Origin: Litorivita pollutaquae
Lineage (GTDB): Bacteria > Pseudomonadota > Alphaproteobacteria > Rhodobacterales > Rhodobacteraceae
Assembly: GCF_003205515.1 (NCBI RefSeq)
Contig: NZ_KZ826481.1
Coordinates: forward strand, 538,660-602,659
Direction of reading: 5' to 3'
Length of the DNA stretch: 64,000 nucleotides
The notes under the pieces are model-generated. The model was not told where the DNA came from. It ran no database searches and saw only the letters and a list, made by a program, of their open reading frames with translations. Each line of letters opens with the position of its first letter. Positions within the stretch are counted from its first letter, which is position 1. Shown in pieces: positions 1 through 64,000 of the stretch. The position numbers were made by a program, and so were the translations under genes.

Positions 1-80
1 ACCGGATATGGCGGGACATACAGGCACGGGCGCTTCGAGACATCGAGGCGCCCTCGCCCGTTCCGGTCTTTGGCCTGATC
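1..80. other. Left window edge, no gene assignable
   Basis: All six frames of this edge stretch give only short peptides that I do not recognise. A plus-strand frame closes with TGA at 76-78 and could be the last 25 codons of a gene lying outside the window, but nothing in it identifies a family. No hairpin with a T-run is evident. Confidence 0.3.
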
Positions 81-596
81 CTAACCGCGCTTGTCCGTGC
101 GGGGCGTGTCGGGGTGGGGTGTCTTCAAATGACGCTTATCCAAATGATAGCAAAGCGCCGACATCACCAGAAATCGCAATTTTTCCAAATCCGGTGCTTG
201 CGGCGCATCGAACAAAACCGCGCGATTTCCATCATAGGAAAACGCATCTGAAAACATGTCGCGGAATTGGGGCACCACCGTGGTTTGACTATGCACATAA
301 ATCGCATAACCACCGGTTTTAGGCACGCCCAAGCGCAGGGTCGTGCCCGCGCAGCTTACTTCCGCCGAATAGGCTGGCTGCCCCCATTTGAGCGTCTCGG
401 TGATTGCCCCGATTTCGGGCCGCTCTGCCGCGCATTCAAAAATCAGCCGCCGCAGCGCCAGAAGCCCCGCCCGCGACTCCGCCGGAAATCCGTCAAAGAC
501 CGCAGCCACAGTGCTATTTGGAAATGCTGGGTCCACATCGCCCCCAAACAATAAGAACGCGATCAGCCTATGCCAAATCGCGCTCTTTTGCATCAT
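81..596 (-). CDS. DUF1801 (YdhG-like) domain protein
   Basis: This encodes about 171 residues. The central block contains the stretch ALRRLIFECAAERPEIG followed by ETLKWGQPAYS and a later GGYAIYVHSQT segment, which is the usual arrangement in the DUF1801/YdhG fold, a small iron-chaperone-like (frataxin-like) family of uncertain function. The frame is open further upstream, but that part is arginine-rich and looks non-coding. The double ATG at 596/593 precedes the recognisable domain, so I start there. It sits head-to-tail with ubiK, 60 bp downstream of it. Family assignment is fairly secure; the biochemical role is not known. Confidence 0.75.
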   Translation of the reverse strand: MMQKSAIWHRLIAFLLFGGDVDPAFPNSTVAAVFDGFPAESRAGLLALRRLIFECAAERPEIGAITETLKWGQPAYSAEVSCAGTTLRLGVPKTGGYAIYVHSQTTVVPQFRDMFSDAFSYDGNRAVLFDAPQAPDLEKLRFLVMSALCYHLDKRHLKTPHPDTPRTDKRG

Positions 597-657
597 TTCA
601 TAGCGATCACCGCGAAGGCACCGGCGAGCGGGCGCGGCGTTGACGGAAATGGCCGGT

Positions 658-903
658 TTACTTTGCGGCCGCCTCCAGCGCGTCAAGCCGCGCTTTGAGT
701 GTTTCATTCTCTTCGCGGGCCTTTTGCGCCATGGCGCGCACCGCGTCGAATTCCTCACGGGTGACCAGATTGCGGTCGGCCAACCACCGGTCCATCAAGG
801 ATTTCATCGCGGTATCGGCCTCGGACTTGGCCCCTTGGGCCACGCCCATGGCATTGGTCATCAATTGGGAAATATCGTCCATGATCTTGTTGCGCGTTTG
901 CAT
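658..903 (-). CDS. ubiK: Ubiquinone biosynthesis accessory factor UbiK (BMFP family)
   Basis: This is an 81-residue protein of the BMFP/DUF526 family. Such proteins (UbiK) associate with the soluble Ubi complex and lipids and help late ubiquinone synthesis. The N-terminal half has the NKIMDDISQLMTNAMGVAQG amphipathic segment, and the last 35 residues (VTREEFDAVRAMAQKAREEN onward) form a clear coiled coil, both standard for the family. I chose the ATG at 903 over the one at 918 because a GGAG ribosome-binding site lies 8 nt upstream of it and would itself overlap the earlier ATG. The gene is divergent from lgt. Confidence 0.85.
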   Translation of the reverse strand: MQTRNKIMDDISQLMTNAMGVAQGAKSEADTAMKSLMDRWLADRNLVTREEFDAVRAMAQKAREENETLKARLDALEAAAK

Positions 904-1064
904 GATCTGTCTCCGCATCTATGCCTGTGGTTGCGTTCTATATGGGGGCTGAACCGGCGAGAGGCAAGACGGCAGGCCATCGCGCGCCTGTCCTGCCCTT
1001 GTGGCAAAGCCGGTTGCGGCAAAATCCGGTTGACGCCCCTGCCCGCTTGGCTCCAGATGTGCCC

Positions 1065-1970
1065 ATGTTTGCAGCCATCCCCTTCCCCGACATCTCGCCC
1101 GAGATTTTCACCCTGCCGCTCGGCGGATACAGCTTTTCACTGCGCTGGTATGCGCTGGCCTATATCGTCGGCATTTTGCTTGGCTGGCGCATCGTGATCG
1201 CGGCGGTCAGCCGCGCCGATCTATGGCGCAGCGGGCATGCGCCGATGACCAAAGCCGATGTCGAGGAATTGCTCACGTGGGTGATTTTCGGGGTGATCCT
1301 TGGCGGACGGCTTGGATTTGTGCTGTTTTACAAACCCGCCTATTATCTGACACATCCGGTTGAAATCCCGATGGTCTGGCAAGGGGGCATGTCCTTTCAT
1401 GGCGGTTTTCTCGGCGTCGCTATCGCCGCCGCGCTGTTTGCGCGCCGCCATAAAATTTCGGTGCTTTCGCTTGGGGATACGCTTGCGCTGGCTGCGCCTG
1501 CGGGGCTTTTACTGGGCCGGATCGCCAATTTCATCAATGCCGAACTCTGGGGCCGCCCGACCGACCTGCCGTGGGGGGTGATCTTTCCCGGCGCCTCGGC
1601 GCAAGAATGCGGCGACCTTGTCGGCCTGTGCGCGCGCCATCCCTCACAGATATACGAAGCGCTGCTCGAAGGGCTGATCCTTGGCGCGGCTGTGCTCTAT
1701 CTCGCGTTCCGGCGCGGGGCGTTGAAAATTCCGGGGCAGAGCATCGGGACCTTTGTCGCCGGTTATGGGATCGCCCGGTTTATCGTCGAGTTTTTCCGCC
1801 AAGCCGATGATCAATTCATCTCGCTGGACAATCCGATGGGTCATGTGATCCGGATGACCGACACGATCGGGTTTTCGATGGGACAGCTGCTATCGCTGCC
1901 GATGATTGTCGCCGGACTGTTGTTAATCGGCTATGCGCGGCGCCGCGCGGCGGGGACGCCGGCATCATGA
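1065..1970 (+). CDS. lgt: Prolipoprotein diacylglyceryl transferase
   Basis: Lgt transfers the diacylglyceryl group from phosphatidylglycerol to the lipobox cysteine of prolipoproteins in the inner membrane. The 301-residue product is multi-spanning and shows the family motifs: [39 protein letters not shown] and [12 protein letters not shown], followed by a C-terminal RFIVEFFRQ region. The frame is open upstream to 921, but the hydrophobic N-terminus of Lgt begins at [12 protein letters not shown], so the ATG at 1065 is preferred. The stop overlaps the next start in an ATGA, so translation of lgt, the methyltransferase and pgeF is probably coupled. Confidence 0.97.
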
Positions 1971-3091
1971 GCACAGCGCTGGCCGACTTGATCAAAGCCC
2001 GGATCGAAGCCGACGGCCCGATCAGCCTTGCCGATTACATGGCCGATTGCCTGATGCATCCGGTGCATGGGTATTACGCCACCCGCGACCCGTTTGGCGC
2101 GACCGGTGACTTCATTACCGCGCCGGAAATCAGCCAGATGTTTGGCGAAATGATCGGGCTTTGTCTGGCGCAAGCATGGCTTGACCAAGGCGCGCCCGCG
2201 CGCATCATTTTGGCCGAAGCCGGGCCGGGGCGCGGCACCTTGATGGCTGATATCTTGCGCGCCGCCCGCGCTGTGCCGGAGTTTGGCAAGGCCGCAGAAG
2301 TGCATTTGATCGAAACCTCCGCCGCCCTGCGCGCGGTGCAAGGCGAGACCCTGACCCAAGCGGGATACCGCGCGGAACAGGTGACATGGCACGCGCAAAT
2401 CCAAGAGCTGCCCGAAAATGCGCCGCTGTACTTTGTCGCCAACGAGTTTTTCGACGCCCTGCCCATCCGTCAATTCGAGCGTGACCCGAACGGATGGTCC
2501 GAACGCCGCGTCGGGTTGCACGGCAACACCCTGACGCTGGGCCGCACGGCCCCCGCTACGCAGGAGGCTCTGGCGCCGCGCATGGCCGACACGTCCGCCG
2601 GCGACATCGTCGAGATTTGCCCCGCAGCCGCCCCCATCGCCGCCCGCATCGGCGCACAGATTGAAACCCATGGCGGCGTGGCTCTGATCGTCGATTATGG
2701 CGATTGGCGCAGCCTTGGCGACACGTTCCAAGCGGTCGAAGATCACGCGCCCACCGATCCTTTTGCGGCTCCGGGCGCTGCGGATCTGACCGCGCATGTG
2801 GATTTCGAAACCCTCGCCTCTTCCACGCCCAGCGCCCATAGCCTACTGACCCCGCAGGGGGTCTTTTTGGAACGGCTGGGCATCACCGCGCGGGCGCAGG
2901 CTTTGGCGGCCAAGCTCGGCGGCGCGGCACTGGAGGCGCATATCGCGGCACATCGGCGCTTGACCCATCCCGAGGAAATGGGGACTCTGTTCAAAGTGAT
3001 TGCCTTCGCCCCCCATGGCGCGCCGATGCCCGCAGGGCTTGAACCAGCGCTGGCGCCTGACGGGTTAACAGAAAATGGACCGGCCGCATGA
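1967..3091 (+). CDS. SAM-dependent methyltransferase, NDUFAF7/MidA family
   Basis: This 374-residue protein belongs to the bacterial counterpart of NDUFAF7 (MidA), which in mitochondria methylates an arginine of a complex I subunit. Visible landmarks are [20 protein letters not shown] near residue 40, the SAM-binding [18 protein letters not shown], and the [16 protein letters not shown] segment, then IVDYGDW. The bacterial substrate is not established, so I name only the family. It overlaps lgt upstream and pgeF downstream by 4 nt each; the trio lgt-methyltransferase-pgeF is a recurrent alphaproteobacterial arrangement. Confidence 0.93.
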
Positions 3092-3843
3092 GCCTCGAGA
3101 TTCTTACCGCTGACAGCCTCGCGCCGCTGCGCCACGGGTTTTTCACCCGTCGGGGCGGTGCCTCGTCGGGGATCTTCGAAGGGCTGAATTGCGGCAACGG
3201 TTCCACGGATCAAGCCGAAATCGTCGCTATCAACCGCGCCCGCGTGGCCGAGGCAATGCAGGTCGCACCGGATCTGTTGACCGGTGTGCATCAAGTGCAT
3301 TCCGCCGATGTCGTCGTCGTTGACGGGCCGGACACCGCGCATACCAAAGCCGACGCTCTGGTGACCGATAGGCCCGGAATTGCCTTGTCGATCCTGACGG
3401 CCGATTGCCAACCGGTGTTGTTCGCCGATCCTGACGCAGGGGTGATTGGCGCGGCCCATGCCGGATGGCGCGGTGCGATGGAGGGGGTCTTGGAGGCCAC
3501 TCTCGATGCTATGACCGGCCTTGGCGCGACCCGTGAAAACATTACCGCCGTGATTGGGCCAACGATTTCGCAACGCGCCTATGAGGTTGGACCGGAGTTC
3601 TTTGAAGATTTTATCGCCGACGATCCCGACAACAGTCGTTTTTTTGCCGGAGGTACCGGTGACCGGATGCAATTTGATCTGCCCGCCTTCGGGCTGCACC
3701 GGCTGCGTGCCGCAGGGGTCGGGCATGCGGAATGGATTCGTCATTGCACCTATCATGACCCTGCGCGATTCTATTCCTATCGCCGCACCACCCATGCAGG
3801 CGAGGCCGATTATGGCCGCCTGATCTCTGCAATCCGGCTATAG
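3088..3843 (+). CDS. pgeF: Peptidoglycan editing factor PgeF (YfiH, multicopper-polyphenol-oxidase fold)
   Basis: This 251-residue protein has the full YfiH/DUF152 architecture: RHGFFTRRGGASSGIFEGLN near the start, the metal-binding GVHQVHSADV, ILTADCQPV and AAHAGWRG motifs supplying the conserved His/Cys/His residues, and the terminal YHDPARFYSYRR segment. PgeF removes wrongly incorporated amino acids from peptidoglycan precursors; older annotations call it a laccase. It is the last gene of the coupled lgt operon (ATGA overlap at 3088). No terminator hairpin is obvious after its stop. Confidence 0.94.
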   Translation: MSLEILTADSLAPLRHGFFTRRGGASSGIFEGLNCGNGSTDQAEIVAINRARVAEAMQVAPDLLTGVHQVHSADVVVVDGPDTAHTKADALVTDRPGIALSILTADCQPVLFADPDAGVIGAAHAGWRGAMEGVLEATLDAMTGLGATRENITAVIGPTISQRAYEVGPEFFEDFIADDPDNSRFFAGGTGDRMQFDLPAFGLHRLRAAGVGHAEWIRHCTYHDPARFYSYRRTTHAGEADYGRLISAIRL

Positions 3844-4354
3844 CTGCGAGTGAAAATGCGTCTGGAGTGCACCACATCGCGCACAGGTAGGCCGATCGAC
3901 ATCTACGCTTTAGCTCCGGCAAACAGATCGACCAAGGCAGAGCGACAGCAAGAGGTTCGCCCTACCTTCAAGATTGCGCAGCTTTTGAGTCCGCCTCCAG
4001 CAGCGGCCCGAAGCCTGCGGTGGACCGCCGCCGCATCGAAATCTGGCAAAATTCAGGCTTTGATATGCGCCTGATTACGCCCGCATTTGTGAACAATCAG
4101 GCCAAAGCGCCGCGATTGCCGCCCATCCGGGGCAAAAACCCTCGATTTCCTTAACCACAACGCCCGCCCCTTGGGTGGTTGGCAGGCGGACATGAATTGT
4201 GGCGCACCGCGTTGCCCTGAAATTCAAAAAACACCCTTTGCGCCCAACTGGGGCCGCATTGAAAGGCGAGAATAGAGGCATAGCGCATACAACTTTGCAC
4301 ATGAAATGATGCAAAGCCCACATCGCGCCGCAATAGGCGCTTAGGAGAGCAGAG
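3844..4354. other. 511-bp intergenic region with an inverted repeat near its right end
   Basis: I find no convincing gene here; the open frames give low-complexity, unrecognisable peptides. The only clear structure is a perfect 7-bp inverted repeat, CTTTGCA and TGCAAAG, separated by 10 nt at 4293-4316, about 40 bp before the start of the small basic protein. It could be an operator for that gene. There is no T-run to support a terminator. Confidence 0.4.
4293..4316. promoter_or_regulatory. Inverted repeat CTTTGCA-N10-TGCAAAG upstream of the small basic protein
   Basis: Two perfect 7-bp arms are separated by 10 nt, centred about 50 bp before the ATG at 4355. The position fits an operator or the edge of a promoter. 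There is no U-tract, which argues against a terminator. The regulator is unknown. Confidence 0.3.
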
Positions 4355-4498
4355 ATGAAGAAGCAAAGCCGGTTTATCAAATCCGTGGTCGAGACCTCCA
4401 AATCGGAGATGCCTGCCCTACCATGGGCGCGCGGTAAGGCCCGCGCGGCAATGATCGCGCGCCGCAGCGCGACACCCGATAAGGTCAAGCGCGCCTGA
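4355..4498 (+). CDS. 47-residue basic protein, conserved-looking small ORF
   Basis: A strong TAGGAG Shine-Dalgarno sits 9 nt upstream of the ATG. The product begins MKKQSRFIKSVVETSKSE, contains MPALPWARGKARAAMIARR, and ends in a lysine/arginine-rich tail. It is soluble and strongly basic, with no signal peptide or membrane segment. Small proteins of this pattern (FIKSV, then PWARG and a basic tail) are familiar from Rhodobacterales genomes, always as hypothetical proteins. The function is unknown; nucleic-acid or ribosome association is a guess from its charge only. Confidence 0.7.
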   Translation: MKKQSRFIKSVVETSKSEMPALPWARGKARAAMIARRSATPDKVKRA

Positions 4499-4882
4499 TA
4501 GCACCCCAGATTGCAGGCGGCCCCACGAGATCCAGCAGGATCCGATGCGGGCCGATCTGCAGGGCGCGCGCCCTCTTCCCCGCCAAGGGTCCATCTTGAC
4601 CTGAGGACGCCGTTTGTCCGCCGCTTCACCAAATTGGCCGCCCCGCCGGCAACGCGATTCGGCGACAAATGCGGCAATTTCGTGCGCCCCACGGAAACAA
4701 ACCCCATCCGATCGACAAGATTGATAGCGCTTTCGCATCAAATTTGCGAAAGTTTTGACAGCCCCCTTTCCCCAAGGGAAGTTAGTCATGCACAACCGGC
4801 TTGTGCTGTGAATAACCAGTCCTTCTTTTGTTGTCGGTGGGGGCCGACATAGATGTGACAAACCTGTAGAAAGGTATGACAC
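4499..4882. other. 384-bp intergenic region with a hairpin
   Basis: No gene is supported here. The stretch holds one hairpin at 4730-4752 followed by TTTT, and a TTGACA hexamer at 4755-4760 that could be a -35 element for the Hint-protein gene, although I see no good -10 at 17 bp. The rest shows nothing recognisable. Confidence 0.35.
4730..4756 (+). terminator. Possible intrinsic terminator
   Basis: The arms CTTTCGCA and TGCGAAAG pair perfectly around a 7-nt loop and are followed by TTTT. It lies about 230 bp beyond the stop of the small basic protein, which is far for a terminator of that gene, so it may instead end an unannotated transcript or act as an operator. Confidence 0.4.
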
Positions 4883-5707
4883 ATGACCGCCCCTATACTT
4901 GCTCATTTGCGAGGGCAAAATGCGACGCTTGCCGATACGAACGCGGGCCGCGCCACATCTACGAGCCCCCGACAATCCGGCCGCCCCGACCTGCGCCCCG
5001 CGCGCAAAGTGCCCTTGATGCGCAAATACAACGTGCTCTCGATGGACGAAGGCGGCGACCTTCAGACCTCCTTTCATATGGCTCCGGCCGATGCCTTTTT
5101 CGAGGCGGCTTTCTCGGCCTTTGCCCGCGGCACCGCGCTGGACACCGCGCAAGGTCCGCGCGCGATAGAGGATCTATGCCCCGGTGATATGATCGACACC
5201 ATCGAACAAGGGCCGCAGCCCGTGCAATGGATCGGCTCGATGCAGATCGTTCCCGGCGCACCGATCAGCGATCCGGCGCTGGCCCGCCTGACGCGGATCA
5301 TGGCGGGCAGCTTCGGTGTGCATCGCCCGATGACCGACGTCGTTGCAGGCCCCGGCGCGCGGATTTTGCAACGCCCCACGCATTTGCGTGATCTGGCCTC
5401 GGCCGGTCCTGTCTTTGCCCCGATCCGCAATGCGGTCGACGGGATGAGCGTCTTTGAGGTGACCCCGCCCGCGCCGGTCACGGTCTATCACCTGTGTTTG
5501 CCGCAGCATGCGACGATCAAAGCCTCGGGATTGGAGTTCGAAAGCTTTCACCCCGGACAAGGCATTGAACGGATCATGGGGCAACATATGCTGACCTTGT
5601 TCCTGTCGTTATTCCCTCATATCGATGCGCCGTCCGATTTCGGGCCGCTGTGCCGCGCGCGCGTGGCAACTGACGATCCGGGTGCCGCCCGCAGCCACGT
5701 CGCCTGA
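4883..5707 (+). CDS. Hint-domain (Hedgehog/intein-type) protein, degenerate catalytic site
   Basis: This 274-residue protein contains a Hint_2-type domain at about residues 75-225: GTALDTAQGPRAIEDLCPGD, then MIDTIEQGPQPVQWIG, a short HRP segment where the family usually has SPQHR, and a later FEVTPPAPVTVYHLCLPQHA. Rhodobacterales carry many such proteins, typically secreted and autoproteolytic. Here the position before the GT motif, normally a nucleophilic Cys in a CF.GT context, reads SAFARGT, so the usual nucleophile is missing. No signal peptide is evident in the polar N-terminus. The ATG at 4883 has an AAAGG-type ribosome site; the ATG at 4876 is in another frame. Confidence 0.78.
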   Translation: MTAPILAHLRGQNATLADTNAGRATSTSPRQSGRPDLRPARKVPLMRKYNVLSMDEGGDLQTSFHMAPADAFFEAAFSAFARGTALDTAQGPRAIEDLCPGDMIDTIEQGPQPVQWIGSMQIVPGAPISDPALARLTRIMAGSFGVHRPMTDVVAGPGARILQRPTHLRDLASAGPVFAPIRNAVDGMSVFEVTPPAPVTVYHLCLPQHATIKASGLEFESFHPGQGIERIMGQHMLTLFLSLFPHIDAPSDFGPLCRARVATDDPGAARSHVA

Positions 5708-5846
5708 CACTCTCGTTTCGCCGCCCTCCAAGGCAAAACGCGCCGGTCCAAATGGCCGGCGCGTTTTTCATATCTGGCGATCAAGAAAGGGACCGGCGCG
5801 CCGAAGCAGCAGCAATTTGGCCATCCCGCCCTGTGGAGCGTGGGGT

Positions 5847-6347
5847 TCAGGCCTGTTGCCTGAGCCGGTTTTCAAGCACATCAAACGGAACACCCGGTTC
5901 GTCCTTGGTGCCGCGAATAACCAAAGAGGTTTTCACAGAGCCGACATTCGGAGAGGTCAACAGTTCCGCAGTCAGGAAGGTTTGGAAGGACGATAAATCC
6001 GGCGCCACGCATTTGAGGATAAAATCCACCTCGCCGTTCAGCATATGGCACTCGCGCACCAAGGGCCATTCACGGCAGCGCGCCTCAAAAGCGGACAGAT
6101 CGCTTTCGGCCTGGCTTTGCAAACCGACCATGGCGAAGACCTGCACTTCGAAACCCAATTCACGCGCATCTACTTCGGCGTGATACCCGCGAATATATCC
6201 CGCCTCTTCCAAGGTGCGCACACGGCGCAGGCAAGGCGGCGCAGAGATGCCAACCCGTTTGGCCAATTCTACGTTGGTCATACGTCCATCGGCCTGTAGC
6301 TCTGCCAAAATCTTGCGGTCGATGGGATCAAGGCGCGTTGCGGACAT
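5847..6347 (-). CDS. Lrp/AsnC family transcriptional regulator
   Basis: This is a 166-residue regulator. It opens with RLDPIDRKILAELQADGRMT, the AsnC-type helix-turn-helix continuing through VGISAPPCLRRVRTLEEAGY, and ends in a RAM (ligand-binding, oligomerising) domain containing ECHMLNGEVDFILKC. The ATG at 6347 has GAGG 7 nt upstream; earlier in-frame starts would add a non-homologous cysteine-rich stretch. It is divergent from trxB. Two GCGCAATA half-sites upstream could be its own operator. The amino acid sensed and the target genes cannot be read from sequence. Confidence 0.93.
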   Translation of the reverse strand: MSATRLDPIDRKILAELQADGRMTNVELAKRVGISAPPCLRRVRTLEEAGYIRGYHAEVDARELGFEVQVFAMVGLQSQAESDLSAFEARCREWPLVRECHMLNGEVDFILKCVAPDLSSFQTFLTAELLTSPNVGSVKTSLVIRGTKDEPGVPFDVLENRLRQQA

Positions 6348-6396
6348 CAAAAACCTCATTACGAATTTGCGTTTGTTATAGCACTGCCGCAGGCGC

Positions 6397-6425
6397 GCGC
6401 AATAATCTTTCGCACAAGCGCAATA
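6397..6425. promoter_or_regulatory. Repeated GCGCAATA half-sites in front of the lrp-like gene
   Basis: GCGCAATA occurs at 6397-6404 and 6418-6425, exactly 21 bp apart, which is two helical turns. This lies 50-80 bp upstream of the Lrp/AsnC gene, where autoregulatory Lrp sites usually lie. It is an inference from spacing and position only. Confidence 0.3.
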
Positions 6426-6605
6426 TCGTTGCCATGTTGTCTGCCGCGACGACATAGAGCCGGTTGCGATGATAATCTTAGCCACTTGGGGTTTCCGGCC
6501 CCCATCTGTGTGTCTATATCACATGGCTCAGACGCATGGGGATTCCGCTCCCTGGCTGACTGCGTCTGAAATTGCCCGCGTTATTTGCCGCCAAGGAGAC
6601 TCATC

Positions 6606-7550
6606 ATGGCCGAGACACGTCACACCAAGGTTCTCATCATTGGCTCCGGCCCTGCGGGATATACCGCCGGGGTCTATGCCAGCCGCGCCATGTTGTCGCC
6701 GCTTTTGGTCCAAGGCATCGAGCCGGGCGGTCAATTGACCACCACCACCGAGGTTGAAAACTGGCCCGGTGACACCGAAGTGCAAGGCCCCGATTTGATG
6801 GTGCGAATGGAAAGCCATGCCCGCGAAATGGGATGCGAAATCATCGGCGATATCATTTCCGATCTCGATCTTTCCAAACGCCCCTTCACCGCCAAGGGCG
6901 ACAGCGGTGCCACCTATACCGCCGATGCGGTGATTTTGGCGACCGGCGCGCGGGCCAAATGGCTTGGCCTGCCCTCGGAAGAGGCCTTCAAAGGATTTGG
7001 CGTATCGGCCTGCGCGACCTGTGACGGGTTCTTCTATCGCGGGCAGGAAATCGTGGTCATCGGCGGCGGCAACACCGCCGTGGAAGAGGCGCTGTTCTTG
7101 ACCAATTTCGCGTCGAAAGTCACGTTGATCCACCGCCGCGACGCATTGCGCAGCGAGAAGATCCTCGAAGAGCGTCTTTTGAAAAACCCCAAGATCGAAC
7201 CGCTTTGGTTTCATGAGCTTGAAGAAGTCGTCGGCACCGATAACCCCAAGGGCGTCGAGGCCGTGCGCGTCAAACATGTGAAAACCGGCGAGATCACGGA
7301 AATCCCGTGCAAGGGCGTCTTTGTCGCCATCGGCCATGCCCCCGCCAGCGAATTGGTCAAAGATGTGCTTGAATTGCACAACGGCGGCTATGTGAAGGTC
7401 AACCCTGGCACCACCGAAACCTCGATTCCGGGCGTTTTCGCGGCGGGCGACTTGACCGATCATAAATACCGTCAGGCCGTGACCTCGGCCGGCATGGGGT
7501 GCATGGCCGCTCTGGATGCCGAACGGTTTTTGGCCGAACAAGACGGCTGA
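6606..7550 (+). CDS. trxB: Thioredoxin-disulfide reductase
   Basis: TrxB is the FAD enzyme that uses NADPH to reduce thioredoxin. The 314-residue product shows the FAD-binding [10 protein letters not shown] at the N-terminus, the redox motif CATCDG near residue 135, the NADPH-binding [16 protein letters not shown], and the C-terminal [10 protein letters not shown] flavin motif. The length is typical. The ATG at 6606 follows AAGGAG by 8 nt and starts just before the flavin fold, so it is preferred over the longer open frame. A strong hairpin follows the gene, so it is probably monocistronic. Confidence 0.97.
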
Positions 7551-7591
7551 TCCGCTCGAAATTTGCCGCGATCCGGCACATCCGAACTCAA

Positions 7592-7624
7592 AAAGCCGCC
7601 CGGCAGATATTGCGGGCGGCTTTA
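7592..7624 (+). terminator. Intrinsic terminator of trxB
   Basis: An 11-bp perfect stem (AAAGCCGCCCG pairing with CGGGCGGCTTT) surrounds a 10-nt loop about 40 bp after the trxB stop. The run of Ts is short, so strength is moderate. Confidence 0.75.
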
Positions 7625-8050
7625 CGATTTGCAGGCCTCGCATTTGCGCGATCACTGCGGAATGGCCTCCGTCAAAACCGGTGCCCCTAAGCGCCCGGTG
7701 CCGGTGCGGTGAGGCCGCCCTTTCAGGCGCTTTCTTCACCGTCTCCCGGCCGTGTTGTTTTGCTTGCGCCGCGCGATGCCCCGGTTTCAACCCGGCGGCG
7801 TCTAAAGAACCGGTGCCTCGCCCACCCGACCGATTCTGTCCGGCAGCCGTTTTGGCGACAATCATTCCATTGCGGCGCGATTATTCAGGAAATCCTCCAC
7901 CGCCAACGCCGCACCGCGGCATTTTCGCACCTAATATGGCCGTTCCTTGCTGCGCGACTTGAATTTGACGTCAAAACCCTGCAAAGCGGCGCATATCCGC
8001 GGCGCCGCCTACCCGCCGCATTCCGAAGCTTTGCCACGCGAGTCGATTAC
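7625..8050. other. 426-bp leader in front of the sulfate-activation gene
   Basis: No separate gene is recognised. The reading frame of the downstream fusion enzyme stays open back to 7709, but the extra 114 residues are proline/arginine-rich and unlike any ATP sulfurylase N-terminus. A TTGACG hexamer at 7965-7970 may be a -35 element, without a good -10. The length would allow a long regulated 5' leader. Confidence 0.35.
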
Positions 8051-9760
8051 ATGCAAAATGCCCCTTTGAACCCGGTCCCCGAGCTTTATGTTTCTTATGA
8101 GAGCGCCCAAAAACTCAAGGTCGAAGCGGCCGATTTGGTCAGTTGGGATCTGACACCCCGTCAGATTTGCGACCTAGAGCTGTTGATGAATGGCGGCTTC
8201 AACCCGCTCAAAGGCTTTCTCAGCGAAGAAGACTATGACGGCGTTGTCGAAAATATGCGCCTCGCAGATGGCGGCCTGTGGCCGATGCCGATCAATCTCG
8301 ACGTCAGCGAAGATTTTGCCGCCTCGATTGAAGCGGGCCAAGATATTGCCCTGCGCGACCAAGAGGGCGTAATCCTCGCAACCATGACCGTCACCGATAA
8401 TTGGGTGCCGAACAAAGCGCGCGAAGCCGAAAAAGTTTTTGGCGCCGACGACGATGCGCACCCTGCTGTGAACTACCTGCACAACCACGCGGGCAAAGTG
8501 TATCTTGGCGGACCCGTCACCGGCATTCAGCAACCGGTGCATTACGATTTCCGCGCCCGTCGCGACACGCCCAATGAATTGCGTGCCTATTTCCGCAAAC
8601 TCGGTTGGCGCCGCATTGTGGCCTTCCAGACCCGCAACCCGCTGCACCGCGCGCATCAGGAGTTGACCTTCCGCGCCGCCAAAGAAGCGCAGGCCAACCT
8701 GCTCATTCACCCGGTTGTCGGCATGACAAAACCGGGCGATGTGGACCACTTCACCCGCGTTCGGTGCTATGAGGCAGTTTTGGATAAGTATCCGGCCTCG
8801 ACCACGACCATGTCGTTGTTGCCTCTGGCGATGCGCATGGCCGGTCCGCGCGAAGCCGTTTGGCACGGGCTGATCCGCGCCAACTATGGCTGCACCCATT
8901 TCATCGTGGGCCGCGACCACGCCGGCCCCGGCAAAAACTCCGCCGGTGAAGATTTCTATGGCCCCTATGATGCGCAGGACCTGTTCCGCGAGCATCAAGA
9001 GGAAATGGGCATCGAAATGGTCGACTTCAAACATATGGTTTGGGTCGAAGACCGCGCACAATACGAGCCCGCCGACGAAATCGAAGAAGGCACCAAGGTT
9101 CTCAATATCTCCGGTACCGAACTGCGCCGCCGTTTGGCCGAAGGCCTCGACATCCCCGAATGGTTCTCATTCCCCGAGGTGGTCAAGGAATTGCGCCGCA
9201 CCAAACCGCCGCGGTCCAAGCAAGGCTTCACGGTTTTCTTCACCGGTTTCTCCGGTTCGGGAAAATCCACCATTGCCAATGCTTTGATGGTCAAACTGAT
9301 GGAAATGGGCGGCCGTCCGGTCACGCTTTTGGATGGTGACATCGTGCGGAAAAACCTGTCGTCGGAATTGGGGTTCTCGAAAGAACACCGCGATCTCAAC
9401 ATTCGCCGCATCGGCTATGTCGCCTCGGAAATCACCAAAAACGGCGGCATCGCCATTTGCGCGCCAATCGCGCCCTATGCCACAACCCGCCGCGCCGTGC
9501 GTGAGGATATCGAAGAGTTCGGCGCCTTTATCGAAGTCCATGTCGCCACCTCGATCGAAGAATGCGAAAAGCGCGACCGCAAGGGGCTTTATAAACTCGC
9601 GCGTGAGGGAAAAATCAAGGAATTCACCGGAATCTCGGACCCCTATGATGTCCCCGCCAACCCGGAAATCCGCGTCGAAACCGAGAACGTAGATGTGGAC
9701 AATTGCGCTCATCAGGTGATTTTGAAGCTCGAACAAATGGGCCTGATCGCAGGCGAGTAA
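8051..9760 (+). CDS. Bifunctional sulfate adenylyltransferase / adenylylsulfate kinase
   Basis: This 569-residue fusion makes PAPS from sulfate in two steps. Residues 1 to about 385 are ATP sulfurylase, with QTRNPLHRAHQELTFRAAKE (the nucleotide-binding HxxH-type motif) near residue 195 and GRDHAGPGKN further on. From about residue 390 it is APS kinase, with the P-loop GFSGSGKST near 397, LLDGDIVRKNL, and FIEVHVATSIEECEKRDRKG. The ATG at 8051 starts where the ATP sulfurylase family begins. No cysDN, cysH or cysIJ genes adjoin it. It ends at a hairpin terminator. Fusions of this type are known in alphaproteobacteria, though a cysC-like symbol would describe only half. Confidence 0.95.
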   Translation: MQNAPLNPVPELYVSYESAQKLKVEAADLVSWDLTPRQICDLELLMNGGFNPLKGFLSEEDYDGVVENMRLADGGLWPMPINLDVSEDFAASIEAGQDIALRDQEGVILATMTVTDNWVPNKAREAEKVFGADDDAHPAVNYLHNHAGKVYLGGPVTGIQQPVHYDFRARRDTPNELRAYFRKLGWRRIVAFQTRNPLHRAHQELTFRAAKEAQANLLIHPVVGMTKPGDVDHFTRVRCYEAVLDKYPASTTTMSLLPLAMRMAGPREAVWHGLIRANYGCTHFIVGRDHAGPGKNSAGEDFYGPYDAQDLFREHQEEMGIEMVDFKHMVWVEDRAQYEPADEIEEGTKVLNISGTELRRRLAEGLDIPEWFSFPEVVKELRRTKPPRSKQGFTVFFTGFSGSGKSTIANALMVKLMEMGGRPVTLLDGDIVRKNLSSELGFSKEHRDLNIRRIGYVASEITKNGGIAICAPIAPYATTRRAVREDIEEFGAFIEVHVATSIEECEKRDRKGLYKLAREGKIKEFTGISDPYDVPANPEIRVETENVDVDNCAHQVILKLEQMGLIAGE

Positions 9761-9784
9761 CGCCTTTAGGACAATGACAAAAAG

Positions 9785-9817
9785 ACGCCCCTCGCTGCTC
9801 TCGCGGGGGGCGTTTTC
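9785..9817 (+). terminator. Intrinsic terminator after the sulfate-activation gene
   Basis: ACGCCCC pairs with GGGGCGT around a GC-rich loop, followed by TTTTCGTTT. It lies 25 bp after the stop codon. Confidence 0.75.
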
Positions 9818-9980
9818 GTTTGAGAGGCCATCTGCCAGCGCTGTCGGAACGGCGGCAACTTTGGATGATATTTGCCCCTAAGCTGACCGAGGCAATCAAG
9901 AGGCGGCACATCGTCAGGCACACCCGCCGCAAAGAGACCAAACCCTCACTGCCATGGTGTGCACCCTACGCGCGCCTGCG

Positions 9981-10508
9981 TCAGGTGCAGCCGCACGACT
10001 CCCCTTTGCCGGGGTGCATCCGTGCCATCAAATTGTCTTTTAGGACAAACTGGTGATAGAGCGCGGCGGCAATATGGCCAAGAATGAGCACAACAGCCAC
10101 CTTCACAAAGACTTCATGCACCTCGGCGGCGGGCTTCACCCCGCCAAACCACGCAACCAAACCGGCGATCGGTAGCAAAAACAGCACAAAATATATCGCG
10201 CGGTGTCCCCATTTCGCTGCTGGTTCAAGAAAGGCAGGGCCGCTTTTCACTGGCGTCGGTGCGCCGGATCGCAGGCGCAAGATCACGCGCAGCACCATTA
10301 ATACCAACACCGTGATGCCGCCAATGATATGCAGCTTGGCGGTAAGACTGTCGTTGGTGCCGGTTTGAGTAAAATTGCGCAGGGCGCGGCCCATGCCGTC
10401 AGAGACAAAATAATTGAAAGCGAACAGCAGCGCGATGGCCCAATGCAGTGCGATTTGCTGCCGCGAATAGCGGCTGGCGGCCTGTGTGGGGGTGATGGAA
10501 ACGGACAT
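9981..10508 (-). CDS. Cytochrome b561 family protein
   Basis: This is a 175-residue, four-helix membrane cytochrome of the b561/YodB type, which moves electrons between quinol and periplasmic or unknown acceptors. Haem-ligand histidines are visible in the four helices: QQIALHWAIALLFAFNYF, LTAKLHIIGGITVLVLMVLR, AKWGHRAIYFVLFLLPIAG, and VVLILGHIAAALYHQFVLKD. The ATG at 10508 has an AAAGGG-type ribosome site, while the longer frame adds a charged, non-family segment. The C-terminus ends in a short Cys-Gly-Cys tail. The neighbours do not point to a specific partner. Confidence 0.9.
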   Translation of the reverse strand: MSVSITPTQAASRYSRQQIALHWAIALLFAFNYFVSDGMGRALRNFTQTGTNDSLTAKLHIIGGITVLVLMVLRVILRLRSGAPTPVKSGPAFLEPAAKWGHRAIYFVLFLLPIAGLVAWFGGVKPAAEVHEVFVKVAVVLILGHIAAALYHQFVLKDNLMARMHPGKGESCGCT

Positions 10509-10567
10509 GTCGCAACCCTTTGTTGGTGAACATATGTCCCTTAAACGCGTGGCCAACAAAATTCCGT

Positions 10568-10605
10568 CGGAAATAAAACAGGCGCGCGATAAATTTCGCG
10601 CGCCT
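10568..10605 (-). terminator. Intrinsic terminator of the hsp20-DUF1150 pair
   Basis: Read on the minus strand, AGGCGCGCGA pairs perfectly with TCGCGCGCCT around a 6-nt loop, followed by GTTTTATTT. It lies about 80 bp after the DUF1150 stop and also borders the promoter of the cytochrome b561 gene. Confidence 0.8.
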
Positions 10606-10683
10606 CACTTGGCGAATGCCCCGCGCCCTTGCCGCAAGGCCGCCCCCCCCCGCAACATCAGATGCGCGCAGGGGAACCTGACA

Positions 10684-10923
10684 TCAATGCACCATCACTG
10701 GCGCAAGGTCATGTTGGCGGGCCAAAACAAAGGCCAATTTGCGGTCCGCCACCAAGGCCAAGCGTTCACCGCTAACCTTGTGGACGGCATATAGTTGATC
10801 TAGGCCTTCGACCTGTTGGCGCACGTCATCGGGCAAATCGGCGGTTCTCACCGAGCGCACATAAACGATCTCGGCGTCAGAACCGCCCTGCATCAGTTTA
10901 TCAAAATCAAAATTCGCATCCAT
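10684..10923 (-). CDS. DUF1150 family protein
   Basis: This 79-residue acidic protein matches DUF1150, which in Rhodobacterales regularly follows an Hsp20 gene. The core VRTADLPDDVRQQVEGLDQL and the C-terminal GERLALVADRKLAFVLARQH are the recognisable parts. The function is unknown; co-occurrence with the small heat-shock protein 39 bp upstream suggests a role in the same stress response. The ATG at 10923 follows AAGGAGAG; an overlapping GTG at 10926 is less likely. Confidence 0.85.
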   Translation of the reverse strand: MDANFDFDKLMQGGSDAEIVYVRSVRTADLPDDVRQQVEGLDQLYAVHKVSGERLALVADRKLAFVLARQHDLAPVMVH

Positions 10924-10962
10924 CACGTCTCTCCTTCGCGTTTTTCTATAGCGGGCGCGGGT

Positions 10963-11379
10963 TTAACCGCCCTTGCGGATATTGATCACCTGCACCATGG
11001 TTTCCGGCTCGGCACGGCTTAAATCGACATGCAGTAACCCGTTTTCCATCACGGCTTCGCCAACTTCGACCCCATCGGCCAAAACAAAGCTACGTTGGAA
11101 TTGCCGCGCGGCAATGCCCCGATGCAAGAAGACGCGCTCATCGCCATCGTCGGTTTGGCGTCCGCGTATGACCAGCTGACGGTCCTCGACGGTGATCGAC
11201 AAATCACCTTCACCAAAACCGGCCACGGCCAGGGTGATGCGGTAAGAGTTTTGCGATGTTTGTTCAATGTTGAACGGCGGATAGCCTTCATTGCCGATCT
11301 TGGCATTGCGCTCCAAAAGCCGTTCCAATTGTTCGAACCCCAAAAGATAGGGGTGCGTTCCCAAAGTCAGTTTCGTCAT
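10963..11379 (-). CDS. Small heat-shock protein, Hsp20/alpha-crystallin family
   Basis: This 138-residue holdase chaperone binds unfolding proteins without ATP. The alpha-crystallin domain spans roughly residues 33-130, with YPPFNIEQTSQNSYRITLAV at its start, VIRGRQ and RVFLHRGIAARQFQRSFVLA in the middle, and the AVMENGLLHVDLSR strand near the end. It resembles IbpA-type proteins. The ATG at 11379 has GAGGA 7 nt upstream; the GTG at 11385 is inferior. DUF1150 follows as a second cistron. I see no clear heat-shock promoter or operator in front of it. Confidence 0.95.
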   Translation of the reverse strand: MTKLTLGTHPYLLGFEQLERLLERNAKIGNEGYPPFNIEQTSQNSYRITLAVAGFGEGDLSITVEDRQLVIRGRQTDDGDERVFLHRGIAARQFQRSFVLADGVEVGEAVMENGLLHVDLSRAEPETMVQVINIRKGG

Positions 11380-11566
11380 CGACACGTCCTCAAATCAAGC
11401 GACAGTCCACAGTTTACGGTCCCGATCATCGGCAACCGCTACATCCCTAATATGGGAAGCCTGTGCGGACTGTGCAAGAGGGCGCATGCAACCCCGGCAT
11501 GACGCAAAACCTTTGCGAAACGCGGGATTTTCAGTATGTTAGAGTTCATGTCAGAATAATGGAATC

Positions 11567-11797
11567 ATGCCAATGAACGCGCAGAGCGACATTTCGATGA
11601 AAACCGACGAGGTTTTGCGAGTGGAGCTGGAAGTCTTCAAGCGCGAACACCGCGATTTGGACGAGGCGATCCAGGCGCTGGCCGATCGCGGCACGGCAGA
11701 TGCTTTGACGATACAACGTTTAAAAAAACGCAAATTGCGGCTCAAGGATTTGATTGCACAGATCGAAGACCGGTTGACCCCCGATATCATCGCCTGA
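11567..11797 (+). CDS. YdcH family (DUF465) small protein
   Basis: This is a 76-residue, highly charged, helical protein. The segment [20 protein letters not shown] followed by [20 protein letters not shown] is the DUF465/YdcH signature, a short antiparallel helical hairpin with coiled-coil character. The role is unknown. The first ATG at 11567 follows a GGAATC sequence; an ATG two codons later would serve equally well. It precedes purE by about 95 bp and may be expressed separately. Confidence 0.85.
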
Positions 11798-11892
11798 CTC
11801 GTGCGCACGATGTTGCGCCTGCTGGGCGCACAGCTATAGTGCGCGCTTCAAATTCCGCCCCACCCGCAACGCCACCCGCAAAGGATGCGATC

Positions 11893-12381
11893 ATGACTGA
11901 GATCAACGTCGGCATTATCATGGGCAGCCAATCCGATTGGCCCACGATGAAAGAGGCCGCCGATATTTTGGATGACCTTGGCATCGCTTATGAGACGAAA
12001 ATCGTTTCGGCGCATCGCACGCCGGACCGGTTGTGGCGCTATGGCAAAGAGGCCGCAGGCCGCGGATTAAAGGTCATCATTGCCGGTGCCGGCGGTGCGG
12101 CGCATTTGCCTGGCATGATGGCATCGAAAACCCGCGTGCCGGTGGTTGGCGTACCCGTGCAAACGCGGGCGCTTTCCGGTGTCGACAGCCTTTATTCCAT
12201 TGTTCAAATGCCAAAAGGGTTCCCCGTGGCGACCATGGCGATCGGGGCTGCGGGCGCGGCCAATGCGGGCCTCATGGCGGCGGGTATTTTGGCCACCTCC
12301 GATCCGGATTTGGCCGAACGGCTCGATGCATGGCGCGCGGCGCTTTCGGCATCGATCCCCGACGAACCCGTTGATCAATAA
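11893..12381 (+). CDS. purE: 5-(carboxyamino)imidazole ribonucleotide mutase
   Basis: PurE (class I) rearranges N5-CAIR to CAIR in purine synthesis. The 162-residue protein shows the [20 protein letters not shown] motif, the catalytic loop [12 protein letters not shown] and the [16 protein letters not shown] segment. The ATG at 11893 follows AAAGGA and starts directly before the Rossmann-like fold, so the longer open frame from 11839 is rejected. purK follows 19 bp later, forming the expected purEK pair. Confidence 0.97.
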
Positions 12382-12400
12382 GACATAAAGGCAGCGAGAT

Positions 12401-13504
12401 ATGGCTCCGACTTTAAACGCTCCGCTGGAAACTGGCGCGGTGATTGGCATTTTGGGTGGCGGGCAACTGGGCCGGATGCTCTCTGTGGCGGCGTCGCGTT
12501 TGGGCTTCAAAACCTACGTGTTCGATCCCGGCACGGATTGCCCCGCATCTCACGTCGCCGACCAGCATATACAGGCCAACTACGACGATGCCGATGCATT
12601 GAAACGCTTTGCCGATGCGGTCGATGTGATCACCTATGAGTTTGAAAACATTCCGACATCGGCGCTCGACATGCTCGAAGGATTGCGGGTGATCCGCCCA
12701 AGCCGCGAGGCCTTGCGAATTTCGCAGGACCGGATCACCGAAAAGGATTTTCTGACTTCACTGGGCCTCAAGGTTGCACCCTACGCCAATGTGGAAAACG
12801 CCGACGATCTGGAGGCCGCCCTTCAAGTCACCGGCACACCGTCGATCCTCAAAACCCGCCGCTTTGGATATGATGGCAAGGGGCAAGCGCGACTTCAATC
12901 CCCCGAAGACGCAGCACAGGCCTGGGCGGATATGGCTGGCGCGCCTTCGGTTTTGGAAGGGTTTGTCGATTTTTCCCACGAGGTGTCCGTCATCGGCGCG
13001 CGCAGCGCGGACGGGGAAGTCGCCTGTTTCGATCCCGGCGAAAACGTCCATCTTGACGGTATATTGCACACCACTACGGTGCCCGCGACATTGACCGCCT
13101 CGCATCGGATGGATGCGGTATTGCTCACCGCCAATATCCTCAATGCGCTCGATTATGTCGGAGTTATGGGGGTGGAACTCTTCGTCACGCCGCAGGGGTT
13201 GATCGTCAACGAAATTGCGCCGCGCGTGCACAACTCCGGCCATTGGACGCAAAACGGATGCACCGTGGATCAGTTCGAACAGCACATCCGCGCCGTGGCC
13301 GGATGGCCTTTGGGCGACGGGGTGCGCCATTCGGATGTGGTGATGGAAAACCTGATCGGAGACGATATGAACCGCGTCGAAGCGATTGCGCGTGAGAGCA
13401 ATGCGGCCTTGCATCTTTATGGGAAGGCCGAGGTGAAAGCCGGCCGCAAGATGGGTCATGTGAACCGCGTTGTGCCGCCACAACCCACTAAAATCAAGAG
13501 ATAA
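12401..13504 (+). CDS. purK: 5-(carboxyamino)imidazole ribonucleotide synthase
   Basis: PurK makes N5-CAIR from AIR, bicarbonate and ATP. It is 367 residues, normal length, with the ATP-grasp fold: GILGGGQLGRMLSVAASRLG at the N-terminus, the YEFENIP motif, ILKTRRFGYDGKGQ, and the metal-binding FVTPQGLIVNEIAPRVHNSG near residue 265. Its last 11 bases overlap the 3' end of the convergent phnM homologue, so both genes terminate inside each other with no room for a hairpin. Confidence 0.96.
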   Translation: MAPTLNAPLETGAVIGILGGGQLGRMLSVAASRLGFKTYVFDPGTDCPASHVADQHIQANYDDADALKRFADAVDVITYEFENIPTSALDMLEGLRVIRPSREALRISQDRITEKDFLTSLGLKVAPYANVENADDLEAALQVTGTPSILKTRRFGYDGKGQARLQSPEDAAQAWADMAGAPSVLEGFVDFSHEVSVIGARSADGEVACFDPGENVHLDGILHTTTVPATLTASHRMDAVLLTANILNALDYVGVMGVELFVTPQGLIVNEIAPRVHNSGHWTQNGCTVDQFEQHIRAVAGWPLGDGVRHSDVVMENLIGDDMNRVEAIARESNAALHLYGKAEVKAGRKMGHVNRVVPPQPTKIKR

Positions 13505-14627
13505 ATCGCGCCGCGACCTCGCCGCTCATATAGGTGGCGCGGCCCTGCGCAAAGGTCGCTCCCAATCGGCCGGTTTCGGGATCAATCACCACGAAGTCGG
13601 CGCGCAATCCTGCGGCGATGCGCCCGCGATCCGTGAGCCCCAAAAGCCGCGCAGGGCCAGCCGAGACCAAATCCCACGCTTTGGCCAATCCGATCTCTTC
13701 GGCCAGTTGCAGCGCCGCGACCCGCGCAGCAGGATAATGATAATCCGAAGCCAGCGCATCGCACAGCCCGTCGCGGATCAAATCAACCGCACTGACATTG
13801 CCGGAATGCGAACCGCCGCGCATCACATTAGGCGCGCCCAACACCACGCCGTCCCCCCCTGCCCGCGCGGCCTCTGCGGCCTCAAAAGTTTCGGGAAATT
13901 CGGCGATGCGCACGCCCATATCGCGCCATGTGGTACGGGCTTCGGCGGTGCGCTCGTCGTGGCTGCCAAGACGATATCCCTTGGCCGCGAGCCGCGCAGC
14001 GAGGCCCGCGATTGCGGCAGGCACCTCATCGCGGCGGGCATGCAGGTCTTGCATCAATTTCAAATGCACCTCGGGATTTCGTCCCGATTTCAACGCCGTG
14101 CCGACAAGTCGTGGCGGGCGTTTCCCAGCGGCGAGTTTGTCATGCGGCAGATGGTCATTGAACACGACGTAATCGCACCCCACCTGATCCGCAAAGGTTT
14201 CAAAAGCGGCGTAGTGATCCAAAAGATTCACTTCGAAGCGCAGCTGCAACCGAAGATCCGTGTCGCATGTCCCGCGTGTGGCCGCCAAAGCCGTACAGAA
14301 GCGGTCCGCCGCCTCCGGCCCGCGCATGCCACCTTCCCAAGAATAAAACTGCGCCAGAACTGCGGTGGTAAATCCGTTGGCGGCCAATTCCGCCTCGGTC
14401 GACAAAACCCCCACCCGCATGTCGCGCATGGCCCCGCGGCGCGGCGCAATATGGCGTTCGAACCCGTCGCCATGCATGTCGATCATCCCCGGCAGGATGC
14501 GAAAACCGCGCAAATCAACGGTTTTCCCACCGCTGGCGTCGGTGAATTTTCCGGCATCAACGCCGATCCGACCTTGAGCCAAGACGCCATCTTGCAATAT
14601 TTCCGCACCGGTCAGATGTAGCCGCAT
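13494..14627 (-). CDS. phnM: PhnM homologue (alpha-D-ribose 1-methylphosphonate 5-triphosphate diphosphatase)
   Basis: This 377-residue protein is an amidohydrolase-superfamily enzyme of the PhnM group, which in the C-P lyase pathway removes pyrophosphate from ribose-1-methylphosphonate triphosphate. Landmarks are GMIDMHGDGFERHIAPRRG, AQFYSWEGGMRGPEAAD, VNLLDHY, DYVVFNDHLPHDKL and ALASDYHYPA. No other phn genes are present in the window, so either the remaining pathway is elsewhere or this paralogue acts on another substrate. The ATG at 14627 has GAGG upstream. It converges on and overlaps purK by 11 bp. Confidence 0.88.
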   Translation of the reverse strand: MRLHLTGAEILQDGVLAQGRIGVDAGKFTDASGGKTVDLRGFRILPGMIDMHGDGFERHIAPRRGAMRDMRVGVLSTEAELAANGFTTAVLAQFYSWEGGMRGPEAADRFCTALAATRGTCDTDLRLQLRFEVNLLDHYAAFETFADQVGCDYVVFNDHLPHDKLAAGKRPPRLVGTALKSGRNPEVHLKLMQDLHARRDEVPAAIAGLAARLAAKGYRLGSHDERTAEARTTWRDMGVRIAEFPETFEAAEAARAGGDGVVLGAPNVMRGGSHSGNVSAVDLIRDGLCDALASDYHYPAARVAALQLAEEIGLAKAWDLVSAGPARLLGLTDRGRIAAGLRADFVVIDPETGRLGATFAQGRATYMSGEVAARFIS

Positions 14628-14741
14628 ATCGCCCCTCGCTTGGCCCTGTGCACCCGTTGGTCGAGCGCAGATAACGCGCGTCATCTACGGCATTTGCACG
14701 CGGCGGCAAAGCCCCATTGCAAGCGATCCGGCGATTGCGTG

Positions 14742-15248
14742 CTAAAAGCTGGTATAGGCTGCCGGAAAGGTCAAAGTGCCGCGATAGCCGGAGGTGCCCG
14801 TAGCAAAAGGATAGATCATTGTCATATCCGCCCCATGTGACACCCGCAGATTACGCGCCGCGTGGGATGAAAACCCGAAGCGTTCGTAGTAGCCCTTGTC
14901 ACCCTGTACGGTGACCGCAGGTGCACCCGACTTGCGGGCTTCATCAAGCCCGTTCCGGATCAATCTCCCGCCCAAACCTGCGCTTTGGTACGCCGACGAG
15001 ACCGCCACCAAGGACAACCCCCACCACCCCGACGGCCGTGGATGGCGCGTGAAGGCGATATAACCGTAAACCTTGCCGTCCTGCTGACCGAGCATCTCAA
15101 GCGCGACTTCCTGATTTTCGCGCAGCTTGGAAATCATGCGTGCCGGGTCAGGACTGTCGAACACCGTACCGAGAAGTATCGACACGGCGAGTTGGTCGTC
15201 GGCCTCGACGGGGCGCAAATTGACGCGATTGATGGTGTGCAATCCCAT
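14742..15248 (-). CDS. GNAT family N-acetyltransferase (YhbS-like)
   Basis: This is a 168-residue protein with a GCN5-type acetyl-CoA fold. The VAVSSAYQSAGLGGRLIRNG segment is motif A (acetyl-CoA pyrophosphate binding), and VTVQGDKGYYERFGFSSHA is the motif B region typical of YhbS-like members. The acceptor is unknown. Its start has an AAGG site 9 nt upstream. It reads toward phnM with a 114-bp gap, so co-transcription is possible but functional linkage is not shown. Confidence 0.88.
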   Translation of the reverse strand: MGLHTINRVNLRPVEADDQLAVSILLGTVFDSPDPARMISKLRENQEVALEMLGQQDGKVYGYIAFTRHPRPSGWWGLSLVAVSSAYQSAGLGGRLIRNGLDEARKSGAPAVTVQGDKGYYERFGFSSHAARNLRVSHGADMTMIYPFATGTSGYRGTLTFPAAYTSF

Positions 15249-15433
15249 TACCTATACCTTTTTAAATACATCTTCAGCATACGCCCCAGAGGCGAGTTCT
15301 GGCAAGCCGTCACACGTCCCCAATTGGTATTTATACGGTATCATGGCAATTACATCCCTATGATGCGCCGCGCGGCGTATCCGGAGCCTGCGAGAAAATC
15401 CAGCGGCCACCCCCTAAGGATCGCCTAAGGAAC

Positions 15434-15466
15434 AGAAAAAGGGCGGCCCAATCAAGAGCCGCCCTT
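15434..15466 (-). terminator. Intrinsic terminator of groESL
   Basis: On the minus strand a 9-bp perfect stem (AAGGGCGGC with GCCGCCCTT) is followed by TTTTT. It lies about 30 bp after the groEL stop. Confidence 0.85.
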
Positions 15467-15494
15467 CTTATAAATGTGCCAAGATGGCAGTGGC

Positions 15495-17189
<1,695 letters not shown>

Positions 17190-17477
17190 TTAGGCGATAA
17201 TGCCCATGATGTCGGATTCTTTCATGATCAGCAGCTCTTCGCCGTCGATCGTAACTTCGGTGCCGGACCATTTGCCAAACAGGATTTTGTCCCCTTCTTT
17301 GACATCCATGGCGATGCGATCTCCGTCGTCATCTTTGGCGCCTGCGCCAACCGAAACAACCAAGCCTTCGGCTGGTTTTTCTTTGGCGCTATCGGGGATG
17401 ATCAATCCGCCGGCGGTTTTCTCTTCGCTTTCAACGCGACGGACAAGCACGCGGTCGTGCAGCGGTGTAAAGGCCAT
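17190..17477 (-). CDS. groES: Co-chaperonin GroES (10 kDa)
   Basis: GroES caps the GroEL ring. The 95-residue product has the family start [20 protein letters not shown], the mobile-loop [13 protein letters not shown], and the roof region followed by [20 protein letters not shown]. The ATG at 17477 is preceded by GGGAG. It is the promoter-proximal gene of the groESL operon, with the promoter and operator 60-120 bp upstream. Confidence 0.98.
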
Positions 17478-17534
17478 CTTCGAGGCTCCCTTGAACTCAA
17501 AGTTTCAATTTCGGCCCTCCCCGTGGGAAGGGTC

Positions 17535-17561
17535 TTATCACTCACCCATCGCGAGTGATAA
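17535..17561 (-). promoter_or_regulatory. CIRCE-like operator of groESL
   Basis: TTATCACTC and GAGTGATAA form a perfect inverted repeat with exactly 9 nt between them, matching CIRCE (TTAGCACTC-N9-GAGTGCTAA) except for one symmetrical change in each arm. It lies just downstream of the predicted -10 of the groES promoter, the usual place for repression by HrcA. hrcA itself is not in the window. Confidence 0.88.
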
Positions 17562-17565
17562 CGGC

Positions 17566-17597
17566 GTATAGCTAGGCAGGTGACGAAGACGAGTCAA
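17566..17597 (-). promoter_or_regulatory. Predicted groESL promoter
   Basis: On the minus strand TTGACT is followed after 17 nt by TAGCTA (with an overlapping CTATAC). The CIRCE-like operator begins about 5-8 nt beyond it, so HrcA binding would cover the transcription start. A sigma-32 reading of the same stretch is also possible. Confidence 0.6.
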
Positions 17598-17781
17598 CAA
17601 CCAAGCGTGAATAAATTTGTCCGCCGTTTTGTACCGTATGCGGCAGGACCTGATCTTGGCTCAAACTGACTTTGATCTCGCGCAGGGACGCGGCCATGCG
17701 GCGCGCCTATAATGGCCCATGCGGATCGCGACCGCAGCCTCCTCTGCCCTGCATTGCAAGCGCGGGTAGGGCAGCCTTCCG

Positions 17782-17820
17782 TTTCTCACGCCCCCGATTT
17801 CTCACATCCTGATTTCTCAC
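17782..17820 (+). repeat. Triple TTTCTCAC repeat upstream of the VPLPA-CTERM gene
   Basis: TTTCTCAC occurs at 17782-17789, 17798-17805 and 17813-17820, with periods of 16 and 15 bp. The last copy is 5 bp before the AAGGAG ribosome site of the VPLPA-CTERM gene. It might be an operator array or a translation-control element; no family is recognised. Confidence 0.5.
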
Positions 17821-17836
17821 ACCAAGGAGCCTTTCG

Positions 17837-18472
17837 ATGACACCCGCCAAACTTGCCTACACCAGTTTCTTCGCCCTGCTATGCGCCGCCCCCGCGCAAG
17901 CCATCACATTGCATTTCGATCGCGATCAAATCACCCTGACCGAAGATGAAATCCATAACGATGTGGTCAGCACGGGGCGCATCGCGCTCAATGGCGGCTC
18001 GGATTATGTGATCGACGGCATCGATGGTCTATATGTCGACGTATTCTTCGACGATTTCGCCCTCACCGCCGAAGGGGCGGGGCTTGGATCACTGCATGTG
18101 ACATTGGAAAGCCGCCAAAATCTGCGCATTCAGTTTCAATATACTCTGGCGCTGCGCGGCAATGGGGACCTGTTTTCCACAGAGGTCAGCGATGACTACG
18201 AAGACCTTTGGAGCAATCAGAACTATATCGACGACGATCTGGATTTTGGCGCGGGACGCGGCGCGCTGACGGGGTTCCGGTTGCATATCGATCCGTTGCT
18301 AATGACCTCGTATGGCCCTGTCGACGGCGAAGGCTATCCCGAATTTACCGCCACCCACATCACTGTCGGGGTGGACTATGATGATTTTGACCTGCCCGAG
18401 GTGCCCCTGCCTGCGGCGGGGGGATTATTGCTTTTTGCACTTGCGGGTTTTGGTGCGCTGCGGCGCCGGTAA
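17837..18472 (+). CDS. Exported VPLPA-CTERM sorting-domain protein
   Basis: This 211-residue protein has an N-terminal signal peptide (residues 1-21, cleavage after AQA) and a C-terminal sorting signal: VPLPAAGGLLLFALAGFGAL followed by RRR. That tripartite tail (VPLPA, hydrophobic helix, basic cluster) is the VPLPA-CTERM variant of PEP-CTERM, recognised by an exosortase, so the mature protein is expected to be processed and displayed outside the inner membrane. The body is rich in Asp and beta-forming residues and matches no family I know. It has an AAGGAG site 8 nt upstream. No exosortase gene is nearby. Confidence 0.85.
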   Translation: MTPAKLAYTSFFALLCAAPAQAITLHFDRDQITLTEDEIHNDVVSTGRIALNGGSDYVIDGIDGLYVDVFFDDFALTAEGAGLGSLHVTLESRQNLRIQFQYTLALRGNGDLFSTEVSDDYEDLWSNQNYIDDDLDFGAGRGALTGFRLHIDPLLMTSYGPVDGEGYPEFTATHITVGVDYDDFDLPEVPLPAAGGLLLFALAGFGALRRR

Positions 18473-18501
18473 ACGGGCAAACTATCAACACATCAAAGTG
18501 T

Positions 18502-18533
18502 GGCAACACGGTATGGTAACACTGTGCGGTAAC
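18502..18533 (+). repeat. Three GG(C/T)AAC repeats at 13-bp spacing upstream of the ZIP-like gene
   Basis: GGCAAC at 18502, GGTAAC at 18515 and GGTAAC at 18528 recur every 13 bp. The array lies 75-105 bp in front of the transporter start and may be part of its promoter region. No regulator is identified. Confidence 0.3.
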
Positions 18534-18607
18534 GCCCGGATCTGTATCATGACCGTGGCAATGTCGGCGGAAGATGAACCAAATCGCGCCCCGCGCGTTT
18601 CGACTAC

Positions 18608-19312
18608 ATGATGATGACCCTGCTCATGATTTTCGTGGTCACCGGAGCCTTGCTGATCGGCGCGCTCTGGGGATTATATTTGCCTCTTTCCAAATCTTGG
18701 GAGGGGTTCTTGATTGCGCTCGCCGGCGGGGCATTGATTGTTTCGGTGATGTTGGAAATGGTGGAACCGGCAGGACAGGTTTTGAGCTTCGCCGCTCTCG
18801 CGGCAAGCCTCGCTGCTGGGGCGCTCTGTTTTACTCTGGCGGATTGGTTCCTTTCCGAAAAAATGCGCGCCGCCGGCGGCATCGGGCTGTTGCTGGCGAT
18901 CACTCTGGACGGCGTGCCGGAAAACCTCGCTCTAGGGGTGAGCTTGATCGGGGCCGACCCCTTGTCCGTCGCGGCGCTGGCGGGATCTATCTTGCTCTCG
19001 AACCTGCCCGAAGCGGCGGGCGGCGCCAAACAAATGCATAAATCGGGCCGCAGCAAACCCGCAGTACTTGCGCTCTGGACCGGAGCGGCGGTGCTGCTCG
19101 CGGCGGCGGCACTTGCGGGCAATTTACTATTGGCCGATGCGGGCGCACCCCCGTTGGCGTATATGCGCAGCTTTGCCGCCGGCGCGGTCACCGCCTCGCT
19201 GGCCACCGAGATTTTCCCCAAAGCGTTCAAACAAGAGCATTTTGGCACCGGCATCGCCATCGCGTTGGGATTGATTGTCGCCTATGGTCTCACACAGCTT
19301 TCTGGCGGGTGA
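18608..19312 (+). CDS. ZIP-like divalent metal transporter
   Basis: This 234-residue, mostly hydrophobic protein is predicted to have about seven to eight membrane helices. It carries the ZIP helix-IV motif in modified form, ITLDGVPENLALGVSL (usual HNIPEG-type), and a matching SNLPEAAGGAKQMHKSG helix-V segment. ZIP proteins move zinc or other divalent metals. The altered motif leaves substrate and direction open. Three ATG codons in a row (18608, 18611, 18614) leave the exact start undecided. It is followed closely by ppaC, whose enzyme needs manganese, which may or may not be meaningful. Confidence 0.8.
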   Translation: MMMTLLMIFVVTGALLIGALWGLYLPLSKSWEGFLIALAGGALIVSVMLEMVEPAGQVLSFAALAASLAAGALCFTLADWFLSEKMRAAGGIGLLLAITLDGVPENLALGVSLIGADPLSVAALAGSILLSNLPEAAGGAKQMHKSGRSKPAVLALWTGAAVLLAAAALAGNLLLADAGAPPLAYMRSFAAGAVTASLATEIFPKAFKQEHFGTGIAIALGLIVAYGLTQLSGG

Positions 19313-19387
19313 CAACGGCGATTTCCCACCCTATAAGGCGGCGAAATCAATTAAAAGCCTTTGTCAAATAACCTCCGAGGATCCGAC

Positions 19388-20308
19388 ATGACCACACTCG
19401 TTTTTGGCCACAAATCCCCCGACACCGATTCCACCGGCTCGCCGCTCATCTGGGCATGGTATCTGAGCGAGGTGCGTGGCACCCCCGCCGAGGCGCGCCT
19501 TTTGGGCGAGCCAAATACAGAAGCGGCGTTCATGCTGGAAAAATGGGGTTTTGAGAAACCTGCGATCATCACAGATGTCACCGCCGAAGATGACGTTGTG
19601 ATCGTCGACACCAACAATCCGGCGGAATTGCCCGCCTCGATCAATGACGCCAATGTGGTGCAAATCATCGACCACCACAAATTGGTCGGCGGCCTGGAAA
19701 CCAAAGGCCCGATCGACATCACGATCAAACCTTTGGCCTGCACCGCGACGATCATGCACAACCTGATGGGCGAAAATGCAGCGAAAATGCCCGACAATAT
19801 CAAAGGCGCGATGCTGTCGTGCATCTTGTCGGACACATTGGAATTCCGCAGCCCGACCACCACGGATCAGGACAAAGAACTGGCCGTGGCTCTGGCCGCC
19901 GAATTGAACATCGACCTGTCCACCTATGCGGCGGAAATGTTCGAAGCCAAATCCGACGTCTCGGCCTTTTCCGACGCCGAACTCATCCGCATGGACAGCA
20001 AGGAATTCGCCGTGGACGGCATGAAATTCCGTGTCTCTGTGTTGGAAACCACCGCGCCGAAAATCGTTCTGGACCGCAAGGCAAGCCTGCTGACCTCCAT
20101 GGTCGATGTGGCCAAGGAAGACGGCGTCGATCATGTGCTGTTGTTCGTCGTGGATATCCTCAACGAAGAAGCAACATTGTTCGTGCAAAACGATGTGGTC
20201 AAAACCGTCGCAGAGAAAAGCTTTGATGCTAAGGTCACCGGCGACGCCGTTGTCTTGCCCGGTATCATGAGCCGCAAAAAGCAGATTATTCCGAACCTCA
20301 AGGTTTGA
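19388..20308 (+). CDS. ppaC: Manganese-dependent inorganic pyrophosphatase
   Basis: This 306-residue class II pyrophosphatase of the DHH family hydrolyses PPi to phosphate using Mn or Co. Motifs include FGHKSPDTDSTGSP at the N-terminus, VIVDTNNP, VVQIIDHHKLVGG (the DHH motif), a LSCILSDTLEFRSPTTTDQD block, and the C-terminal DHHA2 domain ending with PGIMSRKKQIIPNL. I prefer the ATG at 19388 with GAGGA upstream; a TTG at 19361 would add nine unrelated residues. A good terminator follows. Confidence 0.97.
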   Translation: MTTLVFGHKSPDTDSTGSPLIWAWYLSEVRGTPAEARLLGEPNTEAAFMLEKWGFEKPAIITDVTAEDDVVIVDTNNPAELPASINDANVVQIIDHHKLVGGLETKGPIDITIKPLACTATIMHNLMGENAAKMPDNIKGAMLSCILSDTLEFRSPTTTDQDKELAVALAAELNIDLSTYAAEMFEAKSDVSAFSDAELIRMDSKEFAVDGMKFRVSVLETTAPKIVLDRKASLLTSMVDVAKEDGVDHVLLFVVDILNEEATLFVQNDVVKTVAEKSFDAKVTGDAVVLPGIMSRKKQIIPNLKV

Positions 20309-20338
20309 TCGCACCGCATGACGACACCCAATAACGAC

Positions 20339-20370
20339 AAAGGCCCGCCCCATCCGGCGGGCCTTTTTGT
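20339..20370 (+). terminator. Intrinsic terminator of ppaC
   Basis: An 11-bp perfect stem, AAAGGCCCGCC with GGCGGGCCTTT, is followed by TTTTGTTT, 30 bp after the ppaC stop. Confidence 0.88.
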
Positions 20371-20395
20371 TTGAAAGGCACAGTAAGGCACCGTG

Positions 20396-20872
20396 ATGAT
20401 ACGTCCTGATTTCTTGCGCGACATGCGCCGCGGCGAAGAGCCCGAAGTGGCGGCCCTGCTGGCCCAAGCCTTTGGCGGCAAGGACGAGGCGCGCTTGGTC
20501 GAGGCTTTGCGCAAATCCCGCGCCATTGCGGGGGAAATGGTGCTGCCGTCCAAAGACGGGGTTGTCGGATATCTCGCGCTCGCGGCGATGACGGCGCCCA
20601 AAGGTTGGCTTTGCCTCGCGCCTGTGGCGATCCGCCCCGATCTGCAAGGGCTTGGACACGGGCGGCGCATGGTGGGCATGATCACCGAATGGGGGCGATT
20701 GTCCGGCAATACGCTCGTGGTTCTGGGCGATCCGGCCTTTTACACCCGCTGCGGTTTCACGCCGATATCCGATGGGTTCACCTCGCCCTACCCGATTGAT
20801 CATACCCTCACCGCAGGCCCCGCCAAAGCCGCGCCAAGCGCCTTGATCTACCCCAAGGCCTTCGGGGGCTGA
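20396..20872 (+). CDS. GNAT family N-acetyltransferase (YhbS-like)
   Basis: This 158-residue protein has the GNAT fold: LAPVAIRPDLQGLGHGRRMV is the acetyl-CoA-binding motif A, and VVLGDPAFYTRCGFTPISDG the following motif B with a family-typical FY...GF. It is in the same broad group as the acetyltransferase at 14742, although the two are not close copies. The ATG at 20396 has AAGG 7 nt upstream, while the GTG at 20393 does not improve on it. The substrate cannot be read. Confidence 0.88.
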   Translation: MIRPDFLRDMRRGEEPEVAALLAQAFGGKDEARLVEALRKSRAIAGEMVLPSKDGVVGYLALAAMTAPKGWLCLAPVAIRPDLQGLGHGRRMVGMITEWGRLSGNTLVVLGDPAFYTRCGFTPISDGFTSPYPIDHTLTAGPAKAAPSALIYPKAFGG

Positions 20873-20968
20873 CGCGCCCCTTCGGGCTTTCCCTCTTCGG
20901 CGGGCTTTCCCTTCGGCGCGCAATGGCCTACCTCTTTGGCAAAACCAGCCCAACCCCAAAGGCCCGCC

Positions 20969-21856
20969 ATGACCCAGATCATCCAATCACTGTCCGATAT
21001 TTCCGCGCCCTATGATGCGCTTTTCGTCGATCTATGGGGCTGTGTGCATGATGGGGTGCGGGCGATTCCATCGGCTGTGGCGGCCTTGCAGGCCTATCGC
21101 AAAAGCGGAGGCACAGTGGTTTTGGTTACCAATTCGCCCAAGCCGCGCAAAGGCGTCGCAGTGCAGTTGGGCAAATTCGGCGTGGCCGAAGACGCGTGGG
21201 ACGTCATCGCCACCTCTGGCGACAGCGCCCGCGCCGCGATGTTTCGCGGGGCCGTGGGATCAAAAGTGCATTTCATGGGCGAATGGGCGCGCGATGCGGA
21301 ATTTTTCGAGCCGATGAGCGTGATCAAGGACCCCGTAGAGATCAAGATCGTCCCGCTGGACGAGGCCGAAGGCATTGTCTGCTGCGGCCCGGATGACCCG
21401 ATGGCCGATCCCGACGTCAACCGCGCCGCCTTCCTCTATGCCAAGCAAAAGGGGCTAAAACTGCTCTGCGCCAACCCCGATATCGTTGTGGATCGCGGCG
21501 ACACCCGCGAATGGTGCGCGGGCGCTTTGGCGCGGCTTTACACCGAGATGGGCGGCGAAAGCCTTTATTTCGGCAAGCCGCATCCGCCGATCTATGACCT
21601 TGCGCGCCGCCGTTTGGCGAGCCTTGGCCGCGACGTGCCAGCGGACCGCATTTTGGCCATCGGAGACGGGGCCCAAACCGATATCGCGGGGGCGATGGGC
21701 GAGGACATTGATTCTCTGTTTATCTCAGGCGGGCTTGCCGCCTCCGACACCCACACGGGTAACACAGCGGCGTCCCAGCCCGACGAAACCGCCCTAACCG
21801 CCTATCTAGATAAAGAAAAAGCATCCCCGACCTTTGCTATGGGGCAATTACGGTAG
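20969..21856 (+). CDS. HAD hydrolase, class IIA, TIGR01459 type
   Basis: This is a 295-residue HAD-superfamily phosphatase. The N-terminal motif is YDALFVDLWGCVHDGVRAIP (family consensus D-x-W/D-G), motif II is VVLVTNSPKPR, the C2-type cap lies in the middle, and motifs III/IV appear as FGKPHPPIYDLA and IGDGAQTDIAGA. The subgroup occurs in alphaproteobacteria next to MaoC/ribF genes; its substrate is unknown. The ATG at 20969 follows AAAGG and directly precedes the domain. Confidence 0.92.
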   Translation: MTQIIQSLSDISAPYDALFVDLWGCVHDGVRAIPSAVAALQAYRKSGGTVVLVTNSPKPRKGVAVQLGKFGVAEDAWDVIATSGDSARAAMFRGAVGSKVHFMGEWARDAEFFEPMSVIKDPVEIKIVPLDEAEGIVCCGPDDPMADPDVNRAAFLYAKQKGLKLLCANPDIVVDRGDTREWCAGALARLYTEMGGESLYFGKPHPPIYDLARRRLASLGRDVPADRILAIGDGAQTDIAGAMGEDIDSLFISGGLAASDTHTGNTAASQPDETALTAYLDKEKASPTFAMGQLR

Positions 21857-21869
21857 ACCAAATAGGGGG

Positions 21870-21897
21870 TTGATTTTCTGCGCCTGCAAAGTAATAA
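21870..21897 (+). promoter_or_regulatory. Possible promoter of the MaoC gene
   Basis: TTGATT is followed after 16 nt by TAATAA in the 102-bp gap before the MaoC start. The fit to a sigma-70 promoter is moderate and there is no further support. Confidence 0.3.
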
Positions 21898-21958
21898 AGT
21901 TTCACAAGATACCGCTGATGCGGTGGTTTATTACGCGCGGACCAGATGGAGGGCCCTA

Positions 21959-22402
21959 ATGTTGGACAATATGCCCCGCGGCACGATCTGTATCGAAGAC
22001 ATCGAAATGGGGATGACACGTCATCTGCGCAAAGAGGTCACTGACCGCGATATCGAAATGTTTGCCGAGGTTTCCACCGACCACAACCCTGTGCATCTCG
22101 ATGACGACTACGCCCGCGATACGATTTTTGAAGGCCGCATCGCCCATGGCATGTTGACCGCCGGTTTGATTTCCGCCGTCATTGGCGAACAATTGCCCGG
22201 CCATGGCACGATCTACATGGGTCAGACGTTGAAATTCCTTGGCCCGGTGCGCCCCGGCGATGTGGTTCTGGCCGAGGTCAAAGTCATCGGCGTTGATTAC
22301 GCCAAACGCCGTGTGCAACTGGATTGCGTTTGCAGGGTCGATGGCAAAAAAGTGCTGGCGGGCGAAGCCACGGTTTTGGCCCCCTCGCGTAAGTTTGACT
22401 GA
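21959..22402 (+). CDS. MaoC family (R)-specific hydratase-like protein
   Basis: This 147-residue hot-dog-fold protein carries the MaoC hydratase signature FAEVSTDHNPVHLDDDYA (catalytic Asp and His) and FEGRIAHGMLTAGLISAVIG. Relatives include (R)-specific enoyl-CoA hydratases such as PhaJ and the MaoC part of other enzymes. A single 147-residue MaoC domain suggests a stand-alone hydratase of 2-enoyl-CoA. The ATG at 21959 has GGAGGG upstream. It precedes ribF by about 97 bp in a run of plus-strand genes. Confidence 0.9.
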   Translation: MLDNMPRGTICIEDIEMGMTRHLRKEVTDRDIEMFAEVSTDHNPVHLDDDYARDTIFEGRIAHGMLTAGLISAVIGEQLPGHGTIYMGQTLKFLGPVRPGDVVLAEVKVIGVDYAKRRVQLDCVCRVDGKKVLAGEATVLAPSRKFD

Positions 22403-22499
22403 AACAACCGGCTGCCCCCGCGCCCTTATGGTGCGGGTTTCCACCGACAATCAAACGCATGGTCTTGCGCGCGCCGTTTCGGAGCGGTAACCCTGCCTC

Positions 22500-23438
22500 A
22501 TGCGCATCATCCGAGATTACATATTCGTCACGGACACTGATCGCGGCGCCTCTGCCGCGATTGGTAATTTTGATGGCGTCCACTTGGGCCATCAATCCGT
22601 CATCGACATCGCCCGCCGAGAAGGCGCCAAAATCGGCGCGCCGTTGGGGGTCATGACGTTTGAACCCCACCCGCGCCAGTATTTTGCCCCTAAAGCGCCC
22701 GCCTTTCGGCTGATGGGCCGCAAGGCGCGCGCGCACCGTCTAGAAAAATTAGGGGTGGAGCGCCTCTATGAATTGAACTTCAATGCGGCGCTGTCCGCAC
22801 TGAGCCCGGAAGATTTCGCGCGCAGGGTGATCCATGAGGGGCTTGGATTGCGCCATGTGGTTGTCGGTGCCGATTTTTGCTTCGGCCAGGGCCGCGCTGG
22901 CACGGTCAAAGAGCTCAAACACTTTGGCGACGCGTTGGGATTTGGCGTCAGCGTGGCGGAATTGCTTGAGGGCGACACCGGCGAAGTGTCGTCTACCGCG
23001 ATCCGCAATGCTTTGACCGACGGTCGCCCGCGCGATGCGGCGGCGATGCTGGGCCATTGGCACCGTATCGAAGGCAACGTGGTTGGCGGCGAACAACGCG
23101 GCCGTGAATTGGGCTATCCCACGGCGAACATGAGCATCGATGGGCTGCATCCGCCAAAATTCGGGGTTTATGCGGTTTTGGTCGATGTCCTCGAAGGCCC
23201 GCATAAGGGCACCTATCACGGCGCGGCCTCGATTGGCGTGCGCCCGATGTTCAACGGCGAAGTGCCGAACCTTGAAACCTTTCTCTTTGATTTCAAGGGC
23301 GACCTCTACGGCGCGCCTTTGTCCATCGGTCTCGTTGATTACCTGCGCCCCGAGTTGAAATTTGACGGGTTGGATGCATTGATCGTGCAAATGGACGCCG
23401 ATTGCGACAAGGCGCGGCAAATCCTGATGGCACTATGA
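22500..23438 (+). CDS. ribF: Bifunctional riboflavin kinase / FMN adenylyltransferase
   Basis: RibF converts riboflavin to FMN and FMN to FAD. The 312-residue protein has the N-terminal nucleotidyltransferase half (AIGNFDGVHLGHQSVI, VMTFEPHPRQYF, VVVGADFCFGQGRAG) and a C-terminal flavokinase half (GEQRGRELGYPTANM, FGVYAVLV, LVDYLRPELKFDG). The ATG at 22500 starts at the usual position. Its stop overlaps the YcgN start (ATGA), so the pair is translationally coupled. Confidence 0.97.
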   Translation: MRIIRDYIFVTDTDRGASAAIGNFDGVHLGHQSVIDIARREGAKIGAPLGVMTFEPHPRQYFAPKAPAFRLMGRKARAHRLEKLGVERLYELNFNAALSALSPEDFARRVIHEGLGLRHVVVGADFCFGQGRAGTVKELKHFGDALGFGVSVAELLEGDTGEVSSTAIRNALTDGRPRDAAAMLGHWHRIEGNVVGGEQRGRELGYPTANMSIDGLHPPKFGVYAVLVDVLEGPHKGTYHGAASIGVRPMFNGEVPNLETFLFDFKGDLYGAPLSIGLVDYLRPELKFDGLDALIVQMDADCDKARQILMAL

Positions 23439-23905
23439 CCGATCCCATCGACCGCAGCGGATTGCGCGAACGGTATTGGGAAACCCAACGCCCCGACCGC
23501 ATGACGCAAAAGGAATGGGAAGCGCTGTGCGATGGCTGCGGCAAATGCTGTCTCAACAAACTCGAAGACGAAGACAGCGGCGAGGTTGCCCTGACCCGCG
23601 TGGCCTGCCGTCTTTTGGATGACGAAAGCTGCAAATGCAGCCAATATCCGATCCGGCATCAATTCGTGCCTGAATGTATCGTGCTCAGCCCCAAGAACCT
23701 TGATCAACACGCCTATTGGATGCCGCAAACCTGCGCGTACCGGCTGATTTGGGAGGGCAAGCCTTTATATGAATGGCACCCTTTGATCACCGGTGATCCC
23801 GAAAGCGTGCACCGCGCGGGCGTATCGATGCGCGGGCGCACCGTGCCAGAATTCGAAGTCCACGAAGACGAATGGGAAAACCATATCATTGAGGAGCCTA
23901 TTTGA
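23435..23905 (+). CDS. YcgN family cysteine-cluster protein
   Basis: This is a 156-residue protein with the CxxCxxCC-type cluster WEALCDGCGKCCLNKLEDED and a second CRLLDDESCKCSQYPIR group, which define the UPF0260/YcgN family (probable metal or Fe-S binding). The N-terminal REYWET-like segment is also typical. The function is unknown. The ATG at 23435 overlaps the ribF stop; the next gene start overlaps its own stop by one base, forming a coupled ribF-ycgN-aldolase run. Confidence 0.93.
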   Translation: MTDPIDRSGLRERYWETQRPDRMTQKEWEALCDGCGKCCLNKLEDEDSGEVALTRVACRLLDDESCKCSQYPIRHQFVPECIVLSPKNLDQHAYWMPQTCAYRLIWEGKPLYEWHPLITGDPESVHRAGVSMRGRTVPEFEVHEDEWENHIIEEPI

Positions 23906-24954
23906 TGTTTTTTGCCTCTGACAATGCCGGCCCGGTGCATCCTTCGGTGATGGACGCCTTGGCGCGTGGCAACACCGGTTATGCCGTATCCTACGGTGCC
24001 GACACGGTTATAGATGATGTACGCACCCGTCTGCGCGACGTGTTTGAGGCGCCCGATGCGGCGGTCTATTTGGTGCCCACGGGGACGGCGGCGAACTCAT
24101 TGGCCTTGGCGACATTGGCCGAGCCGTGGCAGACGGTGTTTTGTTCCTCTGTGGCGCATATCCACGAAGATGAATGCAACGCACCGGAATTTTACATGGG
24201 CGGCGCGAAGCTGACCCTTGTCGGGCAATCCGACAAGATGAGCGCCAATGAATTGCGCGCGGCGGTCGCCACGGAAGAGACCCGCGGCGTGCATGGGCCG
24301 CAACGCGGGCCGGTGTCGATCACTCAGGTCACCGAACGCGGCACGCTCTATTCACTCGACGAAATCCGCGCGCTTTGCGATGTGGCCAAAGACTATGCTT
24401 TGCCTGTGCATCTGGACGGCGCGCGCTTTGCCAATGCTCTGGTGGCTTTGGGGTGTACCCCGGCGGAGATGACATGGAAAGCCGGCGTCGATGCCGTGTC
24501 CTTTGGCGGCACCAAAAACGGGTTGATGGGCGTCGAAGCGGTGATTTTCTTCGATCCAGCAAAGGCATGGGAATTCGAGTTGCGCCGCAAACGCGGGGCA
24601 CATCTGTTCTCCAAGCACCGTTATTTATCGTTGCAGATGCAGGCCTATCTGACCGATGATCTGTGGCTGACCTCGGCGCGCCAGACCAACGAAAATGCCG
24701 CCTATCTGGTGGCGGGTCTGCGCGATATCGACGGCGTCACCTTTGTGCACGAGCCACAGGCCAATATGGTCTTCTGCGCGTTTTCACGCGCCGCGCACCA
24801 GCGGCTGCATGATGCAGGGGCGGCATATTATGTCTGGTCCGGCAGTCTCGAGGGCGAGGATCCCGACGAGGCGCTCGAGGCGCGTCTGGTGTGCGATTGG
24901 GCCCTCGAACGCAGCCAGATCGACGCGTTTCTGGACATCCTGCGCACCTGCTGA
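23905..24954 (+). CDS. Low-specificity L-threonine aldolase
   Basis: This 349-residue PLP enzyme of the beta-eliminating-lyase/threonine aldolase group cleaves threonine or allo-threonine to glycine and acetaldehyde. It shows the ASDNAGPVHPSVMDAL start, the VYLVPTGTAANSLALATL cofactor-phosphate loop, the HLDGARFANAL motif, and the PLP-binding Lys204 in SFGGTKNG. I use ATG 23905, which shares one base with the upstream stop, rather than the TTG one codon earlier. A hairpin terminator follows. Confidence 0.92.
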   Translation: MFFASDNAGPVHPSVMDALARGNTGYAVSYGADTVIDDVRTRLRDVFEAPDAAVYLVPTGTAANSLALATLAEPWQTVFCSSVAHIHEDECNAPEFYMGGAKLTLVGQSDKMSANELRAAVATEETRGVHGPQRGPVSITQVTERGTLYSLDEIRALCDVAKDYALPVHLDGARFANALVALGCTPAEMTWKAGVDAVSFGGTKNGLMGVEAVIFFDPAKAWEFELRRKRGAHLFSKHRYLSLQMQAYLTDDLWLTSARQTNENAAYLVAGLRDIDGVTFVHEPQANMVFCAFSRAAHQRLHDAGAAYYVWSGSLEGEDPDEALEARLVCDWALERSQIDAFLDILRTC

Positions 24955-24980
24955 TCGAAGGGTGATCAAATTTTCTCAAA

Positions 24981-25016
24981 CACGGGGGGGCAACCGCGCC
25001 TGCCCGTGCCTTTTTT
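24981..25016 (+). terminator. Intrinsic terminator after the threonine aldolase gene
   Basis: CACGGG pairs with CCCGTG, extended by a GGCA/TGCC inner stem, and is followed by six Ts. It lies 27 bp past the stop codon. Confidence 0.8.
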
Positions 25017-25038
25017 ATAGGGCGGGCCGCAGGAACAA

Positions 25039-25878
25039 TTAGTCCGCGTCCATCCCCCAAAATTCCTTGAGCACTGCAATCACCCCCTCCGGATCGGTGA
25101 CCGGAGCCATATGGCCGCCGGGAACGGTTTTGTTTTGCGCGCCCTTGATCCGCCGCGCGATGCCCGCATTGATCACCGCAATATGCGGCGGGCTGTCGGC
25201 ACCGGCAACCAACAGCGTCGGCACGTCCAACCGTTCCAGCGCACCCGCCGCCAACATGCCGGTATTGTCTTCGTTGATCGCAGGGGACGATGCCGCGATG
25301 GTCTTGATCTGGCGGGTCATCTTGGCGCGGGCTTCTTCGGTCAGGCTGTCCCAAGGGCGCCCATCACCCCAGCGCCCGACAAAGGCCTTTGCTGCGCCCT
25401 CGTCATCGCCGCGCGCGACCGCATCCAAATAGGCTTGATCGTGTCCCTCGTTGGGATCGGCGCCGCCCGGCGTGTCGGCGCGGTAAACCGCAAAATATAC
25501 CGGATCGATCATCGTCAAGCTGCGCACCAGATCGGGCCGTTCCACCGCCAGCCGCAAAGCCACTGTCCCGCCAAAGCTATGCCCGACAAGATCGACAGGT
25601 CCGGTCAGCACCGCCTCGCGTCCCGCGCCGGTGGTCCAAAAATCTGCCGCCATCGCAGTGACCAACGTTTGGTAGTCATACTGAGGCTCCCAAGGCGCAC
25701 TTTTGCCGTGGCTGGGTAGGTCAAAGGCGGTGATGGTCATCGCCTGCTCAAACGGTTTGGCCACCGGCGTCCATGCGCCGGAACTGGCAAGGCTGCAATG
25801 AATGAACAACGCCTCGCGCGGCCCCTGACCGAACTGTCGCCAATAGGTTTCAATGCCGCCGCGTATATCCTTTGGCAT
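25039..25878 (-). CDS. Alpha/beta-fold hydrolase
   Basis: This is a 279-residue esterase/lipase-like protein with the nucleophile elbow DLVGHSFGGTVALRLA (catalytic Ser near 98), an oxyanion-hole segment EALFIHCSLASSGAW early, and a C-terminal GGHMAPVTDPEGV supplying the His. The substrate is unknown. It directly follows the HCCA-isomerase-like gene with a one-base overlap of stop and start, suggesting a two-gene operon and possibly one catabolic or detoxification task. Confidence 0.92.
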   Translation of the reverse strand: MPKDIRGGIETYWRQFGQGPREALFIHCSLASSGAWTPVAKPFEQAMTITAFDLPSHGKSAPWEPQYDYQTLVTAMAADFWTTGAGREAVLTGPVDLVGHSFGGTVALRLAVERPDLVRSLTMIDPVYFAVYRADTPGGADPNEGHDQAYLDAVARGDDEGAAKAFVGRWGDGRPWDSLTEEARAKMTRQIKTIAASSPAINEDNTGMLAAGALERLDVPTLLVAGADSPPHIAVINAGIARRIKGAQNKTVPGGHMAPVTDPEGVIAVLKEFWGMDAD

Positions 25879-26477
25879 CAGAGTTCTCCCGCCAGATGTA
25901 GATCAAGATCATCGAGGCGGTCCTGCCCCCAAAATTTCTGCCCCGTGTCGACAATATAGAACGGCGAACCAAAGACACCGTCACCCACCGCATCCTCAAG
26001 GTTGCGCGCATAGGTCTCCGCGCCGGTCAAAAGGCCACTATCGGCCAATCCGGCGTCGAAACCGGCGCTTTGCAACGCATCGCGGATCACTGCATCATCG
26101 GAAATATCCTTTTCCTCGGCCCATGTGGCGCGCAACAGGTTTTGGGTCAAAGCGCCCACATCCCCGCCGCCGGCATTCTGCGCCGCAATGATCGCATAGG
26201 AAGCGGGTGCGGCATTCACCGGCCAATAGGCCGGACGCAGGTTAAACGGGATTCCGGCTTTCTTGGCCTGACGCGGCAATTCTTGCGCCCGATACTCCAT
26301 GCGCGAGGGGTGACGGTCCGCCGGCTTGGTCCCGCCGGTGCGGGCAAATCCCGTCATCAGGTCGAAAGGTTTATAGGTGATCCCTGCCCCGTGACGAGCC
26401 GCGATATCCTCAAGACGCGCGCCGGCCAGATAGGCATATGGCGAAAGCACCGAGAAATAATAGGTGATATGGGGCAT
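25878..26477 (-). CDS. 2-hydroxychromene-2-carboxylate isomerase / DsbA-like protein
   Basis: This 199-residue protein belongs to the DsbA-fold HCCA isomerase (kappa-GST) family. The N-terminal [20 protein letters not shown] replaces the CxxC of DsbA with a SPYAY motif, as is normal for these glutathione-dependent isomerases; the C-terminal [20 protein letters not shown] segment is the cis-proline and membrane-proximal part. Start at ATG 26477, since the much longer open frame upstream encodes nothing homologous. It is divergent from prs. Confidence 0.9.
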
Positions 26478-26595
26478 TTGTCGGTCGTCCTCTGTCCGGA
26501 TAGCTTTGCCACAGGTTAAGGCCGTGCTAAGCGGTGTCAACGGCGCGATTCTGCCACGGCGCCGAATTCTGAAATGCGCTTGGGACACCGTAGAC

Positions 26596-27612
26596 ATGCA
26601 AAGAACCACCGAACCAAAAATGATCTCGGGCACAGCGAATCTGCCGCTGGCCAATGCCATTACCCGTCGTATGTCAATGCACCGTGGGCGCAGCGTCGGA
26701 TTGGTGGATGCGCGGGTCGAACGCTTCAATGATCAAGAAATTTTCGTCGAAGTTTATGAAAACGTGCGCAGCGAGGATATGTTTATTATCCAATCGACCT
26801 CGCGCCCGGCGAATGACAACTTGATGGAATTGCTGATTATTTCCGATGCTCTGCGCCGGTCGTCGGCGAGTCGGATCACCGCCGTGATCCCCTATTTCGG
26901 CTATGCCCGTCAGGATCGCCGAACCAAGGCACGCACGCCCATTTCTGCCAAATTGGTCGCCAATATGTTGGTTGAAGCGGGGATTGAACGGGTTTTGACG
27001 CTGGATCTACATGCCGCGCAGATCCAAGGCTTCTTCGACATTCCGGTGGACAACCTTTACGCGTCGCCGATCTTTGCACTTGATATCAAAGAGCAGTTCA
27101 AAGGCGAATTGGATGACGTGATGGTGGTGTCGCCCGATGTCGGCGGCGTGGCACGGGCCCGCGAATTGGCCAAGCGGATCAATGCCCCGCTCAGCATCGT
27201 TGACAAGCGTCGCGAAAAACCCGGCGAGATCGCGGAGATGACCGTGATCGGGAATGTGACGGGCAAGAAATGTATCATCGTGGACGACATGTGCGACACC
27301 GCCGGAACGCTGTGCAAGGCGGCCGAAGTTCTGTTGGAGAATGGAGCCAGCGAAGTGCATGCCTATATCACCCACGGCGTGATGTCCGGCCCCGCGGTTG
27401 AGCGGGTGAGTAATTCGGTGATGAAATCTTTGGTCATCACCGATTCCATCGAGCCGACCGAAGCCGTAAAGAACGCGCCGAACATTCGCATCCTGCCGAC
27501 CGCACCGATGTTTGCCCAAGCGATTTTGAACATCTGGAGCGGCACCTCGGTGTCGTCCTTGTTCGAGACCGAAACGCTTGAACCCATTTACGAAGGCCTG
27601 TTCAAAGGCTGA
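26596..27612 (+). CDS. prs: Ribose-phosphate pyrophosphokinase
   Basis: Prs makes PRPP from ribose-5-phosphate and ATP for purine, pyrimidine, histidine and tryptophan synthesis. The 338-residue protein has the subunit core [52 protein letters not shown] and the PRPP loop [12 protein letters not shown]. It is somewhat longer at the N-terminus than the common 315 residues. The ATG at 26596 is used; an alternative ATG eight codons later has no better ribosome site. A UUCG hairpin follows. Confidence 0.96.
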
Positions 27613-27641
27613 GACCCGTGAAACACAAAACCACGCTTTCG

Positions 27642-27664
27642 GGGCTGCCTTCGGGCGGCCCTTA
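27642..27664 (+). terminator. Hairpin after prs
   Basis: GGGCTGCC pairs with GGCGGCCC across a TTCG tetraloop, 30 bp after the prs stop. The trailing T-run is poor (CTTATG), so termination strength is uncertain. Confidence 0.5.
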
Positions 27665-27730
27665 TGCGTTATAGCCCGCTGATATGGGCCCGCTGAACGG
27701 CGGGCAAGCGGGATCGATTATGGAGAGCTG

Positions 27731-27750
27731 CGCCTCCGGCGGGGATATTT
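27731..27750 (+). repeat. 20-bp intergenic repeat, copy 1
   Basis: CGCCTCCGGCGGGGATATTT occurs here and, in the opposite orientation, at 51068-51087, identical over all 20 bases. The following GAAGAAAGC resembles the sequence after the other copy (ACGGAAAGT). Both copies sit in gaps near gene ends or starts. I recall this type of short repeat from other Rhodobacterales genomes. Confidence 0.75.
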
Positions 27751-27805
27751 GAAGAAAGCAGAACGGGCGGCGCAAGACGCAGGCGAAGGGCGACACGCCG
27801 GGTTC

Positions 27806-28714
27806 TTAGCCGCGCAAGTTCAACGTATGCTCGCGCAGCCAGGCCATAAAGCCGCGCGGATCGCTGTGCAGGCGCTCCATCTGCGCATCGGTCAGCGGCG
27901 CACCGACGATGGGCGATTGCGGTTTGTTCAGCGAATGCACGATTTCATGGAGCAGCAAACCTTGGCGCAGGGTCGAGGAGATGCGGTTTGCAACCTGATA
28001 CCACCGCGAGTTTGCACCGGTGAAATAGACCGGCACAACGCGCGCGCCAGAGCGGCGGATCATTTGCGCGGTGAACACGTTCCAATCGGCTTCGATCGCG
28101 GGACCGAACATGGTTTTCGACGCGGCAACAACTCCCGAAGGAAACAGGCTGATCAAGCCGCCCTCTTTGAGGTGGGCCATGGCTTTGGCGCGCATCTCGA
28201 CAGATTTGCGTTGCGCATCATCCTCATGTGGGAACGGCACAGGGATCATATAGGACGAGGCCACCTCGTCGATACCGGTGAGGAGTGCGCGGGTTAGAAT
28301 TTTGTAGTCGGGGCGTACCCGCCCAATCAAATCGGCCAAAATCATCCCATCGACCATGCCATGCGGGTGGTTTGCAACCACGACCACGGGCCCGTCTTTG
28401 GGAATATGCGCCAATTGTTCGGCAGGGGTGAGCAAATCAATCCCCATCGTGCCAAGTGCAGCCCGCCAGAAGGCCTGACCGGTGGGGGCCCCGTCGCGTT
28501 CGAATTGCTTGACCAAACGCAGGATCGTCAATTTCCCGGTCATCCATTCCATCGTGCGGATGGCGGTGGATTTCAGCGGGCTGTCAAAGGAATTGGCATA
28601 GGTCAGAGAACGGCGGTCGTAGGTGGTAAAGCTAACCGCTTCGGCCGCCCCATCTGTTTGCGCTGCGCTGCTCTGTTGAGAACTCTCTACCACGGTGCCC
28701 CGATTTGTTTTCAC
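27806..28714 (-). CDS. Lysophospholipid acyltransferase family protein
   Basis: This 302-residue protein of the PlsC/LPLAT fold is expected to acylate a lysophospholipid, haemolysin or ornithine-lipid precursor. It shows the catalytic VVVVANHPHGMVDGMILADL (the NHxxxxD motif) and a downstream GGLISLFPSGVVAASKTMFG, equivalent to the FPEGTRS region. The start is a GTG that overlaps the HPr stop (GTGA), so it is coupled to the PTS genes even though no functional link is obvious. The C-terminal half contains the VVPVYFTGANSRWYQ segment usual for the haemolysin-type members. Confidence 0.87.
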   Translation of the reverse strand: MKTNRGTVVESSQQSSAAQTDGAAEAVSFTTYDRRSLTYANSFDSPLKSTAIRTMEWMTGKLTILRLVKQFERDGAPTGQAFWRAALGTMGIDLLTPAEQLAHIPKDGPVVVVANHPHGMVDGMILADLIGRVRPDYKILTRALLTGIDEVASSYMIPVPFPHEDDAQRKSVEMRAKAMAHLKEGGLISLFPSGVVAASKTMFGPAIEADWNVFTAQMIRRSGARVVPVYFTGANSRWYQVANRISSTLRQGLLLHEIVHSLNKPQSPIVGAPLTDAQMERLHSDPRGFMAWLREHTLNLRG

Positions 28715-28989
28715 ATGTCTTCGCCGAAACGGTCCGCGACAAGTGACTCCAGCGCATCGGCCAGAGCAACGGCGTCGGGGCCGGTCGTTTGGACGTCAAT
28801 AGTGGTTCCCTTGGCGGCTGCCAACATCAAAAGTCCCATGATGCTATCGCCCGAGGCGCTGTCGCCATGTTGGGACACTTCGGCAGTGGCATCGAAAGCT
28901 TCGACCACTTCGACGAATTTCGCCGAGGCGCGCGCATGCAGGCCTTTGACATTCACAATCTTCATAGGGCGGGAAACGGTATCGGACAT
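28711..28989 (-). CDS. HPr family phosphocarrier protein
   Basis: This is a 92-residue PTS phosphocarrier. It contains VNVKGLHARASAKFVEVVEA with the phosphoryl-accepting His18, and GDSASGDSIMGLLMLAAAKG with Ser49, the residue an HPr kinase would phosphorylate. It belongs to the nitrogen-type PTS seen in alphaproteobacteria, which has no sugar-transporting EIIBC nearby. Enzyme I (ptsP) is not in the window. It follows the EIIA gene by 6 bp and is coupled to the acyltransferase gene after it. Confidence 0.96.
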   Translation of the reverse strand: MSDTVSRPMKIVNVKGLHARASAKFVEVVEAFDATAEVSQHGDSASGDSIMGLLMLAAAKGTTIDVQTTGPDAVALADALESLVADRFGEDM

Positions 28990-28995
28990 GAATAT

Positions 28996-29388
28996 CTACT
29001 CTGTGCTTACGTTCTGGCTGTCAATATATTTACGACCCGCTTCCATTGCTGCGCGCACGGCATCGCCAACAGAAAGCTGGCGTGATTTCGCCAGTTTAAT
29101 CAGCATCGGCAGATTGGCACCATAGAGAATCCGGCGTCCTTCGGGGGCACAGGCCAGAAGCGACAGATTCGAAGGCGAGCCGCCAAACATATCCGTCACG
29201 ACAACCACGCCATCGCCGGTGTCGACCGCATCCGCAGCAATGCAAATTTCGGATTGCTTGTTGTCGCGGTCATGGTCGGCCTCGATGGCGATCGCCTGAA
29301 TCCCCAACTGAGAGCCAACGACATGCTCAACAGCGGCCAGGTATTCCCGAGCCAACCCTCCATGCGCGACGATAACGATGCCGATCAA
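28996..29388 (-). CDS. PTS EIIA component, mannose/fructose type
   Basis: This is a 130-residue EIIA of the Man family, starting IGIVIVAHGGLAREYLAAVE with phosphorylatable His9, followed by VVVVTDMFGGSPSNLSLLA and GANLPMLIKLAKSR. It is a stand-alone regulatory domain without EIIB, C or D partners, receiving phosphate from HPr. The start is a TTG with AGG a few bases upstream, immediately after the rapZ stop, so it is probably translated as part of the same operon. Confidence 0.94.
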   Translation of the reverse strand: MIGIVIVAHGGLAREYLAAVEHVVGSQLGIQAIAIEADHDRDNKQSEICIAADAVDTGDGVVVVTDMFGGSPSNLSLLACAPEGRRILYGANLPMLIKLAKSRQLSVGDAVRAAMEAGRKYIDSQNVSTE

Positions 29389-29390
29389 GC

Positions 29391-30341
29391 CTATTGTTCC
29401 TCAGTTGACTGCACGCGGGGCGCGCTCTGTTGCGATGCGGTGGGAGATCCCAAGCGCCGCTCTAATTCGCGGTGCCTAATTGACACTTGCCAGCCGCTGT
29501 CTGCAAGAGCCTTTGCCACGGTTTCTGTTAGGGCAACAGAGCGATGTTGACCACCCGTGCACCCAAAGCCGATAGAGAAATGTGCCTTGCCCTCTTCGAT
29601 GTAGGCCGGCAAGAGCATTTGGGTAATATCCAACACTTTGGTGAAGAAATCCTCAAACCGCTTGTCGGTTTGCACATACTCCGCCACCGCCGGATCGCGC
29701 CCGTCAAGACCACGCAATTCCGCCCGCCAATAGGGATTTTGCAAGAAGCGGCAGTCAAACACCATATCCATACCGCGCGGCAGCCCGCGTTTGTAAGAGA
29801 AGGAGTTGATCGATACGGCAAGCGTTTGGCCCTTGGTGGTGGCAAAACCGCGCTCGATCTCTGCGCGCAAATCATGCGGGGTGAGGTCCGAGCTGTCGAT
29901 CAATACGTCGGCGCGGGCGCGGATCGGGCCGAGCAGATCCAATTCGCGTTCGACCCCCTGAGCGGCACTTTCAGCCGGAGCCAGTGGATGGCGACGACGG
30001 GTTTCGGAAAACCGCCGGATCAACACATCGGACCGGCAGTCCAGATACAGCACTTCAAGCGGCACAGCGCCACCGCGCTCGGCAAATCCATCAATGAAAG
30101 AGATCAGCGCATTGGTCGAAAAATCGCGGTTACGCACATCAATGCCAATGGCCAAGGGCCGCCCCACCGGACCATCCAGAAGCCGCGGCATCAACGACAA
30201 TGGCAAGTTGTCAATCGCCTCGTAGCCAAGGTCTTCAAGCGCACGAATGGCTGTGGTGCGACCGGCCCCGGACGGCCCCGTCACCAGCACCAATCGCTGC
30301 GCCGGATTTCCATCCGTATGTGTGTCATCGCTCTGGGCCAT
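29391..30341 (-). CDS. rapZ: RNase adapter protein RapZ (YvcJ family NTP-binding protein)
   Basis: This 316-residue protein of the RapZ/YvcJ family in enterics steers a small RNA to RNase E to control amino-sugar synthesis; the role in alphaproteobacteria is unclear. It has the P-loop [20 protein letters not shown], with Arg where Lys is standard, then [16 protein letters not shown], and the C-terminal [20 protein letters not shown] start at ATG 30341; earlier in-frame codons extend into the hprK region without homology. Confidence 0.93.
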
Positions 30342-30363
30342 AGCACCGTTCTTCGCCTCAAGT

Positions 30364-30822
30364 TTAATCACTGCGTCCGGCTTTAAGATATTGCAGAATC
30401 GCAGCGGGAAAATGGCTTGTGTCACTATTGTGAAGCAAGGGGAGCGCAATGCCCATGAGGTTTTTGCTGCGTTGCGGCGGCAGACGGTCAATTTCGGTTT
30501 GATCCAGATCGACAATCAACCGCAGGGGGCTGGCGCCCGCTGGGCGTCCATTGAGGATCCCGACAAAGCGCGCTTCGATTCGGCCACGAATATTGGGCGG
30601 GGCATCGGCCATCACCCGCATGTCTTGGCGGGTCAACACGGTGCGATCATCCGCCACCAGCTGCGCGCCGAGTGCCATGAGCTTTAACGCCAGCGCCGAT
30701 TTTCCCCGCCCCGATGCGCCAAGGATCAAAACCGCGCGCCCGTCATAGGCGACGCAGCTGGCATGGCAGGTCTGCGGTGCGGGCGCGGGGGTCACACCCC
30801 CTCCGGTGCCGTCAGACAACAT
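30364..30822 (-). CDS. hprK: HPr kinase/phosphorylase, short alphaproteobacterial form
   Basis: This short protein (152 residues from this start) corresponds to only the C-terminal kinase domain of Gram-positive Hpr[21 protein letters not shown] (Walker A), [30 protein letters not shown], and a C-terminal [14 protein letters not shown]. It is expected to phosphorylate HPr Ser49. Starts at GTG 30843 or 30840 are possible and I could not find a strong ribosome site for any, so the N-terminus is uncertain. It is 33 bp from chvG and leads to rapZ, the usual order in alphaproteobacteria. Confidence 0.9.
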
Positions 30823-30855
30823 GAGTGAAAAGGATCGCACCACGTGGACATATGA

Positions 30856-32580
30856 TCACACCGGCAGGCCAACAACGAAACGTGCCCCAAGCGGATCGGA
30901 GGTCACATCCGCATCGGTCGGGCGAATGTTTTCGGCCCAAATCACGCCGCCATGGGCTTCGACAATCTGTTTGGAAATCGCAAGGCCAAGGCCGGAGTTG
31001 TTGCCGAAATCATTCTCGGGGCGGTGCGAATAAAACCGTTTGAAAATTTTTGTAAGCGCTTGTTCGGGGATGCCCGGGCCGGTGTCTTCAACCACCACAA
31101 GCACACGGTTTTCACGTTGACGGGCCCAAACGCGGATCGCATCGCCTTCATCGCAAAAGCTGGTGGCGTTGGTGATCAAGTTGACAAAGACCTGCGCCAA
31201 ACGCGCCTCCAGCCCATTGATGACAATCGGTTCCTTGGGAAGATCAGAAATGAAATCAATGCCTTTGCTCTTGGCATCCTCGCCCAAAAATTGGCAAAGG
31301 TTGGTGAGCATATGCAAAAGGTCAAAGCTCTCTTCCTCTTCCTTGACCAATTCACTGTCGAGCCGCGAGGCATTTGATATGTCCGACACCAAACGGTCGA
31401 GACGGCGCACATCATGGTCAATCACATCCAGAAGTTTCTCGCGCTGGTCATCGCGTTTAGCGACCCGCAATGTCCCCACGGCAGAGCGCAGGCTGGCGAG
31501 CGGGTTCTTGATCTCGTGGCTGACATCGGCTGCAAATTGTTCATTGCCGTCGATCCGGTCATAAAGCGCCGACACCATCCCGCGCAAAGCGCCGGACAGG
31601 CGGCCAATCTCGTCGGGACGCGCAGTTAGATCCGGTATGCGAATGCGCCCGGATTGGCCACGCCCACGCTTGTCCGAACCACCGATTTCAGCGGCTGCCG
31701 CGAGATCGGAAATCGGATTGGCAATGGTCGAAGCCAGAACAAGGCTCAGCCCGACAGAGACCAGCGTGGCGATGATGAACATTTGCAACACGCGCTCGCG
31801 CTCTGCAGCAACAAGGTTATCAATCTCGCCCGACGCGCTGGCCAATGCGACGACACCCACGGGTTTGCCCGCCTGCATGATCGGGGTGGTGACGGCGAAA
31901 AACGTGCCGTCCGGTCCCTGCCCCATTTCGACATAGCTGCTGCCTTCGAGGGTAACTGGAACCAATGCGCTGATCTGATCGGCGACGCTGACGGTGCGGA
32001 CCTCGGCATGTTGCGCGGCGAATGCGGAACTCACACCGGCCCACAGCTTTGCCAGAAAATCCGTGATAATCGTCGGATTGTCGGGGCCACGCGTCTCTCC
32101 CGAAACGGGGCCGCGACCGGTGCCTTTGGAGGACCCGATCAGACCCTGCGACGCGTCATACACAAACACCTCGACCGAGGAACGCATATCGAGCCCCGCA
32201 AGCGTGGCGGCGACGTCAACGCCATCACCGCTGGCAAAGGAAACCGGCGCGCCGGAGGGCAATTGCGCCTCGAACACATCGGCGACCAACTCCGCCTCAG
32301 AGACGAGACCGCTGGCGCGTTGCTGCGCAAGGCTGTCGCGCGACGAGTTGAGGTATAGTATCCCCGCCACCAAAACGTTCAACGCGATCAGGTTGAACGT
32401 GATGATCTTGCGGGTCAGCGGCGAGCTTTTCAGCGACAGAAGTCCACGCCGTTCGCGGCGCACGCGAACTTCGTCTTCCACAGTGCCGTTCGGGGCGACG
32501 AAATCATCGCCCAAAACCACATCACCGTCCCGTTTGGAAGGGGCCATGTCGCGCACGCCAATCCTTTCGGCTAGAGCCAT
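30856..32580 (-). CDS. chvG: Sensor histidine kinase ChvG
   Basis: This 574-residue envelope-stress/acid-sensing kinase pairs with ChvI (ChvG/ExoS/BvrS family). Two membrane helices lie at about residues 57-77 and 264-287, flanking a 185-residue periplasmic sensor. A HAMP region follows, then dimerisation/phosphoacceptor ADVSHEIKNPLASLRSAVGT with His355, and the ATPase domain with NLITNATSFCDEGD and VVVEDTGPGIPEQAL. It is 15 bp downstream of chvI. In relatives it acts with the regulator ExoR, which is not seen here. Confidence 0.95.
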   Translation of the reverse strand: MALAERIGVRDMAPSKRDGDVVLGDDFVAPNGTVEDEVRVRRERRGLLSLKSSPLTRKIITFNLIALNVLVAGILYLNSSRDSLAQQRASGLVSEAELVADVFEAQLPSGAPVSFASGDGVDVAATLAGLDMRSSVEVFVYDASQGLIGSSKGTGRGPVSGETRGPDNPTIITDFLAKLWAGVSSAFAAQHAEVRTVSVADQISALVPVTLEGSSYVEMGQGPDGTFFAVTTPIMQAGKPVGVVALASASGEIDNLVAAERERVLQMFIIATLVSVGLSLVLASTIANPISDLAAAAEIGGSDKRGRGQSGRIRIPDLTARPDEIGRLSGALRGMVSALYDRIDGNEQFAADVSHEIKNPLASLRSAVGTLRVAKRDDQREKLLDVIDHDVRRLDRLVSDISNASRLDSELVKEEEESFDLLHMLTNLCQFLGEDAKSKGIDFISDLPKEPIVINGLEARLAQVFVNLITNATSFCDEGDAIRVWARQRENRVLVVVEDTGPGIPEQALTKIFKRFYSHRPENDFGNNSGLGLAISKQIVEAHGGVIWAENIRPTDADVTSDPLGARFVVGLPV

Positions 32581-32595
32581 CGTTAAAACCGGTTG

Positions 32596-33297
32596 TTAGT
32601 CTTCGTTATACCGATACCCGATCCCGTAAAGCGTCTCAATCGCAGAGAATTCGCTGTCGGCCGTGCGCATTTTCTTACGCAGGCGTTTGATATGGCTGTC
32701 GATGGTGCGGTCGTCAACATAGACCTGATCGTCATAAGCGACGTCCATCAATTGATCGCGCGATTTCACAAAACCGGGACGTTGAGCCAGCGCCTGCAAG
32801 AGCAAGAATTCGGTGACCGTCAGGGAAACATCATTGCCCTTCCACGACACCGCGTGGCGCAAAGGGTCCATCCGCAATTCGCCGCGTTCCATCACTTTGG
32901 TTTCTTCGGTTTCGGCAACAACTTCACCGGCGACCGCGTCTTGACGGCGCAACAGCGCGCGGATGCGTTCGACCAGAAGGCGTTGAGAAAACGGCTTTTT
33001 CACGTAATCGTCGGCGCCCATACGCAGGCCAAGCACTTCGTCGATCTCGTCATCTTTCGAGGTCAGGAAGATCACCGGCATCGCGGTTTTCTGGCGCAGA
33101 CGCTGGAGAAGATCCATCCCGTCCATCCGCGGCATCTTGATGTCCAACACGGCCATATCGGGAAGCTTTTTGTTAAAAGCGTCGAGTGCCTGTTGTCCGT
33201 CATGATATGTTTCGACTTCAAAACCCTCTGCTTCGAGGGTCATCGCGACCGACGTCAGAATATTTCTGTCATCGTCCACAAGGGCGATTTTTGACAT
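32596..33297 (-). CDS. chvI: Response regulator ChvI
   Basis: This 233-residue OmpR-type regulator has the receiver domain [20 protein letters not shown] with phospho-acceptor Asp52 ([11 protein letters not shown]), [10 protein letters not shown] and the conserved Lys in YVKKPFS, followed by a winged helix domain ending [17 protein letters not shown] and [14 protein letters not shown]. The AAGGAAT ribosome site and ATG at 33297 are unambiguous. It is divergent from pckA across a 369-bp gap with repeat motifs. This gene order is conserved in Agrobacterium and Sinorhizobium relatives. Confidence 0.97.
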
Positions 33298-33666
33298 GGT
33301 AGTATTCCTTGTACTGCTCTAATTGCCTGTTTTTTTCCATCTTTATGCGCCTTTTTGCTTCGCACAGGCAATCCCAAATGCGAATCAGTCCAAGCCCGCA
33401 GCCCTATTTGGGACAAAAAGTTCTTAGGAATGGCTAAATTGCCTCACATTTCTACTGTGACCCCGGTTTGATGGGCGCGCGCAACAAACTGATTGCGCTA
33501 AACTGCAAATGTTTGCGCAAACTGCGCAAAAGCATCCTGTTCCTTTACAGAAACGTCATGTTAAGACGCTGGTTATCGGGCCATCATCGGCCCGTTCGAC
33601 GTTTTGGGTGATCCGACGCCGGTAGAGGAGACCGCCGCACTCACGCGGCTACAGGAGCTTGGCAAT
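33298..33666. promoter_or_regulatory. chvI-pckA intergenic region with TGCGCAAA motif cluster
   Basis: The 369-bp divergent region holds a cluster at 33492-33531: TTGCGCTAA, CTGCAAAT, the palindrome GTTTGCGCAAAC (33511-33522), and TGCGCAAA again at 33523-33530, ten bases after the palindrome's copy. This is a plausible operator array for pckA or chvI carbon control. The left part has AT-rich promoter-like sequence near chvI. No gene is present. Confidence 0.45.
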
Positions 33667-35265
33667 ATGACATTTGGACGGGTAAACCCGAAATTCCGGC
33701 TGGAAGATCAAGGGATCAAGGGTCTGGGCAATGTCTCTTACAATCTTATGGAGCCTGCGCTGATCGAAGCCGCGCTCAAGAACGGCGAAGGCACGCTGGG
33801 CAACGGCGGGGCATTTCTTTGCAGCACCGGCAAATTCACCGGCCGTTCGCCAAAAGACAAACATGTGGTCAAAACCGACAGCGTGGTCGACAGCATCTGG
33901 TGGGAAAACAATGCCGCCATGTCGCCCGAAGGCTTCGACGCGCTCTATGCGGATATGCTCGCGCATATGGAGGGCAAAGATTACCACGTTCAGGATTTGG
34001 TTGGTGGTGCCGATCCGGCGCATTCGATCAATGTCCGTATGGTGACCGAACTGGCATGGCATGGCCTCTTTATACGCCACATGCTGCGCCGCCCCGAACG
34101 TGCCGCACTCGACAACTTCGTCGCGGATTTTACTGTCATCAACTGCCCCAGCTTCCAAGCGGACCCTGCCAAGCATGATTGCCGCTCCGAAACCGTGATC
34201 GCGATGAACTTCGACAAGAAGATGATCTTGATCGGCGGCACTGAATATGCCGGTGAGAACAAGAAATCGGTGTTCACCCTGCTGAACTACCTGTTGCCCG
34301 AAAAAGGCATCATGCCGATGCATTGCTCGGCGAACCACGCTGTTGGCAACCCGGTTGATACGGCAATCTTCTTTGGCCTGTCGGGCACGGGTAAAACCAC
34401 GCTGTCTGCCGACCCGTCGCGCACATTGATCGGCGATGACGAACATGGTTGGTCGGACCGTGGCACCTTTAACTTTGAAGGCGGCTGCTACGCCAAGACG
34501 ATCAACCTCTCGCCCGAAGCCGAGCCGGAAATCTATGCCACGACCAGCAAATTCGGCACCGTGATCGAAAACATGGTCTACGATGAAGAGACCTTCGAAT
34601 TGGATTTCGAAGACAGCTCTTTGACCGAAAACATGCGCTGCGCCTACCCGCTCGAATACATCTCGAACGCGTCGGAAAATGCGATGGGCGGTCATCCCAA
34701 AAATGTGATTTTGCTGACCTGCGATGCCTATGGCGTTTTGCCTCCCATCTCGCGCCTGACACCGGCGCAGGCCATGTATCACTTCTTGTCGGGCTTTACC
34801 TCGAAAACACCGGGCACCGAGCGCGGCGTTGTTGAACCGACCCCGACCTTCTCGACCTGCTTTGGTGCGCCTTTCATGCCGCGCCGTCCCGAAGCCTACG
34901 GCGATCTGTTGCGCGAAAAAATCGCGAAACACGGGGCGACCTGCTGGCTCGTTAATACCGGTTGGACCGGTGGCGCCTTTGGCACAGGATCGCGCATGCC
35001 GATCAAAGCGACCCGCGCCCTTTTGACTGCGGCTTTGGAAGGCACGCTCAACACCGCCGAATTCCGCAAGGATGAGAATTTTGGCTTTGACGTGCCTGTG
35101 GCGGTTGCCGGTGTCGATGACAAATTGCTCGACCCGCGTCAAACATGGGCCGACGGGGCCGCATATGACGCGCAGGCTGCGAAGCTGGTGCAAATGTTCG
35201 CCGATAACTTCGAGCAATATGTGCCCTTCATCGACGACGACGTGAAGGCCGCCGCGATCGGCTAA
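33667..35265 (+). CDS. pckA: Phosphoenolpyruvate carboxykinase (ATP)
   Basis: PckA converts oxaloacetate to PEP for gluconeogenesis. The 532-residue product shows [27 protein letters not shown] and the P-loop [17 protein letters not shown] (residues 235-251), then [11 protein letters not shown] and [14 protein letters not shown], and late [15 protein letters not shown], all canonical. The ATG at 33667 has AGGAG at suitable spacing and starts the recognisable enzyme; the longer open frame back to 33604 is not needed. A strong terminator follows. Confidence 0.98.
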
Positions 35266-35293
35266 GCACCTGCAAACGATTGCACAGAGAGAT

Positions 35294-35323
35294 ACCCCGT
35301 CGCGCATTGCGGCGGGGTTTTTT
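35294..35323 (+). terminator. Intrinsic terminator of pckA
   Basis: ACCCCGTCGC pairs with GCGGCGGGGT (one T-G wobble) around a 5-nt loop, followed by six Ts, about 30 bp after the stop. Confidence 0.9.
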
Positions 35324-35609
35324 AATGCGCTTCGGGCTGTCATGTGCTTATGGTTCCGTCCGCGTCGGTGACCGATGCCCCCACATGCATATTTCTGCAC
35401 AACGACAACAAAACTACCCGGTTTGACAGCCCTGAGAGTGGGCAACATCGCCCTGCTGGGGTGGATATCATCAACCAGAGATCACCAAAGAATACGGCCC
35501 ATTGGCCGGCGACCGCAGCAGCGGGTTTACCCAATAAGCGCCCTCACTCCATTCCGCTTTTGATTACAGCTTGAGACCCGTCCGGTACGGAGGGGCTCTG
35601 CCGTCCAAG
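35324..35609. other. 286-bp gap between pckA and the TauE/SafE gene
   Basis: After the pckA terminator I see no recognisable gene or strong signal in this stretch. Frames on both strands are short and of no known family. Confidence 0.35.
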
Positions 35610-36392
35610 TCAGGAAAACACAGCGCGCCGGATCAAATTGAGCCCGGCCAACAGCAGCACAATCATCGTTGCCCGGCGAAACTGCGCTTGGTCAATCCGG
35701 TCCTGAAGTCGCAGCCCGATTCCCATGCCAATCAACGCGGGCGCGACCAACATCAGTGAAAACGGCAAGGTTGTGCGGCTGATCACACCGGAGGTGATAT
35801 GCGCGGCCAATAATACCACCGCCCCCAAACCGTAAATCACCCCCTGCACACGCATCTGCTCTTGCTTGGGCGTCTCCATGGCAGTCAAAAGCGCCACCGT
35901 CGGCGGCCCCCAGACACCGGAAAATCCGCCGATAAACCCCGCAAACCCGCCAATGCTGAACTCGACCCGCGCGGAGGGGTGCGCGGCGAGACGCAGCTGT
36001 CTGCCCATCATCTGCGTCACGGCGAATATGGTGATGGGAATGCCGATCGCAGCCAGCATCACCGGCACGGGCAGCACCCGCACCAATTGCGCCGACAACA
36101 TGAGCATCACCGCACCCGCAACGAGAAACCGCCAAAACCGTTTGACCGACTTTCCCGCCGCGCGCGGCCCCTGACGCAACGCCTGCCAGCCATTGGTCAA
36201 CAAGGTCGGCACGATCAATCCGGCCAAGGCCAGTTCCGGCGCAACCCATGCGCCCAATCCCGAAATCATCATCATCGGCATGGCAAAACCAACAAGGCCT
36301 TTGACCACCCCGGCGCCGAGCGCGACAATAAGACAAAGGAGCGCCACCTGCGGTGATAAATCCAATGCGGCGAAAGATGCGTATATGTTCAT
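35610..36392 (-). CDS. TauE/SafE (TSUP) family membrane transporter
   Basis: This 260-residue protein with about eight membrane helices is of the sulfite exporter TauE/SafE group. Typical features are LIVALGAGVVKGLVGFAMPM in the first repeat and GGFAGFIGGFSGVWGPPTVA in the second. Substrates of the group include sulfite, sulfoacetate and other anions, and this one cannot be specified. The ATG at 36392 is used; the GTG two codons earlier is possible. Transcription runs convergent with pckA and divergent from mcd. Confidence 0.88.
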   Translation of the reverse strand: MNIYASFAALDLSPQVALLCLIVALGAGVVKGLVGFAMPMMMISGLGAWVAPELALAGLIVPTLLTNGWQALRQGPRAAGKSVKRFWRFLVAGAVMLMLSAQLVRVLPVPVMLAAIGIPITIFAVTQMMGRQLRLAAHPSARVEFSIGGFAGFIGGFSGVWGPPTVALLTAMETPKQEQMRVQGVIYGLGAVVLLAAHITSGVISRTTLPFSLMLVAPALIGMGIGLRLQDRIDQAQFRRATMIVLLLAGLNLIRRAVFS

Positions 36393-36565
36393 GACCACTC
36401 TTTATCAGCTTTCGCAGGCGCAGCATCTGCAAAATTCAATGCGCAATTTTCGATCAAAACAAACAACAAAGTCGCATAAATGTTGCGCTGCAACTGCTAA
36501 GTGATTAAACCGACCCGAGACAAATATGGACGTGATTCATGGCTCATGACGGACAAGGAAACGCG

Positions 36566-38227
36566 ATGACAAATAACATCATTCTCCCCAATCTTCTGGC
36601 AGTGACCGGGGCCGCTGTGCCCCCTGTTGAGACGGTGTTGGAGCAGGCCAAAAAGATCGTGCGTTCCCGCGTTGAAGTCGACGGGCGCGTGTCTGCCCGC
36701 GAAGTCGAAAAAGAGCAAACCGCGACACATGGTCTGGCATGGCTCGCCACTTATGTGGAATCCCTGCGCCAGATGCAAAAATGGGCCGAGAAGCTTCACG
36801 CCGACGGCAAATTCGGCGAGATCGAACAATTGATCCACCAAATCGCCTTTGGGGAATACCTCATGCAGATCGGCGGCGGTATCCAGATGAGCCAAAACGA
36901 GACTGTCCGTCTGCATGACCTCGGCCTTGACGGCGAGGCGCTGGCGGCGTTGCAGACGGCCGAGATCGACGCATTGATGACCTCGGGCAACAGCCAGGCC
37001 GCGCGGATGCGTTTGGCCGAATTGATGGTCGATCAACAAGCCAACGGCATGTTCGGCGCATCTGGCCTGGATGAAGAATTGGAAATGATCCGCGATCAAT
37101 TCCGCCGCTACGCCAGCGAAAAAGTTGAACCCTTCGCCCATGAATGGCACCTCAAGGACGAATTGATCCCGATGTCGGTGATCGAAGAGCTGTCCGAAAT
37201 GGGCGTCTTCGGCTTGACCATCCCCGAAGAATTCGGGGGTTTTGGCCTGTCCAAGGCATCAATGGTTGTGGTGTCCGAAGAGCTGTCGCGCGGTTATATC
37301 GGCGTTGGCTCGTTGGCGACCCGCTCCGAGATTGCTGCCGAATTGATCCTTTGCGGCGGCACCGACGCACAAAAGGAAAAATGGCTGCCCGGTTTGGCCT
37401 CGGGCGAGATCCTGCCAACGGCGGTGTTCACCGAACCGAACACCGGATCGGACCTTGCCTCCCTGCGCACCCGCGCGGTGAAGGACGAGAGCGGCGATTA
37501 CAAAATCACCGGCAACAAAACATGGATCACCCACGCCGCGCGCACCCATGTGATGACGGTTCTGGCACGCACCGATCCGTCAAACGATGACCACCGCGGA
37601 TTGTCGATGTTCCTTGCGGAAAAGACCCCCGGCGATGATGCCAATCCTTTCCCGACCGAGGGCATGACCGGCGGCGAGATCGAAGTGCTCGGCTATCGCG
37701 GCATGAAGGAATACGAGTTGGGGTTCGACAACTTCCATGTGAAGGGCGAGAACCTTTTGGGCGGCGAAGAGGGCAAGGGGTTCAAGCAATTGATGCAGAC
37801 CTTTGAAGCCGCGCGCATCCAGACTGCCGCGCGCGCCATCGGCGTGGCTCAGGCGGCGCTTGATGTGGGCTTGCAATATGCGCTCGACCGCAAGGCCTTT
37901 GACAGCCAGTTGGTCAATTTCCCGCGTGTGGCGGGCAAATTGGCGATGATGGCGGTCGAGATCACCATCGCGCGCCAGTTGACCTATTTCTCGGCCTTCC
38001 AAAAGGACCAAGACCGCCGCTGCGATGTGGAAGCGGGCATGGCGAAACTGCTCGGCGCACGGGTCGCATGGGCTTGCGCCGACAATGCGTTGCAAATCCA
38101 CGGCGGCAACGGTTTTGCCCTCGAATACACCATCAGCCGGATCCTGTGCGATGCGCGCATCCTCAATATCTTCGAGGGCGCAGCAGAGATCCAAGCACAG
38201 GTGATCGCGCGCCGCTTGCTGGGCTGA
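36566..38227 (+). CDS. mcd: (2S)-methylsuccinyl-CoA dehydrogenase (acyl-CoA dehydrogenase family)
   Basis: This 553-residue flavoprotein oxidises methylsuccinyl-CoA to mesaconyl-CoA in the ethylmalonyl-CoA pathway for acetate assimilation. It has a long N-terminal extension (about 160 residues) before the acyl-CoA dehydrogenase body, which is the mark of Mcd against ordinary members. The body shows GVFGLTIPEEFGGFGLSKAS, PTAVFTEPNTGSDLASLRTR, a KTWITHAARTH segment and the C-terminal IHGGNGFALEYTISRILCDA. The ATG at 36566 has AAGGAA upstream. Other pathway genes (ccr, ecm, mch) are not in the window. A terminator follows. Confidence 0.9.
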   Translation: MTNNIILPNLLAVTGAAVPPVETVLEQAKKIVRSRVEVDGRVSAREVEKEQTATHGLAWLATYVESLRQMQKWAEKLHADGKFGEIEQLIHQIAFGEYLMQIGGGIQMSQNETVRLHDLGLDGEALAALQTAEIDALMTSGNSQAARMRLAELMVDQQANGMFGASGLDEELEMIRDQFRRYASEKVEPFAHEWHLKDELIPMSVIEELSEMGVFGLTIPEEFGGFGLSKASMVVVSEELSRGYIGVGSLATRSEIAAELILCGGTDAQKEKWLPGLASGEILPTAVFTEPNTGSDLASLRTRAVKDESGDYKITGNKTWITHAARTHVMTVLARTDPSNDDHRGLSMFLAEKTPGDDANPFPTEGMTGGEIEVLGYRGMKEYELGFDNFHVKGENLLGGEEGKGFKQLMQTFEAARIQTAARAIGVAQAALDVGLQYALDRKAFDSQLVNFPRVAGKLAMMAVEITIARQLTYFSAFQKDQDRRCDVEAGMAKLLGARVAWACADNALQIHGGNGFALEYTISRILCDARILNIFEGAAEIQAQVIARRLLG

Positions 38228-38253
38228 ACCGGTCACATAGCACGACAATCTGG

Positions 38254-38288
38254 ACCGCCCTCTGCCCGTTGCGCAGGGGGCGGTTTTC
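38254..38288 (+). terminator. Intrinsic terminator of mcd
   Basis: A 12-bp stem formed by ACCGCCCTCTGC with GCAGGGGGCGGT (one G-T wobble) precedes TTTTCTTTT, 25 bp after the mcd stop. Confidence 0.88.
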
Positions 38289-38622
38289 TTTTGCTTAATG
38301 ACGCAGATAGCGCGCAAATAACATGAACAACTCCTCGCTTCGGCGGCGAGATTTGCGGTGCTTGGCAGCGGCCCGCGCTACCGCTTCATTTCAAGGAGAG
38401 CGCCTTGCTGGCCCGCACTTGTGCCATCTGGCCCGCGCTCAGCTGAGCGGCCCGGCCACGTATTCGCGCCGCCACGCCCATGGTCACTGCGCCGCCATTC
38501 CGATCACCGCCGCGCCAACAATCGAATGTCCCCGATCCATCCGATGTGACAGGCGCATCATACCCCCCCCGTTGCGCAACGCTTTACCGACGATCGCGCT
38601 TTGGCTGATTGCATGCGGATGT
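38289..38622. other. 334-bp gap without a recognised gene
   Basis: Frames here give unrecognised, arginine/proline-rich peptides. A plus-strand AAGGAGAG followed by TTG opens only 13 codons, and a minus-strand frame of 25 codons after a G-run is also too short to call. It may be a decayed gene, but nothing supports a family. Confidence 0.3.
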
Positions 38623-39600
38623 CTATTCAGGCACACAAACTTCTCCGGCGCGCATCGCCCGCAGGGTGCGCAAAACCAAGGCCGCGATCACCACACAGAG
38701 CGCCCCTAACAACACCAGCCCGAAAAACAGGTGCGCCGCGCTTCCCGTCCCATCCGCAAAGACGAAACTGGCGATAGAGATCCCGGCGATCGGGAAGCTC
38801 AACGCCCAAAACGACATGGCAAAGGGCAGCTTTACGATGCGCGGCAATTGCACCGCGACAATCAGCGTGAAGAAATAAGCGATGTTCAGCAAAAGGCGGG
38901 CGAAAGCGTCGATCTCACCGGTCAAACGCAACCACGCGACAAAAGCCACCGCAGGCGGCGCGATCAGGATCACCAATGTCGGTTGCAATTTTCCAGGCAA
39001 AGGATCGTGGAAAATCAACCGGTTGATCACCAAGGTCAACAGCACGACATAAAATATCAAACCCACGGCCATGAAATACCAGCTCAGCTCGACATAGCCC
39101 AAGGGCGCACCTGCTATGGGCACGATGACATTGCCCACGGCTGGAATGAACCATGCAGGGGACAGGGCGCCGGTTTGAAAACTGCGGGTGCCGATCCATC
39201 CGGTAACCACCGCGATCGTCAACACCGCCTGCGCCGCCACGCCGACCAACCAAACAGCTTCTGCGAAGCTGCGGCTTTGCTCTATCGCGGCCACAGAAAT
39301 CAACAGGAGCGAAATAGAACTGGCCGGAAAAAAGGCCAATCGCACCGGATGGTTCCATTCGGCACGCACCATCGCGGGATAGCGCAGAGCCTTGAGCGCA
39401 TAGCACGCCGCTATGGCGATAAATGCCGCACAGGTGACATAAAACATCACCTGTGCGGGCAAATCGCTTAGCCCCAATGCGGTGCTGGCTCCGCGCAGCG
39501 CGAGGGTCAGCCCCGCCAGCCCCATCACCACAGCAAAGAAGGTCACGGGATAATGCGCCAATGCGCTGTCTGGTGCGGCGTCGGTTTGAGTTTGGGCCAT
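38623..39600 (-). CDS. SLAC1/TDT family anion channel-like protein
   Basis: This 325-residue protein with about ten membrane segments is of the tellurite-resistance/dicarboxylate transporter (TDT, SLAC1) family, recognised by the early ALAHYPVTFFAVVMGLAGLT, the AWFIPAVGNVIVPIAG segment and the GLIFYVVLLTLVINRLIFHD helix. Such proteins conduct anions or export C4-dicarboxylates or sulfite. Substrate is unassigned. The ATG at 39600 is the only plausible start. It sits alone between mcd and the TRAP operon. Confidence 0.85.
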   Translation of the reverse strand: MAQTQTDAAPDSALAHYPVTFFAVVMGLAGLTLALRGASTALGLSDLPAQVMFYVTCAAFIAIAACYALKALRYPAMVRAEWNHPVRLAFFPASSISLLLISVAAIEQSRSFAEAVWLVGVAAQAVLTIAVVTGWIGTRSFQTGALSPAWFIPAVGNVIVPIAGAPLGYVELSWYFMAVGLIFYVVLLTLVINRLIFHDPLPGKLQPTLVILIAPPAVAFVAWLRLTGEIDAFARLLLNIAYFFTLIVAVQLPRIVKLPFAMSFWALSFPIAGISIASFVFADGTGSAAHLFFGLVLLGALCVVIAALVLRTLRAMRAGEVCVPE

Positions 39601-39837
39601 ATGTTATTCTCCTTGACGCGGGCGCGGGCAACGGGGCACGCCAACATATATTATAATTCGCATGTAATTTTTGACTGCGCTTTGCGCCAAGTCAATATCA
39701 CGCGAAATACGAGAGGGCTCCGGTGCAGCCCAAGGGCGGGTATGGGCGCGGATTTAACCGGCAGCCCCAAAATCAAAACACGAAATAGGCAGCATCCGAA
39801 CACCTCGCCCGAACGCCCAAGAGGCGGCGACCGAGAT

Positions 39838-41163
39838 CTATGCCATCACCCGCAAGAAAAACAACGTAATGCCCGGAAACGCGACCAACAAAACCACCCG
39901 CACCATATCGGAGGCGACGAAATATACCACCGCGCGATAGGTGTCAGCGATGGGGGTTTTGCGATCCATCGAGTTGATGACAAAGAGATTCATCCCGACC
40001 GGCGGTGTGATCAACCCGACCTCCACCACAATCAACACAATGATGCCGAACCAGATCGCCAGTTCTTCGGTCGAATTCAACCCGAAATCCAATGTCGAGA
40101 TGATCGGCCAGAATATCGGGATGGTCAGCAAGATCATCGACAGGCTGTCCATAATGCAACCAAAGACCAGATAAAGCACAAGGATGATGGTCAAAATCAA
40201 CCATGGGCTAAACCCGGAATTGCCAATGTAATCGGACAAAGCCTGCGGCGCGCCAGAGCGGGCGAGAAAGGCATTATAGAAGGACGCGCCGAAGATGATA
40301 AAGAAAATCATCGCGGTGTTGCGCCCCGTGGCCAAAAAGCTGTTGCCCAATGTGCCCCATGACAAACCGCCGCTAAAAAGCGCAATCAACCCTGTGCCCG
40401 CCGCGCCGACCGCCGCGCCTTCGGTGGGGGAAAATACGCCGAAATTGATCCCGCCGATCACGGTCAGGAACACCATCAAAACCGGCCAAACGGCGGATAA
40501 GGCTTTGAACCGCGCGCGCATCGGGACAGGGGGGCGCACGCCTGCCGCCTTGGGGTGTAGGTGGACATAGATCGAGATGGTGATCATATATCCAATCGCG
40601 GCAAGAATGCCGGGAATGAAAGCCGCGAGGAAGAGCTTGGCGATGTTTTGCTCGGTCAGCGTGGCATAGATCACAAGGATCACCGAAGGCGGAATAAGGA
40701 TCCCCAATGTGCCGCCGGCTGCCAAAGTGGCCGTCGAAAATCCGCCCGAATACCCGTAGCGCCGCAGTTCGGGCAAAGCCACCTGCCCCATCGTCGCCGC
40801 CGTGGCCAAGGACGATCCACAAATCGCGCCAAAGCCGGCACAGGCGCCGACCGCCGACATCGCAACCCCGCCGCGGCGATGGCCCAGAAATGCCTCTGCC
40901 GCTTTGAAAAGCGCCGTGGACATGCCGCCAAGGGTGGCGAAATGCCCCATCAGCAAGAACATCGGCACGATCGACAAAGAATAGCTCGAAAACTCGGAAT
41001 AGGTGTGGGATTTCAATATGCTAAACGAAAGTTTCATCCCGCCCGTGAGGTAGTAATACCCTGCCAGACCGACCAGAAACATTGCCAATCCGATTGGAAC
41101 CCGCAGAAATATCAGCAGCAGCAGCACCGGAAAAGACGCGACGCCCAATGCAATATCGGTCAA
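39838..41163 (-). CDS. TRAP transporter large permease (DctM)
   Basis: This 441-residue, about 12-helix subunit of a tripartite ATP-independent periplasmic transporter couples sodium or proton flow to solute uptake. The GFGAICGSSLATAATMGQVA and GTLGILIPPSVILVIYATLT segments and the later FINPVGMNLFVI-like VGLITPPVGMNLFVINSMD are family landmarks. The start codon is TTG and overlaps the DctQ stop (TTGA), showing translational coupling. The substrate depends on DctP. Confidence 0.95.
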   Translation of the reverse strand: MTDIALGVASFPVLLLLIFLRVPIGLAMFLVGLAGYYYLTGGMKLSFSILKSHTYSEFSSYSLSIVPMFLLMGHFATLGGMSTALFKAAEAFLGHRRGGVAMSAVGACAGFGAICGSSLATAATMGQVALPELRRYGYSGGFSTATLAAGGTLGILIPPSVILVIYATLTEQNIAKLFLAAFIPGILAAIGYMITISIYVHLHPKAAGVRPPVPMRARFKALSAVWPVLMVFLTVIGGINFGVFSPTEGAAVGAAGTGLIALFSGGLSWGTLGNSFLATGRNTAMIFFIIFGASFYNAFLARSGAPQALSDYIGNSGFSPWLILTIILVLYLVFGCIMDSLSMILLTIPIFWPIISTLDFGLNSTEELAIWFGIIVLIVVEVGLITPPVGMNLFVINSMDRKTPIADTYRAVVYFVASDMVRVVLLVAFPGITLFFLRVMA

Positions 41164-41774
41164 TAGTCTGCTCCTTCGTTGCGCAGCATCACGCGGCCTG
41201 TGGCACTTTCCACGAGACGGACGGCCACGATATAGGTGCTGACCACACAGGTCACGGCAGCCGCGACAAGCGCGGCGGCATAGGCTTTCCAGATTGGAAT
41301 TTGCATAAGGGTCGTGCTCTCATTGTAGCGCATTTTTGCGGCCATCCCCTCATACATCCGCCATGTGATCAGCACGAAGCAAACCGCAAAGAGCACCGCA
41401 ACAATAAGGTCGATGGCGCGGTTCACCCGCGCAGGCATGCGCAGCGTGAAAAGATCGACAGAGGCATGCCCGCCGGTCAGCGCACACAGCGGCATAAAGG
41501 CCATGATGGCAAAGGGCATCGAGGTTTCGACAACCTCGTATTCGCCCAAAATCGGCCCAAGACCCCAATCCAGAAGGCTTTTGGCTAAAACAGGAAAGCT
41601 GTTCTCGATAACCGTCATATGCAGGATCGTATTCATCGTCCGCCCGGCAACAGAGATGCAGATCAACACAATCAAGCCGGTCAACACGATGCCGCCGAGA
41701 ATGGCCATCAGTTGCGACAGGCGCAGCACAGCGCGATAGAGCGCATGATGCTTGCCGTTGGCATATCCTGTCAT
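41160..41774 (-). CDS. TRAP transporter small permease (DctQ)
   Basis: This 204-residue subunit with four membrane helices includes LSQLMAILGGIVLTGLIVLI, the AFMPLCALTGGHASVDLFTL segment typical of DctQ, and a C-terminal VAAAVTCVVSTYIVAVRLVE helix. The ATG at 41774 has GAGG upstream, and the longer frame adds unrelated residues. It lies downstream of dctP after a hairpin that may reduce its expression relative to the binding protein, and is coupled to dctM. Confidence 0.93.
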   Translation of the reverse strand: MTGYANGKHHALYRAVLRLSQLMAILGGIVLTGLIVLICISVAGRTMNTILHMTVIENSFPVLAKSLLDWGLGPILGEYEVVETSMPFAIMAFMPLCALTGGHASVDLFTLRMPARVNRAIDLIVAVLFAVCFVLITWRMYEGMAAKMRYNESTTLMQIPIWKAYAAALVAAAVTCVVSTYIVAVRLVESATGRVMLRNEGADY

Positions 41775-41845
41775 GGAAACCCTCTTCTCGACCCCATTGG
41801 CGCAAACGCTCTGGGGGACCGATGGTGGTCCGCCCCGCACAGGCG

Positions 41846-41879
41846 TTAAAAAAGGGCCGCAGCCTATGCCACGGCCCTA
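41846..41879 (-). terminator. Hairpin between dctP and dctQ (attenuator-like)
   Basis: On the minus strand AGGGCCG pairs with CGGCCCT and is followed by TTTTTT. It is about 20 bp after the dctP stop and about 70 bp before the dctQ start, so partial read-through would give excess binding protein over permease. Confidence 0.82.
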
Positions 41880-41898
41880 TGTCAGGGGGTTTTACGGC

Positions 41899-42933
41899 CT
41901 ATTTGCTATGCTTGGCAATCAAAGCCTTGGCTTCTTCCAGCAATGCCTTCCCGTCGAAGTCATCGGTGGAGACCTCTTCGACCCAGTCTTTCTCAACAGA
42001 TGCGGCGACAGTTTTCCATTCGGCCACTTGCTCAGGCGTCAGGTTGATGATGTTGTTGCCACGGTCCACGGCGATTTTGCGCGCCGGGGCATCCGCCTCT
42101 TGCATGATTTTTCCAGCCCATGCCGACATGTCTGCGCCGGAGTTGGCGTCAATCACCGCCTTCAACTCGTCCGACATGCTGTCGTATGTGTCCTTGTTCA
42201 TCGCAAAAAGGAACGTGGTGGAGTAAAGCGCATCCTCGCCAAATTCGGTATGGTTTCCGACCAATTCCGCCACTTTCAACGCCGAGGTCACTTCCCACGG
42301 AATCACAGCCGCATCGATCACGCCCTTGGACAGGGATTCAGGCACAGCAGGGACCGGCATACCAATGGGTGTTGCGCCCAATTTGCTGAACAGTTTGTTG
42401 GTCACACGCGATGGCGCACGCAGTTTGACACCGTTCAGATCCTCCACCGATGTGATCGGTTCCTTGGAATGGATCACGCCGGGGCCATGCACCCAAACCC
42501 CGATCATTTTCATATCCGCAAAGTCGGTGTCGAGCATGTTTTTCTCGGCATATTCCCAATAGGCCCGCGAGGTATCCTCGGCATTGGTCATGATAAAGGG
42601 CATCTCGAAGGCTTCGGAACGCGGGAAACGGCCGGGAGTATATCCGGTCACGGTCCAGATAATGTCGGCAATGCCATCCACCACCTGACTGGCCAATTCC
42701 GGCGGCTTGCCCCCCAATTGCATCGAAGGGTAGCGTTCGATCTTGATTTTGCCCCCGCTCTGCTGTTCGACCTTATCGGCCCAGACATCCAAAATCAGCT
42801 TTGGCGCAGCAGCCTGTGCTGGCAAAAACTGGTGCATTTTCAATGTCACCTCTTGGGCAAAAGATGCCGTCGACATCGCGGCCAGCATTGCGCCAGCGGC
42901 GACACCGCGCCGTGCGATTTTCACAAAGCTCAT
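41899..42933 (-). CDS. TRAP transporter solute-binding protein (DctP)
   Basis: This 344-residue periplasmic binding protein of the DctP family has a signal peptide in residues 1-25 (MSFVKIARRGVAAGAMLAAM, cleavage after SFA). The mature start EVTLKMHQFLPAQAAAPKLI and the later ELASQVVDGIADIIWTVTGY and GVKLRAPSRVTNKLFSKLGA are standard; the last contains the arginine that usually contacts a carboxylate, so an organic acid ligand is likely. The exact solute is unknown. The ATG at 42933 is preceded by GGGAGAA. Confidence 0.94.
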   Translation of the reverse strand: MSFVKIARRGVAAGAMLAAMSTASFAQEVTLKMHQFLPAQAAAPKLILDVWADKVEQQSGGKIKIERYPSMQLGGKPPELASQVVDGIADIIWTVTGYTPGRFPRSEAFEMPFIMTNAEDTSRAYWEYAEKNMLDTDFADMKMIGVWVHGPGVIHSKEPITSVEDLNGVKLRAPSRVTNKLFSKLGATPIGMPVPAVPESLSKGVIDAAVIPWEVTSALKVAELVGNHTEFGEDALYSTTFLFAMNKDTYDSMSDELKAVIDANSGADMSAWAGKIMQEADAPARKIAVDRGNNIINLTPEQVAEWKTVAASVEKDWVEEVSTDDFDGKALLEEAKALIAKHSK

Positions 42934-43175
42934 GTTGATTTTCTCCCTAATCGTACAACACGCACCGCCCTTTGACGGCAACTTGATAAGAACATGGGCT
43001 GTTCCGTGGTGCGCCCGATCCGCATTTCTCCTCCATGCGGTTCAATCGGGCGCGCCAAACCGTAGCCCTGTTCAGATGGTGCCATTCATCCGCCTTGCCC
43101 GAAAAAGATCAAGCCCGAATCGAGGCCCCTGAAAAATAGGGACTTTTACAGATGAAGCCATCTCAAGCTCCGGCG
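42934..43175. other. Gap upstream of the TRAP operon
   Basis: This stretch carries the presumed dctP promoter region and no gene. A CTCCTCCATGCGG segment and an A-rich patch are visible, but no clear -35/-10 pair or operator. Confidence 0.35.
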
Positions 43176-43215
43176 CAAAAAGAGCGTTGCGAAATATACC
43201 TTTATTCGCAACGCT
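43176..43215 (-). terminator. Intrinsic terminator of znuA
   Basis: An 11-bp perfect stem, AGCGTTGCGAA with TTCGCAACGCT, around an 11-nt loop is followed on the minus strand by CTTTTT. It lies about 40 bp after the znuA stop. Confidence 0.88.
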
Positions 43216-43256
43216 GGCTTTCTGCTGCCCTGCTCGCCTCTGCGCGGGACATAGCA

Positions 43257-44483
43257 TCAGGGGGCGACACAACCAGCCAAGCCGGTGGCCATGGCAAGAA
43301 TCAGCGCCGGATACTGGTCCGCACCCAGAGGCAAATCGGCCCCCAGCGGATCAACGTGGACGCGGCGCACGGACGTGCCTTCAAGCACCAGATCAAGCCG
43401 CCGCATTGAAAATTGCGGCTCAGTGATGGCGCATGCCACGCCGTGCTCGGCGACCAGATCGCGCAGCGCCGCCAACCGCGCCGGGCCGGGATCGCTGGCA
43501 TCCGACAGCGACACCGCTGCGGCAACCGTCAAATCAAACGCCTTTTCGAAATACTGATAGGCATCGTGAAATGCGAGCAGGGGGAGATCACGAACCGGCT
43601 CCAGCCGACGACGCGCCTCTTGCACGGCAGCAGCGATCTCGGCCTTGCCCTGTGCAGCGTTGCGCAGATAGTCGGCGGCATGCTCCGGATCGGCATCGCC
43701 CATCGCGGCGGCAATAGCATCGAGCCATATTATCGCATTCTCAGGGTCAAGCCAGACGTGCGGATCGATACCGCCCGCGTGGCTGTGGTCATGGTGGCCG
43801 TGATCATCGTGGCTCTCGTCAGCGTGGTTGTCGCCCTCGTGGTTGTCGTCATGGGTCTCGTGATTATCATGCGCTTCGGCGTCGTGATCGTGATCCGAAT
43901 GGGCGCCGTCCTCATGCTCCCCGTGATCAGCCTGATCATGATCGGCGTGCTCTGCCGACTCGTGATCGTCTTTTCCATGGTCCGAATGTTCCGCATCGTG
44001 CTGCGTATCCTCGTCATGACCCGCGTGGTCCTCGTGAGCGTGCTCCGCCCCGTCCTGTTCGTGGTCATGAGCCTCGTCTTCCGTGTCCGCCGCTTCCGCA
44101 AAAATCACTTCTTCACGTCCAGGCAAAACATGTGTCCCCGGTAGCGCCGTTAACACCAAAGATTGCCCCTGTGGTGCCAGAGAGGTCAGGCTGTCGTCCA
44201 ACCACGGCTCCAATTCCGGACCAACCCAAATCACGAAATCGGCTTGCTGCAGGGCCCGCGCTTGTGAGGGGCGCAATGACATCCCATGCGCCGAAGCTCC
44301 CGATTCCACCAAAACCTGCGGCGTGCCGAGATCACCCAGAACCATCGCGGCCAATGACCCGACGGGGGCAATATCCGTGACCACGCTTGGCACATCCGCC
44401 GCCGCGCGGCTGGTCGCGCCCGTGAACATTACGGCGGATATCAAGGCAATGCGCGAGACATTGCGGAACAAAGAAGACAGCAT
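43257..44483 (-). CDS. znuA: Zinc ABC transporter substrate-binding protein ZnuA, His-rich
   Basis: This 408-residue periplasmic zinc-binding protein of the ZnuA/TroA cluster has a signal peptide at residues 1-29. It has the cluster motifs VVTDIAPVGSLAAMVLG, SAHGMSLRPSQARAL and, after the loop, GGIDPHVWLDPENAIIWLDA with metal ligands. Residues about 132-237 are an unusually long Asp/His/Glu-rich loop with about 28 histidines, against the 20-40 residues common in relatives. The ATG at 44483 has GGAGG upstream. It is divergent from zur, with a Zur operator in front. Confidence 0.95.
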   Translation of the reverse strand: MLSSLFRNVSRIALISAVMFTGATSRAAADVPSVVTDIAPVGSLAAMVLGDLGTPQVLVESGASAHGMSLRPSQARALQQADFVIWVGPELEPWLDDSLTSLAPQGQSLVLTALPGTHVLPGREEVIFAEAADTEDEAHDHEQDGAEHAHEDHAGHDEDTQHDAEHSDHGKDDHESAEHADHDQADHGEHEDGAHSDHDHDAEAHDNHETHDDNHEGDNHADESHDDHGHHDHSHAGGIDPHVWLDPENAIIWLDAIAAAMGDADPEHAADYLRNAAQGKAEIAAAVQEARRRLEPVRDLPLLAFHDAYQYFEKAFDLTVAAAVSLSDASDPGPARLAALRDLVAEHGVACAITEPQFSMRRLDLVLEGTSVRRVHVDPLGADLPLGADQYPALILAMATGLAGCVAP

Positions 44484-44501
44484 GGTAGACCTCCGGAAAG
44501 T

Positions 44502-44517
44502 GTGATGATATAACATT
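44502..44517. promoter_or_regulatory. Zur operator, znuA side
   Basis: GTGATGATATAACATT is near-palindromic and lies 18-34 bp upstream of the znuA start. It matches the inverted copy at 44536-44551 in 15 of 16 bases, so each divergent gene has its own site. A zur gene next to it makes Zur the probable binder. Confidence 0.75.
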
Positions 44518-44535
44518 TGAGCTTCTCATAGCCGC

Positions 44536-44551
44536 AATGTTATATTATCAC
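44536..44551. promoter_or_regulatory. Zur operator, zur-znuCB side
   Basis: AATGTTATATTATCAC is the inverted near-identical copy (one mismatch) of the znuA-side box, 18 bp away. It sits about 60 bp before the zur start and would place zur and znuCB under autoregulation. Confidence 0.75.
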
Positions 44552-44611
44552 AACTCAAAAAATGCGCCTAGGTTGAATGCCTTGCATCCCTGCTCCCAAA
44601 AGGAAACGCCC

Positions 44612-45106
44612 ATGCCCGCCCTCGGATTTGCCCCGCATGATCACGGTGCCTGCATCAACAAGGCCATGGAAGCGGCCGAAGCGCACTGTGCAGCGAATCG
44701 GTTGCAGTTCACCCCCGCCCGCCGCCGCGTTTTAGAAATTTTGCTCAAAGAACACAAAGCCATGGGCGCCTATGACATCTTACCCCATCTGGCCGAAGAC
44801 GGTATGAGCGCCCAGCCCCCCGTCGCCTATCGCGCCTTGGATTTTCTGGTGTCGAACGGTTTGGCGCATAAGATAGAACGCCTCAACGCCTATGTCGCCT
44901 GCGCCCATCCCGATGCCCATCGAGGCGGTAGCCATTCCCCCGCCTTTCTAATTTGCCGTGAATGCAGTGCGGTGGAGGAAGCGCAGGCCGACGTGGACGC
45001 CACATTGGTCGATACCGCCGCGCGTGCGGCCGGATTTTCCATCGAACGCATGGTCATCGAGGCCGAAGGCCTATGCCCGCAATGCAATAAGGTCGATGCC
45101 ACATGA
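44612..45106 (+). CDS. zur: Zinc uptake regulator Zur (Fur family)
   Basis: This 164-residue Fur-family repressor binds DNA with zinc as co-repressor. It shows the winged-helix segment LQFTPARRRVLEILLKEHKA, PVAYRALDFLVSNGLAHKIE, and two structural CxxC motifs (CRECSAVEEA near residue 117, CPQCNK near the end). The ATG at 44612 follows AAAAGGAAA; a longer frame would add unrelated residues. Its stop overlaps the znuC start (ATGA). The cluster and the paired operators support Zur over Fur or Mur. Confidence 0.94.
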   Translation: MPALGFAPHDHGACINKAMEAAEAHCAANRLQFTPARRRVLEILLKEHKAMGAYDILPHLAEDGMSAQPPVAYRALDFLVSNGLAHKIERLNAYVACAHPDAHRGGSHSPAFLICRECSAVEEAQADVDATLVDTAARAAGFSIERMVIEAEGLCPQCNKVDAT

Positions 45107-45921
45107 GCCTGCTCGAAATTAAGGGGCTTGGTGTGACGCTTGGCGAACACCGTGCACTAAATCATGTCGATCTGTCGATTGATCGCGGCGAGATCGTCAC
45201 CATTGTTGGCCCCAACGGGTCGGGCAAATCGACCCTGCTCAAGGCCATCATCGGTGCGGTGCCAACAGATGCGGGCACGATCACCCGCGCCAAGGGTCTA
45301 CGCATCGGCTACGTGCCGCAAAAACTGCATATAGATCCGGCTCTGCCGATGACCGTGCGGCGCTTCCTGTCGCTTCCCAAACGGCGCGGGACCAATGAGG
45401 TGCGCGCGGCCTTGGCCGAAGCAGGCGCGCCCGATCTGGCCGACCGGCAAATGGCCGACCTTTCGGGCGGGCAATTCCAACGCGTGCTCTTGGCGCGCGC
45501 AGTGCTGGAGCGGCCTGACCTGCTGTTGCTTGACGAGGCCACGCAGGGATTGGATCAAATCGGGTCAGCCAATTTCTACCGTCAGATTGAAACACTCAGC
45601 GCCCAAACGGGATGCGCGGTATTGATGGTCAGCCATGAGCTGCATGTGGTGATGAGCGCCTCGGATCGGGTGGTTTGCCTGAACGGTCATGTGTGTTGCC
45701 ATGGCACGCCGGAGATCGTCGCCTCGGCGCCGGAATACCGCGCGTTGTTTGGCTCTGGCACACAGGGGGCGTTGGCGCTCTACCGGCACCAACATGATCA
45801 CGGGCACGATGATGGCAATGACCCGGCGCGCGCGCCGGAACTGCCACGGGGGCACGCCCATACCCCCGACTGCAATCACGCGGCTAAACACGACGACAGC
45901 ATACCGGAGGCAAACCAATGA
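45103..45921 (+). CDS. znuC: Zinc ABC transporter ATP-binding protein ZnuC, His-rich tail
   Basis: This 272-residue ATPase has the Walker A IVGPNGSGKSTLLKAI, signature MADLSGGQFQRVLLARAVLE, Walker B LLLLDEATQGLD and the switch histidine in MVSHELH. After about residue 220 it has an extra C-terminal tail with eight histidines (HQHDHGHDD, HAHTPDCNHAAKHDD) that is not part of the ATPase fold and lies in the cytoplasm. This could buffer zinc or sense it. It overlaps zur upstream and znuB downstream by 4 bp each. Confidence 0.94.
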   Translation: MSLLEIKGLGVTLGEHRALNHVDLSIDRGEIVTIVGPNGSGKSTLLKAIIGAVPTDAGTITRAKGLRIGYVPQKLHIDPALPMTVRRFLSLPKRRGTNEVRAALAEAGAPDLADRQMADLSGGQFQRVLLARAVLERPDLLLLDEATQGLDQIGSANFYRQIETLSAQTGCAVLMVSHELHVVMSASDRVVCLNGHVCCHGTPEIVASAPEYRALFGSGTQGALALYRHQHDHGHDDGNDPARAPELPRGHAHTPDCNHAAKHDDSIPEANQ

Positions 45922-46718
45922 CGTTGCTAGATGATTTCGCCCTGCGCGCCGCATTGGCGGGACTTGGCGTGGCTCTGGCGGCCGCGCCGTTGGGCTGCTT
46001 CGTGGTTTGGCGGCGCATGGCCTATTTCGGCGATGCCACGGCCCATGCGGCAATATTGGGGGTGGCCATATCGCTGGCCTTCTCGCTGCCGGTCTTTCCC
46101 GCCGTCTTGGCGGTGGCGTTGATCATGGCGCTGACGGTTTCGGCACTGACCGATCGTGGCCACGGGCTTGATACGATCTTGGGTGTTCTGGCGCATTCGG
46201 CGCTGGCCTTGGGGCTTGTCGCGGTGAGTTTCTTGCAAGGGGTGCGAATTGATTTGATGGCCTATCTTTTTGGCGACATTCTTGCGGTGACGCGGGGCGA
46301 CCTGGCGGTGATCTGGGGCGGGGCGGCGGCGATTTGGGCGTTGCTCTATGCCCGTTGGGGCGCGCTACTGACCGCCACGATCAGCCCCGATCTCGCCTAT
46401 GCCAGCGGCATCAACCCCAAGCGCGAGGCGCGCATCTTGACCCTTGCTCTGGCCTTGGTGGTCGCGGTCGCCATCAAAGTCGTCGGCGTGTTGCTGATTT
46501 CGGCCCTGCTGCTGATCCCGGCGGCCACCGCGCGCCGTTTTGCCCATACCCCCGAAGCGATGGCGGGCATCGCCGCAGGCATTGGAGCGATCTCGGCCTT
46601 TGGCGGGCTGGCGTTTTCCTTTATCTATGACACGCCGAGCGGGCCAAGCATCGTTTGCATCGCTGCCGGGCTGTTTTGCGTCGCGTCGATCTTCGGAGTT
46701 ATACGCCGATCAACATGA
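45918..46718 (+). CDS. znuB: Zinc ABC transporter permease ZnuB
   Basis: This 266-residue permease with about eight helices includes LGCFVVWRRMAYFGDATAHA, the EAA-like LLISALLLIPAATARRFAHT and the C-terminal SIVCIAAGLFCVASIFGVIR. It transports zinc across the inner membrane with ZnuC and ZnuA. Start at ATG 45918 overlaps the znuC stop (ATGA). It is the last gene of the zur-znuCB operon; I do not see a terminator before the TetR gene. Confidence 0.95.
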   Translation: MTLLDDFALRAALAGLGVALAAAPLGCFVVWRRMAYFGDATAHAAILGVAISLAFSLPVFPAVLAVALIMALTVSALTDRGHGLDTILGVLAHSALALGLVAVSFLQGVRIDLMAYLFGDILAVTRGDLAVIWGGAAAIWALLYARWGALLTATISPDLAYASGINPKREARILTLALALVVAVAIKVVGVLLISALLLIPAATARRFAHTPEAMAGIAAGIGAISAFGGLAFSFIYDTPSGPSIVCIAAGLFCVASIFGVIRRST

Positions 46719-46851
46719 CCAAACCGGCTCGGCCCGCGCGGGTGCCACGGCATACCGGCTTCTCAACAGTTAATGCGGCAGCGCAGAAAAATCATGCTGC
46801 AACTGCATAATAATCTGGTGATTTGCCGCAAACTGACGTAAGATAGACCCT

Positions 46852-47391
46852 ATGAAACGTAGCACACGCCTTTCAAAAGACGACTGGATGCTGGCCGGCC
46901 TCAAGGCTTTGGGTCAACATGGCCCTTCTGCGCTCAAAGCCGAACCTTTGGCGCGCGAACTGGGCACGACAAAGGGCAGCTTTTATTGGCATTTCAAAGA
47001 TGTGCCGGATTTTCATAAATCCATGCTGACCTATTGGGAAGATCGCCATTCGGCGCTTCCCGAGGGGCCTGCGGATCGCATAGAAGCCACCAAAACCCTG
47101 CGCGGGTTGGCACAAAACGGTTTTGCCAAGGATGCCACCGAAGCGCGGGCGGAAAAAGCACTGCGCGGCTGGGCGCAAGTGGATACGGCGGCGGCGGAAA
47201 TCCTCGCCAAGACGGATAAAATCCGGCTCGATTACCTCTCCGGCGTGCTGAACACCATTGGCGTCACCAATCCACAGATTGCGCGATTGATCCTCGCAGC
47301 GCAGGTCGGCATGTCCGGTCTTCCCGATGCGACGGATGCGGACCAAGAAACTCTTGGCACTTTGGTCGATCTGGTTCTGGCGCTGCGCTAA
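46852..47391 (+). CDS. TetR/AcrR family transcriptional regulator
   Basis: This 179-residue regulator has an N-terminal TetR helix-turn-helix, DDWMLAGLKALGQHGPSALK and LARELGTTKGSFYWHFKDVP (the classic G-S-F-Y-W-H-F signature), followed by an all-alpha ligand domain. It is convergent with recO, the two stop codons being only 6 bp apart. The target genes and ligand are unknown, since it is not next to an obvious efflux system. Confidence 0.92.
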   Translation: MKRSTRLSKDDWMLAGLKALGQHGPSALKAEPLARELGTTKGSFYWHFKDVPDFHKSMLTYWEDRHSALPEGPADRIEATKTLRGLAQNGFAKDATEARAEKALRGWAQVDTAAAEILAKTDKIRLDYLSGVLNTIGVTNPQIARLILAAQVGMSGLPDATDADQETLGTLVDLVLALR

Positions 47392-47397
47392 GCGGCG

Positions 47398-48132
47398 TCA
47401 ATCTGCGACCAGCCCGCGTTCAAATCGCTGAATAAACCGCGCCCGCGCCTCTGGCAGCGGTTTTTGCGCAATTTGCGGCGCCAGGTTTTGCATCAAGAAA
47501 TGCCCCGTCACCCGCAACCCGGCGGCAATCTCGGCATCCGGCGCGCGCCCCTGTCCCAGCATAATGGGGGGCAAGGGTAACAACCGGGCCGCCCAGTCCC
47601 CCGCCCCGGCCGCCGACACAGCGCGCCCCGTGCGCGGCGAGACATAGGCCAAATCCTCCACCGCGCCCGTCACGGCGCAGCAGCTCAAATCCAACCCGAA
47701 CCCCATCTCGTCAAGCAGGGCCATTTCCCATTGCAGATAGGCCAAGGGCCATAAGGCGATCTCGGGGAGCAGATCAAGCAAGGTCTCTGTGCGGGCATAG
47801 AGCGCGGGGTAGGCTTGGCGTTCAGGCAGGCAAAACCGCAAAAGCGCGGTGACGGTATTAAGCCCCGCCAGAGACAACCGCGACGCCATGGCCGAAGCCG
47901 TGCGGGATCGCATCGGCTCGGCTTTGAACGTGCCAAGATGATCCTCCAACCGCGCCGACCAATGTAAATCGAGCTGCGCGCCGGCTTGCAAAATCGGGGC
48001 CATTTTGCGCGAGGCACCGCCGCGCATAACGCCCGCATGGCGACCATGTTCGGGGGTAAACATCTCTAGGATCGCGCCGGTTTCACCGTACGGGCGGGCA
48101 GACAAAAGGATGCCCTGATCACGCCACTCCAT
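47398..48132 (-). CDS. recO: DNA repair protein RecO
   Basis: RecO helps load RecA onto SSB-coated single-stranded DNA. The 244-residue product has the N-terminal OB fold ([20 protein letters not shown]) and the family segments [20 protein letters not shown] and [16 protein letters not shown]-like [20 protein letters not shown], with [11 protein letters not shown] and [11 protein letters not shown] later. It is the last gene of the lepB-rnc-era-DUF1491-recO series. Confidence 0.95.
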
Positions 48133-48181
48133 GAGGTTTTCCTTGCGATTTCATGAGCGGATTATGACCGCGCGCAGTGGG

Positions 48182-48511
48182 TTATTGCAACCCGTCCTCA
48201 TCCAGCAAATGCCGCCCATCACGGTCTTCGACTTCGATCACCCAAAGGTCGGGATCAAAGTCGCGTTGCCGCGCGATGGCGGCATCCACCTCGGGCTCTG
48301 CCCCGGCGGCCAATTGCGCCCACTTGCGATCGCCGGACATGAGGTCAAAGCCGCGCGTAAAGGCCTGCGCACGCCCATCCAGCGTGGCAAGTTTGACCAA
48401 AACCGCCCCCGCAGTGTCGTCCCCATGGGCCACCACAAAAGCCGGAATATCATAAACGCGCAGCCGCGCCAAATAGGCCGAAACCCAAATCCCGCTCGCC
48501 AGACGCGCCAT
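48182..48511 (-). CDS. DUF1491 family protein
   Basis: This 109-residue protein of unknown function is common between era and recO in alphaproteobacteria. It has ARLASGIWVSAYLARLRVYD, PAFVVAHGDDTAGAVLVKLA and the closing WVIEVEDRDGRHLL motif that define DUF1491. The ATG at 48511 is 5 bp from the era stop, giving near-coupling; the longer open frame upstream is the antisense-like extension into era and is rejected. Confidence 0.9.
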   Translation of the reverse strand: MARLASGIWVSAYLARLRVYDIPAFVVAHGDDTAGAVLVKLATLDGRAQAFTRGFDLMSGDRKWAQLAAGAEPEVDAAIARQRDFDPDLWVIEVEDRDGRHLLDEDGLQ

Positions 48512-48515
48512 GAGA

Positions 48516-49421
48516 TCAGACGTTGCCGTCTTTAAAATCGAGGCCCATTTCCGAATAGCGTTCTTTTTCCTCAAGCCAGTTCGGTCGTACTTTGACTTGC
48601 AAGAACAAATGCACGCGGCGGCCGAGGAATTCTTCGAGCTCCTCGCGCGCGGCCTTGCCAAGCGCTTTGATCGTCTCGCCCTTGTTGCCTAAAACGATGC
48701 CTTTATGACCATCGCGGACCACATAAATGATCTGATCAATCTTGCACGACCCGTCTTTGCGCTCTTCCCAATTTTCGGTCTCCACCGTCATTTGGTAAGG
48801 CAATTCTTGATGCAAGCGCAGGGTGATTTTCTCGCGGGTGATCTCTGCGGCGATATTGCGCATCGGCAGATCGGCAATTTGGTCCTCGGGGTAGAGCCAC
48901 GGGCCTTCGGGCACCTCGCCCGCCAACCAATCGCGCAAAGCTTCCACACCGTGGCCCCGTTCGGCAGAAATCAAAAACGTCTCGGCGAAATCATAGCGTG
49001 CGTTAAGGTCTTGCGTCAGCGCCAACAGGGTTTCGGCCTTCACCTTGTCGATCTTGTTGATCGCCAGAGCAATTTTCCGGCCCTTGCCGATGTCGCCCAA
49101 CCCTTCGAGAATCGCCTCAACGCCCTCGGTAATGCCGCGGTGCGCTTCGACCATAAGCACCACAACATCGGCATCTGCCGCACCGCTCCATGCGGCGGCC
49201 ACCATGGCGCGGTCCAACCGGCGACGCGGCTTGAACAGGCCCGGCGTATCAACGAACACGATCTGCGCCTCGCCGGCCATGGCGACGCCGCGAATGCGCG
49301 CGCGGGTGGTTTGGACCTTGTGGGTGACGATCGACACTTTCGCGCCGACCATGCGGTTGAGCAATGTGGATTTGCCCGCATTGGGCTCTCCGATCAGGGC
49401 GACAAATCCGGCGCGGGTCAT
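48516..49421 (-). CDS. era: GTPase Era
   Basis: Era is an essential GTPase that assists 16S rRNA maturation and 30S assembly. The 301-residue product has G1 ALIGEPNAGKSTLLNRMVGA, G3 VFVDTPGLFKPRRRL, G4 AINKIDKV and G5 ISAERGHGV, then the KH domain with VIYVVRDGHKGIVLGNKGET and VHLFLQVKVRPNWLE. It directly abuts rnc: the stop of rnc is at 49422. Confidence 0.98.
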   Translation of the reverse strand: MTRAGFVALIGEPNAGKSTLLNRMVGAKVSIVTHKVQTTRARIRGVAMAGEAQIVFVDTPGLFKPRRRLDRAMVAAAWSGAADADVVVLMVEAHRGITEGVEAILEGLGDIGKGRKIALAINKIDKVKAETLLALTQDLNARYDFAETFLISAERGHGVEALRDWLAGEVPEGPWLYPEDQIADLPMRNIAAEITREKITLRLHQELPYQMTVETENWEERKDGSCKIDQIIYVVRDGHKGIVLGNKGETIKALGKAAREELEEFLGRRVHLFLQVKVRPNWLEEKERYSEMGLDFKDGNV

Positions 49422-50102
49422 TTAACGTTCCAATCTTTGCAAAAGCGCCTTTGCGGCGGCTTGTTCGGCGGCGCGTTTCGAGGCCGCAGTGGCCGCTTCG
49501 CTCTCGCCGGTTTTGAGTTCGGCAGAAATAGTAAAAACAGGCGCGTGATCCGGCCCTTTGCGGGTGACCTCGCGGTAGACGGGAGGCGGTAATTTGCGCG
49601 CCTGCGCCCATTCTTGCAGGGCGGTTTTGGCGTCGCGTGCATCCTCTTCAACCTCATGGATGCGGTTACCCCAAAGGCGCAAAACCAAATCCTTGGCCGC
49701 CGCGAACCCGCCGTCGCGGTACACGGCGGCGATCACCGCCTCCATCGCGTCGCCCAAAAGCGCATTCTTGCGCCGCCCACCGGAAATCATCTCGGAGCGG
49801 CCCAGTTTCAAAACCGCACCAAGGTCAATCTGCCGCGCCACATCCGCGCAAGCTTCCTTGCGCACCAATGCATTAAACCGTGGCGCAAGTTGTCCTTCAG
49901 AGGCCTGCTTGTCCGCTTCCAAAAGCGCCTCGCACATCACAAGGCCCAGAACGCGATCGCCCAAAAATTCAAGCCGCTGATTGTCATCCCGGTTCGGCGT
50001 CGACATCGAACTGTGGGTCACGGCGCGCACCAAAAGCGCGGGTTCTTTGAAAGAATACCCGATGCGGCCCTCAAAGGCCTTCAACTCTGCCGAGATCTTC
50101 AA
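49422..50102 (-). CDS. rnc: Ribonuclease III
   Basis: RNase III cleaves double-stranded RNA in rRNA processing and mRNA control. It has the catalytic signature [20 protein letters not shown], the [20 protein letters not shown] helix, and a C-terminal double-stranded RNA-binding domain. The first ATG in frame is 50135, inside lepB, but a TTG at 50102 overlaps the lepB stop as TTGA, has AAGGGG 5 nt upstream, and would start KISAELKAF, close to the Rhodobacter capsulatus N-terminus as I remember it. I therefore choose TTG (226 residues). Confidence 0.93.
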
Positions 50103-50938
50103 TTGATCCCCTTGAAGAAACGGTCGCTGCGCCATGTCCAGAAAAAGAGCATCGACCGGCCCGCAGAGGAGAACATGATCCGGTCCGCACGCCCGATCAA
50201 ATCTTCAAACGGCACAAATCCCACCCCGCCGACGCTTTGCGAGAACCGGCTATCGGTGGAATTGTCGCGGTTGTCACCCATGAAGAAGAAATGCCCTTCG
50301 GGGACGGTATAAACCCCGGTGTTATCGGCGCGCTGATTGCCAATATTGAGGACCGAATGCGACACGCCATTGGGCAGAGTTTCGGTGAATTTCTCTTTCT
50401 CACAGGTTCCGCCTTCGCCGACCGCGCCGTTGGCACAACGTGGCAACATCCGCTGCGGGCCTTGGGCTGCGAACTCTTCAGTAAAGGTGCCTGCGGCTTC
50501 GACTTTTACCGCTTCGCCGTTGATAATCACCACGCCCTCTTTGATCTGCACTCGATCTCCGGGCAGACCGATCAGACGTTTGATGTAATCGCTGCCGGTG
50601 ACCGGATGGCGAAACACCACAACATCGCCGCGCTCTGGCTCGGACCCGAACAGACGCTTGTTGCCGCCCTTCGACCAGCCACAGAAATCCTCGGCATCCA
50701 CATCCAAACCGACCGCCGGGATACGGATCGACGGGCAAGAGGCATAAGAATACCCGTAAGACATTTTATTCACAAAGAGGAAATCGCCAATGAGCAGCGT
50801 GTCTTTCATCGACCCCGACGGGATCCAAAACGGTTGAAACAACAGCGTGCGAAACAGCCCCGCAATCAACAACGCATAGACCACCGTTTTGATGGTCTCG
50901 ACGATGGCATTGCCTTTTTTCTCTGCGGGTTCGGCCAT
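50099..50938 (-). CDS. lepB: Signal peptidase I
   Basis: LepB removes signal peptides in the membrane. The 279-residue product has a single N-terminal helix ([20 protein letters not shown]), the catalytic Ser in [20 protein letters not shown], the Lys in [17 protein letters not shown], and box [15 protein letters not shown] cysteine-rich insert (SYASCPSIR... DFCGW) and a further loop with Cys at MLPRCANG and TCEKEK are present between boxes. It is upstream of and coupled to rnc by a TTGA overlap. Confidence 0.97.
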
Positions 50939-51067
50939 TGGGGCGCTCCGGTCACTTGGGTCTATGTTTCACAGGCTTCATGAGCGCGCAGCCGCAGCCT
51001 GTCAACCCGATGCGCCCATTCCGCGCGCCTTCGCAGCTCAATTTTGCCGCGCCTTTCCACTTTCCGT

Positions 51068-51087
51068 AAATATCCCCGCCGGAGGCG
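51068..51087 (-). repeat. 20-bp intergenic repeat, copy 2
   Basis: This is the reverse-orientation copy of the sequence at 27731-27750, identical over 20 bases, in the 180-bp gap between acpS and lepB. Confidence 0.75.
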
Positions 51088-51118
51088 CCTACAAGAGCCA
51101 AGCACGACATGCATCCGT

Positions 51119-51544
51119 TCACGCGGGCCGGGGGGCATCCCCAAACGCAACAGGCCGCGCTTCGATCACCACGAACGCCTGCGCCCAAGGATGATCATCC
51201 GTCAACGTCACATGGATGACCGCCTCATACCCCGCCGGCGTCATATCTGCCAATCGCTCTGCCGCCCATCCGGTCAGCGCCATCACCGGCTGCCCCGTGC
51301 GCAGATTGCTAACCGCCATATCCTTCCATGCAATCCCCATACGCAATCCGGTGCCAAGCGCCTTGGAGCAGGCTTCTTTCGCCGCCCAGCGTTTGGCATA
51401 GGTGCCTGCCACATCGCGGCGGCGTTCTGCTTTGGCCTGTTCGACATCGGTGAAAACGCGGTTGCGGAACCGATCGCCATGGCGCTCCAACACCCCGGCA
51501 ATCCTGTCGATATTGGCCAAATCGGTGCCGATGCCAAGGATCAT
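51119..51544 (-). CDS. acpS: Holo-[acyl-carrier-protein] synthase
   Basis: AcpS attaches 4'-phosphopantetheine to acyl carrier protein. The 141-residue product has the N-terminal [20 protein letters not shown] with the Mg-binding Asp, and [20 protein letters not shown], the second conserved motif with Glu. Its start overlaps the stop of the upstream exported-protein gene (ATGA), so they are coupled. The order pdxJ-...-acpS-lepB is common in proteobacteria. Confidence 0.97.
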
Positions 51545-52047
51545 TGCGCCGCCTCCAATGTGGCGGAGATTTCGCCGGTCGCCTGGTTGACGATAACCTG
51601 CAATTGCCCCGCCACAGGCGCATCACCTTGCCCGTCAAAGCTTTCGACCGGCAGACGCAGACCGAGGCCTTTGAGTGGATCATAGGTGGATTGCAGGTCC
51701 TCAAAGCGCAGGCGCGCAAACCCCATCGTGGCACGATAGCTCACCACGCGGCATTGCCGTGCGCCAAGCGCGTCAAAAGGTGGCGACAGGATCATCAGGT
51801 GAAACGCACCCAACGCCGGTTCAATCCGGTCCAAAACCGCGATCCGCGTCCGCCCGCCGGAAAACGTCCGGCTGGTTTCCTCCCACGGCTCCATCAGATT
51901 GTCGGCGCGGGCAATCCCCCCCTCGCAATCCGACACCTGCTGCGCGGTCAGCGCCGTCGGCAAAACAACCGCCGCAGGTCCGGCCAAAATGCCGGACAGG
52001 CAGAGCAGAAACGCGCCTGCACGCGGTGCTATGACAGGCAGGTTCAG
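51541..52047 (-). CDS. Unrecognised exported protein, probable CTG start
   Basis: About 168 residues, with a hydrophobic signal-like N-terminus ([20 protein letters not shown], possible cleavage near TALTAQ) and a mature part with two cysteines that I do not recognise. The only in-frame ATG is 270 bp upstream, within the next gene. A CTG at 52047 overlaps the upstream stop as CTGA and has AAAGGTGG 6 nt before it, so this is the best start. The gene is coupled to acpS downstream. I cannot assign a function. Confidence 0.7.
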
Positions 52048-52556
52048 GATTTTCCACCTTTGGACATCTGCGCCGCGCGCTTGGTCTTTGCGGCATCGGC
52101 ATTCAACGCATTGCGCGCGCCCATCGGGAAGAAAAACCGATGCGCCAAGAAATACGCGCCGAAATAGATCGCCAAAAGCCCACCGGAGAACAGATAGGCC
52201 ACCGGCATGGCACCCACGGCTTGCCCGATCCCGGGGATCAAGGCAAACAATGCTCCCGCGAGCAGCGCCTCGACAAAAACCGCCAAAACCGCCGCAAGAA
52301 CCGCAAACCGCCAGCAAAGCGCGCCCGAAGGTTTCACCCCGTTGGCCCGCGCGAAATACTGCCCCTCGATCATCGCGGCCAGCATCGGCGCGACGACAAA
52401 GGTGCTGGTCGTTTTTAGGTTCACGCCTGCGAACGTCAGGAGATAGAAGATCACGATCAGCGCAATTTTGATCGCAACCAAAAGTCCCAGGTAACGGATG
52501 TAATTCGGCGGGGTCAGCGGCGCGGAGGTCGGTACGTCGTTGGAAGAATCGGTCAA
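52044..52556 (-). CDS. Small membrane protein, ABZJ_00895-like
   Basis: A 170-residue protein with about four membrane helices (YLGLLVAIKIALIVIFYLLT, STFVVAPMLAAMIEGQYFAR, VLAVFVEALLAGALFALIPG, AYLFSGGLLAIYFGAYFLAH) and a basic tail. It resembles a family of small membrane proteins with an ARANG...W-R-F segment (FARANGVKPSGALCWRFAVL), of unknown role. No ATG is available before the first helix; a TTG at 52556 with AAGG 8 nt upstream fits. It is upstream of the exported protein and follows pdxJ. Confidence 0.75.
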   Translation of the reverse strand: MTDSSNDVPTSAPLTPPNYIRYLGLLVAIKIALIVIFYLLTFAGVNLKTTSTFVVAPMLAAMIEGQYFARANGVKPSGALCWRFAVLAAVLAVFVEALLAGALFALIPGIGQAVGAMPVAYLFSGGLLAIYFGAYFLAHRFFFPMGARNALNADAAKTKRAAQMSKGGKS

Positions 52557-52672
52557 GTCGAATACCTTTATATTGTTCAAAAACCCATAGACCGCCGCGC
52601 CGCCTTTGTCACCTCTATGTAGGGAAACGGCGCATGTATGTGGGGCAGCGGCGCATGGCCCCGCCCCGCCGG

Positions 52673-53437
52673 TCACACCGAAAGGCGCGCGGTTTCCATT
52701 AACCGCCGCATCTTGGCAATCACCGGGTCCAACCCCATGAAAATTGCCTCTGCGATGATGAAATGACCGATGTTCAATTCAATCACTTCGGGCAGGGCTG
52801 CAATCGGCGCAACGGTTTCAAAGGTCAATCCATGTCCCGCATGGACCTCCAGCCCGAGGCTGTCGGCGTAGCGTGCCATTTCTGTCAACCGCGCCAATTC
52901 CGCATCGCGTGCGGTAAAACGCCCCTCGGCATGGGCATCGCAATAGGCACCGGTGTGTAATTCAATCACCTGCGCACCGATGCGAGCGGCGGCTTCGATT
53001 TGCGGCGCATCGGCAGCGATAAAAATCGACACACGGCACCCTGCCTCGCGCAATGGCGCGATGAAATGCGCCAGTTGGTTTTCCTCGCGCGCCACTTCGA
53101 GCCCGCCTTCGGTGGTGCGTTCCTCGCGCTTTTCCGGCACGAGGCAGACCGCATGGGGTTTATGGCGCAAAGCAATGGCTTGCATTTCGGAGGTTGCAGC
53201 CATCTCGAAATTCAACGGCACGCTGAGATTCTCCGCCAAAGCTTCAATATCCGCATCAGAGATGTGGCGGCGGTCTTCGCGCAAATGTGCGGTGATGCCG
53301 TCGGCGCCGGCCGCTTCGGCCAATTTCGCCGCCCGCAATGGATCGGGATACAGGCCGCCGCGCGCGTTGCGCACGGTTGCCACATGGTCAATGTTGACGC
53401 CAAGACGCAATTTGCCTTCGGGAGAGATGGTGCTCAT
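52673..53437 (-). CDS. pdxJ: Pyridoxine 5'-phosphate synthase
   Basis: PdxJ condenses 1-deoxyxylulose-5-phosphate with 3-amino-1-hydroxyacetone phosphate to make pyridoxine 5'-phosphate. The 254-residue protein has the [20 protein letters not shown] start, [16 protein letters not shown], the NFEMAAT region, and the [18 protein letters not shown] and [14 protein letters not shown] segments. The ATG at 53437 follows AAAAGGA by 8 nt, so the longer frame to 53467 is not needed. Confidence 0.97.
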
Positions 53438-53506
53438 CAGCGCGGTCCTTTTGCGCGGATTGCCCATGATGCAATGCGCGGGCGAATCCTTTGAATTTCC
53501 CGCAGA

Positions 53507-54166
53507 TTAATCGGCTTTTTTGCGCGCGTCAGCCTTTGCGGCCGCTTTTTGTTTGATCGAGGCCAACTTGGCCTTGAGCGCCCCGAGGCGACGGTTTTGA
53601 TAGGCTTGGATCAAGGGCAACGACACATAATATCCGATGATCCCGGCAATCACGCCAATGATGACACCGCCGACCAAATAGGGAAAGAACACCTCATGGT
53701 AGAAGATCGACAAGCCGGTCCAATCGGGCACCGCGTCGGTGAACATCGCAAAAAAATTGCTTTGCAGATCGCTCGCCGCATCGAGGAATTTCCCCCCCAA
53801 AGACCGATGCATATCATTGGCCTGCGGATCCATCCCGAGTAGAAAGTAGCCGGTTTTCATCGATGCGACACCAATCGGCACATAGGTCAGCGGATTGCCG
53901 AAGAACGTGGCCAGAAGCGCCGCAAGAATATTCCCCCGCAGGACAAAGGCAATCAGCGACGCGATCACAAAATGCACCCCGTAAAACGGCGTGAAAGTGG
54001 TAAATATCCCGGCCAGAATACCCCGCGCAATGCGGTGTGGCGGATCGGGCAACCGGCGCAATCGGTGCCTGATATAAAGCGCCGCGCGATACCATCCGCC
54101 ACGCGGGTAGAAAAACTCTACCGCGATCTTCCAGATCGGTCTTCTGTCGCGGCGTTTAAAGACCAC
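53507..54166 (-). CDS. DUF2062 domain membrane protein
   Basis: This 219-residue protein of unknown function has about three to four membrane helices. It contains FFYPRGGWYRAALYIRHRLR and PHRIARGILAGIFTTFTPFY-GVHF, the DUF2062 core, and a lysine/alanine-rich C-terminal tail. The start is GTG with a weak ribosome site. It follows rsh on the same strand with a 155-bp gap and precedes pdxJ. Confidence 0.85.
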   Translation of the reverse strand: MVFKRRDRRPIWKIAVEFFYPRGGWYRAALYIRHRLRRLPDPPHRIARGILAGIFTTFTPFYGVHFVIASLIAFVLRGNILAALLATFFGNPLTYVPIGVASMKTGYFLLGMDPQANDMHRSLGGKFLDAASDLQSNFFAMFTDAVPDWTGLSIFYHEVFFPYLVGGVIIGVIAGIIGYYVSLPLIQAYQNRRLGALKAKLASIKQKAAAKADARKKAD

Positions 54167-54321
54167 TCGGGGGTATCACTCTCCGTTGTGCGTGCCGTCC
54201 GGACGGCACGGTTCTGCTCGGGGCGGGGCGGCAACCATAGGCGCGGTGCCCCTGATGTGCCTGTCTGGCCCATCTCTATTTAGGCGCACTCGATGGCCGT
54301 GGTAGGGCCATATCACGCCGA

Positions 54322-56493
54322 TCAGGCGACATCGGGTGCCAATGTGTTTGGCGCATCCAGTCCGGCAAGTCCGGCCATCTTGCGCGCCGGATCGCGCAAC
54401 CGCTGCACGGCGGCCACATCGCTTTCGGCCTCAAGCGCCGATGTCACGCGGTGCAGATGTTCTGCATCGCGCAATTCCACATCCATCACCAGACGATAAA
54501 AATCAGGCTTGCGGTCGGCAAAGTTCAAATCGGAGATATTGGCCTTTTGCTCGCCAATCAACGTGCAAATCCGGCCCAATACACCGGCGTCATTGCCAAT
54601 CGTCAAATCAAGCGACACATCATAGACGGACGGGTGTTTGCCCGAATGCCAATGCAGATCCATCCAGCGATCCACTTGATCCTCAAAACTCGAAAGCGTT
54701 TCACAATCGATGGCATGCACCACAACGCCATGACCGCGATAGGTGATGCCAACGATCCGCTCGCCCGGAAGCGGTTGGCAACATTTGGCGCGGGTGAAGC
54801 TTTGCCCGTCCGAGAGGCCGATCACCGCACGTTCCTCACTGATCTCGTCGGTGTCATCGTGTTGCAATTCGGGATAAACGGCGCGCACCACCTCACGGGC
54901 GGTAAGTTCGGCGCTGCCCAAACGAGCCAGAATTTCGCGGCGGCTCTCGATACGCAGGGTGCGCGCAGCCGCCTCAAGCGCCTTGTCCGTGGCCCGTTTT
55001 CCCACATGCTCAAAAGCCGAGCGCGCCAATTCACGGCCCAATTTGATAAAGCGCTCGCGGTCAAGCTCGCGCAGGGCGCGGCGAATATGGCTGCGGGCCT
55101 TGCCGGTGGTGGCAATTTCGAGCCATGTGGCCTGTGGCACCTGGCCTTCGGCGGTGATGACCTCGACCGATTGGCCGTTTTTGATCCGGGTCCAAAGCGG
55201 CACACGCATGCCGTCGATCTTTGCCCCGACACAGGCATTCCCGATCCGGGTATGGATCGAATATGCGAAATCAATCGGTGTCGCGCCTTTGGGCAATTTG
55301 ACCACCTCCCCCTTGGGGGTAAAGCAGAACACCTTATCCGAATACATCTCGAGCTTCACCGCTTCGAGGAATTCGTCATGATCCTCTTCGCTGCCCATTT
55401 GTTCCGTCAGGCGCGCAATCCATTTCGCCGGATCGACCGCAAAAGGGTTCTGCGTGCGCACGCCGTCCCGATACGACCAATGCGCCGCAACACCGGTTTC
55501 GGCCACGTCATGCATTTGCCGCGTGCGGATTTGCGCCTCAACCCGTTTGCCATCGCGGCCCGACACGGTGGTGTGGATCGAACGATAGCCATTGGTTTTC
55601 GGTTGGCTGATGTAGTCTTTGAACCGCCCCGGCACCGCGCGCCAACGTTGATGGATTGCGCCCAGCACGCGGTAACAATCTTCTTCGGATCGGGTGATGA
55701 TGCGAAATCCGTAGATGTCGGACAAACGCGAAAACCCCTGGTTCTTTTCCTGCATCTTGCGCCAGATCGAATATGGTTTTTTGGCCCGTCCGAACACATC
55801 GGCCTCGATCCCTTTCGCGTCCAGCTCTTTGCGCATATCGGCGGTGATCCGTTCGATCACATCGCCGCTTTCACGTTGCAAGGTCACGAACCGGCGCATA
55901 ATCGACAGCCGGCCTTCGGGATTCAGAACCTTAAAGCTGAGGTCTTCAAGCTCTTCGCGCATCCATTGCATGCCCATGCGGCCGGCCAGTGGCGCGAAAA
56001 TTTCCATCGTCTCGCGGGCTTTTTGTGCCTGTTTTTCGGGGCGCATGAAATCAATCGTGCGCATATTGTGCAAACGGTCCGCGAGTTTGACGAGAATGAC
56101 CCGTAGGTCTTTGCTCATCGCCATGAAAAGCTTGCGAAAGTTTTCGGCCTGTTTGGTTTCCGACGAGCTGAGCTGTAGATTGGTCAACTTGGTCACGCCA
56201 TCGACCAATTCGGCGACCTCGGTGCCGAAACGCGCTTCGACCTCGGCGTAGCTGGCTTTGGTGTCTTCGATCGTGTCGTGCAGCAATGCAGTGATGATCG
56301 TCGCATCATCCAAACGTTGCTGGGTCAGGATCGCGGCAACGGCAACAGGATGGATAAAATACGGATCGCCCGAATGCCGCGTTTGGCCCTCGTGCATTTC
56401 GGCGCCGTAATCATAGGCCTCGCGGATCAAGGCCTCGTTGGTTTTGGGATTATAATTGCGAACCAGCGCGATCAGGTCATCTGCGGCAATCAT
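54322..56493 (-). CDS. rsh: Bifunctional (p)ppGpp synthetase/hydrolase (RelA/SpoT)
   Basis: This 723-residue Rsh enzyme makes and degrades (p)ppGpp in the stringent response. In order: hydrolase HD domain (RHSGDPYFIHPVAVAAIL, ALLHDTIEDTKASYAEVEAR), synthetase domain (IYGFRIITRSEEDCYRVLGA, SQPKTNGYRSIHTT), TGS domain (PKGATPIDFAYSIHTRIGNA), the RIVGITYRGHGVVVHAIDCE zinc-finger-like region and a C-terminal ACT domain. The length matches SpoT/Rsh of alphaproteobacteria. rpoZ is just upstream, as usual. Confidence 0.97.
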   Translation of the reverse strand: MIAADDLIALVRNYNPKTNEALIREAYDYGAEMHEGQTRHSGDPYFIHPVAVAAILTQQRLDDATIITALLHDTIEDTKASYAEVEARFGTEVAELVDGVTKLTNLQLSSSETKQAENFRKLFMAMSKDLRVILVKLADRLHNMRTIDFMRPEKQAQKARETMEIFAPLAGRMGMQWMREELEDLSFKVLNPEGRLSIMRRFVTLQRESGDVIERITADMRKELDAKGIEADVFGRAKKPYSIWRKMQEKNQGFSRLSDIYGFRIITRSEEDCYRVLGAIHQRWRAVPGRFKDYISQPKTNGYRSIHTTVSGRDGKRVEAQIRTRQMHDVAETGVAAHWSYRDGVRTQNPFAVDPAKWIARLTEQMGSEEDHDEFLEAVKLEMYSDKVFCFTPKGEVVKLPKGATPIDFAYSIHTRIGNACVGAKIDGMRVPLWTRIKNGQSVEVITAEGQVPQATWLEIATTGKARSHIRRALRELDRERFIKLGRELARSAFEHVGKRATDKALEAAARTLRIESRREILARLGSAELTAREVVRAVYPELQHDDTDEISEERAVIGLSDGQSFTRAKCCQPLPGERIVGITYRGHGVVVHAIDCETLSSFEDQVDRWMDLHWHSGKHPSVYDVSLDLTIGNDAGVLGRICTLIGEQKANISDLNFADRKPDFYRLVMDVELRDAEHLHRVTSALEAESDVAAVQRLRDPARKMAGLAGLDAPNTLAPDVA

Positions 56494-56589
56494 AGGGTCC
56501 GCGTCCTTGAGAGGTTAAAGCAGCGAGGATCAGCGCGGCGGATGTCACCGCACCAGTGGTGGGGCCGCGCCAACGCGGCCCGTCGAAAA

Positions 56590-56943
56590 TCACCCCTGCC
56601 CTTGCGCTTCCATCAAGGCGCGCAACAATTTCTCTTCGCTCATGTCGTCTTCGGCCGGCTTGTCGGCTTCGGCCCCCATCAGAAGAGCCATCGAATCATC
56701 TTCGGGTTCATCGACTTCGATCTGGTTCTGGTTGCTTTCGATCAGGCGCTCGCGCAGCTCATCGGCAGATTGCGTTTCCTCGGCGATCTCACGCAGAGCA
56801 ACAACAGGGTTTTTATCGTTGTCACGGTCCACTGTAAGCGCCCCGCCGGCGGCGATTTCGCGCGCACGGTGAGAGGCCAACATGACCAGTTCAAACCGGT
56901 TGGGAACTTTATCGACGCAATCTTCGACGGTAACGCGGGCCAT
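56590..56943 (-). CDS. rpoZ: RNA polymerase omega subunit
   Basis: This 117-residue omega subunit binds the beta-prime subunit and helps assembly and the response to ppGpp. It begins [20 protein letters not shown], followed by [20 protein letters not shown], and [20 protein letters not shown], all canonical, then an acidic tail. The ATG at 56943 is the standard start. It is 96 bp upstream of rsh and probably starts the long minus-strand series. Confidence 0.97.
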
Positions 56944-57186
56944 GGAGCACTCCGGAGCAATAGGGCTAGAAAGCGGTTATTTAGGCGCGAACGCCCATAA
57001 AGACAAGCGCAAAATGCCCGAGCAGCCCCCAGTGCACGTGGGCGTGAACCGCCGCGCAGCTCTGCCGGCGGATAATTGCCTAAAGAGTTTGCCCAATCCG
57101 CGGGTTCTGTCAGGGCGTATCAGGATCGGGATATCATGGCCGAACCCTCCGGCCTGCACGACGACTGGGCCTAGATGAATACGGGA

Positions 57187-57226
57187 ACTATGCGGATCAC
57201 AACTAAACTATACGGATCACCACTAA
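57187..57226. repeat. Two tandem 20-bp repeats beside the folK stop
   Basis: ACTATGCGGATCACAACTAA at 57187-57206 and ACTATACGGATCACCACTAA at 57207-57226 are adjacent, differing at two positions. They end 5 bp from the folK stop. No T-run is present and no family is recognised. Confidence 0.6.
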
Positions 57227-57230
57227 GGGG

Positions 57231-57809
57231 TCACCATTGCTTCTGCGCCGGACGCACCTCGGCGCGCTGCGCCTCCGGCAGAGCTGCGCAAAGTTCTGCG
57301 GCTGTCTTGCCAAACACCGGGTGGCGCCATTGCGGAGCGATCTCATTCAACGGCACCAAGACAAACCCACGCTCGGTCATCCGTGGATGCGGCAAAATCA
57401 GCTGCTCTGGAGCAATCCGCATTTGCGCCTCCAACGGCAGCTCATACCACGCCTGAAATTCATCCATATTCGGGTAAATCGAGTCACCCATGGCCAACAA
57501 ATCAAGATCCAACGTGCGCCCGGACCAACGTTTTGACGCCGTCCTGCGCACTCTTCCAAGAGCTGCCTCGACGTCATGTAGGACCAAAAGAAGGTCCTTT
57601 GCGCTCAATCTTGTGGCGACTAGGACAACAGCATTGACGTAATCTGGGCCGGCCCCGGCAGGGAAGCAAGGTGTGTCATAGAGGGGGCTCTTGGCGCGAA
57701 TTTCTATATTGTTTTGAACTAATTGGTTTAGTGCCGCCGAAAGCGTTGCTCCGGGATCCCCTACAACCGAAGGCAGATTTCCGCCAAGTGCCACGAGAAA
57801 TTCTTGCAC
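57231..57809 (-). CDS. folK: 2-amino-4-hydroxy-6-hydroxymethyldihydropteridine pyrophosphokinase
   Basis: FolK transfers pyrophosphate to the pterin in folate synthesis. The 192-residue product has EFLVALGGNLPSVVGDPGAT, the loop VRRTASKRWSGRTLDLDLLA with the metal-binding Asp pair, and a final LPHPRMTERGFVLVPLNEIA. The start is a GTG with the signature directly after it. It is divergent from the NYN-domain gene. Confidence 0.95.
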   Translation of the reverse strand: MQEFLVALGGNLPSVVGDPGATLSAALNQLVQNNIEIRAKSPLYDTPCFPAGAGPDYVNAVVLVATRLSAKDLLLVLHDVEAALGRVRRTASKRWSGRTLDLDLLAMGDSIYPNMDEFQAWYELPLEAQMRIAPEQLILPHPRMTERGFVLVPLNEIAPQWRHPVFGKTAAELCAALPEAQRAEVRPAQKQW

Positions 57810-57958
57810 AGTTCACGTTCCCCTCTATCGTAAAGGATATTCATGCACCCCTTGCGAGAGGGGGGCAATGCAACTAATTTCCCACTTCCGTTTTGCTTGC
57901 CACCACTCACACCCACTCACGACAACCTGAGCAAAGCGACATTTTGGAAGGATTTTTG

Positions 57959-58537
57959 ATGTTTTACAAGGACGAACGGCTGGCGCTGTTCATTGATGGC
58001 GCGAACCTTTACGCGGCTGCCAAATCCCTCGGCTTCGACATCGACTACAAATTGCTGCGTTCGGAATTTATGCGTCGCGGCAAGCTGTTACGCGCGTTCT
58101 ACTACACGGCTCTTTTGGAGAACGATGAATATTCTCCGATCCGCCCGCTTGTGGACTGGCTCAACTATAACGGTTTCACCATGGTTACCAAACCAGCCAA
58201 AGAGTATACTGACTCGATGGGGCGCCGCAAAGTCAAAGGCAATATGGATATCGAGCTGGCCGTAAATGCGATGGAACTTGCGCCACATGTCGATCATATC
58301 GTGCTGTTTTCCGGCGATGGGGATTTCCGTCCGCTGGTCGAAAGCCTGCAACGGCAGGGCGTGCGCGTATCGGTGGTCTCGACCATCCGCAGCCAACCAC
58401 CGATGATCGCCGATGAATTGCGCCGTCAGGCTGACAATTTTATCGAACTTGAAGATCTCAAGGACGTGATTGGCCGCCCGCCGCGCGAACCGATGGCCGA
58501 CGCGCCCGCGCGGGACTATGAGCAGAGCGACAGCTAA
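57959..58537 (+). CDS. NYN-domain protein (LabA/DUF88 family)
   Basis: This 192-residue protein of the NYN/PIN-like nuclease fold has the catalytic-type aspartates ERLALFIDGANLYAAAKSLG, the central GNMDIELAVNAMELA, and DHIVLFSGDGDFRPLVESLQ. Family members (LabA, TIGR00288 type) are predicted metal-dependent RNases, and LabA is linked to circadian output in cyanobacteria, but the bacterial function is mostly unproven. The ATG at 57959 has GGAAGG upstream and starts at the domain. A hairpin terminator follows. Confidence 0.88.
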   Translation: MFYKDERLALFIDGANLYAAAKSLGFDIDYKLLRSEFMRRGKLLRAFYYTALLENDEYSPIRPLVDWLNYNGFTMVTKPAKEYTDSMGRRKVKGNMDIELAVNAMELAPHVDHIVLFSGDGDFRPLVESLQRQGVRVSVVSTIRSQPPMIADELRRQADNFIELEDLKDVIGRPPREPMADAPARDYEQSDS

Positions 58538-58562
58538 GCTCGCAGCATTGACGAAAAACCAG

Positions 58563-58589
58563 CCGGCGCGGGAAACTGCGCCGGTTTTG
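58563..58589 (+). terminator. Intrinsic terminator of the NYN gene
   Basis: CCGGCGC pairs with GCGCCGG around an 8-nt loop and is followed by TTTT, 25 bp after the stop. Confidence 0.8.
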
Positions 58590-58690
58590 CTTATCTCTTC
58601 CTGAAAACCCACGCCGTCGCCCCTCCCCATCTGGACGGCACCGGCTATGTGGCCTAGGTCTGGTGCATATCTCGCACCCCTCGGAGAGCC

Positions 58691-59644
58691 ATGATGCCGA
58701 AGCCCGCCCTAACCCTTTATCTAGCCGCGCCACGCGGATTTTGCGCCGGTGTGGACCGCGCGATTAAAATCGTCGAGATGGCGTTGCAAAAATGGGGCGC
58801 GCCGGTCTATGTGCGCCACGAAATCGTGCATAATAAATTTGTGGTCGATAGCCTGCGTGATCTGGGCGCGGTCTTCGTCGAAGAATTGGACGAATGCCCC
58901 GATGACCGGCCGGTGATTTTCTCAGCCCATGGCGTGCCCAAAGCCGTCCCTGCCGAGGCCGCGCGGCGCGAAATGGTCTATGTCGATGCCACCTGCCCCC
59001 TTGTGAGCAAGGTCCATATCGAAGCGGAACGCCACCACGCCGCCGGATTGCAAATGGTCATGATCGGCCATGAGGGCCACCCCGAAACCATCGGCACCAT
59101 GGGGCAATTGCCCGATGGCGAAGTCTTGCTGGTCGAAACCCCGGACGATGTCGCGCACTTGACCGTGCGCGACCCCGAACGCCTTGCGTTCATTACGCAA
59201 ACCACGCTTTCGGTGGATGACACGGTGGATATCATTGCCGCGCTCAAATCACGGTTCCCCACCATAATTGGCCCGCATAAAGAAGACATCTGCTACGCCA
59301 CCACCAACCGCCAGGCCGCCGTCAAAGCCATCGCGGCGGATATCGACGCGCTTTTGGTGATCGGCGCACCGAATTCGTCCAATTCCAAACGGCTTGTCGA
59401 GGTTGGCCGCGCCAATGGATGCGCCTATGCACAATTGGTGCAACGGGCAGAGAACATTGATTGGCGCGCCCTGGGAGCGATCACATCGGTGGGCATCACG
59501 GCAGGAGCCTCCGCGCCGGAGCTATTGGTCGATGAGGTTCTCGATGCGTTCAAAGACCGGTTTGACGTGCGCATAGAACTGGTTGAAACGGCACAAGAAA
59601 ACGTCGAATTCAAAGTGCCTCGCGTGCTGCGCGTGCCCGCGTAA
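58691..59644 (+). CDS. ispH: 4-hydroxy-3-methylbut-2-enyl diphosphate reductase
   Basis: IspH (LytB) is the Fe-S enzyme that makes IPP and DMAPP in the last step of the MEP pathway. The 317-residue product has the cluster cysteines in [25 protein letters not shown] and [14 protein letters not shown], and the HGVPKAVP and [14 protein letters not shown] motifs. Two adjacent ATG codons at 58691 and 58694 leave the start open by one residue; GGAG lies upstream. It is followed by rnhA 32 bp later. Confidence 0.97.
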
Positions 59645-59676
59645 TCCCTCATCGTTTCCCCTTAGAAAGACCCGAC

Positions 59677-60129
59677 ATGACCAAGCTTTACGCCTATACC
59701 GATGGTGCCTGTTCCGGCAATCCCGGCCCCGGAGGATGGGGCGCATTGCTTCAGGCCAAGGATGGTGAGCTGGTCGTCAAGGAACGCGAACTCAAGGGCG
59801 GTGAGGCCAACACCACCAACAACCGGATGGAGCTTTTGGCCGCGATCCACGCGCTTGAAGCCTTGGAAAAGCCCAGCGTCATCACCGTGGTCACCGACAG
59901 CGCCTATGTCAAAAACGGGGTCACCGGATGGATCCACGGATGGAAGCGCAACGGGTGGAAAACCGCAAACCGCAAGCCGGTCAAAAATGTCGAACTGTGG
60001 CAACGGATCGACGAGGCGCAAGCGCGCCATACGGTGACATGGGAATGGGTCAAAGGCCATGCGGGACATCCCGAGAACGAGCGCGCCGATGAATTGGCAC
60101 GCGCGGGGATGGCGCCGTTTAAATCCTGA
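59677..60129 (+). CDS. rnhA: Ribonuclease HI
   Basis: RNase HI degrades RNA in RNA-DNA hybrids. The 150-residue product has the catalytic acidic set: [54 protein letters not shown] and the final [11 protein letters not shown]. The length is standard. It follows ispH closely and converges on the GlsB-type genes. Confidence 0.97.
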
Positions 60130-60141
60130 AACACTGGCGTG

Positions 60142-60384
60142 TTAACGGCGCTTCCCATAGGTTTTCCATAGCCAGATCAGGGCGACCGATCCCAAGATTG
60201 CCCCTACAAGGCCGGCCAACATTCCCATCACTGTGATCAAAGCCCGCAAGACCAACCCGCCAATCAAAGCGCCTGCCATGCCGATGACGATCGTGGTGAC
60301 GATATCGGTTTCCATGCGCATGATCCGCGTGGCAATGAACCCTGCGGCCGCCCCGATGATCAGGAGTAGTATTGCTCCACCCAT
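60142..60384 (-). CDS. GlsB/YeaQ/YmgE-type small membrane protein, paralogue A
   Basis: This 80-residue, three-helix membrane protein has the transglycosylase-associated/GlsB pattern: GAILLLIIGAAAGFIATRIM, VIGMAGALIGGLVLRAL and a third helix LVGAILGSVALIWLW. It is often stress-induced with unknown function. AAAGGAGACGAC precedes the ATG, a strong site. A second GlsB-like gene lies 34 bp upstream on the same strand; the two are divergent in sequence. Confidence 0.85.
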   Translation of the reverse strand: MGGAILLLIIGAAAGFIATRIMRMETDIVTTIVIGMAGALIGGLVLRALITVMGMLAGLVGAILGSVALIWLWKTYGKRR

Positions 60385-60418
60385 AAGTCGTCTCCTTTAA
60401 ATTCCCGGCAAACCCCGG

Positions 60419-60661
60419 TCACTTCCGGCCCCTGAAATGTGTTGGAACGATGATCAGCGCCCCGATGGAGGACAAGATCGCATCGACCCCCGCCGTTCCG
60501 AACGACAGGCCGAACATCAGCCGCACAAAATAGAACAAGAACGCCCCACCAATGCAGATAATGATCGATTGCAAAATACCGTTGCGGGTAAATCCGGACC
60601 GTTCGGATAGATATCCGACGATGCCCGCAATCACCACCGTGCCGATCATCGAGAGGAACAT
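60419..60661 (-). CDS. GlsB/YeaQ-like small membrane protein, paralogue B
   Basis: This 80-residue membrane protein has VVIAGIVGYLSERSGFTRNG and LQSIIICIGGAFLFYFVRLM, similar in size and topology to GlsB/YeaQ proteins but more divergent. The ATG at 60661 follows AAGGAGACGGCG, similar to the ribosome site of its neighbour. The longer frame upstream reaches into fmt and is rejected. It sits between fmt and paralogue A. Confidence 0.75.
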   Translation of the reverse strand: MFLSMIGTVVIAGIVGYLSERSGFTRNGILQSIIICIGGAFLFYFVRLMFGLSFGTAGVDAILSSIGALIIVPTHFRGRK

Positions 60662-60689
60662 CGCCGTCTCCTTCAGGTTGGGATTGATG

Positions 60690-61619
60690 TCAAAGCCGTT
60701 GCCCCTTGGTCCAGGCCGTGCCGCGTAAAAACTCATCTGCATCCTGCGCGGCCTTGCCGGCCCGTTGCAAGCGCAAAACCTCGACCGCGCCACGGCCACA
60801 GGCCACAATCAGCCGCCCTTCGGTGGCGCCTTCCAACACGTCGCCCGGCGCGCTCTGCCCGGTATCAAGCCCCTCGGCAAGGCGGGACGCCAACAATTTA
60901 AACCGCGCGCCATTCACCTCACAGTAGGCACCGGGAAAAGGCGAAAGCCCGCGAATTTTTGCATCAATATCCAGCGCATCATCAGACCAATCCAGGCGTG
61001 CCTCGGATTTGTCGATCTTGGCGGCATAGGTAACACCCGCCGCCGCTTGCGGTGTGGGGGACAGACTGTCCAATGTTTTCAACGCCTCAACGATCGCCTG
61101 CGCCCCGAGTTCCGACAGCCGGTCATGCAATTGCGCGGTGGTTTCTTGGGCGCCGATCGGAGTTTCGCGGCGCAGCAGAACCGGACCCGTGTCCAATCCC
61201 GCCTCCATCTGCATGATGCACACACCGGTGGCCTCATCACGGGCCATGATCGCGCGGTGAATGGGGGCCGCGCCGCGCCACCGCGGCAAAAGCGAAGCAT
61301 GGATATTCAGACACCCGCGCGCTGGCGCGTCGAGCAAGGCTTGCGGTAAAATCAACCCGTAGGCGACGACCACCGCGATATCGGCGTTCAAATCGGCAAA
61401 GGCCTCGACCTCGGCCGGATCTTTGAAATTCAACGGATGGCGCACTTCGATCCCGATTTCGGCGGCGCGGGCATGCACCGGCGTCGGGCGGTCTTTCTTG
61501 CCGCGCCCAGCGGGGCGGGGTGGCTGGCAATAAACTGCGGCGATCTGATGCTCCTCGGCGACAAGCGCGTCCAGAACCGGCACCGAAAACTCCGGTGTGC
61601 CCATGAAGATGATCCGCAT
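60690..61619 (-). CDS. fmt: Methionyl-tRNA formyltransferase
   Basis: Fmt formylates initiator Met-tRNA. The 309-residue protein has [20 protein letters not shown], the [20 protein letters not shown] catalytic signature and [20 protein letters not shown], then the C-terminal beta-barrel domain. It follows the third deformylase gene by about 10 bp, so formylation and deformylation genes share a transcript. Confidence 0.97.
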
Positions 61620-61628
61620 ATCCGCCCC

Positions 61629-62126
61629 CTACCCGCGCAATTTCCTGGCCCGGCGCAAAAGCATGTCACGGCGGGTTTTGGTCAACCGATCAAAATACAT
61701 CTTGCCTGCCAGATGATCGATTTGATGTTGCACCGAGGTGGCCCAAAGCCCGACAAAATCGCGCTCTTCCATCTCGCCCTCGGCGTTGAGGTATTCCACC
61801 GTCACCGCGCGGGGCCGTGCGACCAAGGCAGAAACACCTTTGAGGTTCGGGCTGGCCTCTTCATGGGGACGCAATTGCACCGAAGCATGCAACACTTTGG
61901 GGTTGGCCATGCGGATCGCCTCGCCGCGCGCGTCGGATGCGTCCACAACCGCGAGCGCCAATAAATACCCGATTTGCGGCGCCGCCAAACCGACCCCCGG
62001 CATCGCCTCCATCGTGTCGATCATGTCGGTCCATATGGCGCGGATCTCGTCGGTCACACGATCAACGGGCACAGCCGGTGTACGCAGAATTTTGTTCGGA
62101 TAGGGCAAGCAGGTCCGCGGCGCCAT
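61629..62126 (-). CDS. Peptide-deformylase-like protein lacking catalytic motif residues
   Basis: This 165-residue protein has the deformylase fold and the first motif intact (GVGLAAPQIGYLLAL). At motif II, where the family has EGCLS with the metal-binding Cys, it reads EEASPNLKGVSAL, so the Cys is lost. Motif III, normally HExDH, reads QHQIDHLAGKMYFDRL, so the catalytic Glu is replaced by Gln. It is therefore probably not a working deformylase. It may be a regulatory or ribosome-binding paralogue. It follows two motif-complete deformylases and precedes fmt. Confidence 0.9.
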   Translation of the reverse strand: MAPRTCLPYPNKILRTPAVPVDRVTDEIRAIWTDMIDTMEAMPGVGLAAPQIGYLLALAVVDASDARGEAIRMANPKVLHASVQLRPHEEASPNLKGVSALVARPRAVTVEYLNAEGEMEERDFVGLWATSVQHQIDHLAGKMYFDRLTKTRRDMLLRRARKLRG

Positions 62127-62131
62127 GTGGA

Positions 62132-62809
62132 TTACTCCTCGGCTTTGGGCAGGAATGTAGGGGTCGGTGCAGCCAAAAGAGGCGCATTCGAAACCGTGTA
62201 AACCGCTTCGATCTTCTCGCGGCGGGCCGCGTCCAGCCGATCAAATGTGACCAACCCATCAAGGTGGTCCAATTCATGTTGGGCGCAGCGGGCTTCAAAG
62301 CCGGTCAACCGGCGCACCACATGCACACCATCCAGATCGGTATAGGCAAGCGTGATCTCGTCAGGACGGCTAACAGGGGCCGAAACGCCGGGGATCGACA
62401 GGCATCCTTCCTCCATCACCGACACCGCGCGGGAGGCGTCGAGCACTTCGGGATTGAGGCAAACGACGGGAGAATAAGCCCCCTCTTTCCATGTGCAATC
62501 CATCACAAAGATCCGTGTCAGCACACCGACCTGCGGCGCAGCCAATCCGCGCCCTTCGGCGGCATACATGGTATGCAGCATGCCAAGCGCCAAGGCGACA
62601 ACACCGTCGGGCGCGCGTTCGCCGGCTGTCAATTCCGCCGCCTCGCAACGCTTTGACAACCTTGCATCGGGCCATTTCAACACCGGCAGCGGCGCGGTGC
62701 CGCCCTGTTTGCGCAGCCCGTCCAGCATCCGCATCACATCGGCCAGAACATGCGGGCGGGCGGCCTCGGCTTTGGCGCTTTCGGCCTCGGTGTTGTTGTC
62801 CTCGCGCAT
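62132..62809 (-). CDS. def: Peptide deformylase, N-terminally extended
   Basis: This 225-residue deformylase removes the formyl group from nascent proteins. It has a 40-residue N-terminal extension, then LPVLKWPDARLSKRCEAAE, motif I GRGLAAPQVGVLTRI, motif II EEGCLSIPGVSAP and motif III QHELDHLDG, all intact, so it is probably active. It lies between the two other paralogues, 3 bp after the first and about 5 bp before the third. Confidence 0.95.
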   Translation of the reverse strand: MREDNNTEAESAKAEAARPHVLADVMRMLDGLRKQGGTAPLPVLKWPDARLSKRCEAAELTAGERAPDGVVALALGMLHTMYAAEGRGLAAPQVGVLTRIFVMDCTWKEGAYSPVVCLNPEVLDASRAVSVMEEGCLSIPGVSAPVSRPDEITLAYTDLDGVHVVRRLTGFEARCAQHELDHLDGLVTFDRLDAARREKIEAVYTVSNAPLLAAPTPTFLPKAEE

Positions 62810-62812
62810 TGC

Positions 62813-63340
62813 TCAGGCCCGCGTGCGTTCGCGTTTGAGCTTGACCATTTTTCGGGTGATCATCTGACGCTTGAGCGGTTTGAGGTAGTCGATGAACAAT
62901 TTCCCGTCGAGGTGGTCGATCTCGTGCTGGACACAGGTCGCCCATAAGCCGTCAAAATCGCGCTCTTGCGGGTTGCCATCCATGTCGATCCACCTCACGC
63001 GCACCTCTTTGGGACGGGTGACTTCGGCATATTGTTCGGGAATCGACAGGCAGCCTTCCTCGTAGACATTCGTCTCCTCCGATGCGCTGAGCACTTCGGG
63101 ATTGAACATCACCATAGGTTCGGGCGCTTCGCCTTGCGCTTTGACGCAATCGAGCGTGATGAGCCGCTCCATCACGCCGACCTGCGGTGCAGCAAGGCCA
63201 ATGCCCGGCGCGTCATACATGGTTTCGAGCATATCTTTGGCCAGCTTGCGCCGTGCATCGGACAAATCGTCGACGGGGGCGCAATGCTTTTTCAAGCGCG
63301 GATCGGGGTGTATCAAAATTGGCCGTATCATGCGCTTCAT
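62813..63340 (-). CDS. def: Peptide deformylase, standard form
   Basis: This is a 175-residue deformylase with motif I GIGLAAPQVGVMERL, motif II EEGCLSIPEQYAEV and motif III QHEIDHLDGKLFIDYL, all intact. The N-terminus RPILIHPDPRLKKHCAPVDD is the usual one. ATG 63340 or ATG 63331 could both start it. It is first in the series of three deformylases and fmt. Confidence 0.96.
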   Translation of the reverse strand: MKRMIRPILIHPDPRLKKHCAPVDDLSDARRKLAKDMLETMYDAPGIGLAAPQVGVMERLITLDCVKAQGEAPEPMVMFNPEVLSASEETNVYEEGCLSIPEQYAEVTRPKEVRVRWIDMDGNPQERDFDGLWATCVQHEIDHLDGKLFIDYLKPLKRQMITRKMVKLKRERTRA

Positions 63341-63577
63341 TTAGGCGATGCGAGCGGCGCATGCAACGGGCGCGGTATCTGCAAGACACCGGGGAAACGG
63401 CACAGATGCCGATGATACCAGGGTTTGCGCGCATAACGCGCCTGCTCAAGCCTGCGGCAAGGCGCATGCACGGCAGCAGAAAGTGCGCGCGCCGTAGTCT
63501 CCGGCCTTGCGCCTCTGTCCGGTTGCGGTAGGTTTTCGAAAGACGGCATTGGCCGCACGGCATCGAAAGGACAGATC

Positions 63578-64000
63578 ATGAGCGCACAGATCACACCCAA
63601 TGCGGCCTTTGACGAGGTAATCAATCGCTTTGGAACCCATTCCGCCAAATGGGACATGATGGAGCGGATCTATGGCGTGCCGGCCAAGGACGGGATTTCG
63701 ATGTGGGTGGCAGATATGGATTTTCGCCCACCGGCCTGCGTGCAAGAGGCTCTGCAGGGGATGCTTGATCACGGGGTATACGGGTATTACGGTGACGATG
63801 CACAGTACCGCGCGGCAATCTGTTGGTGGATGCAAAACCGCCATGGGTGGCGCGTTGATCCAGAGGCCATTTTCACCACACATGGATTGGTGAATGGCAC
63901 GGCGCTTTGTGTCGATACCTATACCGAGGCGGGCGATGGGGTGGTGTTGATGACGCCAGTCTATCATGCCTTTGCCAAAGTGATCCGGGCGGCCGGCCGT
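63578..64000 (+). CDS. PatB/MalY family aminotransferase / C-S lyase (partial)
   Basis: The ATG at 63578 follows AAAGGA and opens a frame that runs off the window (141 codons seen). The visible part resembles the pyridoxal-phosphate cystathionine beta-lyase group PatB/MalY: NRFGTHSAKWDMMERIYGVP, DGISMWVADMDFRPPACVQE, GVYGYYGDDAQYRAAICWWM, and a T-T-H-G-L-V-N-G start of the large domain. The remaining two thirds, including the PLP Lys, are outside. It is divergent from the deformylase operon. Confidence 0.85.
   Translation, partial: MSAQITPNAAFDEVINRFGTHSAKWDMMERIYGVPAKDGISMWVADMDFRPPACVQEALQGMLDHGVYGYYGDDAQYRAAICWWMQNRHGWRVDPEAIFTTHGLVNGTALCVDTYTEAGDGVVLMTPVYHAFAKVIRAAGR

Follow-up and report, generated by a model that had tools for sequence, protein, structure and literature searches.

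A conserved deformylase paralogue with substituted catalytic residues in the fmt cluster of Rhodobacteraceae

The last of three tandem deformylase genes in front of fmt in Litorivita pollutaquae encodes a protein, here called Def3, which we regard as a conserved pseudoenzyme that is maintained by selection and would lack normal deformylase activity (probability about 0.93). Three catalytic residues are replaced in Def3, and the same three replacements are fixed in 152/152 orthologues. The window, i.e. the whole stretch of DNA that was analysed, comprises 64,000 nucleotides of contig NZ_KZ826481.1; all coordinates refer to it.

Locus and substituted residues

The cluster is located at the end of the window and is transcribed in the order def1-def2-def3-fmt (Table 1). 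The first-pass annotation had described three deformylase-type genes in tandem ahead of fmt, and this arrangement was confirmed by the open reading frames, by full-length matches of all three proteins to Pfam Pep_deformylase and by a genome-wide count: the 3.42 Mb genome contains exactly three genes of this family, all of them within the cluster. The tight packing of def3 in the operon, also described there, is real. The ribosome binding site-like box lies 8 bases ahead of the def3 start and overlaps the def2 stop codon, and fmt starts 9 bases past the stop codon of def3. Across orthologous loci def3 overlaps its upstream gene by a median of 4 bases (−4), and fmt is on the same strand as def3 in 145/145 loci with both genes.

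Table 1 Features of the deformylase cluster (positions in the window)
Feature	Positions	Strand	Evidence
fmt, methionyl-tRNA formyltransferase	60690..61619	minus	ORF list, profile match
def3, pseudo-deformylase, 165 aa	61629..62126	minus	ORF list, translation, Pfam, alignment, AlphaFold2
Shine-Dalgarno-like GAGGAG	62127..62142	minus	direct sequence reading
def2, accessory deformylase, EGCLS and QHELDH intact, tail acidic/neutral	62132..62809	minus	translation, Pfam, alignment
def1, canonical deformylase, motifs intact, C-terminal helix basic	62813..63340	minus	translation, Pfam, alignment

Def3 is a member of the deformylase family according to its full-length match to PF01327 (E 3e-37; 127.9 bits, cut-off 22.8), its TIGR00079 score (121.9, cut-off 103.95) and its identity of 43% to Def1. 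Translation and alignment reproduced the motifs reported for the third copy, which retains GVGLAAPQIG and reads EEASPNLKG and QHQIDH where the first two copies have the complete EGCLS and HExDH motifs (QHEIDH in Def1, QHELDH in Def2). In E. coli numbering Cys90 is changed to Ser, Leu91 to Pro and Glu133 to Gln. In the numbering of Def3 itself Ser92/Pro93/Asn94 replace Cys-Leu-Ser and Gln135 replaces Glu, while Gln51, His134, Asp137 and His138 are conserved. The loss of the catalytic Cys and Glu had been noted before; the change of Leu91 is a third loss, absent from the first-pass annotation. In deformylases Cys90 binds the metal, Glu133 is the general base and the backbone NH of Leu91 helps to stabilise the transition state. 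Since all three are gone together, hydrolysis by Def3 should be abolished. Deformylases with substituted motif residues are mostly weak or inactive (PMC5591237).

For counting residues 152 Def3, 167 Def1 and 79 Def2-type proteins were aligned. The Cys90 position is occupied by Ser in 152/152 Def3 proteins, compared to Cys in 167/167 Def1 and 77/79 Def2 proteins; at the Leu91 position every Def3 (152/152) has Pro and every Def1 and Def2 has Leu; at the Glu133 position Gln is found in 152/152 Def3 proteins, compared to Glu in 167/167 Def1 proteins. Both Cys and Glu are kept in 77 of the 79 Def2-type proteins. Accordingly, motif II of active deformylases (EGCLS with Cys90 and Leu91) and the general base of motif III (HExxH) are absent from all 152 Def3 proteins, all of which possess motif I with both Gly residues and Gln50 and retain His132, Asp135 and His136. 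The position of Ser92 (E. coli numbering) is Asn in 143, Cys in 8 and His in 1 of the 152 sequences, and the Def3 of the window has Lys where SPNLPG usually has Pro. As the Ser, Pro and Gln are fixed in every orthologue, chance and sequencing error are excluded. The codons at the fixed sites show synonymous variety, with Ser encoded by both AGY and TCN; thus the constancy lies at the level of the amino acids, not of the DNA.

Distribution, origin and selection

A whole-protein search yielded a def3-level match (50–77% identity, E 2e-45 or better) in 103/121 Rhodobacteraceae genomes, a set with about one genome per genus; the other 18 gave only a weaker def1-level match or, in one genome, none. 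Among 398 Rhodobacteraceae genomes with a completeness of at least 95%, about 351 (88%) carry def3, 42 have a single def1-like deformylase, three have two deformylases without def3, and none was detected in two. The single-deformylase genomes examined all have intact EGCL and HExDH motifs. Among the carriers are Roseovarius, Ruegeria, Marivita, Pseudooceanicola, Salipiger, Rhodobacter, Tabrizicola and Octadecabacter. A set of 80 loci was partly gathered by a pattern containing HQ[IV]DH and is hence biased toward this state, but locus sets gathered by whole-protein similarity showed the same state.

When a def3 profile was applied to 387 alphaproteobacterial genomes, scores of at least 265 bits were found only in Rhodobacteraceae and scores elsewhere did not exceed 198 bits; the best out-of-family matches examined are intact EGCLS/HExDH enzymes. 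One row (L047) of an alignment that served solely as a search profile has erroneous first residues; the structure was predicted from a different alignment. In a phylum sample the pattern QHQxDHLxG occurred in 12/14 Rhodobacteraceae genomes and in 0/185 genomes outside the family, the two misses having QHQIDHI instead. Occurrence of def3 outside the family was also considered on the basis of the pattern QHQxDHL, with about 20 matches in the 387 alphaproteobacterial genomes, and was rejected, the out-of-family matches all lying in unrelated reading frames. One assembly labelled Nocardioides marinus (JAHVJD010000009.1) contains a Rhodobacteraceae def1-def3-fmt cluster, which suggests that it is contaminated or mislabelled.

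In a tree of 100 deformylases, type 3 sequences not among them, def3 forms a single clade (support 100, starred) whose stem measures about one change per site and which groups with type 1B sequences of alphaproteobacteria. Likewise def2 forms a single clade (support 99, starred). The branch of the window's own def3 (0.31) is somewhat longer than those of several relatives. In a tree of fmt and def1 the basal lineages are def3 carriers, and def3-less genomes are interspersed with carriers; parsimony requires ten changes, of which starred branches force at least five. Most simply, def3 was gained once in the ancestor of the Rhodobacteraceae and then lost repeatedly. Def3 would then originate from one ancient duplication of an alphaproteobacterial type 1B deformylase in this ancestor; the metal Cys, oxyanion Leu and base Glu would have been lost, and fold, substrate pocket and ribosome-docking helix retained. 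Since about 12% of the genomes, from many separate lineages, lack def3, it is not essential to the lifestyle of this family. A signature of def3 absence was sought in def1, revealing only scattered weak differences that are confounded by ancestry. The def3 of one genome (G572) looks decayed (QHQANH, profile score only 86 bits), possibly a recent pseudogenisation.

Under a codon model, with a common tree for 30 genomes, omega was 0.073 for def3, 0.079 for def1, 0.130 for def2 and 0.085 for fmt. NG86 medians for close pairs were 0.132 (def3, 25 pairs), 0.128 (def1, 25), 0.277 (def2, 11) and 0.151 (fmt, 25). The constraint on def3 equals that on the canonical def1 and exceeds that on the active accessory def2. 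A strain-specific pseudogene, for which the substitutions would be confined to this strain and dN/dS would be near 1, is ruled out by the family-wide fixation of Ser, Pro and Gln together with this low omega, and the earlier suggestion of selection for another role gains support from the same data. Because selection preserves def3 as strongly as a working copy, it very probably has a function of its own.

Conservation is strongest in the pocket. For positions assigned to the pocket by analogy with the E. coli enzyme and not derived from coordinates, the mean entropy in Def3 is 0.35 bits versus 0.94 bits elsewhere, so that the former active site is nearly as conserved as that of the active Def1 (0.25 versus 1.07 bits). 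If Def3 served as a scaffold for another surface alone, the pocket should have drifted, yet it stayed conserved. Moreover, it contains fixed changes that are specific for Def3 (Met42, His88, Ser131). The dead state itself looks selected, since the motif of SPN(L)P and HQxDH is invariant or nearly so.

Possible functions of Def3

The C-terminal tail carries a net charge of +6 in Def3, +8 in Def1 and −1 in Def2. E. coli K150, K157 and K160 make contact with uL22 and 23S rRNA (PMC12690207); at each of the corresponding positions K or R is present in 152/152 Def3 proteins. The position of E. coli R153, which contacts Glu52 of uL22, is Met in 141/152 Def3 and 128/167 Def1 proteins; V. cholerae Def2 has Met there too, and a weaker uL22 contact is suspected (same source). 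An AlphaFold2 model of Def3 shows the full deformylase fold (pLDDT 96.1) with the basic C-terminal helix 150–164 formed, and Foldseek aligned it to E. coli deformylase 1lru with a TM score of 0.93 and an rmsd of 1.2. Def2 has lost the basic ribosome-docking helix of the E. coli type, while Def3 and Def1 kept it. The first-pass annotation had mentioned binding at the ribosome exit as one example of another role; the conserved basic helix favours this idea, and ribosome binding itself is what we infer from it.

Retention of the pocket for formyl-Met together with the docking helix suggests binding of an N-terminus at the tunnel exit without cleavage. This is our leading reading, and we see about an even chance that Def3 docks at the ribosome and binds formyl-Met, or another N-terminus, in this manner. 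Def3 would dock near the tunnel exit as E. coli deformylase does, would bind the formyl-Met N-terminus of the nascent chain or a related ligand without hydrolysis, and in this way would postpone or modulate the action of Def1 or hand chains to another factor. More tentatively, this could amount to a two-layer control of formyl-Met, in which dead, ribosome-bound Def3 holds the N-terminus and times removal of the formyl group by the active copies. If true, it would be the first pseudo-deformylase acting as a translation-exit factor. No usable transposon or proteomic data on def3 were found in the open-access literature.

It is unlikely, though worth weighing, that Def3 is a regulatory partner which forms a heterodimer with Def1 or Def2 and alters their activity, stability or access to the ribosome. 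Complementary losses would fit a docking subunit Def3 and a catalytic subunit Def2, as Cys and Glu are present and the basic tail is missing in Def2 and the reverse holds for Def3; the overlap of the genes suggests coupled translation, and def2 is absent in 17/17 def3-less genera compared to its presence in 36/70 genera with def3. Nevertheless, about half of the def3 carriers lack def2, the joint loss of both genes may be a single deletion, deformylases are generally monomers, and conservation centres on the pocket with no obvious new interface. Genome G635 has def1 and def2 without def3, and so has G506, although its def2 frame is short. A strict dependence of def2 on def3, hinted at by the 17 genera, is weakened by these two genomes; as a few genomes possess def1 and def2 but no def3, the active copies have no strict need of def3.

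It is quite unlikely that Def3 is an altered hydrolase, with two His and a new third metal ligand (Ser92, or Asn, Cys or His at position 94), directed at a special substrate or active under oxidative stress. All 152 proteins retain the Asp and both metal His, so that some metal chemistry may remain, position 94 always holds a possible ligand, and loss of the Cys could shield against oxidation. A similar altered role was suggested for type 3 deformylases by Lamberioux et al., and activity has been reported for some type 3 enzymes of trypanosomes (PMC12690207). Against this stand the simultaneous lack of base, metal Cys and oxyanion NH, and the mostly weak or inactive enzymes resulting from known motif substitutions (PMC5591237).

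The conserved pocket with its fixed Met42, His88 and Ser131 would also suit a ribosome-independent sensor, carrier or decoy for another small ligand or N-terminus such as free formyl-Met, formate or an antibiotic-like inhibitor. We consider this very unlikely: it leaves the conserved K/R residues of the C-terminal helix unexplained, and an inhibitor decoy is improbable because hydroxamate inhibitors depend on the metal centre. A decaying duplicate that persists through chance or operon structure is scarcely credible, for despite the losses in several lineages and the decayed copy in G572, omega is 0.07, the catalytic-site columns are invariant family-wide and a long stem is followed by slow evolution.

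Relation to known deformylases

With the type 1B deformylases of E. coli and alphaproteobacteria Def3 shares the fold, motif I with Gln50, the metal His and Asp residues and the basic C-terminal helix, but it differs from them at Cys90, Leu91 and Glu133. Type 3 deformylases resemble Def3 in their substituted catalytic motifs and expected weak or missing activity (PMC5591237, PMC12690207), and such substituted motifs, by which PMC5591237 defines the type, are present in Def3. They occur in archaea, trypanosomatids and some bacteria, with inactive accessory copies in S. aureus and S. pneumoniae, and are a diverse collection without a known conserved C-terminus or solved structure. Def3, in contrast, forms a tight clade of its own that descends from type 1B; its substituted motif is invariant, its helix conserved and its place before fmt fixed. 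Inactive deformylases are thus already known as type 3.

According to Lamberioux et al. (2025), deformylase genes are clustered in 98.1% of Rhodobacterales species and number three in 62.5%, a pattern whose rationale they called "elusive" (PMC12690207). This is the same gene cluster as def1-def2-def3, and the accessible part of that paper neither mentions a fixed dead member nor separates the three kinds. A statement that the third Rhodobacterales copy is dead was not found in the open-access literature. Our findings offer a concrete hypothesis for this published puzzle, and a family-wide pseudoenzyme in N-terminal processing would provide a ready genetic handle on the purpose of formyl-Met beyond initiation. 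Because the NCBIfam equivalog TIGR00079 matches above its cut-off, def3 is likely named an active deformylase in hundreds of genomes. Surveys of accessory deformylases, and those of resistance to deformylase inhibitors, likely count it as active, too.

Other substituted copies were observed in this family. The def2 of two loci (L013 and L146) has ENALSVP for EGCLS and QQVMDH for HExDH and represents a separate, independent dead copy. Two deformylase-like proteins encoded off the cluster contain EGSLSLP/QQLIDQ (L248 of G667, on a separate contig) and EGSLSMP/HEIDQ (L241 of G698), and according to these motifs at least one further class of substituted deformylase exists in Rhodobacteraceae.

The Def1 of the window has Tyr (EQYAEV) where the E. 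coli enzyme has Arg97, as often do def1-like proteins of other alphaproteobacteria. In V. cholerae Def2 the same change weakens the binding of actinonin (PMC12690207). Since Tyr is common at this position, a reduced actinonin sensitivity may be native to alphaproteobacterial def1-like proteins.
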